From the NCBI GenBank assembly GCA_947479815.1, contig CANKAT010000025.1, positions 1 to 36,940 on the forward strand: a DNA stretch of 36,940 bases, written 5' to 3'. Made by a program: the position numbers and the translations under genes. The notes under the pieces were generated by a model. It was not told where the DNA came from, searched no databases, and saw nothing but the letters and a program-made list of their open reading frames with translations. How positions within the stretch are numbered: the stretch's first letter is position 1; every line of letters starts with the position of its first letter. Shown piece after piece: positions 1 through 36,940 of this stretch. This stretch comes from Sphingobacteriaceae bacterium (GTDB taxonomy: Bacteria > Bacteroidota > Bacteroidia > Sphingobacteriales > Sphingobacteriaceae).

Positions 1-53
1 CTGTTGTCTGAAGTATAAAAAAAGGAGAAAATTTCAATTAGCACTAAAAAGTC

Positions 54-228
54 TTTGTTCTTTGCTCCTGGTTCTTGGTTCTTGGTTCTTGGTTCTGTTG
101 TCTGTTATCTGTTGTCTGAGGTCTGAGGTCTGAGGTATGAGGTATGAGGTCTGAGATGAAGCAGAATCTATCTCAATACTCAATACTCACTACTCACTAC
201 TCAATACTCACTACTCATATCTAATTAG
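54..228. repeat. Degenerate heptanucleotide tandem array 1
   Basis: About 25 consecutive 7-bp units run in one unbroken register. The unit word changes in blocks: TTGGTTC (54-95, with variants), TGTTGTC (96-116), TGAGGTC/TGAGGTA (117-158), two off-consensus heptads (159-172), then TCAATAC/TCACTAC (173-221). Most units start with T and end with C. The last heptad (222-228) overlaps the stop codon of the M14 peptidase gene at 221-223. Two more heptads (TGTTGTC, TGAAGTA) occupy 2-15 in another phase, so the array may continue beyond the window. Confidence 0.9.
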
Positions 229-1414
229 TTAAAACCCCATTCTTAATTGAAATTACTTGGTGCTTTCCATCATGTACAATTAAATTTGCTGGTTCGTCAA
301 TCTTTAAATTACTTATTTCAGTGATGCTATATAATTCACAATTGAATTCTTCATAGCTAAAGTACTGTGATAGATCGCCTAATTCACCCACTGTATAGGT
401 AAGACTTACTGAATGCAGGTCATCATTAATCTTTTCAACAGCAACTAAACCTATATCAGTTTTGTAAGGAATTCCATTTCTTTGAAGTTTACAATTTCTT
501 AATACTAGGTCAAAATGTAATTTTTTATTTTCTGGAATTAAAAAATAGTCCTTATCCTTAACATTAAGGTATGTTTCTTTTGCTATACTTATCAATCCTG
601 CAAGAATTGCTTTAAAATAAATTTTACGGATATACTGTTTCTCAGGATCGTTATAAAAACCTCCAGCTTCAATCAGAATGGTGCTTGTTCCGGCTGCCTG
701 AAAATTATCTCCAAAAGCCCTTGGCTCAAAGTCATCGTTAAATCGCCCAACACATCCGGGTATATTCTTTTGTAACTCTACATTCATTAATGCAATTACC
801 TGCATTGCTTTTTGACGTACAGGATTGATGCTTAGCTCTTCATCATATGCAGGTGCCAGCAAGGATATTGTTGCGGGCTTACCAGATTTGCCTGCCGACC
901 ATAAAGTACTTTGATCGTGTAAATTAAAACCAAAATCTGGATGGATAACATCTCTTAATTTGCGCAATAATCTAGCTTCAGGACTTTGCTGACTATGGAA
1001 GTCGCGGTTAATATCAATTTCCATTGCGTTTCTCCTGGTAAAAATCTCAACACCATCAGGATTTAGCATTGGTAAAATATACAATGTGCAGTTTTTATCT
1101 ATGGAATCTATGATTTCATTATATAGTCCATTTTTCGATAAAAAATTTAGAAGATCAATTAATGCCATCGTGGCTGTAGCTTCATTGCCATGCATCTGAC
1201 TCCACAAAAACACTTTGCAAGGTCCATTTCCCCATTTGACCAAATGGATTGAACGACCCATGGTTGAAAGTCCAACCTCTTCAATACCGAAAACCTTATT
1301 GTTTTTGATTGAATCTAATAAATCACATATCTGGTTATGTTTGAAAAATCGGTCTTTAATCTGAATTTCTTCAAACGACTGATAATTTTCAAGGAGTTCA
1401 TCAAGCAGATTCAT
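221..1414 (-). CDS. M14-family zinc carboxypeptidase
   Basis: Predicted metallocarboxypeptidase of 397 residues that removes C-terminal residues from peptides or cell-wall-type substrates; the substrate cannot be told from sequence. The first two zinc ligands are H75 and E78 in MHGNEATA, the third is H166 in NLHDQS. N136-R137 matches the family substrate-binding NR pair, and E249 in ILIEAGGF is the likely catalytic glutamate. No signal peptide is visible, so it is probably cytoplasmic, which is less usual for the family. The M1 ATG (1412-1414) is preceded two bases upstream by a perfect hairpin (1417-1436). A terminator separates it from upstream htpG. Its stop codon touches heptad array 1. 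Confidence 0.85.
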   Translation of the reverse strand: MNLLDELLENYQSFEEIQIKDRFFKHNQICDLLDSIKNNKVFGIEEVGLSTMGRSIHLVKWGNGPCKVFLWSQMHGNEATATMALIDLLNFLSKNGLYNEIIDSIDKNCTLYILPMLNPDGVEIFTRRNAMEIDINRDFHSQQSPEARLLRKLRDVIHPDFGFNLHDQSTLWSAGKSGKPATISLLAPAYDEELSINPVRQKAMQVIALMNVELQKNIPGCVGRFNDDFEPRAFGDNFQAAGTSTILIEAGGFYNDPEKQYIRKIYFKAILAGLISIAKETYLNVKDKDYFLIPENKKLHFDLVLRNCKLQRNGIPYKTDIGLVAVEKINDDLHSVSLTYTVGELGDLSQYFSYEEFNCELYSITEISNLKIDEPANLIVHDGKHQVISIKNGVLTN

Positions 1415-1416
1415 GG

Positions 1417-1436
1417 CTCTAAATTAATATTTAGAG
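1417..1436 (-). promoter_or_regulatory. Perfect inverted repeat abutting the M14 peptidase start codon
   Basis: CTCTAAAT (1417-1424) and ATTTAGAG (1429-1436) are exact reverse complements around a 4-base loop, TAAT. On the minus strand the hairpin ends two bases before the ATG at 1414. It could fold in the mRNA over the initiation region or be a DNA operator; the sequence alone cannot decide. Confidence 0.45.
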
Positions 1437-1478
1437 TTTGAATATTAGTTTTTATGTGAATTTCATTTTGGCATATAC

Positions 1479-1510
1479 AAAAATACCCTCCCAAAACTGG
1501 AAGGGTATTT
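1479..1510 (-). terminator. Rho-independent terminator of htpG
   Basis: Stem AAATACCCT (1481-1489) pairs with AGGGTATTT (1502-1510) around a 12-base loop. On the minus strand the hairpin is followed by a T-rich run (TATTTTTG), as expected just after the htpG stop codon at 1534. Confidence 0.75.
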
Positions 1511-1533
1511 ATCTTTAATACTAACTAGTTTAA

Positions 1534-3417
1534 TTAGATCAGGCTAACGCTTCTATTAACAAATTCTGTTAATTCAGCACCCGTAAGCATTCCTTGCGAA
1601 AGAAGTGCCAGATCAAATGCTTGTTTTGCAAGTTGTAATTGTTCAGTTTCATCACTGCTTTGCAAAATTTTTCCTATCAGTTTATGATTGCCGTTAATTG
1701 CTACATTGTAGTTATCTGGAAGATTTCCATAGAAGCCCATTCCGCCACCCATTTTAGACATATCCTTCATTCTGCGCATGAATTCATCCATAGTCACAAT
1801 AACAGGAAGTTCATCAGGGTTAAGGCTTTCAACTTCTACACGCATGTTCGGTTTTATGATAGCTTTCTCAAAAATTGATTTTACTTTGACTTTTTCATCC
1901 TCATTCAGCACGTGTATAGTGGTATCTTCTTTACTGATTATTTTATCGGCAACATCAGCATCTACACGTTTTAATGATGTTTTTTCAAGTTTCTGCTCTA
2001 ACTGGCTGATGAAATGAGTATCAATAGGAGAGTTCATTAACAATACATCATATCCCTTTTTATTGGCTGATTGTATGAATGTATCTTGTTTATCAGCATC
2101 AGTAGCATAGAGGTAAACCAATGAATCCTCTTTATCAGTTTGAATAGATTTTACTTTTTCTTTATACTCATCTAGTGTGAAATATTCATTTTTGGTATTA
2201 TTCAGTAAAACGAAATCTTTACCCTTATCATAGAATTTTTCTTCGCTGATCATTCCATATTTTACAAATAAACCAATATCACTCCATTTATCTTCATAAG
2301 CTTTACGATCATTCTTGAAAAGAGATGCCAGTTTATCTGCAACTTTTTTAGTGATATAGCTATTGATCTTTTTTACCGCACTATCGGCCTGTAAGAAGCT
2401 TCTTGATACATTTAGCGGAATATCAGGTGAATCAATCACACCATGCAGAAGCATTAAAAATTCAGGAACAACATCTTTTACCTCATCAGTAATAAATACT
2501 TGTCTGGAAAATAATTTGATCTTGTTTCTTTGGATTTCAAACTCATTTTTAACCTTGGGAAAATACAAAACGCCCGTTAGGTTGAAAGGGTAATCAACAT
2601 TCAAATGGATCCAAAACAGAGGATCTTCAGAGAAAGGGTATAATTCTTTGTAAAAGGCAAGATAATCCTCGTCTTTTAACTCTGAAGGTGATTTTGTCCA
2701 AATAGGACTGGTATTATTGATGATATTATCAACTTCTACGGATTTGTATTTAGGTTTACTTTCTTCATCTGTCCCATATTCTTGTTGCTCTGATTTTGTT
2801 CCAAATTGAACCGGAACTGGTAAGAATTTGCAATATTTATCAAGAATATCCCCAAGCTTAGCTTTATTAAGGAACTCTTTTGATTCTTTATTAACATGAA
2901 GGATGATATCAGATCCTCTTGTGCTACGCGTTCCAGTGCTTATTTCAAATTCTGTACTTCCATCACAAATCCAACGTGCCGGCTCAGCACCGTCCTGAAA
3001 AGATAATGTTTGTATTTCAACCTGGTCTGCAACCATAAAGGCAGAATAAAATCCAAGGCCGAACTTTCCAATGATCTCATTGGCGTCTTTTGCATCTTTA
3101 AACTTCTCTACAAATTCAGTAGCACCAGAAAAGGCAATCTGATTGATGTATTTTTTAATTTCTTCGCCAGTCATTCCTAAACCATTGTCAGAAATGGTGA
3201 TTGTTTTTTTCTTTTCGTCGAACGAAACGGAAACTTTTAACTCGCCGAGGTCTCCTTTGTATTCGCCAAGTGAGGAGAGGCGTTTGATTTTTTGAGTAGC
3301 ATCCACTGCATTTGCAACCAGCTCTCTCAGGAAGATCTCGTTATCAGAGTATAAAAATTTCTTAATAATTGGAAAAATGTTCTCGGTGTGAATCGAAATG
3401 GTTCCTTTTTCTTGCAT
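1534..3417 (-). CDS. htpG: Molecular chaperone HtpG (bacterial Hsp90)
   Basis: ATP-dependent cytosolic chaperone, 627 residues, close to the E. coli length of 624. The N-terminal GHKL ATPase domain shows RELVANAVDA (31-40, with the catalytic Glu and Mg-binding Asn), DNGLGM (77-82) and IGKFGLGFYS (116-125) with the lid glycines. The middle domain includes PLNVSRSFLQ with the conserved Arg that contacts the ATP phosphate. The C-terminal dimerisation domain follows, without the eukaryotic MEEVD tail. It is transcribed alone toward its own terminator at 1479-1510. A palindrome lies about 60 bases upstream (3478-3490). Identification is secure. Confidence 0.97.
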   Translation of the reverse strand: MQEKGTISIHTENIFPIIKKFLYSDNEIFLRELVANAVDATQKIKRLSSLGEYKGDLGELKVSVSFDEKKKTITISDNGLGMTGEEIKKYINQIAFSGATEFVEKFKDAKDANEIIGKFGLGFYSAFMVADQVEIQTLSFQDGAEPARWICDGSTEFEISTGTRSTRGSDIILHVNKESKEFLNKAKLGDILDKYCKFLPVPVQFGTKSEQQEYGTDEESKPKYKSVEVDNIINNTSPIWTKSPSELKDEDYLAFYKELYPFSEDPLFWIHLNVDYPFNLTGVLYFPKVKNEFEIQRNKIKLFSRQVFITDEVKDVVPEFLMLLHGVIDSPDIPLNVSRSFLQADSAVKKINSYITKKVADKLASLFKNDRKAYEDKWSDIGLFVKYGMISEEKFYDKGKDFVLLNNTKNEYFTLDEYKEKVKSIQTDKEDSLVYLYATDADKQDTFIQSANKKGYDVLLMNSPIDTHFISQLEQKLEKTSLKRVDADVADKIISKEDTTIHVLNEDEKVKVKSIFEKAIIKPNMRVEVESLNPDELPVIVTMDEFMRRMKDMSKMGGGMGFYGNLPDNYNVAINGNHKLIGKILQSSDETEQLQLAKQAFDLALLSQGMLTGAELTEFVNRSVSLI

Positions 3418-3477
3418 CTTATTAATTTATTAGGTTATCTAAGCTTTTATCTCAATACTTATTCCAAAAGAAAATTA

Positions 3478-3490
3478 TGTCAATTTGACA
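3478..3490 (-). promoter_or_regulatory. Palindrome upstream of htpG, possible operator or -35 region
   Basis: TGTCAA-T-TTGACA is a perfect 6-bp inverted repeat with one central base, 61 bases before the htpG start. It contains a TTGACA word on both strands. It could be an operator or part of a promoter, but no good -7 element follows at the expected spacing, so the function is uncertain. Confidence 0.3.
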
Positions 3491-3552
3491 CCCTAAAGGA
3501 ATCGCTTGTCTGAATCTATAGGAGTTGAATCTAGTTTAACAGGCGGTAAATT

Positions 3553-3574
3553 ATACGCTTAGGCGTATTTTTTT
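3553..3574 (+). terminator. Orphan terminator-like hairpin, plus strand
   Basis: ATACGC (3553-3558) pairs with GCGTAT (3563-3568) around TTAG. The second arm runs into seven T (3568-3574). It has the form of an intrinsic terminator on the plus strand, yet no plus-strand gene lies upstream (htpG and prfC are both minus). The 284-base gap 3418-3701 contains this hairpin and the palindrome at 3478 and no convincing ORF. Confidence 0.45.
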
Positions 3575-3701
3575 AAGTTTATGGCAGAATCGTTGATTAT
3601 TTTATTAGATGCCTAAAAATTTTGCCCTTAAAAAAAGCATGTAAAAATCTATTGCAAGGTTGATATAGACGGAAGTACTAAAACTAGTACCTAGTATTCA
3701 A

Positions 3702-5321
3702 TTAGTCAATAGAATTATTTAAGGTTTTATCCTTATGCCTGTTAAACTCGGATGTAACATGGAATTCAACCTCGGGAAAATCACGTTTAGCAAGGTTTAG
3801 TGTCCAATCATTGTCGGCAAGAAATACAGGATTACCATCTTTATCACTTGCTATATGATGATGCCTGCGTTGAATTATCTCATTTATATTTTTCTTATCC
3901 TTTGAGGTTAGCCAACTTGATTTTCTGAATGTTAATGGCCTGAAAGCACATTTTGCTCCATATTCATGTTGAAGACGGAATACGATCACCTCATACTGAA
4001 GTTCACCAACAGTACCAATTATCTTTCTATTACCCGGCTGTTGTACAAAAAGCTGTGCTACACCTTCTTCGGTTAGCTGTTGTAGGCCCTTCTCTAACTG
4101 TTTTGATTTTAAAGGATCCCTATTTTCAACTTCTTTGAATATCTCAGGTGAGAAGCTTGGAATTCCTTTAAATTGCAATTCTTCTCCTTCAGTCAAGGTA
4201 TCACCTATTTTGAAGTTTCCGCTATCATATAATCCTACTACATCACCAGGCCATGCCTCTTCAACTAAACTTTTTTCATTGGCCATGAAGTCAACAGGGT
4301 TGGAGAACTTAAGTTTTTTATCCAAACGAGTATGATAGTAAAATTTATTACGTTCAAATTTTCCTGAACATATTCTAAGAAATGCAATTCTATCGCGGTG
4401 GTTTGGATCCAGATTGGCATGTATTTTAAATACAAAACCTGTGAAATTTTTCTCATTGGCCAAAACCATCCGCTCATTAGCTTCCCTACTTTTTGGACTA
4501 GGAGCGATTGAAACAAACGTATCAAGCAATTCTCTTATACCAAAGTTGTTGATGGCACTTCCAAAAAACACAGGGGCAAGAAGGCCTTCAAGGTAAAGAT
4601 CATTGTCAAGCCTTCCATAAACACCATCCACTAATTCCAGGTCATCTTGAAGAGTTTTCAGCTCTTGAGCTTGTAGAAACTTTGTTAAAAGTGGATCATC
4701 AAGATCATTAACTTGAATAACAGGCTCAGAGATCTTTGATTTATCTGGTTTAAACAGGTTCAACTGTTTATCGAAAATATTATAGACACCTTTAAAGTTA
4801 TGGCCCTGCCCAATTGGCCACGATAGCGGACATACGCTGATATTTAAATTATTTTCAAGCTCATCAAGTAAATCAAAGGTATCTTTACCTTCACGATCAA
4901 GCTTATTTACAAAAATAATTACCGGTGTATTCCTCATGCGGCATACATCCATCAGTTTTTGTGTTTGCTCCTCAACCCCTTTTACGCTATCAACTACCAG
5001 AATAACACTGTCAACAGCTGATAATGTTCTGTACGTATCTTCGGCAAAGTCTTTGTGTCCGGGAGTATCCAGTATATTAATTCTTTTTCCATTGTACTCA
5101 AAACCCATTACTGAGGTAGCAACAGAAATTCCTCTCTGTTTCTCAATTTCCATAAAATCTGAGGTGCTACTTTGATTTGCCTTATTTCTCTTGACAGTAC
5201 CAGCGGTATTAATTGCACCACCAAACAGGAGAAATTTTTCCGTTAGTGTGGTCTTTCCCGCATCTGGGTGACTTATAATAGCAAATGTTTTTCTTTTTTC
5301 AATTTCAGGATGGAGCATCAT
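3702..5321 (-). CDS. prfC: Peptide chain release factor 3 (RF3)
   Basis: Translational GTPase that recycles RF1/RF2 from ribosomes after termination; 539 residues, the usual length. G1 is HPDAGKTT (18-25), switch I is RGISV (63-67), G3 is DTPGH (85-89), and G4 is NKLD (139-142). The [14 protein letters not shown] stretch and the [11 protein letters not shown]-loop are typical of RF3 rather than EF-G or TypA. The EF-G-like domains II and III follow. Two adjacent ATG codons open the frame; either may be used. A -7 element at 5404-5411 gives an expected leader of about 75-80 bases. It is transcribed independently. Confidence 0.96.
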
Positions 5322-5403
5322 AGTATCGGAACGTCGGATCGTTTTTGAATTAGCAGAAAAGTTTTAGGTAATTCTGAAATATCTCAGTATCCTTAACATT
5401 TTA

Positions 5404-5411
5404 CAAAGGTA
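5404..5411 (-). promoter_or_regulatory. Bacteroidota -7 element, prfC promoter
   Basis: CAAAGGTA on the plus strand reads TACCTTTG on the minus strand, an exact TAnnTTTG match 83 bases before the prfC ATG. No clear TTG element lies at the usual -33 spacing. Confidence 0.45.
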
Positions 5412-5469
5412 ATAAAATTGATTTAAACGCTGAAAAGCTCAATAAGGTGGTATGAAAATGTTTTTTATA

Positions 5470-6414
5470 CTATTTCAGTACAATCTCAGTGGCGCCGTAA
5501 CCAAATTTTTCTTTATGTGCATCCATAAATGTTTTTACCTGAGTGTGTTTAGAAATGATCTTATGTATTTCATTTCTAAGTGTTCCATTACCGGTGCCAT
5601 GGATGAAAATTATGGACTGAAGTTTATGAACTATCGCTGCATCAAGATTCTTTTTGAAATGGTTTAATTGAATATCCAGGATTTCTGAATTTTTTAAAAA
5701 TTGATGGTCATCACGTATTTTCTCTATGTGCAGATCTACTTCTTTTCCGGGATTGGGAATCTCAATTTTTTCGGAAGATGGTCTAAAAAAGCTCTCTTTT
5801 AATTTTTGTGGATCAATAAGCGGAACTTCAGAATCAATTTGTATCATCCAGGCTTCCTTAGCTAGTATTGCATCATGCTTTTTGGTTCCTGAAAAATCTT
5901 TTGCTTTGAATTTATCTGAAAACAGGATAGGCTTTTTTATTTCATGTTTTCCGGAAGCATGCAATAAAACCTGCAAATGAAATTTGGGCCATAGGTCGAG
6001 TTCATTTAGTGAGGCTGAATATATTTGGACCATAGCTCCAGGATTGAGTTGCCCTGAGCATTCACCATTAAATTCTTGATTTTTTTCTGTATTAAAAGTG
6101 AATAATAGTTGGAATGAACTTGTATTGATGAGATTGAAATGTACAACTGAACCAACCCGCTTATCATCAGTAATACCAATAAATATACCATTAGAGATGA
6201 ATTGATCAGGCTGTTTCAAAATGGATTCTTCGTTTGCCTGAATAGCTGTAAAATCACTTTTGCCATGTACCCGAGTAACCTGACTTGCTAGTACTGGAAT
6301 TTCAAATCCGTCATCATCTGTAACAGCAATCGTATTTTCATCAATTACCCGTGTAATAAAACCTTCTCTTCGTTCATTGACAAAACGAACAAATTCACCT
6401 AATTTATAGTTCAT
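5470..6414 (-). CDS. DUF2027 and Smr-domain protein
   Basis: A Bacteroidota protein with an N-terminal DUF2027 region and a C-terminal Smr domain like that at the end of MutS2. The Smr signatures are VDLHIEKI and the IFIHGTGNGTLR loop; this domain binds or nicks branched DNA, or acts on RNA at stalled ribosomes, in characterised relatives. No MutS ATPase part is present. The frame opens upstream to a GTG at 6441, but that codon overlaps the -7 promoter element (6441-6448). I therefore place the start at the ATG at 6414 (MNYKLGEF), giving 314 residues; the ATG at 6420 is an alternative. The exact cellular role is unknown. Confidence 0.85.
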   Translation of the reverse strand: MNYKLGEFVRFVNERREGFITRVIDENTIAVTDDDGFEIPVLASQVTRVHGKSDFTAIQANEESILKQPDQFISNGIFIGITDDKRVGSVVHFNLINTSSFQLLFTFNTEKNQEFNGECSGQLNPGAMVQIYSASLNELDLWPKFHLQVLLHASGKHEIKKPILFSDKFKAKDFSGTKKHDAILAKEAWMIQIDSEVPLIDPQKLKESFFRPSSEKIEIPNPGKEVDLHIEKIRDDHQFLKNSEILDIQLNHFKKNLDAAIVHKLQSIIFIHGTGNGTLRNEIHKIISKHTQVKTFMDAHKEKFGYGATEIVLK

Positions 6415-6440
6415 AATCATTGGTTTATACAGATAGAACA

Positions 6441-6448
6441 CAAATCTA
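6441..6448 (-). promoter_or_regulatory. Bacteroidota -7 element, DUF2027-Smr gene promoter
   Basis: CAAATCTA reads TAGATTTG on the minus strand, matching TAnnTTTG. It predicts a leader of about 15-20 bases to the ATGs at 6420 and 6414 and argues against the GTG start at 6441. Confidence 0.5.
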
Positions 6449-6512
6449 TTAAATTTAGCTGCCTTAGATCGTTTAAAATATGGATATAGTGATAAAAACC
6501 AATCGAGGTTCC

Positions 6513-6520
6513 TACATTTG
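6513..6520 (+). promoter_or_regulatory. Bacteroidota -7 element, VF530-family gene promoter
   Basis: TACATTTG matches TAnnTTTG exactly, 22 bases before the ATG at 6543. It faces away from the divergent Smr-gene promoter at 6441-6448. Confidence 0.5.
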
Positions 6521-6542
6521 CACTAATTTTAATTAATACATT

Positions 6543-6749
6543 ATGAGTAATGATCCTCTGCATGGTAAAACTTTAGAAATTATACTTGTTTATCTGGTTG
6601 AATTTTATGGTTGGGAAAAATTAGGCACACTAATCAGGATAAATTGTTTCACCGATAGCCCAAGTATCAGTTCTAGTTTGAAGTTTTTAAGGAAAACAGA
6701 TTGGGCTCGTAAAAAAGTGGAGGATTTGTATTTGAAAACCAATAATTAG
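6543..6749 (+). CDS. VF530 family (DUF2132) small DNA-binding-type protein
   Basis: A 68-residue protein covering the whole of the VF530/DUF2132 family: the [20 protein letters not shown] opening, an [20 protein letters not shown] core and a final [14 protein letters not shown] helix. Family members are described as small DNA-binding proteins; no target is known to me. It has its own TAnnTTTG promoter and sits between the divergent Smr gene and a lipoprotein gene. Length agrees with the family, and the ATG follows an AT-rich leader without a Shine-Dalgarno sequence, as is common in Bacteroidota. Confidence 0.85.
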
Positions 6750-6842
6750 TATTGATCTTTCTCTAAGTTTACAATTTATATTCCTATTAAAATTCAATTC
6801 ATCGCCTGAAATTGATGATATTTGAGAATATAATTAATTGTC

Positions 6843-7379
6843 ATGAATAAATTTAAACTATTTGCACCGGCTTTTTTTTTAATTGCTACGTATACCTCTT
6901 GCAATCAAACCCCGAAAACCACCGAAGTTATAGCAACTGATTCAGTTACCGTATCAGTACCTGTGGCTATCGAACTGAAAGATGCAAACTCTGATCTTGC
7001 CTACGACCAATATTTACATTTGAAAGATGTTCTTGTTTTATCTGATTCTATTCAGGCTCAAGGTGCTTCAAAAGATCTTGCTGGTACACTTGCTAAAATT
7101 ACGGCTTCTAAAAATAGTACTAAAATGGCCTATGATTTGGCCGCAGAGCGTTCTTTATCTAAACAAAGAATTTTATTTACTACACTTAGTACAGAATTGA
7201 TTGCTATGTTTAAAAAAGCAGAAATTTCTTCAGGAAGCATGTTTGTTCAGTATTGTCCGATGGCCAATGATGGAAATGGGGCCTACTGGTTGGCATCAGA
7301 AACTGAAATAAGGAATCCTTATTATGGTGATGAAATGCTTAATTGTGGGGAAGTAAAAGAGACTATTTCGAAAAAATAA
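6843..7379 (+). CDS. DUF3347-type lipoprotein
   Basis: A 178-residue predicted lipoprotein: a short basic start, a hydrophobic stretch (about residues 6-18) and a cysteine in YTSCNQ that is the probable lipidated residue, although the residue at -3 is not the usual leucine. The body resembles DUF3347, with an alpha-helical part and the C-terminal FVQYCPMANDGNGAYWLA region containing C, M and N residues; relatives are often fused to or encoded beside CusB-like metal-efflux proteins. No efflux genes are nearby. A weak promoter word, GATATTTG, lies at 6817-6824. The function is a guess at best: a periplasmic or surface metal-related protein. Confidence 0.75.
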   Translation: MNKFKLFAPAFFLIATYTSCNQTPKTTEVIATDSVTVSVPVAIELKDANSDLAYDQYLHLKDVLVLSDSIQAQGASKDLAGTLAKITASKNSTKMAYDLAAERSLSKQRILFTTLSTELIAMFKKAEISSGSMFVQYCPMANDGNGAYWLASETEIRNPYYGDEMLNCGEVKETISKK

Positions 7380-7541
7380 ATTGCCTTTTATCAAACTATT
7401 AATCAATAGATTGATAAAATTCTGGGTTGTATTTCCTGATACATTTATTCACATTTCGGAGTAAAATAATTTTATTTTTATTTTTTAACAAAAATATTGC
7501 AATTCCTTCTTAATAAATTAGCCGAAATTGAGCTTATTTAT

Positions 7542-7549
7542 TAGTTTTG
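7542..7549 (+). promoter_or_regulatory. Bacteroidota -7 element, gltA promoter
   Basis: TAGTTTTG matches TAnnTTTG, 22 bases before the ATG at 7571. It overlaps an in-frame TTG (7547) and so rules that codon out as the start. Confidence 0.5.
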
Positions 7550-7570
7550 TGTATTATATTTCAAATTATT

Positions 7571-8857
7571 ATGTCAGAATCAGCATCCTTAATAATAGGA
7601 GAAAAAACTTACGAACTACCAATAATTACAGGTACTGAAGGCGAAAAGGCCATTGATATTTCAAAATTACGCGATGCAAGCGGATATATAACTCTTGATT
7701 CTGGATATAAAAACACAGGAGCAACTAAAAGTGCAATCACTTATTTAGATGGTGAAGAAGGTGTTTTAAAATATAGAGGTTATGGTATTGAGGAGTTGGC
7801 AGAGAAATCTACTTTTCTTGAAGTTGCCTACTTGTTAATTTATGGAAATCTTCCTGATCAAACTCAGTTAAATGCTTTTCAGTCTGATATTTCTAGACAT
7901 ACGCTTATTCATGAAGACATGAAGAAGTTTTTTGATGGTTTTCCATCAAAATCACATCCAATGGGGCAGTTATCTTCATTGATTTGCTCATTATCATCAT
8001 TCTATCCGGAATCTTTAAATTCTAAGCAGACTGCAGAAGAGCAAAATTTAACAATTATAAAACTTCTTGCAAAAATGACTACTGTTGTTTCTTGGATATA
8101 CAAGAAATCTTTAGGTCATCCAATAATTTATCCTCAGAATAATCTTGATTACGTTAGCAATTTCTTAAACATGACTTTTGGTCAGCGTACTGAACTTATA
8201 GAGATTGACCCAGTTATTGTTAAAGCTATGAATGTATTATTTATACTTCATGCAGATCATGAACAAAATTGCTCAACCTCTACGGTTCGTATTGTAGGAT
8301 CATCAGAATGTAATTTATACGCTTCCATTTCAGCAGGTATTTCGGCTTTGTGGGGTCCATTACATGGTGGTGCTAATCAGGCAGTTATCGAGATGCTTGA
8401 GCAAATAAAGAATGATGGTGGTGATACCGATAAGTGGATTAACAAAGCAAAAGATAAAAATGATGGTTTCCGTTTAATGGGATTCGGTCATCGTGTTTAT
8501 AAGAATTTTGATCCGAGAGCCAAAATCATAAAAAAGGCTTGTGATGATATTCTTGATAAATTAGGTATTAATGACCCTGTTTTAGAAATTGCAAAGAAAC
8601 TAGAGGAGGCAGCACTTAATGATCCATACTTTGTGGAACGTAAGCTTTATCCAAACGTTGATTTCTACTCAGGTATTATTTATCGTGCTTTGGGATTTCC
8701 AACAGATATGTTCACCGTATTATTTGCCCTTGGTCGTTTACCTGGATGGATTGCTCAATGGAAAGAAATGCGCGAAAACAAAGAACCTATTGGAAGGCCA
8801 AGACAGATATATACAGGAGAAGTTGTACGCAAATATGTTGAACTATCTGTGCGTTAG
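7571..8857 (+). CDS. gltA: Citrate synthase
   Basis: Condenses acetyl-CoA and oxaloacetate to citrate at the entry of the TCA cycle; 428 residues from the ATG at 7571, matching the hexameric Gram-negative type. Active-site regions are visible: the histidine-containing HADHEQNCSTSTVR, GPLHGGANQAVIEML, the GFGHRVYKNFDPRA segment with the oxaloacetate-binding His and Arg, and the catalytic Asp in YPNVDFYSGIIYRALG. The frame extends to a TTG at 7547, but that lies inside the promoter word, so ATG 7571 (MSESAS) is preferred. The gene ends at a strong terminator shared with the converging nucleoside transporter. Confidence 0.97.
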   Translation: MSESASLIIGEKTYELPIITGTEGEKAIDISKLRDASGYITLDSGYKNTGATKSAITYLDGEEGVLKYRGYGIEELAEKSTFLEVAYLLIYGNLPDQTQLNAFQSDISRHTLIHEDMKKFFDGFPSKSHPMGQLSSLICSLSSFYPESLNSKQTAEEQNLTIIKLLAKMTTVVSWIYKKSLGHPIIYPQNNLDYVSNFLNMTFGQRTELIEIDPVIVKAMNVLFILHADHEQNCSTSTVRIVGSSECNLYASISAGISALWGPLHGGANQAVIEMLEQIKNDGGDTDKWINKAKDKNDGFRLMGFGHRVYKNFDPRAKIIKKACDDILDKLGINDPVLEIAKKLEEAALNDPYFVERKLYPNVDFYSGIIYRALGFPTDMFTVLFALGRLPGWIAQWKEMRENKEPIGRPRQIYTGEVVRKYVELSVR

Positions 8858-8875
8858 AAATAAATATTTTTCAAT

Positions 8876-8908
8876 AAAAAAGTCCGATATGCTTTATCGG
8901 ACTTTTTT
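8876..8908. terminator. Bidirectional terminator between gltA and the nucleoside transporter gene
   Basis: AGTCCGATA (8881-8889) pairs exactly with TATCGGACT (8895-8903) around TGCTT, flanked by an A tract (8876-8880) and a T tract (8904-8909). The symmetric A and T tracts let it serve both converging genes. Confidence 0.88.
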
Positions 8909-8950
8909 TATGCGTTACAAAGTAATTAATACTAGTATCTTAATTTGATA

Positions 8951-10225
8951 TTACATTAAAATACCTGCTATTGTTGCAGACAGGTAGGAGGCAAGTGTGC
9001 CGCAAATTAATGCTCTCATTCCTAGTTTGGCAAGATCAGTTCTTCTTTCTGGCGATAATTCACCTATTCCGCCAACTTGTATTGCTATAGAACTAAAATT
9101 TGCGAATCCGCATAATGCGAAACTGGTTATCAGAATTGTTTTTGGATCTAATGTTTCTTTGATTTTTGCTAGGTCAAGATAGGCTACAAACTCATTGATC
9201 ACCATTTTTGTTCCCATCAAAGATCCTGCTACCTGAATATCCTTTCCCGGAACCCCCATGGCATAAGCAAATACTGAAAAAACAGTCCCAAGTATCTGAT
9301 TTAAACTAAGCGTTTGAAGGTTAATTCCAATAAATGAAAGTGACATACCAAGACTACTTAATCCTAATCCAATCTTTCCTAGTACAAAGTCTACCAGTGC
9401 AATAATGGCAATAAAGCCAATCAACATTGCCACTACATTTAACCCAACCTTTAATCCATCACTTGCACCATGCGAAATAGCATCAACCAGATTGGCATTA
9501 GTTTTTTTAATCTCTAATGAAACCGTTCCTTTTGTTTCTGATATTTCAGTTTCTGGCCAAACTATTTTGGAAATCACCAGTGCAGCTGGAGCAGCCATCA
9601 AACTTGCAGCAATCAGATATTCTGCCTGAACACCCATGGCAATATATACCGCCATTACACCTCCTGCAATACAGGCCATACTGCCGGTCATAGAAGCTAA
9701 TAGTTCAGACATGGTCATTCCTTTTAAATAGGGTTTAATCATTATCTGAGCTTCTACTTGCCCTACAAAGGCACTGGCAACGTTTGATAAAGCTTCAGAG
9801 CCTGAAACGCCCATTAATTTGTAAACTATCATTGCGATAAATTTTACAAGGCGCTGCATGATTCCGAGGTAATAGGCAACGCTCACCAAAACCGCAACAA
9901 AAATTATTGTTGGAATAATGTTAAAGAAAAAAATAAATTCGTTCCCGCTTCCGAACGCTTTACCCATATTCTCAGAATTTACTAATGGGCCAAAAACAAA
10001 TTCAGCTCCTTTCTGAGAAAAGTTTAAAATTTTAGTAACCGCATCTCCTATCCATGAAAAAATTGTTTTTCCTAATGGAATTTTTAGAATAAAGACAGCA
10101 AGAGATAACTGAATTGCTATGCCTGATAATACCAGCCTATAGTTAATCGCTTTTCTGTTATTAGACATTAAAAATGCGATACCAAAAATTAATACTATGC
10201 CAATCAGGCCAGTGAATCTCTCCAT
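8951..10225 (-). CDS. Concentrative nucleoside transporter (CNT/NupC family)
   Basis: Inner-membrane cation-coupled nucleoside importer, 424 residues, with many hydrophobic segments across its length and the usual CNT length. Family features are the N-terminal VLSGIAIQLSLAVFILKIPL repeat, the VFGPL/GNEFIFFFNIIPTIIF gating region, the MTGSMACIAGGVMAVYIAMG segment and the C-terminal LCGFANFSSIAIQVGGIGEL with the nucleoside-contacting NFSS-type motif. It is the last gene of a minus-strand series with the DUF151 gene 63 bases upstream. It may be cotranscribed with that gene and the etf genes; a weak TAAATTTC word at 10251 could give its own promoter. Nucleoside specificity is not predictable. Confidence 0.93.
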   Translation of the reverse strand: MERFTGLIGIVLIFGIAFLMSNNRKAINYRLVLSGIAIQLSLAVFILKIPLGKTIFSWIGDAVTKILNFSQKGAEFVFGPLVNSENMGKAFGSGNEFIFFFNIIPTIIFVAVLVSVAYYLGIMQRLVKFIAMIVYKLMGVSGSEALSNVASAFVGQVEAQIMIKPYLKGMTMSELLASMTGSMACIAGGVMAVYIAMGVQAEYLIAASLMAAPAALVISKIVWPETEISETKGTVSLEIKKTNANLVDAISHGASDGLKVGLNVVAMLIGFIAIIALVDFVLGKIGLGLSSLGMSLSFIGINLQTLSLNQILGTVFSVFAYAMGVPGKDIQVAGSLMGTKMVINEFVAYLDLAKIKETLDPKTILITSFALCGFANFSSIAIQVGGIGELSPERRTDLAKLGMRALICGTLASYLSATIAGILM

Positions 10226-10288
10226 ACAGATTAATACTAAATTAATTGTGAAATTTAGGAATAAGAATTAGAACTTTTAGAAGGATCT

Positions 10289-10885
10289 TCATGAAGATTT
10301 TCGCCTTGAAAGTTCATCGCGAATATTTGCAGCTTTTTCATAAGCCTCGTCTGCAAGTGCATCTTTTAATTTGATTTTCAATTCCTCTTCAGAAAGAGAA
10401 CTATAATTAATTGCAGTACTCACTGCCTTTTCTTCAGTTTGTGGTTCAATATTTTCAAGGAAAACAAATTCATTACCTTCTATGACAATTCCAGCAGATG
10501 CTAAGATAAATTCATAAGTATATATAGGGCATTCAAACCGAACTGCTAAAGCAATTGCATCAGAAGTTCTTGCATCTATTTCACTTGTTTTTTTACCATC
10601 CGAACAAATTAATTTGGCATAAAATATACCTTCTACTAGGTTATAAATGATTATTTCTTGAATATTTATATTGTAATTTCCAGCTAATGATTTGAATAGA
10701 TCATGAGTAAGAGGCCTGCTAGGAGTCATTTTTTCAATTTCAATCGCAATTGCCTGTGCTTCAAAACTTCCTATTATAATTGGCAATCTTCTGCGTCCAT
10801 TTAGCTCACCCAGAACTAGTGCATACGCACCTGACTGAGTTTGACTATAGGATAAGCCTACAATATCTAGTTTAATTTTTTTCAT
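10289..10885 (-). CDS. Bifunctional nuclease domain (DUF151) protein with UVR motif
   Basis: A 198-residue protein with an N-terminal BFN/DUF151 domain (about 1-135) and a C-terminal UvrB/UvrC interaction motif (about 168-196, KLKDALADEAYEKAANIRDE). The BFN core includes GRRRLPIIIGSFEAQAIAIE and the ARTSDAIALAVRF segment that is most conserved in the family. Plant BBD nucleases share the domain and cut both RNA and DNA; bacterial members are mostly uncharacterised. The UVR motif suggests binding to UvrB-like or Clp-type partners. It lies 43 bases downstream of etfA in the same direction, so an operon is likely. Confidence 0.88.
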   Translation of the reverse strand: MKKIKLDIVGLSYSQTQSGAYALVLGELNGRRRLPIIIGSFEAQAIAIEIEKMTPSRPLTHDLFKSLAGNYNINIQEIIIYNLVEGIFYAKLICSDGKKTSEIDARTSDAIALAVRFECPIYTYEFILASAGIVIEGNEFVFLENIEPQTEEKAVSTAINYSSLSEEELKIKLKDALADEAYEKAANIRDELSRRKSS

Positions 10886-10928
10886 AAAATAAGCCTATTG
10901 GGTTATGAAATTAATACATTCATAAAAA

Positions 10929-11906
10929 TCAAGCATGAGCTTTATATGCCTTAATAGCATTGATCAGTTTTGGTAAAATTTCAAAAGCATCACCTACAAT
11001 TCCATAATCAGCAACTTTAAAAAATGGCGCTTCCGGGTCTTTATTGATTACAACAATTATTTTTGAAGAACTTATTCCTGCAAGATGCTGAATTGCACCT
11101 GAAATGCCAATAGCAATATAAAGGTTAGGACTTACAGCAATGCCGGTTTGCCCAACATGTTCTTCATGTGGTCGCCATCCTGCATCAGAAACTGGTTTAG
11201 AACAAGCTGTGGCTGCTCCGAGTACCTTTGCTAGTTCTTCGATCATGGCCCAGTTTTCAGGCCCTTTCATGCCCCGGCCAGCAGAAACAACTAGTTCTGC
11301 ATCAGGTAAAGCTATTTTGTCACTTGACCTGACAATTTCAGAAACCATTGTTCTAAAATCTGATTCCTTGAAATCAGGTTTAAAATCTTCAATGTTAGCT
11401 GATGATTCACTTTCTTTAAGCTGATAAGAGTTTGGATTTAAAGCAATCACTTTTATTTCTGAATTCAATTCAACTGTAGCAAATGCTTTTCCGGAGAATG
11501 CAGTCCTTTTTACTGTAAACGTATTATTGTCAGTTTTTGGAAGTTCAACTGCAGCGTCTACAAGGCCTGCTTTAAGTTTGACCGCAACACGTGGAGAAAG
11601 TCCTTTGCCTGTAAAGGAGTTGGCTAAAACAACTACCGCTGCTTCTTCTTTTTTCGCTGCTTCTGCAATTACAGATGCATATGCCTGGTTTACAAAGGTT
11701 TTAAGATTTTCTGTGCTTGCATTGAGAACCCTTTTTGCTCCATATTTACCAAGGGTGCTTAAGTCATCTTGATTTACATTGCCAATAGAAATAGCAATTA
11801 ATTCTGTCTTTAAAAGTTCAGCAATAGCTGCGGCGTATGAAACTACTTCAAAAGTAGATTTCTTAAATTTGCCATCTGCATTTTCAACATATACTAAAAC
11901 TGACAT
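10929..11906 (-). CDS. etfA: Electron transfer flavoprotein alpha subunit
   Basis: FAD-carrying subunit of ETF, which passes electrons from acyl-CoA dehydrogenases to the respiratory chain; 325 residues, the usual length. The C-terminal FAD-binding domain is clear: VSAGRGMKGPENW, then CSKPVSDAGWRPHEEHVGQT, then VSPNLYIAIGISGAIQHLAG and VVINKDPEAPFFKVADYGIVGD broken across the domain. The N-terminal alpha/beta domain is complete. It follows etfB by 48 bases in the same direction, so the pair should be cotranscribed from the promoter at 12710-12717. Confidence 0.97.
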   Translation of the reverse strand: MSVLVYVENADGKFKKSTFEVVSYAAAIAELLKTELIAISIGNVNQDDLSTLGKYGAKRVLNASTENLKTFVNQAYASVIAEAAKKEEAAVVVLANSFTGKGLSPRVAVKLKAGLVDAAVELPKTDNNTFTVKRTAFSGKAFATVELNSEIKVIALNPNSYQLKESESSANIEDFKPDFKESDFRTMVSEIVRSSDKIALPDAELVVSAGRGMKGPENWAMIEELAKVLGAATACSKPVSDAGWRPHEEHVGQTGIAVSPNLYIAIGISGAIQHLAGISSSKIIVVINKDPEAPFFKVADYGIVGDAFEILPKLINAIKAYKAHA

Positions 11907-11954
11907 ATTTATGAGTTAAGCCCTGAATAGGGGTATGAATTTTTGATCTGAATT

Positions 11955-12692
11955 TTAAATTACTTTTGCTTCTGTATGCAGGAGCCCAATCAGTTTTTCG
12001 GGTTCATCCTGTGAAAGAAGTGTTACTGAACCTCTTGGAGCCGGTACACTATACGATTTGAAAGTAATCAATTGAGCAATGTCAATTGCATCTAGAACTT
12101 CAAGCGGTTTAGTCCGAGCAGACATTATTCCACGCATATTTGGTATTTTGGGTTCAGCTACACCTTCAGCGCAACTGGCTACAAAAGGAAAACTTACAGT
12201 TAAATGTTCTTTGCCACCTTCTATTTCACGAACAATACTTGCCCGGTCAGCTTCAATCTCAAGTTTTTTGATAATTGAAATTGAAGGTATATCTAGAAAT
12301 TCACCCAGCATGGCAGCAATCTGCGAGCCATTATAATCACTTGATTCACGACCTGTAAGAATGATATCAAAGCCATTATTTTTTGCATAATGTGCAATTT
12401 GAGCCGATACAAAATAAGAATCTCTGGCTGAAGCGTTGATTCGAACAGCATCATCTGCACCAAGTGCAAGGGCTTTTCGAATTGTTGGCTCAGAACTGAT
12501 TTCTCCAACATGAATAATAGTTACTGTGCCTTTACCTCCTTCAGTTAATTCAATAGCTCTTGCTAAAGCAATTTCATCATAGGGGTTTAATATAAATTGA
12601 ACACCTGCAGTATTGAATTGTGTATTATCGCTGTTAAAAGTTATTTTTGCTGTTGTATCGGGGACATTACTGACACAAACTAATATTTTCAT
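11955..12692 (-). CDS. etfB: Electron transfer flavoprotein beta subunit
   Basis: AMP-binding partner of EtfA, 245 residues from the ATG at 12692 (MKILVCVSNVPDTTAKI, the canonical ETF-beta opening). Typical segments are NPYDEIALARAIEL, the ALALGADDAVRI stretch and LTGRESSDYNGSQIAAMLGE. The reading frame stays open to 12746, but those 18 extra codons would cross the promoter (12710-12717) and the divergent TPR gene, and they do not resemble ETF-beta. Upstream-first gene of the etfB-etfA pair, probably followed by the DUF151 and nucleoside-transporter genes. Confidence 0.96.
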   Translation of the reverse strand: MKILVCVSNVPDTTAKITFNSDNTQFNTAGVQFILNPYDEIALARAIELTEGGKGTVTIIHVGEISSEPTIRKALALGADDAVRINASARDSYFVSAQIAHYAKNNGFDIILTGRESSDYNGSQIAAMLGEFLDIPSISIIKKLEIEADRASIVREIEGGKEHLTVSFPFVASCAEGVAEPKIPNMRGIMSARTKPLEVLDAIDIAQLITFKSYSVPAPRGSVTLLSQDEPEKLIGLLHTEAKVI

Positions 12693-12709
12693 ATCGATTT
12701 CTCTTTTTA

Positions 12710-12717
12710 CAAATCTA
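12710..12717 (-). promoter_or_regulatory. Bacteroidota -7 element, etfBA promoter
   Basis: CAAATCTA reads TAGATTTG on the minus strand, 18 bases before the etfB ATG. The whole divergent spacer to the TPR gene is only 45 bases. Confidence 0.55.
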
Positions 12718-12737
12718 CTTAAAAAAGATAAAATATA

Positions 12738-13073
12738 ATGCATCATATACGTTTACAAAAGCTCTTGGATTTTCTAAATAATGAGCCTGATGATCCTTTT
12801 TTGAAATATGCATTGGCAACAGAATATTTGAGTCAGAATGATGTGCAAAAGGCTCTTTTTTATTTTGAAGATCTATTAAATAAACATCCTGATTATGTTG
12901 GAACTTATTATCACGCAGGTAAATTATACGAGCGTCTTGACAGGAAATCGGAAGCTATATTTGTTTTTCAAAGGGGGATGGAAATAGCAAGAAAGGCTGG
13001 TGATAGTCATGCTTACTCTGAATTGCAAACAGTTTTCAATTCAGCATCTGGTTTAGATTATGAAGACGATTAA
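12738..13073 (+). CDS. Small tetratricopeptide repeat protein
   Basis: A 111-residue protein with about two TPR motifs: helices around FLKYALATEYLSQNDVQKAL and GTYYHAGKLYERLDRKSEA show the A/G/Y spacing of TPRs, and the tail is acidic. No signal peptide is visible, so it is probably a cytoplasmic protein-protein adaptor. The start ATG lies 45 bases from divergent etfB. The CHR transporter gene follows after 5 bases, so the two should share a transcript, but no functional link is known to me. Confidence 0.85.
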   Translation: MHHIRLQKLLDFLNNEPDDPFLKYALATEYLSQNDVQKALFYFEDLLNKHPDYVGTYYHAGKLYERLDRKSEAIFVFQRGMEIARKAGDSHAYSELQTVFNSASGLDYEDD

Positions 13074-13078
13074 ATACG

Positions 13079-14281
13079 ATGTGGAGTAAGCGCCAACTTA
13101 TTTTTCTGTATGATGTAATTTGGTTTACCCTTACTGCATTCGGAGGAGCGCAAGCTCATGTAGGCATGATGCTCAAAAATTTTGTTAATAAACGCAAGTA
13201 TATTTCTGAAACTGAATTATTGGAGTTGAATGCTTTAACTCAGATTCTTCCGGGTCCATCTTCAACCCAAACTCTTGTTGGTATTGCATATAAAGTGGGT
13301 GGTTTACCGATGGCAATAAGTGCATTTTTTATATGGATATTGCCATCAACGGCGCTGATGTCATTGGCAGTACTAAGCTATACTTTATTAGGTCAGAAGG
13401 AGAAATTTGCTGCCATTTTGGAGTTTGTTCAACCTATTGCTGTTGGAATTGTAGCTTATGCTGCATTCTCATTTGGTCGTACAATTTTAAAATCACCTAC
13501 ATCAATTTGGCTTGCTGCCGGATCATTATTCGCTACTTTGCTTCTTAGAAATGCGTATGCTTTCCCAATATTGATTCTTATAGGAGGGATTGTTTCATCA
13601 ACTGTTGAAACAGCAATTGAGGAAAATAACCTCAGATTTAAGCTTTTTTCAAATATTAACCCTCGCAAAATAGCCTATTTTTTAGGTGTATTATTGCTTT
13701 TTGCAGGGTTAGGCGCTCTTATTAATCGTACCTCACCATTTAGTTTGCCGATTCGTTTATTCGAAAATTTTTATCGGAACGGCATTATGATATTTGGTGG
13801 TGGACAGGTACTGGTTCCTTTTATGTATACCGAATTTGTAGAGATGAAGGGATATCTTGATTCAGATCAGTTTTTATCAGGATACGCATTCCAGCAGGCT
13901 TTACCCGGACCAACCTTTTCTTTCACCTCATTTGTTGGAGGCATGACTCTGAAAAATGCAGGATTTAACATTTATGGGCAAATATTGGGTAGTATTATTG
14001 CAGTTTTGGGAATCAATTTGCCGGGGTTAATTCTGATTCTCTTTATTGTTCCTTTCTGGAATGATCTTAAAAAGATAACCCGAATTAAAAATTCACTTTC
14101 AGGTATCAATGCAGTTGCTGTTGGCTTTATGGGTGCTGCATTTCTTCTTTTGTTACAGCCTGTGGGAATAAACTTCTTATCAATCGGTTTGATTATTATG
14201 ACTTTTCTACTACTGGTTTTTACCAGGATCAAAACACCATTATTAATTCTTGCCGGAGTTTTACTGGGTCTGTTTATTTAA
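13079..14281 (+). CDS. chrA: Chromate transporter (CHR) family protein
   Basis: Inner-membrane protein of 400 residues made of two homologous CHR halves. The first half has FGGAQAHVGMM and LPGPSSTQT near residues 21-62; the second repeats the pattern as IFGGGQVLVPFM and LPGPTFSFTSFVGG. Characterised two-domain members export chromate; many homologues have unknown substrates, so the name is a family assignment. About ten hydrophobic segments are visible. It follows the TPR gene by 5 bases and converges on dnaB with a 28-base gap. No chromate-specific regulator (chrB) is nearby. Confidence 0.88.
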   Translation: MWSKRQLIFLYDVIWFTLTAFGGAQAHVGMMLKNFVNKRKYISETELLELNALTQILPGPSSTQTLVGIAYKVGGLPMAISAFFIWILPSTALMSLAVLSYTLLGQKEKFAAILEFVQPIAVGIVAYAAFSFGRTILKSPTSIWLAAGSLFATLLLRNAYAFPILILIGGIVSSTVETAIEENNLRFKLFSNINPRKIAYFLGVLLLFAGLGALINRTSPFSLPIRLFENFYRNGIMIFGGGQVLVPFMYTEFVEMKGYLDSDQFLSGYAFQQALPGPTFSFTSFVGGMTLKNAGFNIYGQILGSIIAVLGINLPGLILILFIVPFWNDLKKITRIKNSLSGINAVAVGFMGAAFLLLLQPVGINFLSIGLIIMTFLLLVFTRIKTPLLILAGVLLGLFI

Positions 14282-14309
14282 TAAAAATACCTGCTTAGAG
14301 TATCAGTAT

Positions 14310-15875
14310 TTAAAAGGGTGGTTCTTCATCTATGTCGTCCATTCTGGATGGACGAATAATAAAGTTATTAGGCTTCTCAAAGTCTTGTGAAGGTGAAATT
14401 CCAGCAAATGGACTTGGGTTATTTCCTGCAGGGCTACTGAAATCTTCTTCAAGATCTACGAATTTCACAAATTTTCCGATAAATCGAAGTGGAACCGTAC
14501 CAGTTTCACCATTTCTGTGCTTGGCAATAATAACTTCACCTATTCCAATGGTTGATCGTCCATTTTCATCTTCTGTAAGCCCATAATATTCGGGGCGATA
14601 TAGGAATAAAACCATATCTGCATCTTGTTCAATAGAACCAGATTCCCTTAGATCAGAAAGCATTGGCTTTTTACTACCACCAGGACGGTTTTCTACTGCC
14701 CGGCTTAACTGGGAAAGAGCTATAACGGGTACATTTAGTTCTTTAGCAACTGATTTTAATGCTCTGGATATACTACCTATCTCTTGTTCACGATTACCAC
14801 TTTTACCATCACTTTTTCCGTGCATGAGCTGGAGGTAATCGATAATGATCATTTGAATATCGTATTGTGCTTTTAAACGCCTACACTTAGCTCTGAATTC
14901 AAATATATTTAAGGCTGGTGTATCGTCAATAAATAGGGGAGCCTCAGTTAGTTTACCTATCTTAGAATGAAGCTGCTGCCATTCCCATTCTGCCAGATGA
15001 CCTTTTCTAATTTTTTCTTGTTCTATTTCTGTTTCACCTGAAATCAAACGATTAACAAGTTGTACAGATGACATTTCTAAAGAAAAAAAGACCACAGGTT
15101 TATTAAATTGTACTGCAGCATTTCTTGCACAACTCAGTACAAATGCAGTTTTACCCATGGCAGGTCTGGCCGCAATTATAACAAGATCTGATGGCTGCCA
15201 TCCTGAGGTAATTCTGTCAAGAGCAGTAAATCCGGATGCTACACCTGTCAGTCCATCAACTTTATCTTTAATTTTTTCCAGATTCTCTAATGATTCACGA
15301 ATAATCTCATCCATTTTTCGGGAATCTCTTCGAAGATTATTTTGAGCAATGTCAAAAAGATTTTTTTCTGCGTGATCAAGAAGATCGAAAATGTCAGTTG
15401 TATCCTCATAGGCATTGGTAATAATTTCGGTGGAGATACGAATTAGTTCACGCTGAATAAATTTTTGAGAAATAATTCGGGCATGGTATTCAATATTTGC
15501 TGCAGATGCAACACGGTTTGTTAGTTCAGTTATGTAATATGCTCCACCAATCAGTTCTAGTTCGCCCTGCTGACGTAATTGGGCAGTTACTGTAAGGATA
15601 TCGATAGGAGAAGACTTCTGAAAAAGAATCTGAATGGCTTCGAAAATTTTTTGATGACTATCTTTATAAAACACATCAGGTTTTAAGATGTCAATAACAG
15701 CAGAAAGTGCATCTTTTTCAAGCATTAGCGCACCAAGCACAGCTTCTTCGAGATCTAATGCCTGAGGGGGAAGTTTACCTAGCCCACTAGCCATGTTGCT
15801 TAGTTTGTTCCTTCGCTCAGCAGAAAAAGTATTTTTATTGCTTTTATTGTATTCCTGATCCGTTTCTAAACTCAT
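14310..15875 (-). CDS. dnaB: Replicative DNA helicase DnaB
   Basis: Hexameric 5'-3' helicase at the replication fork, 521 residues from the ATG at 15875 (MSLETDQEY). The N-terminal primase-interacting domain begins around LPPQALDLEEAVLGALML. The RecA-like domain has Walker A in ARPAMGKTA (about 236-244), Walker B in MIIIDYLQLM, and the DnaB signature ALSQLSRAVENR followed by LSDLRESGSIEQDADMV. The C-terminal tail after VKFVDLEED is variable as usual. No intein is present. A -7 element at 15881-15888 places the start point at or next to the ATG, suggesting a leaderless or very short-leader mRNA. Confidence 0.97.
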   Translation of the reverse strand: MSLETDQEYNKSNKNTFSAERRNKLSNMASGLGKLPPQALDLEEAVLGALMLEKDALSAVIDILKPDVFYKDSHQKIFEAIQILFQKSSPIDILTVTAQLRQQGELELIGGAYYITELTNRVASAANIEYHARIISQKFIQRELIRISTEIITNAYEDTTDIFDLLDHAEKNLFDIAQNNLRRDSRKMDEIIRESLENLEKIKDKVDGLTGVASGFTALDRITSGWQPSDLVIIAARPAMGKTAFVLSCARNAAVQFNKPVVFFSLEMSSVQLVNRLISGETEIEQEKIRKGHLAEWEWQQLHSKIGKLTEAPLFIDDTPALNIFEFRAKCRRLKAQYDIQMIIIDYLQLMHGKSDGKSGNREQEIGSISRALKSVAKELNVPVIALSQLSRAVENRPGGSKKPMLSDLRESGSIEQDADMVLFLYRPEYYGLTEDENGRSTIGIGEVIIAKHRNGETGTVPLRFIGKFVKFVDLEEDFSSPAGNNPSPFAGISPSQDFEKPNNFIIRPSRMDDIDEEPPF

Positions 15876-15880
15876 AATAA

Positions 15881-15888
15881 CAAAAGTA
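15881..15888 (-). promoter_or_regulatory. Bacteroidota -7 element, dnaB promoter
   Basis: CAAAAGTA reads TACTTTTG on the minus strand, ending only 6 bases before the dnaB ATG. If real, the transcript would start at or almost at the start codon. Confidence 0.4.
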
Positions 15889-15893
15889 TACAA

Positions 15894-16159
15894 AAAATGG
15901 AGCAGAAATGTTTAAGTTTTTCACAATTTATTTTGATGAAAATTACAATATTGTATACACCTCTTTAAATCACATGTTTTATTAACATAAATTTTTTATT
16001 TAATGTGGAAATCATATAAAATCTTTGTTTATATATGTTTTATCGGTGTGTTAATAAATTTTTTTGATGTTGATAAACTATTATTCTAATCTAATAAACC
16101 TTCTTATTTCTATGAAAAGGGAAATTATATCTAACTTGGCAAATAAATAGGAAGTATAA
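15894..16159. other. AT-rich divergent spacer between dnaB and rlmB
   Basis: This 266-base gap is very AT-rich and holds no convincing ORF. One DnaA-box-like word, TTTTTCACA, lies at 15917-15925, and a near-match on the other strand, TGTGGAAAT, lies around 16003-16011. A weak TAACTTGG word near the rlmB side is the only promoter candidate for that gene. I see no clustered boxes that would make it an origin. Confidence 0.5.
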
Positions 16160-16948
16160 ATGAACGGTAGCCCTTTTAAACGAAAACGTGAGTTTGAAAC
16201 ACATGAATCAAATCAAATGGTATTTGGAATTCGTGCAATTATTGAGGCAATTAAAAGTGGTAAAGAGATTGAAAACCTTTTTTTACAAAGGGGGCTAACT
16301 GGAGGAATAATTCTTGAATTACGTAGTTTATTAAAAGATCAAGAAATTGGTTTTCAACTAGTTCCAACAGAAAAACTCAACCGACTAACAACAAAGAATC
16401 ATCAGGGTGCTGTTGCGTTTATTTCACCAATCAGTTATGATAAAATAGAAAATATTATACCATTGATTTATGAAAAAGGAGAGGTTCCTTTGATTTTGAT
16501 ATTAGATGGTATCACTGATGTACGTAATTTCGGGGCTATTGCTAGGACTGCTGAATGTGCAGGAGTACATGCCATCATAGTTCCGGCAAAAGGTTCTGCA
16601 CAAATCAATCCTGATGCAATTAAAACGTCTGCTGGTGCACTTTATAAAATCCCGGTTTGTAGGCATGATAGTCTCTTGAAAACTGCAAAATTTCTTCAGG
16701 AATCTGGTTTGCAATTGGTTGCGTGTACAGAAAAAACAAATGATTATCTCTATCAGCCAGATTATACTGTTCCTTCTGCTATTATCATGGGTTCTGAAGA
16801 AACAGGTATTTCAACAGATCTGATCCGGATTGCAGACCATCTAGCTAAAATTCCAATGTATGGTGAGATTGAGTCGTTAAATGTTTCGGTTTCAGCCGGT
16901 ATATTGTTATATGAAGCTGTAAGACAAAAAATGTCTGCTGCTAAATAA
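16160..16948 (+). CDS. rlmB: TrmH/SpoU-family 23S rRNA 2'-O-methyltransferase (RlmB type)
   Basis: SPOUT methyltransferase predicted to 2'-O-methylate a 23S rRNA guanosine (G2251 in E. coli RlmB), 262 residues. The N-terminal substrate-binding domain (about 20-95) is followed by the knotted SAM-binding domain: motif 1 in DGITDVRNFGAIARTAECAG, motif 2 in AIIMGSEETGIS and motif 3 in SLNVSVSAGILLYEA. The ATG follows a GGAAG run by 5 bases, an unusually good ribosome binding site for this window. Its 3' end overlaps that of the converging mannose-1-phosphate guanylyltransferase gene by 8 bases. Another TrmH-family target is possible. Confidence 0.9.
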   Translation: MNGSPFKRKREFETHESNQMVFGIRAIIEAIKSGKEIENLFLQRGLTGGIILELRSLLKDQEIGFQLVPTEKLNRLTTKNHQGAVAFISPISYDKIENIIPLIYEKGEVPLILILDGITDVRNFGAIARTAECAGVHAIIVPAKGSAQINPDAIKTSAGALYKIPVCRHDSLLKTAKFLQESGLQLVACTEKTNDYLYQPDYTVPSAIIMGSEETGISTDLIRIADHLAKIPMYGEIESLNVSVSAGILLYEAVRQKMSAAK

Positions 16949-18023
16949 ATTCGCTGCCGAATCGCTGTTTTACATCGGCTACAATTTGTTTGATTTCCTG
17001 TTCCCGTTCTCTTGGACAGACTAATAGAGAATTGTTGTCTTCAATTACAATAAAATCATGTAAGCCTTGAAGTACTACTAGTTTGTCTTTTGGAACATTC
17101 ACCATGCAATTAGAAGAATCATACATGATCACTCTTTCTGAAGGTATTACCACATTTCCTACATAATCCTTTTCAGATAGGTCGTAGATTGAAGCCCAGG
17201 TGCCCAAGTCTGACCATCCAAATTCAGTTGGTAAAACATAGACATTGTCAGCTTTCTCCATAATTCCGTAATCAATGGAAATATTCGTGCATTGAGAGAA
17301 TGCAGATTGTATAAATTCCTGTTCTTGAGGAGTATTATAAGCCATCTCTCCTTCTTTGAATATGTCATTCATTTCGGGGAGGTATTTTTCAAAAGATTTC
17401 AGTATATTTTTTGCAGACCAAACAAAAATTCCAGCATTCCATAGAAAATCGCCACTTTGAACAAATGTTTTTGCTAATTCAACATTTGGTTTTTCTGTGA
17501 AGGTCTTAACTTTGAAAAAATCTTCTCCGATTTTTTTGGTATTGTATTGAATGTAACCATATCCAGTATCAGGTCTTGATGGTTTAATTCCAAGAGTAAT
17601 CAAGCAATCATTTTCAAGTGCAGTATCAAGTGATTTTTTAATGCAACGCGTGAACTCATCTGAGTCCATGATTAAATGATCAGATGGAGCTACGACAATT
17701 GATGCATTCGGATTTATTTTCAATATTTTATGACTGCCATATGCTATGCATGGGGCCGTATTACGCATAATAGGTTCAGCCAATATTTGTTCTTTATCTA
17801 TGCCAGGTAATTGCTTTTGAACTAGGTCTTTATAGCTTTCATTTGTTAATATGAAAATATTTTCTTGAGGTACGATTTTTAAAAAACGATCATACGTTTG
17901 CTGGATCAGAGTTTTTCCAGTTCCTAATATATCAAGAAACTGTTTCGGATATGCTGTACGGCTTAATGGCCAAAATCTGCTGCCAATACCACCCGCCATT
18001 ATGAGTACGTAATAATTTTTCAT
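16941..18023 (-). CDS. Mannose-1-phosphate guanylyltransferase
   Basis: Makes GDP-mannose from mannose-1-phosphate and GTP for surface polysaccharides; 360 residues. The nucleotide-binding loop MAGGIGSRFWPLSR (9-22) with PKQFLDI after it is diagnostic, and VVAPSDHLI and FTEKPN are the usual further motifs. It is the short, single-domain form and lacks the phosphomannose isomerase half found in AlgA/ManC fusions. It follows the arabinose-5-phosphate isomerase gene by 12 bases in the same direction, so the two form an envelope-sugar operon. Its stop codon overlaps the 3' end of rlmB. Confidence 0.94.
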   Translation of the reverse strand: MKNYYVLIMAGGIGSRFWPLSRTAYPKQFLDILGTGKTLIQQTYDRFLKIVPQENIFILTNESYKDLVQKQLPGIDKEQILAEPIMRNTAPCIAYGSHKILKINPNASIVVAPSDHLIMDSDEFTRCIKKSLDTALENDCLITLGIKPSRPDTGYGYIQYNTKKIGEDFFKVKTFTEKPNVELAKTFVQSGDFLWNAGIFVWSAKNILKSFEKYLPEMNDIFKEGEMAYNTPQEQEFIQSAFSQCTNISIDYGIMEKADNVYVLPTEFGWSDLGTWASIYDLSEKDYVGNVVIPSERVIMYDSSNCMVNVPKDKLVVLQGLHDFIVIEDNNSLLVCPREREQEIKQIVADVKQRFGSEFI

Positions 18024-18035
18024 GCTTTTTAAAAT

Positions 18036-19001
18036 TTAAATAATTCCTTCTTTCAAAAGATCATGAAGATGGATAAAACCTTCAAACTTGCTTTCTGTGC
18101 CTACAAGTATCTGGGTAATATTATTAACGCGTAATATTTCAAGTGCGTTAACGGCAAGTTCGTTCTTATCGATGTATTTGGGCGATTTAGTCATTATGTT
18201 TGCCGCTGTTAGTCCATCAATTGTACTATTATTATTCAGCATTCTACGAATATCGCCGTCTGTAATTATTCCGTTTAGTTTTCCTTCATCTACAACTGCT
18301 ACCGCACCAAGTCTATTTCTGGTGATTTCAATGATCACTTCTTTTACTGTTGCATTTGAACAGACAAAGGGTTTTTCATTTTGTGCAGACAGGTCGCCAA
18401 CAGTTAAATATAAACGTTTCCCTAAAGAACCTCCCGGATGATATTTGGCAAAATCAGCACTAGTAAATTCACGACACTCAAGCAAACATACTGCCAAAGC
18501 GTCACCCATAGCCAATTGAGCTGTGGTACTGGTAGTTGGAGCAAGATTATGTGGACATGCTTCATGATCAATCGTTGTATCGAGTAACCAATCAGCTTGT
18601 TTTGCCAGAAAGGAATCTTTATCACCTGCCATTGCGACAAGTTTATTTCCACCTTGTTTTAATAATGGCACAAGTACCTTGATCTCGGGTGTATTTCCAC
18701 TTTTTGAAATACAAATGACCAGATCATTTTGTTGAATCATGCCTAGATCGCCGTGAATGGCATCTGCCGCATGCATGAATATTGCTGGAGTTCCTGTAGA
18801 ATTAAAAGTAGAAACGATTTTTTGAGCAATTATTGCACTTTTTCCAATCCCGGTTATGATAACACGGGCTTTTAGGTACAAAATTTGATGTACTATTTCT
18901 GAAAAATCAGCGTTTAAATTTCTTGAAATACTTCTTATACCTTCTGCTTCAGTTTGAAGCGTTTGTCGTGCTATTTCTAATATTTCAACGTTATTTTTCA
19001 A
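18036..19001 (-). CDS. kdsD: D-arabinose-5-phosphate isomerase (KpsF/GutQ/KdsD family)
   Basis: Interconverts ribulose-5-phosphate and arabinose-5-phosphate, the first committed precursor of Kdo; 321 residues. An N-terminal SIS sugar-isomerase domain (about 35-190) has TGIGKSAIIAQK and the AADAIHGDLGMI segment with the active-site His. Two CBS domains follow (about 200-321; NRLGAVAVVDEGKLNGIITDG broken across the first). This architecture is the KdsD/KpsF one. First gene of the operon with the guanylyltransferase. KdsA, the next enzyme of the pathway, lies across recQ in the opposite direction. Confidence 0.93.
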   Translation of the reverse strand: MKNNVEILEIARQTLQTEAEGIRSISRNLNADFSEIVHQILYLKARVIITGIGKSAIIAQKIVSTFNSTGTPAIFMHAADAIHGDLGMIQQNDLVICISKSGNTPEIKVLVPLLKQGGNKLVAMAGDKDSFLAKQADWLLDTTIDHEACPHNLAPTTSTTAQLAMGDALAVCLLECREFTSADFAKYHPGGSLGKRLYLTVGDLSAQNEKPFVCSNATVKEVIIEITRNRLGAVAVVDEGKLNGIITDGDIRRMLNNNSTIDGLTAANIMTKSPKYIDKNELAVNALEILRVNNITQILVGTESKFEGFIHLHDLLKEGII

Positions 19002-19035
19002 TTTAGTTTTTTTTAAATAAATAAATATTTAATCG

Positions 19036-19043
19036 CAAAAATA
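19036..19043 (-). promoter_or_regulatory. Bacteroidota -7 element, kdsD promoter
   Basis: CAAAAATA reads TATTTTTG on the minus strand, 35 bases before the kdsD ATG. It lies in the 93-base divergent spacer to recQ. Confidence 0.45.
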
Positions 19044-19094
19044 TGTTATTTTGAATATTATTATGACCTATTTTCAATTTTTTCCAGTTATATA

Positions 19095-21281
19095 ATGGAA
19101 ATAAACAAATCATTATTCGATAATTTACAGAATTTTTTCGGCTTCGATAACTTCAAAGGTGATCAGGAAGCTATAATAACTAGCATACTTCAAAAGAAAG
19201 ATACATTTGTTATCATGCCAACAGGTGGCGGAAAATCCATTTGTTATCAACTTCCAGCTTTAATGAGCGAGGGTACAGCAATTGTTATTTCACCACTGAT
19301 TGCCTTAATGAAAAATCAGGTTGATCAGTTGCGAGCTTTTGGCGGAACAGATAGTATTGCCCATTTTCTCAATTCATCACTCAATAAGTCTGAAATTACC
19401 AATGTAAAAGAAGATGTAAAAAATGGCCTTACTAAATTACTGTATGTAGCACCTGAATCATTAACAAAGCCAGAAAATGTAGATTTTTTAAGAGGTATTT
19501 CAATATCTTTTGTTGCAGTTGATGAAGCTCATTGTATTTCAGAATGGGGGCATGATTTCAGGCCGGAATATCGTAGAATACGTCAGGTGATCGATAATAT
19601 TGGAGAAAATATTCCAATTATTGCATTAACGGCTACAGCCACACCTAAAGTACAGCAGGATATCCAAAAAAACCTGCAAATGAACAAGGCCTCTCTTTTT
19701 AAATCCTCATTTAACAGACCCAATTTATTTTATGAAGTAAGGGCAAAACGTGATGTAATTAAAGAGATTGTTAGATATGCTAAGTTGAATTCAGGAAAAT
19801 CAGGAATTGTTTACTGCTTGAGTCGTAAAAAGGTCGAAGAAGTTGCAGAAGCATTGAAACTTAATGGAATAAAGGCGCTGCCATATCATGCAGGTCTGGA
19901 TCCTAAAACCCGTGCTGAAACACAGGATAACTTCTTGATGGAAGATGTTGACGTTATTGTGGCAACTATTGCATTTGGAATGGGTATTGATAAACCTGAT
20001 GTGCGTTACGTTATCCATCATGATATTCCAAAAAGTATGGAGGGCTATTATCAAGAAACAGGACGATCTGGCCGTGATGGTGGTGAGGGTATCTGTGTGG
20101 CCTTCTATTCACAAAAAGACATAGACAAGTTAACCAAGTTTATGAAAGACAAACCTGTTTCAGAAAGAGAAATAGGCACTCAAATTTTAAAAGAGGTTAT
20201 CGACTATGCTGAATCTTCTGTTTGTAGGCGTAAACAAATACTCCATTATTTTGGTGAGAACTTTAATGAAACTGGTTGTAATAGTATGTGTGATAATTGT
20301 CGCCATCCTAAAAAATATTTTGATGCTGAAGCTCCTTTGTTAAAAGCTTTGACCTTGATACGTGATCTGGGTGAAAAGTTTGATGATCAATATATCATTA
20401 ATATCATGTTGGGTATTGAGAATTCGCTGGTTGCATCGTATGAACACAGTAAATTAGAGGTTTTTGGATCAGGCAAAGCGGATGGTGAGATACTTTGGAA
20501 ATCTTTAATGCGCCAGATAGTCCTGCATAATTTTGTTCGCAAAGACATTGATAATTATGGTCTTTTAAAACTGACTAAATCTGGAAATTCATTTATAGAA
20601 AATCCATATTCGATTAAGTTTATACTTAATTATCTGATGGATGTGGCTGAAGATGAGGTAGAAGAGGCCCAGCAGCAAAGCGGAGCTTTAGACACCTTGT
20701 TGCTTCAAATGCTGAAAGATTTAAGGAAAAAGATTGCCAAACAAAAGAATCTGCCACCATTTGTAATATTTCAGGATCCATCATTAGATGAAATGTGTAC
20801 TCATTATCCTATTTCTATTGATGAACTCAAACAGATACAGGGGGTAGGATCTGGTAAGGCTTCGAAATTCGGACTTCCATTTATCGAACTTATAAAAAAA
20901 TATGTTGATGAAAATGATGTTGACCGCCCCTTAGATCTTGTTATCAAAAGTGCAGCAAACAAATCAGCACTTAAAGTATCCATTATTCAAAATATTGATC
21001 GTCAGATTGCTTTGGAGGATATTGCTTCTGCAAAGGGAATCTCATTGGATGAAATATTAAAGGAACTTGAAACCATCGTAAACTCCGGCACAAAACTTAA
21101 TCTCAATTATTATATTGATGAGTTGATTGAAGAAGACAGGCAGGAAGAAGTTTTTGATTATTTTAGGTCAACAGAAACCGACTCAATTGAGGAAGCACTT
21201 TTGGAGCTTGGAACTGATGATTATACTCGCCAAGAGGTGCAATTAATGCGTATTAAATTTTTATCGGAGCTAGGAAATTAA
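19095..21281 (+). CDS. recQ: ATP-dependent DNA helicase RecQ
   Basis: 3'-5' helicase of recombination and repair, 728 residues, about 120 longer than E. coli RecQ. Motif I is TGGGKS (43-48), motif II is DEAH (143-146), then TATATPKVQQDI and the ETGRSGRDG motif VI. The RQC zinc cluster is visible in CRRKQILHYFGE and CNSMCDNC. An HRDC domain follows (about 535-610, LPPFVIFQDPSLDEM). The last roughly 110 residues form an extra acidic helical region with a helix-turn-helix look (IALEDIASAKGISLDEILKE). Its stop codon shares one base with the kdsA start codon. Confidence 0.96.
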   Translation: MEINKSLFDNLQNFFGFDNFKGDQEAIITSILQKKDTFVIMPTGGGKSICYQLPALMSEGTAIVISPLIALMKNQVDQLRAFGGTDSIAHFLNSSLNKSEITNVKEDVKNGLTKLLYVAPESLTKPENVDFLRGISISFVAVDEAHCISEWGHDFRPEYRRIRQVIDNIGENIPIIALTATATPKVQQDIQKNLQMNKASLFKSSFNRPNLFYEVRAKRDVIKEIVRYAKLNSGKSGIVYCLSRKKVEEVAEALKLNGIKALPYHAGLDPKTRAETQDNFLMEDVDVIVATIAFGMGIDKPDVRYVIHHDIPKSMEGYYQETGRSGRDGGEGICVAFYSQKDIDKLTKFMKDKPVSEREIGTQILKEVIDYAESSVCRRKQILHYFGENFNETGCNSMCDNCRHPKKYFDAEAPLLKALTLIRDLGEKFDDQYIINIMLGIENSLVASYEHSKLEVFGSGKADGEILWKSLMRQIVLHNFVRKDIDNYGLLKLTKSGNSFIENPYSIKFILNYLMDVAEDEVEEAQQQSGALDTLLLQMLKDLRKKIAKQKNLPPFVIFQDPSLDEMCTHYPISIDELKQIQGVGSGKASKFGLPFIELIKKYVDENDVDRPLDLVIKSAANKSALKVSIIQNIDRQIALEDIASAKGISLDEILKELETIVNSGTKLNLNYYIDELIEEDRQEEVFDYFRSTETDSIEEALLELGTDDYTRQEVQLMRIKFLSELGN

Positions 21282-22093
21282 TGATTAATAGGATTCCCCA
21301 AATAAAGCACACAGAATCAGGTAATTTTTTCCTGATGGCTGGACCCTGTGTGATTGAAAGTGAAGAAATTGCTCTCAAAATTGCAGAAAGAATAGTAAAT
21401 ATTACAGATAAGCTTAAAATTCCTTTAATCTTTAAAGGATCTTATAGAAAAGCAAATCGCTCAAGGCTCGATTCATTTACAGGAATAGGTGATGAAAAAG
21501 CACTCAGGATTTTGAATAAGGTAAGTATGGAATTTGGTGTTCCAACGGTTACCGATATTCATGAAAGTCATGAAGCCGCTATAGCAGCTGAATTTGTAGA
21601 TGTTCTACAGATTCCAGCTTTTTTATGCCGTCAAACTGACCTTCTCGTAGCTGCTGCACTTACAGGAAAAGCTGTTAATGTGAAAAAGGGACAATTCCTG
21701 TCGGCAGGATCTATGAAATTTGCAGTTGAAAAAATCCAGGAATCAGGTAACCCCAATGTGATACTTACTGATCGTGGTAATACTTTTGGCTATCAAGATA
21801 TCATTGTTGATTACAGGGGAATACCAGAAATGAGAAGCTTTGGTGTACCCGTAGTGATGGATTGCACACATTCATTGCAGCAACCTAATCAAGCCAGTGG
21901 TGTAACAGGAGGGAAGCCTGCCCTGATTGAAACAATTGCCAAAGCAGCCATTGCAGTAGGTAGTGATGGTTTATTTATAGAAACTCATCCAGATCCGGCA
22001 AACGCAAAGTCTGATGGAGCAAATATGCTTCATTTAGATTTGCTTGAAGGTTTGTTGGAAAAATTGATTAGGATAAGAAATGCAGTTTCCTGA
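21281..22093 (+). CDS. kdsA: 3-deoxy-8-phosphooctulonate synthase (Kdo8P synthase)
   Basis: Condenses phosphoenolpyruvate and arabinose-5-phosphate to Kdo-8-phosphate, the second step of Kdo synthesis for the lipid A core; 270 residues, normal length. Signatures are the MAGPCVIESEE opening, FKGSYRKANRSR, IPAFLCRQTDLL, NVKKGQFLSA and the VVMDCTHSLQQPN and FIETHPDPANAKSDGANM segments. ATG overlaps the recQ stop codon (TAATG), implying translational coupling. The cysteine in AGPCVIE is the metal-ligand position of metal-dependent KdsA enzymes, and VVMDCTHS also carries a cysteine rather than the Asn seen in some metal-independent forms' key sites; the class is not firmly resolved. Confidence 0.96.
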   Translation: MINRIPQIKHTESGNFFLMAGPCVIESEEIALKIAERIVNITDKLKIPLIFKGSYRKANRSRLDSFTGIGDEKALRILNKVSMEFGVPTVTDIHESHEAAIAAEFVDVLQIPAFLCRQTDLLVAAALTGKAVNVKKGQFLSAGSMKFAVEKIQESGNPNVILTDRGNTFGYQDIIVDYRGIPEMRSFGVPVVMDCTHSLQQPNQASGVTGGKPALIETIAKAAIAVGSDGLFIETHPDPANAKSDGANMLHLDLLEGLLEKLIRIRNAVS

Positions 22094-22133
22094 TCCTAAT
22101 CAATTCTTGTTTAGTATTCTCTGCTAAATATTT

Positions 22134-23027
22134 TTAATAAATATTTTCTTTTAGCCATTGAACACTAAATGAAGGGTCATTTAGTGTTTGAGATCCATCT
22201 TGTTCAATAAAAGTGTGTTTTACTCCTGAAAGTTTTGAGTTTTCGTAGATATGTTTAAAATCAACTTTTCCTTTACCTACCGGACATGGTTTGCCGCTTA
22301 TTTTATCAAGATCTTTTACATGCCATAAAGGGAAGCGTCCTGGGTATTTTTTGAATAAGGCAACTGGATCCATTCCTGCTGCTGTAGCCCAAGCAAGATC
22401 TAATTCCATGAATACCTTGTTTTTATCTGTATTGCTTAAAACATAATCAAATGCAGATACCCCTTCAATGGGTGTAAATTCTGATTGATGGTTATGATAG
22501 GCAAATTTCATTTTGTTTTTTGCAGCAGCATCACCTGCTTTTATGAAAATTTCTGTAGTTCGTTTAATGTCATCCATTGTATTGATTGATGAGCTTGAAC
22601 AAATTACCCAATTGCAACCTCCTTGGGCCGACTCATCCACAATCTGCTGAAGGTTATCCCTAAGATTCCTTGAGCCTACCGGAACTTGTGTCGACCTCGG
22701 TAAACCACCAACATGGTTCCCAATCCATTTTAGTCCAAGATCGTTTACAATTGCTGCAAATTCCTTTGCTGGATGTCTGTAATATAAACCACCGGAACCT
22801 GTAGCCGTCTCCAATTCTTTGATGCCAATATCAGCAATCTGTTTAAGAATAGTTTTAGTATCTGCCCCGGGTAAGTTGATCAGATAATTAAGAGTATAGA
22901 CCTGAAGGCCCATGGTCGGATATTTTAGTTTTAAGTTACCTGTTATGCCTGCATCAGACCATGAAGGTAAGGCGCATCCCAAGGTAAATAAAGCTGAGTT
23001 TTTCAGAAAAGATCTTCTATCAATCAT
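22134..23027 (-). CDS. Exported xylose-isomerase-like TIM barrel (sugar phosphate isomerase/epimerase family)
   Basis: A 297-residue protein of the AP_endonuc_2/sugar isomerase-epimerase superfamily with a twin-arginine signal (DRRSFLKN at 3-10, then a hydrophobic stretch ending near CALPSWSDA). The barrel shows the metal-site pattern of the family: GNHVGG, FAYHNHQSEF, VFMELDLAWATAAG and FPLWHVKDLD, which supply His, Glu and Asp ligands. The substrate cannot be named. Third gene of a minus-strand set with a mutarotase-like and an enolase-superfamily gene (26-base gap), all predicted to act outside the cytoplasm. Confidence 0.87.
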   Translation of the reverse strand: MIDRRSFLKNSALFTLGCALPSWSDAGITGNLKLKYPTMGLQVYTLNYLINLPGADTKTILKQIADIGIKELETATGSGGLYYRHPAKEFAAIVNDLGLKWIGNHVGGLPRSTQVPVGSRNLRDNLQQIVDESAQGGCNWVICSSSSINTMDDIKRTTEIFIKAGDAAAKNKMKFAYHNHQSEFTPIEGVSAFDYVLSNTDKNKVFMELDLAWATAAGMDPVALFKKYPGRFPLWHVKDLDKISGKPCPVGKGKVDFKHIYENSKLSGVKHTFIEQDGSQTLNDPSFSVQWLKENIY

Positions 23028-23053
23028 TTTATTTGATTAAGCTGTTTTTAAAT

Positions 23054-24016
23054 CTATTTTTTGTCAATTGTATAAAAATCATAGGTGATGGCCCAGGTAA
23101 ATTCATTGCCAGGCAATGCATCGATCTTTATAAAGGGTTCAGGACTTAATGTTGTTGGAACTGACCAATACATGAAATGTGATAATGGGCGATTTGATGT
23201 GATTCTTACGGCAGCTCCTGTTTTTTGATTTTCTATCCTGAAATCATAATCTTCGACATTGGTTCCTGTAAAACCTTTAGGGTATTCCATGGTACTTTCG
23301 CCTTTCTTTAAATCTCTGTTATAAACCATTCTATTGTCAACGAAATTCATTAGACTCTTTTTTGCAGGTTCTGAATTAATTTTAAAGGGCAAACTAACTA
23401 AAAAATCAGGTCCTGTGTTTTGATTGTCGATCACGAAAAAGTTATGATTAAAAACACTAGTATTGATGGCTTTTTGACCTGTATTTTTTAAACTATGTTC
23501 TAAAATCAATTGGGCCTTTCCCTCTGCCAAGCGGACTGTTTTTTTATAGATATATGAATATCCAGAATCATCTTTTAAGGTATGAATAAATTCAACCCGA
23601 TCTTTTTTTGTCCTTACTTTCCATTTCCCAGAATTTAGAATTTCAAAGGGCTTGCTGAATCCATAAGGTTCATTTTTCACCTTCCTTAGAATACCAATAC
23701 CAATTTTCATGAATTTTTCTCCAGGAGCCGCAGTAGCATAATCTATTGGATCAAATGCTTCAACTGGGCCTGTAATTGCATCATGCCTATTAGGATCATG
23801 TTGTTGGTACCATTCACCGAAATATTCATGGTCTTTATATTTCAAACTATTTATTACGCCTGCCCAATCAAATCTGGTTCCTCTGTAAAATCCATATTTA
23901 GCATCTGGCATATATAAATTTGCCTCGATTAACCCATTAGAAATACTTGTTTTAGGGTATTGTGCAAAGATGCTGGAGGCCGAAAAAATTAGAATTCCGA
24001 ATAGAATCTTTCTCAT
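23054..24016 (-). CDS. Secreted aldose-epimerase-like (galactose mutarotase fold) protein
   Basis: A 320-residue protein with a Sec signal peptide (residues 1 to about 18, ending SSIFAQ). The body is beta-rich with segments that recall the galactose mutarotase-like fold: SNGLIEANLYMP, TRFDWAGVI, VFNHNFFVIDNQ and the final KIDALPGNEFTWAITYDFY. The usual catalytic His/Glu pair is not certain; H in FNHNFF and E in EPFIKI or NEFTW are candidates. Flanked at 36 and 26 bases by the dehydratase-like and TIM-barrel genes, so probably part of the same sugar pathway. I would call it hypothetical with a mutarotase-like fold. Confidence 0.7.
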   Translation of the reverse strand: MRKILFGILIFSASSIFAQYPKTSISNGLIEANLYMPDAKYGFYRGTRFDWAGVINSLKYKDHEYFGEWYQQHDPNRHDAITGPVEAFDPIDYATAAPGEKFMKIGIGILRKVKNEPYGFSKPFEILNSGKWKVRTKKDRVEFIHTLKDDSGYSYIYKKTVRLAEGKAQLILEHSLKNTGQKAINTSVFNHNFFVIDNQNTGPDFLVSLPFKINSEPAKKSLMNFVDNRMVYNRDLKKGESTMEYPKGFTGTNVEDYDFRIENQKTGAAVRITSNRPLSHFMYWSVPTTLSPEPFIKIDALPGNEFTWAITYDFYTIDKK

Positions 24017-24052
24017 TGTGTTAAATTATAAAAATGATCAATTATAGCATAA

Positions 24053-25414
24053 TTAAGGCCTAATCAAGGTTCCGTCCTCTTTTCGTACTTGCCAGTTGGA
24101 TTTAGTTCCGATTGGATATTTTGCTGCTTCCTTCTCATTGATATCTACCCCTAGTCCAGGAACTTCATTCACAGACATGTATCCATTTTTCATGGTTGGA
24201 CATCCTGTAAATACTTCCTGCATCTTCTCTGAAAATTTTACAGATTCCTGAATCCCGAAATTCCATACGGCAAGGTCAATGTGGGCATTTGCTGCATGCC
24301 CTACAGGAGAAACATCACCCGGGCCGTGCCATGCTGTTTTTACATTAAACCATTCACCAAGTCGGGCAACTTTCATGGCAGGAGAAATACCACCGATCTG
24401 AGAAATATGGATCCTTATATAATCAAACCACTGATTTACCATTGGCATTTTAAACTCATTGATATTATTGAAAAGCTCACCCATAGCAATAGGGACAGAG
24501 GTGCTCATCCTTAATTGTTTAAACCATTCCATGTTTTCAGGTGAAAACGGATCTTCAATGAAAAATGGTCTGTATTCTTCAAGTTGCTTAATCATATTGA
24601 TAGCATCCATCGGTTGTACCCGCTCATGTATATCATGCAATAGTTCTACATCGTCACCACAATATTTTCTGGCAGCCTCGAAAATTTTTGGTACAGATCG
24701 CAGATAAGTTCTATCATCCATGTAGGCATCATTTTCTCCACCAAATCCTGCTGCTTTAAAATCAGGTTTCTTTTGATTTACCCCAACAGCACCATATCCA
24801 CCTTGCTGTATTCTTACATATTTGTATCCCTCATCCATGAATTTTTTAACATTTTCAGCAACCAATTCAGGGGTATTTCCACTTGCGTGGGCATAGCAGG
24901 GAACTGCAAATCTTACTTTTCCTCCTAATAATTGGTAAACTGGCATATTTGCACGCTTACCTTTAATATCCCATAGAGCCTGATCTAATCCACTTAATGC
25001 ATTATTTAGTACAGGGCCATTTCTCCAATAGGAACTAACATAAACACCATGCCACATATCCTCAATATTATCCACGTCTTTTCCAACACAAAAATCATTG
25101 AGATAGCTATTAATTGCGGCTACAACAACTACTGCACGTTGTGTGAATGTAGCACAACCTAAACCATAAAGTCCGGGTTCTGTAGTTTCAACTTTAACGA
25201 CGATCAAGTTTGATCCGCTTGGAGCAGTAGCGATAGCTTTTACACTTTTAATTCTAATTGGCGCCATGCCTTTTGCATAACTGGGTGTAGCGTTTTCTGC
25301 TTTTGCAGGTGATGCAGTACCCAACATGCCCATTATTCCTGCAGTAGAGCCAATTCCAAGAAGTCTTAATGCCTCGCGACGGTCTAGGGTGTTTTGATTT
25401 ATTTCAGTATCCAT
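24053..25414 (-). CDS. Exported enolase-superfamily (MR/MLE) sugar-acid dehydratase-like protein
   Basis: A 453-residue protein of the mandelate racemase/muconate lactonizing enzyme group. Putative metal ligands and catalytic residues match the mannonate dehydratase-like branch: D261 and H263 in LLHDIHERV, E287 in FIEDPF, E313 in MGELFNN and H363 in WHGPGDVSP. The ALWDIKGK segment (146-153) and NANAHIDL-like tail also fit. Residues 1 to about 40 form a twin-arginine-type signal (DRREALRLLG, then a hydrophobic run and SPAKA). Export of a dehydratase of this superfamily is unusual. First gene of the three-gene set. Substrate is inferred only as a sugar acid. Confidence 0.87.
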   Translation of the reverse strand: MDTEINQNTLDRREALRLLGIGSTAGIMGMLGTASPAKAENATPSYAKGMAPIRIKSVKAIATAPSGSNLIVVKVETTEPGLYGLGCATFTQRAVVVVAAINSYLNDFCVGKDVDNIEDMWHGVYVSSYWRNGPVLNNALSGLDQALWDIKGKRANMPVYQLLGGKVRFAVPCYAHASGNTPELVAENVKKFMDEGYKYVRIQQGGYGAVGVNQKKPDFKAAGFGGENDAYMDDRTYLRSVPKIFEAARKYCGDDVELLHDIHERVQPMDAINMIKQLEEYRPFFIEDPFSPENMEWFKQLRMSTSVPIAMGELFNNINEFKMPMVNQWFDYIRIHISQIGGISPAMKVARLGEWFNVKTAWHGPGDVSPVGHAANAHIDLAVWNFGIQESVKFSEKMQEVFTGCPTMKNGYMSVNEVPGLGVDINEKEAAKYPIGTKSNWQVRKEDGTLIRP

Positions 25415-25555
25415 TTTGATGAATTTTTTAGTGTAAACTATCCCCTCTAAATCTTAAATCAATAATTATAGTATTATTCTTTCTCAATTTTTTTTTTCGA
25501 ATTCTATGTTTTAAAAAAAATTCAATATAAAACATAAGTTTCATCAAATTTGTTT

Positions 25556-25984
25556 TTAAACTCTATAGTAATCAGGTTTCCAATTCTGGATAGCTAATTT
25601 TATTGACTTTGAATCCATTTTATCTGTAACTGCTCTTTGCACTAGTTTTTGATATTCTTCATCCGAAGCAAATCGCAATGCAATAATTTGCCCAATTTTT
25701 AGCTCAGGCGGTAGGGGTTTTCCTGTTAATATAAAGTGCCTAAAGTTTTCTTCAGAACGAATGGCTCTATCCTGGGCTTTAAGAGGGAAAGATCTTGTAA
25801 ACCAAAAAAGCAGAATGCAGCATATAAACAGTAATGTAATTAAACTGGCAGAATATAAGCTTTCATTATTCCATGATCCGCATAGATTGAAAATAGAGCC
25901 TATTAATCCTACTAGTATCAATAGTGCCAGTAATCCGTGATACCCTTTAACCAGTCGTGCGTGGTTTTTGTAATTTTGTTCCAT
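25556..25984 (-). CDS. DUF6526-type small membrane protein
   Basis: A 142-residue protein with two hydrophobic segments (about 15-32 and 46-62) and a charged C-terminal half containing LKIGQIIALRFASDEEYQKL and DSKSIKLAIQNWKPDYYRV. It matches what I recall as the DUF6526 family of Bacteroidota; no function is known. It begins two bases after the stop codon of the PorE-like gene and should be cotranscribed with it. The 141 bases upstream of the sugar cluster (25415-25555) are AT-rich and contain no clear promoter word. Confidence 0.75.
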   Translation of the reverse strand: MEQNYKNHARLVKGYHGLLALLILVGLIGSIFNLCGSWNNESLYSASLITLLFICCILLFWFTRSFPLKAQDRAIRSEENFRHFILTGKPLPPELKIGQIIALRFASDEEYQKLVQRAVTDKMDSKSIKLAIQNWKPDYYRV

Positions 25985-25986
25985 AA

Positions 25987-27897
25987 TTATTTGTGTGTGA
26001 TTTTAAATTCTGTTCGTCTGTTATTTTTGCGGCCTTGTTCAGTGTTATTATCAGAAAGTGGCTGACCTTCACCATATCCTTTAAAACTTAATTTGGTTAA
26101 AGGTATTTTATTTTTTATCAAATACTCATAAACTATTTTAGCTCTATTGGTAGAAAGAATCAGGTTTGATTGGTCTTCTCCTATTTTATCGGTATGTCCG
26201 CCAATTTCGATCGATATTGTTGGGTTTTCTCTTAAAAAAAGAATAAGCTGTTGTAATTCTACCATAGATTCAGGTAAGAGATCATATTTGTTGTTCTCAA
26301 AAAATACATTATTTAATATAACCATTTTTCCGATCTCGATTTTCTGTAAAGAAACATCTATGTTAAATGGTTGATTTTCTAGATTTCCTACAAGTGTAAA
26401 GTTCTGTGAATAAAATAAATATCCTTCTTTTGATACGGTAAGTCCATAAGATTTGCCGGCAGGTAATGCGGCAAGAAATTCTCCATTTTCAGGATCTGCA
26501 ACCTCATCATAAATAGTTTGTCCATTCATCAAATTTGTGATTTGAATATGTGCATCCAAGGCCTCCTTACTAAGATTATCAAAAACTTTACCTTTAACAT
26601 AGGTAACTGCTTTGGGTTTGAATTTTTCTGGTAATTCAAAAGAGTAAATATCTAGCTTTCCATATCCTTCTTTTTGATTACTTGAAAAGAAGGCCAGTTT
26701 GCCATCGGTACTTATGCTTAAACCACTTTCTTCTGCGAATGTATTGATTGGGAAACCTAAATTTTCAGGTTTTTGCCAACCTGTTTGTTTCTCGCCTACA
26801 TATGCTTTTCTACTTAAGAACATATCTTTATTACCCATGCCTGGCCATCCATTTGATGAAAAATAAAGACTTTCATTATCTGGATGTATAAATGGAGATT
26901 GTTCATCATAAGAAGTATTAACTTCCATACCCAGATTAACAGGATTTGACCATGTACCATCAGTGTTTAATTCAGAACTCCATATATCATAGCCTCCATA
27001 ACCACCCTGCCGATTACTCACAAAATATAAGGTGCGGCCATCAGCACTGATGGAGGGTTGAGATTCCCAGCCGGCAGTATTTACTGGTCCACCAATATTA
27101 AAAGGTGTACTCCAATCATTTCCTTCCCTTTTTGAAATGTAAATATCACATCTTCCTAAACCATCAGGGCGATTACATCCTGTAAAAAATAGATAATTGC
27201 CATCTGGCGAAATATTTTGAGCACCTTCATTAAAATTAGATGTATTAATTTCTTTACTTAAAAATTCAGCAACAGACCATTCGCCATTTCGTTTCACACT
27301 TTTAAAGAAATCTTCATTGCGATTTTCCTGGCGAGTGAATATGATCATTTTTTCATCTGCAGTAACCACAGGTAGATATTCATCTTCTTTTGTATTGATT
27401 GCCGCACCCATATTAACAGGTTTAAATGGAACAGGTGATTTTTGGGCATCCAAACTAAATTTACAATCTCTAATAAATTTATTGATCTTGTCAATGCTTG
27501 CATTATTTAAACCAGGATAGGTCAAATATTTATTGAAATGTTCTATCGCTTTGGCATAATTTCCAGTATTTAGCTCAGATTCAGCGATTCCAAAATAGGT
27601 GAGAGGATGGAATTCAGGATCTATTGAAAGAACTCTTTGATAGTTATTTAAGGCATTGGAATACTTCCCTGACTTTCTGTACAGATCACCTAATTGCTGA
27701 TATGCGAATAGAAAGTTAGGGTCTAAAGATATGGCCTGATTAAGTTCAGATATGGCCTTATCATACAATTTCTCAGAAATAGATTGATTAGCCTGTTCAT
27801 ACGCTTTTTGGGCCTGCTTATTTGTCGAGCTTGTTTGCTTTTGAGCAAACACAATCAGGGGTAGAAGGCAAAAAACAAGTAATAAACGCTTAATCAT
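25987..27897 (-). CDS. TPR-PD40-CRD-OmpA outer-membrane protein (PorE-like architecture)
   Basis: A 636-residue exported protein. A Sec signal (1 to about 18, VFAQ) is followed by three or four TPRs (about 28-150), a five- or six-bladed PD40/WD40-like propeller (about 165-425, repeated S-DG--L-F-SN type blades), a carboxypeptidase-regulatory-like domain (about 430-515) and an OmpA C-terminal peptidoglycan-binding domain (about 525-636, IGGHTDKIGEDQSNLILS and NRRTEF). This order is that of P. gingivalis PorE of the type IX secretion system. Unlike PorE, no lipobox cysteine is seen, so it may be a paralogue. Followed at 2 bases by the DUF6526 gene. Confidence 0.9.
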   Translation of the reverse strand: MIKRLLLVFCLLPLIVFAQKQTSSTNKQAQKAYEQANQSISEKLYDKAISELNQAISLDPNFLFAYQQLGDLYRKSGKYSNALNNYQRVLSIDPEFHPLTYFGIAESELNTGNYAKAIEHFNKYLTYPGLNNASIDKINKFIRDCKFSLDAQKSPVPFKPVNMGAAINTKEDEYLPVVTADEKMIIFTRQENRNEDFFKSVKRNGEWSVAEFLSKEINTSNFNEGAQNISPDGNYLFFTGCNRPDGLGRCDIYISKREGNDWSTPFNIGGPVNTAGWESQPSISADGRTLYFVSNRQGGYGGYDIWSSELNTDGTWSNPVNLGMEVNTSYDEQSPFIHPDNESLYFSSNGWPGMGNKDMFLSRKAYVGEKQTGWQKPENLGFPINTFAEESGLSISTDGKLAFFSSNQKEGYGKLDIYSFELPEKFKPKAVTYVKGKVFDNLSKEALDAHIQITNLMNGQTIYDEVADPENGEFLAALPAGKSYGLTVSKEGYLFYSQNFTLVGNLENQPFNIDVSLQKIEIGKMVILNNVFFENNKYDLLPESMVELQQLILFLRENPTISIEIGGHTDKIGEDQSNLILSTNRAKIVYEYLIKNKIPLTKLSFKGYGEGQPLSDNNTEQGRKNNRRTEFKITHK

Positions 27898-28008
27898 ACC
27901 TATTGCGGAAAATCCCTTTGTATGAAGGTAAAAAATTAATTTTACTTAGCCTATTGTTGCCAATCAAAGTTTATATGCATTGACTGATTTGAAAAAAATA
28001 GAAATAGC

Positions 28009-28632
28009 CTAAGGAATGTTCAGGTATTTATGAGTTTGTAATGAAATTTCCCATTTAGGATTCTGCATTACGTAATCAATGATCAAGGGAGTAATTTCCG
28101 AACTTTTAGACCACTCAGGTTGTAAATATAATTTGCAGTTCTCTGCAACATGAGCTGCATGTTCTTCAGCCCAAAGAAAATCACTTTTATTAAATACGAT
28201 CACTTTCAACTCGCCAGCAAAAGGCAAAATATCTGGTCTTGGCGACTTGAATTTTTTGGGTGATAAACAGATCCAGTCCCAACTTCCTGAAAGAGGATAA
28301 GCTCCGGATGTTTCAATAAATGTTTTGATGCCTCGTTTTTGTAATTCAGTTGTTAAATAGTCGAGATTATAAATAAGCGGTTCACCACCAGTAACAACTA
28401 CCGCCTTTCCCGGAAATTTTTCTGCATTCTGAACAATTTGGTCTGCTGAAGTTAGGGGATGTAATTCGGCATCCCAGCTTTCTTTTACGTCACACCAATG
28501 ACAACCCACATCGCAACCACCCAAGCGAATAAAATAGGCTGCTTTCCCTGAATGAAATCCTTCTCCTTGAATGGTGTAAAACTCTTCCATTAAAGGTAAT
28601 AATGTGCCGTCGGGTGGAATTTGATGTGCCAT
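28009..28632 (-). CDS. queE: 7-carboxy-7-deazaguanine synthase (radical SAM)
   Basis: Radical SAM enzyme that rearranges 6-carboxytetrahydropterin to 7-carboxy-7-deazaguanine in queuosine synthesis; 207 residues. The cluster-binding motif is CDVGCHWC (Cx3Cx2C, residues 40-47), preceded by FYTIQGEGFHSGKAAYFIRL, which is typical of QueE. VVTGGEPLIYNL is the GGE SAM-contact motif. No other queuosine gene is in the window. The ATG at 28632 is 17 bases from a -7 element. Divergent from the Rieske gene. Confidence 0.94.
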   Translation of the reverse strand: MAHQIPPDGTLLPLMEEFYTIQGEGFHSGKAAYFIRLGGCDVGCHWCDVKESWDAELHPLTSADQIVQNAEKFPGKAVVVTGGEPLIYNLDYLTTELQKRGIKTFIETSGAYPLSGSWDWICLSPKKFKSPRPDILPFAGELKVIVFNKSDFLWAEEHAAHVAENCKLYLQPEWSKSSEITPLIIDYVMQNPKWEISLQTHKYLNIP

Positions 28633-28648
28633 TTTGTAACTTAGGATA

Positions 28649-28656
28649 CAAATATA
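28649..28656 (-). promoter_or_regulatory. Bacteroidota -7 element, queE promoter
   Basis: CAAATATA reads TATATTTG on the minus strand, 17 bases before the queE ATG, implying a leader of roughly ten bases. Confidence 0.5.
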
Positions 28657-28724
28657 CTTAAGTTTAATTTCTGAACCTTGTTTTAAGAGGATTGAGACAT
28701 AAAATTGACAATTTCTGATACCTG

Positions 28725-29054
28725 ATGAACTGGATTAAGCTATTTCCTTTAACAATTTTTTCTTCCGAAGACTTTCTAAAGCCGATAACTGTTGCAGGCA
28801 AGAAGCTATGCCTAGTTAAAACTGAAGGCAAAATATTTGCTATACAAAATAAATGTCCTCATGCCGGTGCTCACCTCAGTAATGGTTGGTGTTCAAAAGG
28901 AAAGATTATTTGTCCATATCATAGACAAGAATTTGATTTGGAAACAGGTAGAGGAGCAGCTGGGCAAAATAATTATGTGGATACTTACCCAATTGAAATT
29001 CAAGAAGATGGTGTTTATATTGGCATTAAAAAATCGTGGTGGAAATTTTGGTAA
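28725..29054 (+). CDS. Rieske 2Fe-2S ferredoxin-like protein
   Basis: A 109-residue single-domain Rieske protein. The cluster ligands are C-P-H in NKCPHAGAHL and C-P-Y-H in IICPYHRQEFDL, the CxH-CxxH pair. It has no signal peptide and no partner oxygenase, so it resembles the soluble Rieske ferredoxins or NirD-like small proteins. Its electron-transfer partner is unknown. It is transcribed alone, divergently from queE (92-base spacer), and converges on folD. The start ATG is the first in frame and leaves a complete domain. Confidence 0.88.
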   Translation: MNWIKLFPLTIFSSEDFLKPITVAGKKLCLVKTEGKIFAIQNKCPHAGAHLSNGWCSKGKIICPYHRQEFDLETGRGAAGQNNYVDTYPIEIQEDGVYIGIKKSWWKFW

Positions 29055-29062
29055 TGCATTTA

Positions 29063-29097
29063 ATCTCGAGGTTTAAGAATACTTAGAATCACGAGAT
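29063..29097. terminator. Possible weak hairpin between Rieske gene and folD
   Basis: ATCTCG (29063-29068) and CGAGAT (29092-29097) are inverted repeats with an imperfect inner TTAAG/CTTAG pairing, in the convergent 46-base gap. There is no T tract, so this is only a candidate terminator. Confidence 0.25.
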
Positions 29098-29100
29098 CAA

Positions 29101-29979
29101 TTAATAAATCTCTTTTTTAGCTGAAGCGAGGGTGTTTTTAAGTAATCCAACAATGGTCATTAATCCAACTCCGCCAGGTACAGGAGTGATCCAGGATGCT
29201 TTCGGAGCAACATTTTCAAAGTCAACATCGCCGTATAATTTGTATCCTGATTTTGTTTCTGTTGAAATTTCACGGTTCATGCCCACATCGATAACAATGG
29301 CACCCTCTTTTACCATATCAGCGGTGACAAAGTTTTTCTTTCCTATTGCAACAATCAATATGTCGGCATCTAAACTAAATTTTTTAATATCTGGAGTTTT
29401 ACTGTGGCAAATGGTTACTGTGCAATTACCTGGATTGGTATTTCTGGCCATTAAAATGCTCATCGGTGAGCCAACAATATTACTTCTTCCAATAACAACG
29501 CAATGCTTACCGCTGGTATCTATACCATATTCCTGCAACATCAGCAAAATACCATAAGGTGTTGCGGGTAAGAAGGAGGGTAGGTTACGTTGCATCCGTC
29601 CAAGATTTACAGGATGGAAGCCATCTACATCTTTTTCGGGCGAAATTTTTTCAGTGACTTTATCAGCCGATATATGTTTAGGTAAAGGAAGTTGTACTAA
29701 TATACCGTCTGTCTCTGGATCCTGATTAATTTCATCGATTTTTTTTAGGAGTTCATCTTCAGTGATTGAACTTTCATAGCGGTATAATGTTGAATTAAAA
29801 CCAACTTTTTCACAGTTCTTGATCTTGCTGGCTACATAAGTTTCAGAACCACCATCATGACCAACAAGTATAGCAACCAGATGTGGTTTTCTACCTGTTT
29901 TATCAAGGATTTCAGCGGCCTCAATAGCTATCTGTTGTTTTAATTTCTCAGATACAAATTTTCCGTCCAGTAATTGCAT
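29101..29979 (-). CDS. folD: Methylenetetrahydrofolate dehydrogenase/cyclohydrolase
   Basis: Bifunctional enzyme interconverting 5,10-methylene-, methenyl- and 10-formyl-tetrahydrofolate; 292 residues. Typical motifs: [20 protein letters not shown] with the catalytic Lys, [25 protein letters not shown], the Rossmann motif [17 protein letters not shown] and [12 protein letters not shown] near the end. All family blocks are intact. It lies 84 bases downstream of lepA in the same direction and may be cotranscribed, but the spacer leaves room for its own promoter. No regulatory element is evident. Confidence 0.97.
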
Positions 29980-30063
29980 TGATTTATTAATTGTGTATTT
30001 ATTTACATTAAACAGCTTATTAACCTGTATTATTCGCTATTCGCACTACACCAAAACAGTGTA

Positions 30064-31851
30064 TTAATCTAATTTTAGGACAGCCATAAATGCCGTTTGC
30101 GGTATTTCTACGTTTCCTACTTGACGCATTCGTTTTTTACCTTTCTTTTGTTTTTCCAAAAGCTTTCTCTTTCTAGAAATATCTCCACCGTAGCATTTTG
30201 CAGTTACATCTTTACGTAAGGCTTTCACTGTTTCACGAGCAATGATTTTTGCACCGATTGAAGCCTGAATAATAATTTCAAATTGCTGGCGAGGAATTAA
30301 TTCTCTTAATTTTTCACAAATTTTCTTTCCAAAATTATAGGAGTTTGTACGGTGAATAAGTGAAGATAAGGCATCAACAGGTTCAGCATTTAATAGAATA
30401 TCTAATCGAACTAAATCTGATTGTCGATAACCGATCTGATGATAATCAAATGAGGCATAACCTTTTGAAATTGTTTTTAATCGATCGTAAAAATCGAATA
30501 CAATTTCACCCATAGGCATTTCAAATATTAGTTCAACACGGTCTGAAGTCAGGTAAGATTGATTGATGATTGTGCCTCTCTTCTGTATGCAGAGCGACAT
30601 GATCGACCCTACAAATTCAGATTTTGTAATAATATTAGCCTTAATATAGGGCTCTTGAACATAATCAAGTTTACTCGGGTCAGGAAGATCAGACGGATTA
30701 TGAACATCAATTTCAATTCCCTTTGATGTAAATGCTTTATAAGATACGTTTGGAACAGTTGTGATAACGGTCATATCAAATTCACGTTCCAGGCGTTCTT
30801 GTATGATTTCCATATGAAGCATGCCCAGGAAACCGCAACGGAAACCAAATCCTAAGGCAGCAGATGATTCGGGCTCAAATACAATTGATGCATCATTGAG
30901 TTGCAACTTGTGCATACTTTCTCGAAGCTCTTCGTACTCATCGGTATCAACAGGATAAATACCTGCAAAAACCATTGGTTTAACCTCTTCAAAACCTTTA
31001 ATTGGCTCTTTACTTGGTTTGTCTCTATGTGTAATGGTATCACCAACCTTTACTTCACGTGCTTCTTTTATTCCGGATATGATATAACCAACATCACCTG
31101 TTTTAATGACATCTTTAGGCTTTTGTGTAAGTTTTAATGTCCCAACTTCTTCAGCGATATAATCTTTATCGGTGGCCACGAATTTTACCCGGTCACCTTT
31201 ACGGATTTCGCCGTTCAAAACTTTAAAATAGGCAATAATTCCTCTAAAAGAATTAAATACCGAGTCAAATATCAAGGCCTGTAATTCACCATCAGGATTT
31301 CCTTTTGGAGAAGGTACTCGCTCTACAATAGCCCGAAGTATAGTATCAACTCCTAGTCCCGTTTTACCCGAAGCTGGAATGATTTCTTCACGTTTGCAAC
31401 CGATCAGTTCAATGATCTGGTCTTTAACTTCTTCGGGCATAGCACCTGGAAGGTCCATCTTATTTAAGATTGGAATGATCTCAAGATCATGTTCCAAGGC
31501 TAAATATAAATTTGAAATTGTTTGTGCCTGTATACCCTGTGAAGCATCTACAATCAGTAATGCACCTTCGCAGGCAGCAATTGAACGGGATACTTCATAA
31601 GAAAAATCAACATGGCCAGGTGTATCAATCAGGTTTAGAACATAAGGTTGTCCATCCTGAATATAATCCATTTGTATAGCATGGCTCTTAATTGTTATCC
31701 CACGCTCGCGTTCCAAATCCATATCATCAAGTAACTGAGCTTGTGATTCACGTTGTGTGATGGTATTGGTATACTCCAGAAGACGGTCAGCCAATGTGCT
31801 TTTACCGTGGTCAATATGAGCTATTATGCAAAAATTACGTATGTACTTCAT
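30064..31851 (-). CDS. lepA: Elongation factor 4 (LepA)
   Basis: Ribosome-associated translational GTPase, 595 residues, typical length. G1 is [10 protein letters not shown] (12-21), G2 region RGITIKS, G3 [16 protein letters not shown]4 [10 protein letters not shown]4-specific C-terminal domain is shown by the [17 protein letters not shown] basic segment and FMAVLKLD end; [11 protein letters not shown] is another LepA-conserved block. The ATG at 31851 lies 9 bases after a -7 element, so the mRNA leader would be only a base or two. Identity is secure. Confidence 0.98.
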
Positions 31852-31859
31852 TTGAAGCG

Positions 31860-31867
31860 CAAATATA
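31860..31867 (-). promoter_or_regulatory. Bacteroidota -7 element, lepA promoter
   Basis: CAAATATA reads TATATTTG on the minus strand and ends 9 bases before the lepA ATG, predicting a nearly leaderless transcript. Confidence 0.45.
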
Positions 31868-32036
31868 GTTTTTTAAGCGTAAATTATGGTTTAGTTCTTC
31901 CAATTATGAGATTAGTTGTGACTGTTTATTTAAACCTGAATTTTGAACAATGAGAATTTGTATTTTTTTTATAAGGAGTTTCTCACTACTACTTTTTTTT
32001 ACTATTTTGTCTGAAAACTAATATATAGCGAATTCA

Positions 32037-33167
32037 ATGACTATTGGCATCTTACGCGAACCGACTACAGAATCTAGGGTCTCTTTAATTCCCGAGCACA
32101 TTGCGGCACTCAAAAAACAAAATATTCATGTATTGGCAGAGCATAATTGTGGTAACCATGCTTATGCATCCGACTTATTATATACAGAGCAGGGTGCTGA
32201 GTTATGCTCCCGAGAAAATGTATTAAAGAATTCTGATATTCTGCTCAGTATAAATCTCCTTACAACAGAGGATTTAAAAAATTTAAAGAAGAATGCAGTT
32301 GTTTTAGGTGTTTATAATCCACTTTCAAATTTTGCATTAATTAATGATTGGGCTTCTAAGGGTTTAACAACATTTAGTATGGATATGCTTCCCCGTACAA
32401 CCAGGGCTCAGAGCATGGATATTCTTAGTTCCCAGGCAAATATTGCAGGTTATAAGGCAGTATTACTAGCTGCTATGCAGTTGCCAAAATATTTCCCAAT
32501 GTTCATGACCGCTGCCGGAAGTATTGCACCAGCAAAAGTTATGATATTAGGAGCAGGTGTAGCAGGGCTTCAGGCTATTGCAACTGCTAAGAGATTAGGA
32601 GCCGTAGTGGAAGTATTTGATACTAGACCTGCTGTAAAAGAAGAAGTAATGAGTTTGGGTGCTAAATTTATTGAAGTTGAAGGAGCTCTCGATGCCTCAA
32701 AAGCAGGAGGTTATGCTGTAGATCAAACTGAAGACTACAAGCAAAAACAACAGCAGCGAATTGCTGAAGTTGCTTCAAAAGCTGATGTGATTATTACAAC
32801 GGCCCAAATACCTGGTAAGAAAGCACCAATTCTTTTACCTGACAGTATTCTGGATTCAATGAAAAATGGGTCTTTGATTATTGATCTTGCTTCTGCTACT
32901 GGTGGGAACACTACACAAACTAAAGACAATGAAACTATAGTTTATAAAAATGTAACCATTATAGGTAATTCAAATCTTCAGGGTACGATGCCCTCAGATG
33001 CAAGTAAGCTCTATGGAAAGAATATTCTGAATTTTCTTCAATTAATCTTTGGAGCTGAGGGGCAGATCAATCTTAATTTTGAAGATGATTTAGTAAAGGG
33101 AACTTGTATTACATATAATGGTGAGGTTTGTAATGCTAGGGTGAAGGAAGTTTTAAGTAGTAAGTAA
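32037..33167 (+). CDS. pntAA: NAD(P) transhydrogenase subunit alpha, part 1
   Basis: NAD(H)-binding soluble subunit of proton-translocating transhydrogenase, 376 residues. The N-terminal alanine-dehydrogenase/PNT region opens with GILREPTTESRVSLIPEHIA, and the Rossmann motif is GAGVAGLQAIATAKRLGA with VFDTRPAVKEEV after it. The membrane part present in the E. coli alpha chain is missing and is encoded separately by the next gene, as in three-subunit transhydrogenases. The last codons (Ser-Ser-Lys-stop, from 33155) lie inside heptad array 2, so the C-terminus is written by the repeat. First gene of the operon; no good -7 element was found upstream. Confidence 0.94.
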   Translation: MTIGILREPTTESRVSLIPEHIAALKKQNIHVLAEHNCGNHAYASDLLYTEQGAELCSRENVLKNSDILLSINLLTTEDLKNLKKNAVVLGVYNPLSNFALINDWASKGLTTFSMDMLPRTTRAQSMDILSSQANIAGYKAVLLAAMQLPKYFPMFMTAAGSIAPAKVMILGAGVAGLQAIATAKRLGAVVEVFDTRPAVKEEVMSLGAKFIEVEGALDASKAGGYAVDQTEDYKQKQQQRIAEVASKADVIITTAQIPGKKAPILLPDSILDSMKNGSLIIDLASATGGNTTQTKDNETIVYKNVTIIGNSNLQGTMPSDASKLYGKNILNFLQLIFGAEGQINLNFEDDLVKGTCITYNGEVCNARVKEVLSSK

Positions 33168-33300
33168 TAAGTTGTAAGTAATAAGTTGTAAGTAATAAGT
33201 AATAAGTAATAAGTAGTAAGTAATAAGTAATAAGTTTTAGGTAATTCGTAATTCGTAATTCGTAATTAGTTTTCGTAATTCGTAATTCGTAATTAGTTTT
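33155..33300. repeat. Degenerate heptanucleotide tandem array 2
   Basis: Twenty-one units. AAGTAAT with AAGTAGT, AAGTTGT and AAGTTTT variants fill 33155-33238, AGGTAAT (33239-33245) forms a bridge, and TCGTAAT with TAGTTTT continues to 33300. One 6-base unit (33267-33272) is the only slip in the register. The array begins inside the coding end of pntAA, supplies its stop codon (33165-33167), and fills nearly all of the 167-base spacer to pntAB. It is expected to be transcribed within the operon mRNA. Confidence 0.92.
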
Positions 33301-33334
33301 ATTAATAAAAGTTCAATCAACAACCAACATATAT

Positions 33335-33643
33335 ATGGAAACAATGTTTAGCTGGCTATCGCTGCATCAGGAAATGATTTACATAGTAATTCTGAGTGTA
33401 TTTCTTGGAATTGAAGTTATCGGACGTGTGCCTAGTGTTCTGCACACTCCTTTGATGAGTGGTGCAAATGCTATTCATGGCGTAGTTATAATTGGGGCGA
33501 TTATAGTAATGGGAAAAGCTGAAAGCAATAATTTGCTAGCGCTTACTCTTGGATTTCTGGCAGTAATCTTAGGTACCTTGAATGTGGTTGGAGGCTTTGT
33601 GGTTACAGACCGTATGCTTGAAATGTTTAAAAAGAAGAAATAG
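33335..33643 (+). CDS. pntAB: NAD(P) transhydrogenase subunit alpha, part 2
   Basis: Small membrane subunit of transhydrogenase, 102 residues with three hydrophobic segments (about 13-29, 45-62, 68-92). The family pattern is present in FLGIEVIGRVPSVLHTPLMSGANAIHGV, here broken as IEVIGRVPSVLHTPLMSG and NAIHGVVIIGA; the same residues line the proton channel. Separate from the NAD-binding subunit, as in Rhodospirillum-type enzymes. Heptad array 2 lies between it and pntAA, and pntB follows after 58 bases. Confidence 0.94.
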   Translation: METMFSWLSLHQEMIYIVILSVFLGIEVIGRVPSVLHTPLMSGANAIHGVVIIGAIIVMGKAESNNLLALTLGFLAVILGTLNVVGGFVVTDRMLEMFKKKK

Positions 33644-33701
33644 AAATTTAGCGCGGTTGGCTATTTACTATATATATTGTTATAATTAGAAATTTAGAAT
33701 A

Positions 33702-35108
33702 ATGGAATTAAATATACTAATCATTTGTTACCTGATCGGGTCTGTAACCTTTATTATCGGATTAAAGATGTTAAGTCATCCGGAAAGTGCCAGAAAAGGA
33801 AACCTTATCGCAGCAGCTGGAATGGCTATATCTATTCTGGGGACCATTTTTCTATATGAAGAACAAGGTATAAAACTTGGGAATTACATCTGGATTTTCG
33901 CAGCATTGATTATTGGTACTGTTTTAGGGACTATCGCTGCAAAAAAGGTTAAGATGACCGCTATGCCAGAAATGGTTAGTTTATTTAACGGAATGGGTGG
34001 TGCCTGTGCTGCGTTAATTTCAATAGTAGAATTCGATCATCTTAATCATCAAATTCAGTTGGGTGGAGCAGTTAACAGTGGAACGCTCTTGATCATTTTT
34101 GCTGGATTGATCATTGGAACAATTTCATTTGCCGGTAGTATGGTGGCCTGGGCAAAACTGAATGGAAGAATTAAGGATTTTGCATTCAATGGTCAGCATA
34201 TTATGAACCTTGTTATTTTTGCTGTGATTATCTGTCTTTCAGCTTATCTGATCATTTCAGGTGATCCTGCAGCAGGATCCTTGTTCTATTTGGTTTTTGT
34301 ATTGTCAATTATTTACGGATTATTCTTTGTATTGCCTATCGGTGGTGCAGACATGCCGGTTGTTATTTCATTGTTAAATTCATTTACAGGTGTTGCAGCA
34401 GCCTTTGGTGGATTTTTGTATGATAATCCTGTAATGCTTACAGGTGGTATATTAGTGGGTTCGGCCGGTACAATCTTAACTATACTGATGTGTAAAGCAA
34501 TGAACCGACCATTGAGTAATGTTTTGATTGGCTCATTTGGTGGTTCTTCAACTGGGTCTGCAAGTAAAGATCAGGGTGCCTATAAAGAGATAAGTATTAG
34601 TGATTCTGCAGTTGTAATGAGTTATGCAAAAAAGGTTATGATCGTTCCTGGATATGGTTTAGCCGTTGCTCAGGCTCAGCACGTATGCCATGAACTTGAA
34701 AAATTACTTTCCGATAAAGGTGTTGAAGTAAATTATGCGATCCATCCAGTTGCAGGCCGTATGCCTGGACATATGAATGTACTTCTTGCAGAAGCAGATG
34801 TAGATTATGCCAGATTATTGGAAATGGAACTCGCAAATGAAGAATTTCCTCAAACAGATGTTGTTTTGGTTCTTGGAGCAAATGATGTGGTGAATCCTGC
34901 TGCCAAAACAGATCCCGGATCTCCAATTTATGGAATGCCAGTTCTTGATGTGGAATTGTCTAAGTTGGTAATTATTAATAAAAGGAGTATGAATCCCGGT
35001 TATGCTGGTATTGAAAATGAGCTCTTTTTCCAACCTAAATCTTCCATGTTATTTGGAGATGCGAAATCAGTACTTCAAAAATTAGTAGCAGAAATTAAAA
35101 CACTCTAA
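33702..35108 (+). CDS. pntB: NAD(P) transhydrogenase subunit beta
   Basis: NADP(H)-binding and membrane subunit, 468 residues. About nine hydrophobic segments fill residues 1-275 (e.g. MVSLFNGMGGACAALIS), followed by the soluble NADP domain: VPGYGLAVAQAQH, AIHPVAGRMPGHMNVLLAEA, VLVLGANDVVNPAAK and the KRSMNPGYAGIENELF segment that closes over NADP. Uses the proton gradient to make NADPH from NADH. Third gene of the pnt operon. Its stop codon TAA (35106-35108) overlaps the first unit of heptad array 3. Confidence 0.96.
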   Translation: MELNILIICYLIGSVTFIIGLKMLSHPESARKGNLIAAAGMAISILGTIFLYEEQGIKLGNYIWIFAALIIGTVLGTIAAKKVKMTAMPEMVSLFNGMGGACAALISIVEFDHLNHQIQLGGAVNSGTLLIIFAGLIIGTISFAGSMVAWAKLNGRIKDFAFNGQHIMNLVIFAVIICLSAYLIISGDPAAGSLFYLVFVLSIIYGLFFVLPIGGADMPVVISLLNSFTGVAAAFGGFLYDNPVMLTGGILVGSAGTILTILMCKAMNRPLSNVLIGSFGGSSTGSASKDQGAYKEISISDSAVVMSYAKKVMIVPGYGLAVAQAQHVCHELEKLLSDKGVEVNYAIHPVAGRMPGHMNVLLAEADVDYARLLEMELANEEFPQTDVVLVLGANDVVNPAAKTDPGSPIYGMPVLDVELSKLVIINKRSMNPGYAGIENELFFQPKSSMLFGDAKSVLQKLVAEIKTL

Positions 35109-35191
35109 TTAAGGTGAAAGGTTAAAGCTGAAAGGTTAAAGCCTAAATCTAAAAGGGTAAAGCTGAAAGCCTATAGTTCAAAAGGATAAAG
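35107..35191. repeat. Degenerate heptanucleotide tandem array 3
   Basis: About twelve units with consensus (G/C)T(T/G)AAAG: GTGAAAG, GTTAAAG, CTGAAAG, GGTAAAG and variants CCTAAAT, CTAAAAG, CCTATAG. One unit (35177-35184) is 8 bases long. The first unit, AATTAAG (35107-35113), overlaps the pntB stop codon. The remainder of the gap to the RNase P gene holds only a possible terminator hairpin. Confidence 0.85.
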
Positions 35192-35217
35192 GCTGTTTTT
35201 GAAATGTCCCCATTATT

Positions 35218-35260
35218 TTTTACAGTTTGAGTTTTATTTAGGCAGGTTCTGTAAAATTTT
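35218..35260 (+). terminator. Possible pntB operon terminator
   Basis: TTTTACAG (35218-35225) and CTGTAAAA (35249-35256) form an 8-bp stem followed by four T. The 23-base loop is large and the stem is AT-rich, so confidence is low. It lies 110 bases after the pntB stop codon, beyond array 3. Confidence 0.35.
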
Positions 35261-35286
35261 GGATTCCTTTTTAAGGAGTTAATGTT

Positions 35287-35300
35287 AAAAAAAAGCAAGC
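35287..35300 (-). terminator. Terminator tract of the RNase P RNA gene
   Basis: On the minus strand the last RNase P bases GCTTGCT run into eight T (complement of 35287-35294). The P1 stem formed with the 5' end of the RNA acts as the stem before the T tract. Confidence 0.6.
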
Positions 35301-35669
35301 CTGTAAGCCGGGTTCTGTTTCCCGATAAATCGGAAATTCTATCATTTATCTAGTCATACAATTGCTTGTATGATCTAACGACCTACCCATTCCGGATAAT
35401 GTCACATCAGCGACATAAGGAAACGAGCAGCTTCGCTTCCGGAACCTATTTGGTCTTTCAACTCCTGGGGTTTACCGCACTTTATGTCACCATAAAATAC
35501 CGTGAGCTCTTACCTCACATTTTCACCTTTACCCGCCTAGGCGGGAAGTTTATTTTCTGTGGCACTATCCGTCTCCATTTTCATGAAGCCTTCCTGTTAG
35601 GAAGCAGAATGCTCTGTGTTGCCCGGACTTTCCTCCTTGATTTGCATCACGGCGATAGAACAGCTTGCT
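35294..35669 (-). ncRNA. rnpB: RNase P RNA, bacterial class A
   Basis: Catalytic RNA that trims the 5' leader of tRNA precursors. On the minus strand it starts about AAGCAAGCTGTTC (from 35669) and contains the universal GAGGAAAGTCCGGGC block (complement of 35621-35635), the 5' half of helix P4. Near the other end is ACAGAACCCGGCTTA (complement of 35304-35318), and the terminal GCTTGCT pairs with the 5' AGCAAGC to close P1. Length is about 376 bases, as expected for class A. A -7 promoter word sits 4 bases upstream of the 5' end. Ends are good to a few bases. Confidence 0.95.
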
Positions 35670-35672
35670 TTT

Positions 35673-35680
35673 CAAAGATA
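35673..35680 (-). promoter_or_regulatory. Bacteroidota -7 element, rnpB promoter
   Basis: CAAAGATA reads TATCTTTG on the minus strand, placing transcription start at about 35667-35669, exactly where the P1 stem begins. It lies one base beyond the stop codon (35682-35684) of the upstream M28 peptidase gene. Confidence 0.65.
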
Positions 35681-35681
35681 G

Positions 35682-36608
35682 CTATTTTGTTTTTAAGGAA
35701 TCTGTGGTATTTGCCTTAATCTTATTTGAGTCTTTGTCAATCTTGATTATACTCCTTAATATGGCCGTAGACGCTGAATGGAAGAAGTTCTGATTGATAG
35801 TTGCAAATTTATCGCTAGGCTTATGGTAATCATCATGATCTTCGACCCCGAAATAAATAAAAGGTATATTTTCTTTTGCAAAAGGACCCTGATCGCTTTG
35901 CATGGTCCAGTCATCCTTTCCTGAACCAGGAATATCATGTCCAAAAAGAATATTTATGCCCGTATTGTCATCTGCATCTTCAATAATCCCTTTTAAAATT
36001 GGTGTTTTATAAGTTCCAACAGCATAAAGCTCTGACTTGTCATTATGTGAAACCATATCCATATTAACATTCATAATAATAGATTTTCTGGATATTACTG
36101 GTTCCTTTAAAAAAGAATTTGCTCCCTGAAGCCCCATTTCTTCAGCATCAAAGGCGATAAACAACAGTGTATTTCGGGGTTTGTGAACTTTGAAATATTC
36201 TGCAATTCCTAATAAAACGGATACACCTGAGGCATTGTCATCTGCTCCATTGTATATCATAGAATTATTAACTCCGACATGATCATAATGTGCTGAAATT
36301 ACAATTACATCATCTGTTTTGCCTTTTATATAACCAATCAGATTGGTTCCATTGATCAGCTCTGACTTCCTGTTTTTAAAACTAAATGGATGTCTATAGT
36401 TATCCTGAAATGATTTTAATCCAGCCTCGGTAAATCTTTCAGCTATATATTCTGCAGCGGCCTTATTACCTTCTGTTCCAGTTTTTCTGCCAGCAAATAG
36501 ATCTGATGATAGGGTTTCTATATCTCTCAGTAAGCTAGAACGGTCTATATCCTGTGCATTTGCGCAAAAAAAGGAAAATAATGCTACGGTTAGTAATAGT
36601 TTCTTCAT
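35682..36608 (-). CDS. Secreted M28-family zinc aminopeptidase
   Basis: Exported di-zinc peptidase of 308 residues with a Sec signal peptide (1 to about 19, CANAQ). Zinc-site motifs of M28 are all present: SAHYDH (H107, D109), NGADDNASG with bridging D123, DAEEMG with catalytic E156/E157, NMDMVSHND and a final His in DHDDYHKPSD. A PA-type insert is not seen. Such proteins digest peptides in the periplasm or outside the cell; the specificity is unknown. It lies between smc (54-base gap) and rnpB, all on the minus strand. Confidence 0.92.
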   Translation of the reverse strand: MKKLLLTVALFSFFCANAQDIDRSSLLRDIETLSSDLFAGRKTGTEGNKAAAEYIAERFTEAGLKSFQDNYRHPFSFKNRKSELINGTNLIGYIKGKTDDVIVISAHYDHVGVNNSMIYNGADDNASGVSVLLGIAEYFKVHKPRNTLLFIAFDAEEMGLQGANSFLKEPVISRKSIIMNVNMDMVSHNDKSELYAVGTYKTPILKGIIEDADDNTGINILFGHDIPGSGKDDWTMQSDQGPFAKENIPFIYFGVEDHDDYHKPSDKFATINQNFFHSASTAILRSIIKIDKDSNKIKANTTDSLKTK

Positions 36609-36662
36609 ATGGATTTATCAGATTATTGCCAATAATCAATTTTAAGATGATCATTCTTAATA

Positions 36663-36940
36663 TTATGCAACTTCGCGAATGTCAACTGCAACAACTCTTG
36701 ATACCCCTTGCTCAGCCATTGTAACTCCATAAATAATGTCTGTACTCGCAATTGTTCTCTTATTATGAGAAACTATAATAAATTGTGAGCGGTCAGAAAA
36801 CTCACGTATGATATTATTGAACTTATCGATATTGGTATCATCAAGAGGAGCATCCACCTCATCAAATATACAGAATGGGGCAGGTTTCAATAAATACAAC
36901 GAGAATAGTATCGCAGTAGCGGTCAAAGTCTTTTCACCTC
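36663..36940 (-). CDS. smc: Chromosome segregation protein SMC, C-terminal end (cut by window edge)
   Basis: Only the last 92 codons or so of the gene lie in the window; the 5' part is beyond base 36940. The frame reads GEKTLTATAILFSLYLLKPA from the edge, the ABC signature (C-loop) of SMC ATPases, then Walker B with catalytic Glu in FCIFDEVDAPLDD, and the H-loop IIVSHNKRTI. The protein condenses and segregates chromosomes as a dimer with kleisin partners. The apparent start at 36926 is an internal TTG (Leu of KTLTA), not a real start. Confidence 0.95.
   Translation of the reverse strand, partial: GEKTLTATAILFSLYLLKPAPFCIFDEVDAPLDDTNIDKFNNIIREFSDRSQFIIVSHNKRTIASTDIIYGVTMAEQGVSRVVAVDIREVA

Follow-up and report, generated by a model that had tools for sequence, protein, structure and literature searches.

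The heptad array at the left end of the DNA studied here is, with a probability of roughly two in three, one copy of a clade-specific, dispersed composite satellite, which consists of a 37-bp core and four ordered kinds of heptad and is often tandem and intergenic. The element looks like a bacterial counterpart of satellite DNA. Its blocks recur in one order at dispersed sites, its heptads stay in register, sister genomes differ in the number of units and of heptads, and the cores within a site resemble one another more than they do those of other sites. Five ordered heptad words at dozens of sites in two sisters provide a readable record of repeat origin, expansion and homogenization, and the ordered element allows the 7-nt step to be measured. 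The window, that is the whole stretch of DNA analysed, is the entire contig C25 (36,940 bp) of genome G000, the assembly of which comprises 3.2 Mb in 157 contigs. Hence, the array stands at a contig end, where it adjoins the 3' end of a gene of the M14 zinc-carboxypeptidase family.

Composition of the array and of the repeated unit

The initial annotation of this DNA reported a 7-bp register that runs unbroken from base 54, and this is borne out. Identity at lag 7 over positions 54-221 is 121/161 (0.752), compared with only 0.37 for the best lag between 1 and 28 that is not a multiple of 7, and it lies above all of 2,000 dinucleotide shuffles, in which the best of lags 3-21 never exceeded 0.422. 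Tandem Repeats Finder (TRF) divides the region into three sub-arrays, 52-96, 114-155 and 172-217. The array contains five heptad word classes and two cores in a fixed order (Table 1), and thus departs from the single word of a heptameric SSR, although it shares the other features of that class, namely an exact 7-bp unit that is over-represented relative to other periods and a mostly intergenic location.

Several details of the initial annotation have to be revised. The first run, given as four to six copies of TTGGTTC, holds only three proper copies and one CTGGTTC, and the first two heptads form a separate TTTGNTC block. What were counted as two off-consensus heptads are actually three, and together they make up a second, non-heptadic core (B-core). 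The register is indeed kept across this spacer (152-172), but its continuity there is probably not meaningful, as the length of the B-core spacer varies elsewhere and is one base shorter at locus L225. The last block, which had appeared unrelated to its neighbours, is an ATACTCA expansion that follows the second, likewise dispersed core; in the window its words run TCAATAC (twice), TCACTAC (twice), TCAATAC, TCACTAC and TCATATC, and it ends beside the stop codon of the M14-family gene. The short fragment at the left end (1-16) is real and lies out of phase with the array, as described, because the 38 bases (16-53) from its last full heptad to base 54 are not a multiple of 7.

Table 1. Positions of the array components, of other features in the window and of two further repeat types at other loci
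Feature	Sequence	Position	Strand	Basis or remark
Tail of preceding composite unit	one NGTTRTC heptad, then TGAAGTAT	1-16	+	same order before cores elsewhere
A-core, 37 bp	consensus GAAAAAAGCAGAAAATTTCAATTAGCACTAAACAGTC	17-53	+	nhmmer matches, alignment, core model
Block a	TTTGNTC x2 (TTTGTTC, TTTGCTC)	54-67	+	
Block b	[CT]TGGTTC x4 (CTGGTTC, TTGGTTC x3)	68-95	+	
Block c	TGTTRTC x3 (TGTTGTC, TGTTATC, TGTTGTC)	96-116	+	
Block e	TGAGGT[CA] x5 (TGAGGTC x2, TGAGGTA x2, TGAGGTC)	117-151	+	
B-core, 21 bases, not heptadic	TGAGATG AAGCAGA ATCTATC; contains GATGAAGCAGAATCTATC	152-172	+	dispersed
Block f	TCAATAC/TCACTAC x6 and a partial copy	173-217	+	ATACTCA in another phase
M14 zinc-carboxypeptidase-family gene		221-1414	minus	ORF; PF00246, E 1.2e-14
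Second heptad array	TAAGTAN, then TTCGTAA words	33148-33306		between two transhydrogenase subunit genes
RNase P RNA, bacterial class A		35288-35671	minus	RF00010, 266 bits
Candidate second series	TAAGTNN/TAGGTNN, then AAAGGGG/AAAGCTN words	L149:14178-14364; L187:12690-12834; L144:9053-9161; L172:7133-7351		two tandem copies at L172
Palindrome	CCCGATAGCTATCGGG	L151:166 and 341; L168:9938; L315 about 116-133; others		

Bases 1-60 of the window match many other places. The A-core gave 33 nhmmer matches in an initial set of loci, including the window and its duplicate L001. The heptad blocks known from the window also come after the A-cores elsewhere, usually in unchanged order, and many loci have units arranged head to tail. 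Block order was scored per locus at 57 core loci of two sister genomes, G000 and G008, with the window left out; the heptad word classes were chosen after inspection of the sequences, the order asymmetry was not. Block a (TTTGNTC) is followed by b (TTGGNTC) at 52 loci, b by c (NGTTRTC) at 39 with the reverse at one, and c by e (TGARGYN) at 48. Backward steps against the satellite order are found from b to a (7 loci) and from e to c (6 loci). The reverse was never seen for e to A-core (27 loci), A-core to a (30), e to f (ATACTCA, after the second core; 14), f to c (9), a to c (2) or b to e (1). Counted per transition and with the window included, core to b occurs 8 times and c to core 3 times. 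Across loci, blocks a and b comprise 1-4 copies and blocks c and e from 1 to 15. To the initial annotation, neighbouring blocks at the start of the array looked like stepwise mutants of one another. Since the same blocks occur in the same order at most of the 57 other core loci, the order is instead inherited within a larger repeat unit.

The B-core is likewise dispersed, with 14 matches in the G000 sample (the window's included) and 22 in the G008 sample, some of them weak. Core-to-core spacings (n=56) range from 88 to 294 bp and are unevenly distributed relative to the heptad step: 23 leave a remainder of 3 on division by 7 (corrected p 6e-6), 16 a remainder of 4, 10 a remainder of 2 and 7 some other value. 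A CRISPR array was rejected on the basis of these intervals, which are mostly filled by heptads rather than by unique spacers of similar length.

Distribution and turnover in related genomes

That the array is larger to the left, as the initial annotation suspected, is very probable. Window base 1 is a contig end, and the end of a second contig of G000, C138, carries a further core with blocks a, b and c that contain the window's private variants (GGAG in the core; TTTGTTC, TTTGCTC and CTGGTTC at the start). The C138 unit (sequence L315) has three rather than four b words and other c words, and so it is a different unit from that of the window. By comparison with G008 we infer that C25 and C138 join: the neighbouring gene beyond the array in G008 encodes a nucleoside-recognition 'Gate' domain (PF07670), and its G000 counterpart lies on C138. 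Between the same gene pair, G008 has f words, the second core, and e and c words. At the window's own site G008 has the B-core and no A-core.

The corresponding site in a third genome, G016 (92% identical; L003, past the M14 gene), contains TTAGTTG-type words and not this element. The initial annotation had suggested that relatives lacking 7-bp periodicity would point to chance decay of ordinary sequence. Contrary to that case, the sister keeps the periodicity at the window's site with other block numbers, but G016 has other words. Relatives differ from one another by whole heptads and by larger blocks, a point on which the initial annotation was right. The initial observation is confirmed and its interpretation is partly supported.

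With matches accepted at E up to 0.01, a core model (R1) detects at least 74 copies in G000, at least 55 in G008 and at least 21 in G016. The 28 other relatives yield 0-3 matches each among the candidates scored, which numbered at most 150 per genome, so that all these counts are lower bounds. A less sensitive scan of 198 genomes of the class, with 28 candidates scored per genome, returned G000 and two weak single matches among those candidates. G017, which is 69% identical at the M14 gene, has one core with c-type heptads before it and a-like and b heptads after it, so that the unit probably predates its amplification.

The comparison of G000 with G008 covers ten element sites, each with its two flanks on a single G008 sequence, and does not include the site of the window. 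Nine keep the core, and at seven of these nine the number of cores differs between the sisters, by up to one versus five, within an overall range of 1 to 6 cores per locus. The tenth site (L271 in G000, L217 in G008) has other heptads in G008, and no clean empty site was present in the sample compared. Cores show mixed orientations with respect to genes. In aligned orthologous intergenic regions (236 of 772 in G000, of which 22 have arrays in both genomes and 2 in G000 only), gaps of at least 4 nt are multiples of 7 in 32/84 cases within arrays versus 44/297 elsewhere. The majority of array gaps (52/84) do not fit the 7-nt step, and the ambiguity of aligning such arrays may be the reason. Base substitution is 9.1% inside and 9.2% outside arrays. 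Mean core identity is 0.919 within a site, 0.885 between orthologous sites (a value that includes pairs of non-corresponding units) and 0.83 between other sites, and 1,000 label permutations per genome never exceeded 0.884 for the within-site value. This likeness within sites is as local amplification and homogenization would give, and it indicates no extra constraint on the core. G000 and G008, being sisters, are not independent samples.

Element loci lie between convergent genes in 21/41 cases and between divergent genes in 3/41, after 17/58 loci without one flanking gene were dropped. The background in intergenic regions of at least 100 bp is 53/378 and 37/219 for convergent and 148/597 for divergent pairs. 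This convergent excess suggests tolerance away from promoters. Short assemblies seem to break off at the element, window base 1 being an example, so that copy numbers, and unit numbers at contig ends, are minima. In G000 a number of core copies stand no more than about 150 bases from where a contig stops (C25, C26, C52, C82, C87, C138, C148 and others).

The heptad step and a strand rule at gene edges

Seven is by far the favoured short period in these genomes. A lag-by-lag scan using one score threshold for all periods found 56 lag-7 segments in 1.237 Mb of G000 and 49 in 0.797 Mb of G008, mostly outside called genes (52/56 and 43/49, respectively). The other lags from 2 to 13 gave three segments at lag 8 and one at lag 10 in G000 and one at lag 11 in G008. 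Between 14 and 30, lags that are not multiples of 7 gave 0-5 segments each in G000, and the multiples follow as expected. Sequence from other genomes, nearly all of them labelled as Bacteroidota (80 loci, 0.92 Mb), gave four segments at lag 7 and one at lag 8 among lags 2-13. The heptad bias therefore looks common to the Bacteroidota samples, with G000 about ten times richer. We know of no established cause for a near-exclusive 7-nt step. PMC4679880 and PMC4692102 cite a 2007 report of excess heptamers in bacterial DNA, and one survey states that it sees no clear clue to the function of this excess (PMC6344855). A 2025 survey of short tandem repeats describes Bacteroidota as rich in them, and the portion of it available held nothing on heptads that we could find (PMC12699852).

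The orientation of heptad arrays follows a strand rule. From 105 arrays, 75 lie outside genes and have an absolute G skew of at least 0.3. A gene edge is no more than 60 bp away for 50 of the 75, and the remaining 25 stand at a greater distance. The G-rich strand is the coding strand in 30/31 skewed arrays at 3' edges and the template strand in 19/19 at 5' edges, or 49/50 overall. Seven of the 50 are near A-cores and all seven conform, which leaves 42/43 without them. Edges without arrays are split 60:55 at 3' ends, and at 5' ends the template outnumbers the coding strand by 151 to 55, indicating that the 3' part of the rule is array-specific and the 5' part is partly general. When arrays with both flanking genes known are scored by intergenic half, 55/67 conform, including 48/55 away from A-cores; among those near A-cores 7/12 conform, which amounts to no strand rule (2:3 and 2:5). 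Beyond G000, G008 and G016, seven of nine distinct edge arrays conform (L096, L106, L107, L108, L111, L112 and L114) and two do not (L101, and L104, which touches genes on both sides), at loci that had been selected with a TGAG pattern, which makes the sample not a blind one. Stop codons in all three frames are present on the G strand of 69 of the 75 arrays and on the C strand of 39, and ATG on the G strand of 28 and the C strand of 2, so that one simple cause is that false starts ahead of genes are avoided. The strictness of the rule hints at selection or a directional process, which plain neutrality does not predict, and the rule makes the question of the function of heptad arrays directly testable. 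The rule now extends to Bacteroidota, having been described, in the sections of the report available, for other words in Xanthomonas and Nostoc (PMC4692102).

The strand rule, the conforming edge arrays near A-cores and the enrichment between convergent genes are what would be expected of a functional intergenic RNA or DNA element under selection, such as a 3'-end hairpin, a terminator or a protein-binding array in which the words are binding or pairing units. We consider this unlikely for the composite element. An imperfect hairpin with heptad arms can form from the window array, but this fold is no better than those of shuffles (z -0.74, 47/200 as good) and RNAalifold gives 0 pairs in the core alignment, and the hairpin was accordingly rejected as the functional unit. 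Orthologous cores (88.5% identical) are no more conserved than non-heptad intergenic DNA, core number and core strand vary as described above, and the strand rule is lost near A-cores when arrays are scored by intergenic half. At the gathering score, no Rfam family matches the array, the sole match in the window being RNase P RNA. Neither folding nor core conservation supports a function of the sequence, and the element is probably without a sequence-specific one.

Origin of the element and comparison with known repeats

Dispersal, restriction to a clade and the large number of core matches in one genome are also features of non-autonomous mobile elements (MITE- or REPIN-like) that depend on a transposase supplied in trans. 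This origin is less likely again, as 9/10 comparable sites are common to the sister genome, nothing in G000 matches PF01797, the family of REP-type Y1 transposases, while 18/21 genomes searched have such a match, and a 22-base core pattern has no exact match in virus contigs. RAYT/REP mobility and a phage origin were rejected on the latter two grounds, and no recent transposition was seen. Independent expansion at each locus, from a favoured vocabulary and 7-nt slippage and with no common ancestry of the composite, fits the preference for heptads here and in other Bacteroidota samples and the 46 distinct doubled heptad words of the G000 sample, several of which are one substitution apart, but is very improbable, since the same 37-bp core and the same fixed order of blocks, found at dozens of loci, require a common ancestor.

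For the composite satellite, we propose that a multi-heptad unit with its core arose in the genus and was then amplified in the clade of G000, G008 and G016. Heptad blocks would expand and contract by slippage in 7-nt steps, and whole units would be gained, lost and homogenized by unequal recombination or gene conversion between repeated blocks, processes that we infer from two genomes and did not observe. The fixed order would derive from an amplified ancestral multi-heptad unit, as in eukaryotic higher-order repeats, and the spread to dozens of sites might, as a guess, reflect ectopic conversion seeded by pre-existing heptad arrays. The element is probably neutral or weakly selfish DNA that is tolerated mainly away from promoters.

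Eukaryotic alpha-satellite higher-order repeats consist of diverged monomers, with a multi-monomer block that is amplified, keeps its monomer order and is homogenized within a locus. The element described here resembles them in that diverged monomers follow a set order inside a larger repeat unit and in that copies are more alike within a locus than between loci. It differs in having 7-bp monomers at dozens of short loci in a bacterium, unlike the monomers of about 171 bp at centromeres. Cyanobacteria contain degenerate 7-bp repeats (STRR), as in the Nostoc tRNA-Leu intron, which are similar in kind, although to our knowledge no ordered series of words is known among them.

The closest parallels among reported heptads, as far as the available text of each source goes, are the intergenic GGGAATC and GGGGA(C/T)T repeats of Xanthomonas and Nostoc (Rehm et al. 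2015, PMC4692102). These share the 7-bp unit, the intergenic location mostly between the same gene pairs, the variation in length between close relatives, and the strand pattern, with the coding strand just past stop codons and the non-coding strand just before starts. For these, that study follows one kind of word per genus, whereas the present element has many words, a conserved core and an ordered larger unit, and the words of the window array lack the runs of three or more G of GGGAATC-type repeats. TAACTGA direct repeats are present in Beggiatoaceae, Cyanobacteria and some Bacteroidetes, two of which have other heptamers in the same intergenic region as well (MacGregor 2015, PMC4679880). 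They too are 7-bp direct repeats in intergenic DNA, and TAACTGA-type words (canonical AACTGAT) are common in G000. However, in the main genome of that study they consist of one word, mostly in short sets that stand immediately before start codons, and no ordered composite was found in the part of the report available. BrickBuilt of Porphyromonas gingivalis, a minisatellite within a MITE, is another dispersed intergenic tandem repeat of the Bacteroidota with conserved non-repeat parts, but, as described in the accessible text, it has a 23-nt unit, a single word and small inverted-repeat ends, in contrast to the several heptad words here (PMC4596501).

We found no bacterial heptad unit composed of several ordered words and a core in the literature, of which few subscription journals were covered. 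On this weak evidence the ordered composite is new; the heptad excess, and the strand rule in Xanthomonas and Nostoc, were already known. It is conceivable, though on balance doubtful, that bacteria carry true higher-order-repeat satellites under a hard 7-nt step and that heptad arrays in unrelated phyla obey one geometric law, with the G-rich strand beginning at the edge of the gene and directed away from the gene, so that bacterial intergenic DNA would be shaped by one undiscovered process, of copying or of selection, that advances in strides of 7 nt.

Other repeats were noted alongside the element. The second heptad array of the window starts within the last codons of the first of two transhydrogenase subunit genes (PF01262/PF05222 and PF12769) in one apparent operon, and degenerate AAAGCTG/AAGGTTA heptads (35111-35170) lie immediately past the stop codon of the gene at 33702-35108. 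An apparent second ordered series is a candidate at four loci (Table 1). The palindrome CCCGATAGCTATCGGG occurs, in exact copies, 22 times in the 1.41 Mb sampled from G000 and 11 times in the sample from G008, never within called genes and in many cases beside or inside heptad-like DNA, and is possibly a separate small mobile palindrome.
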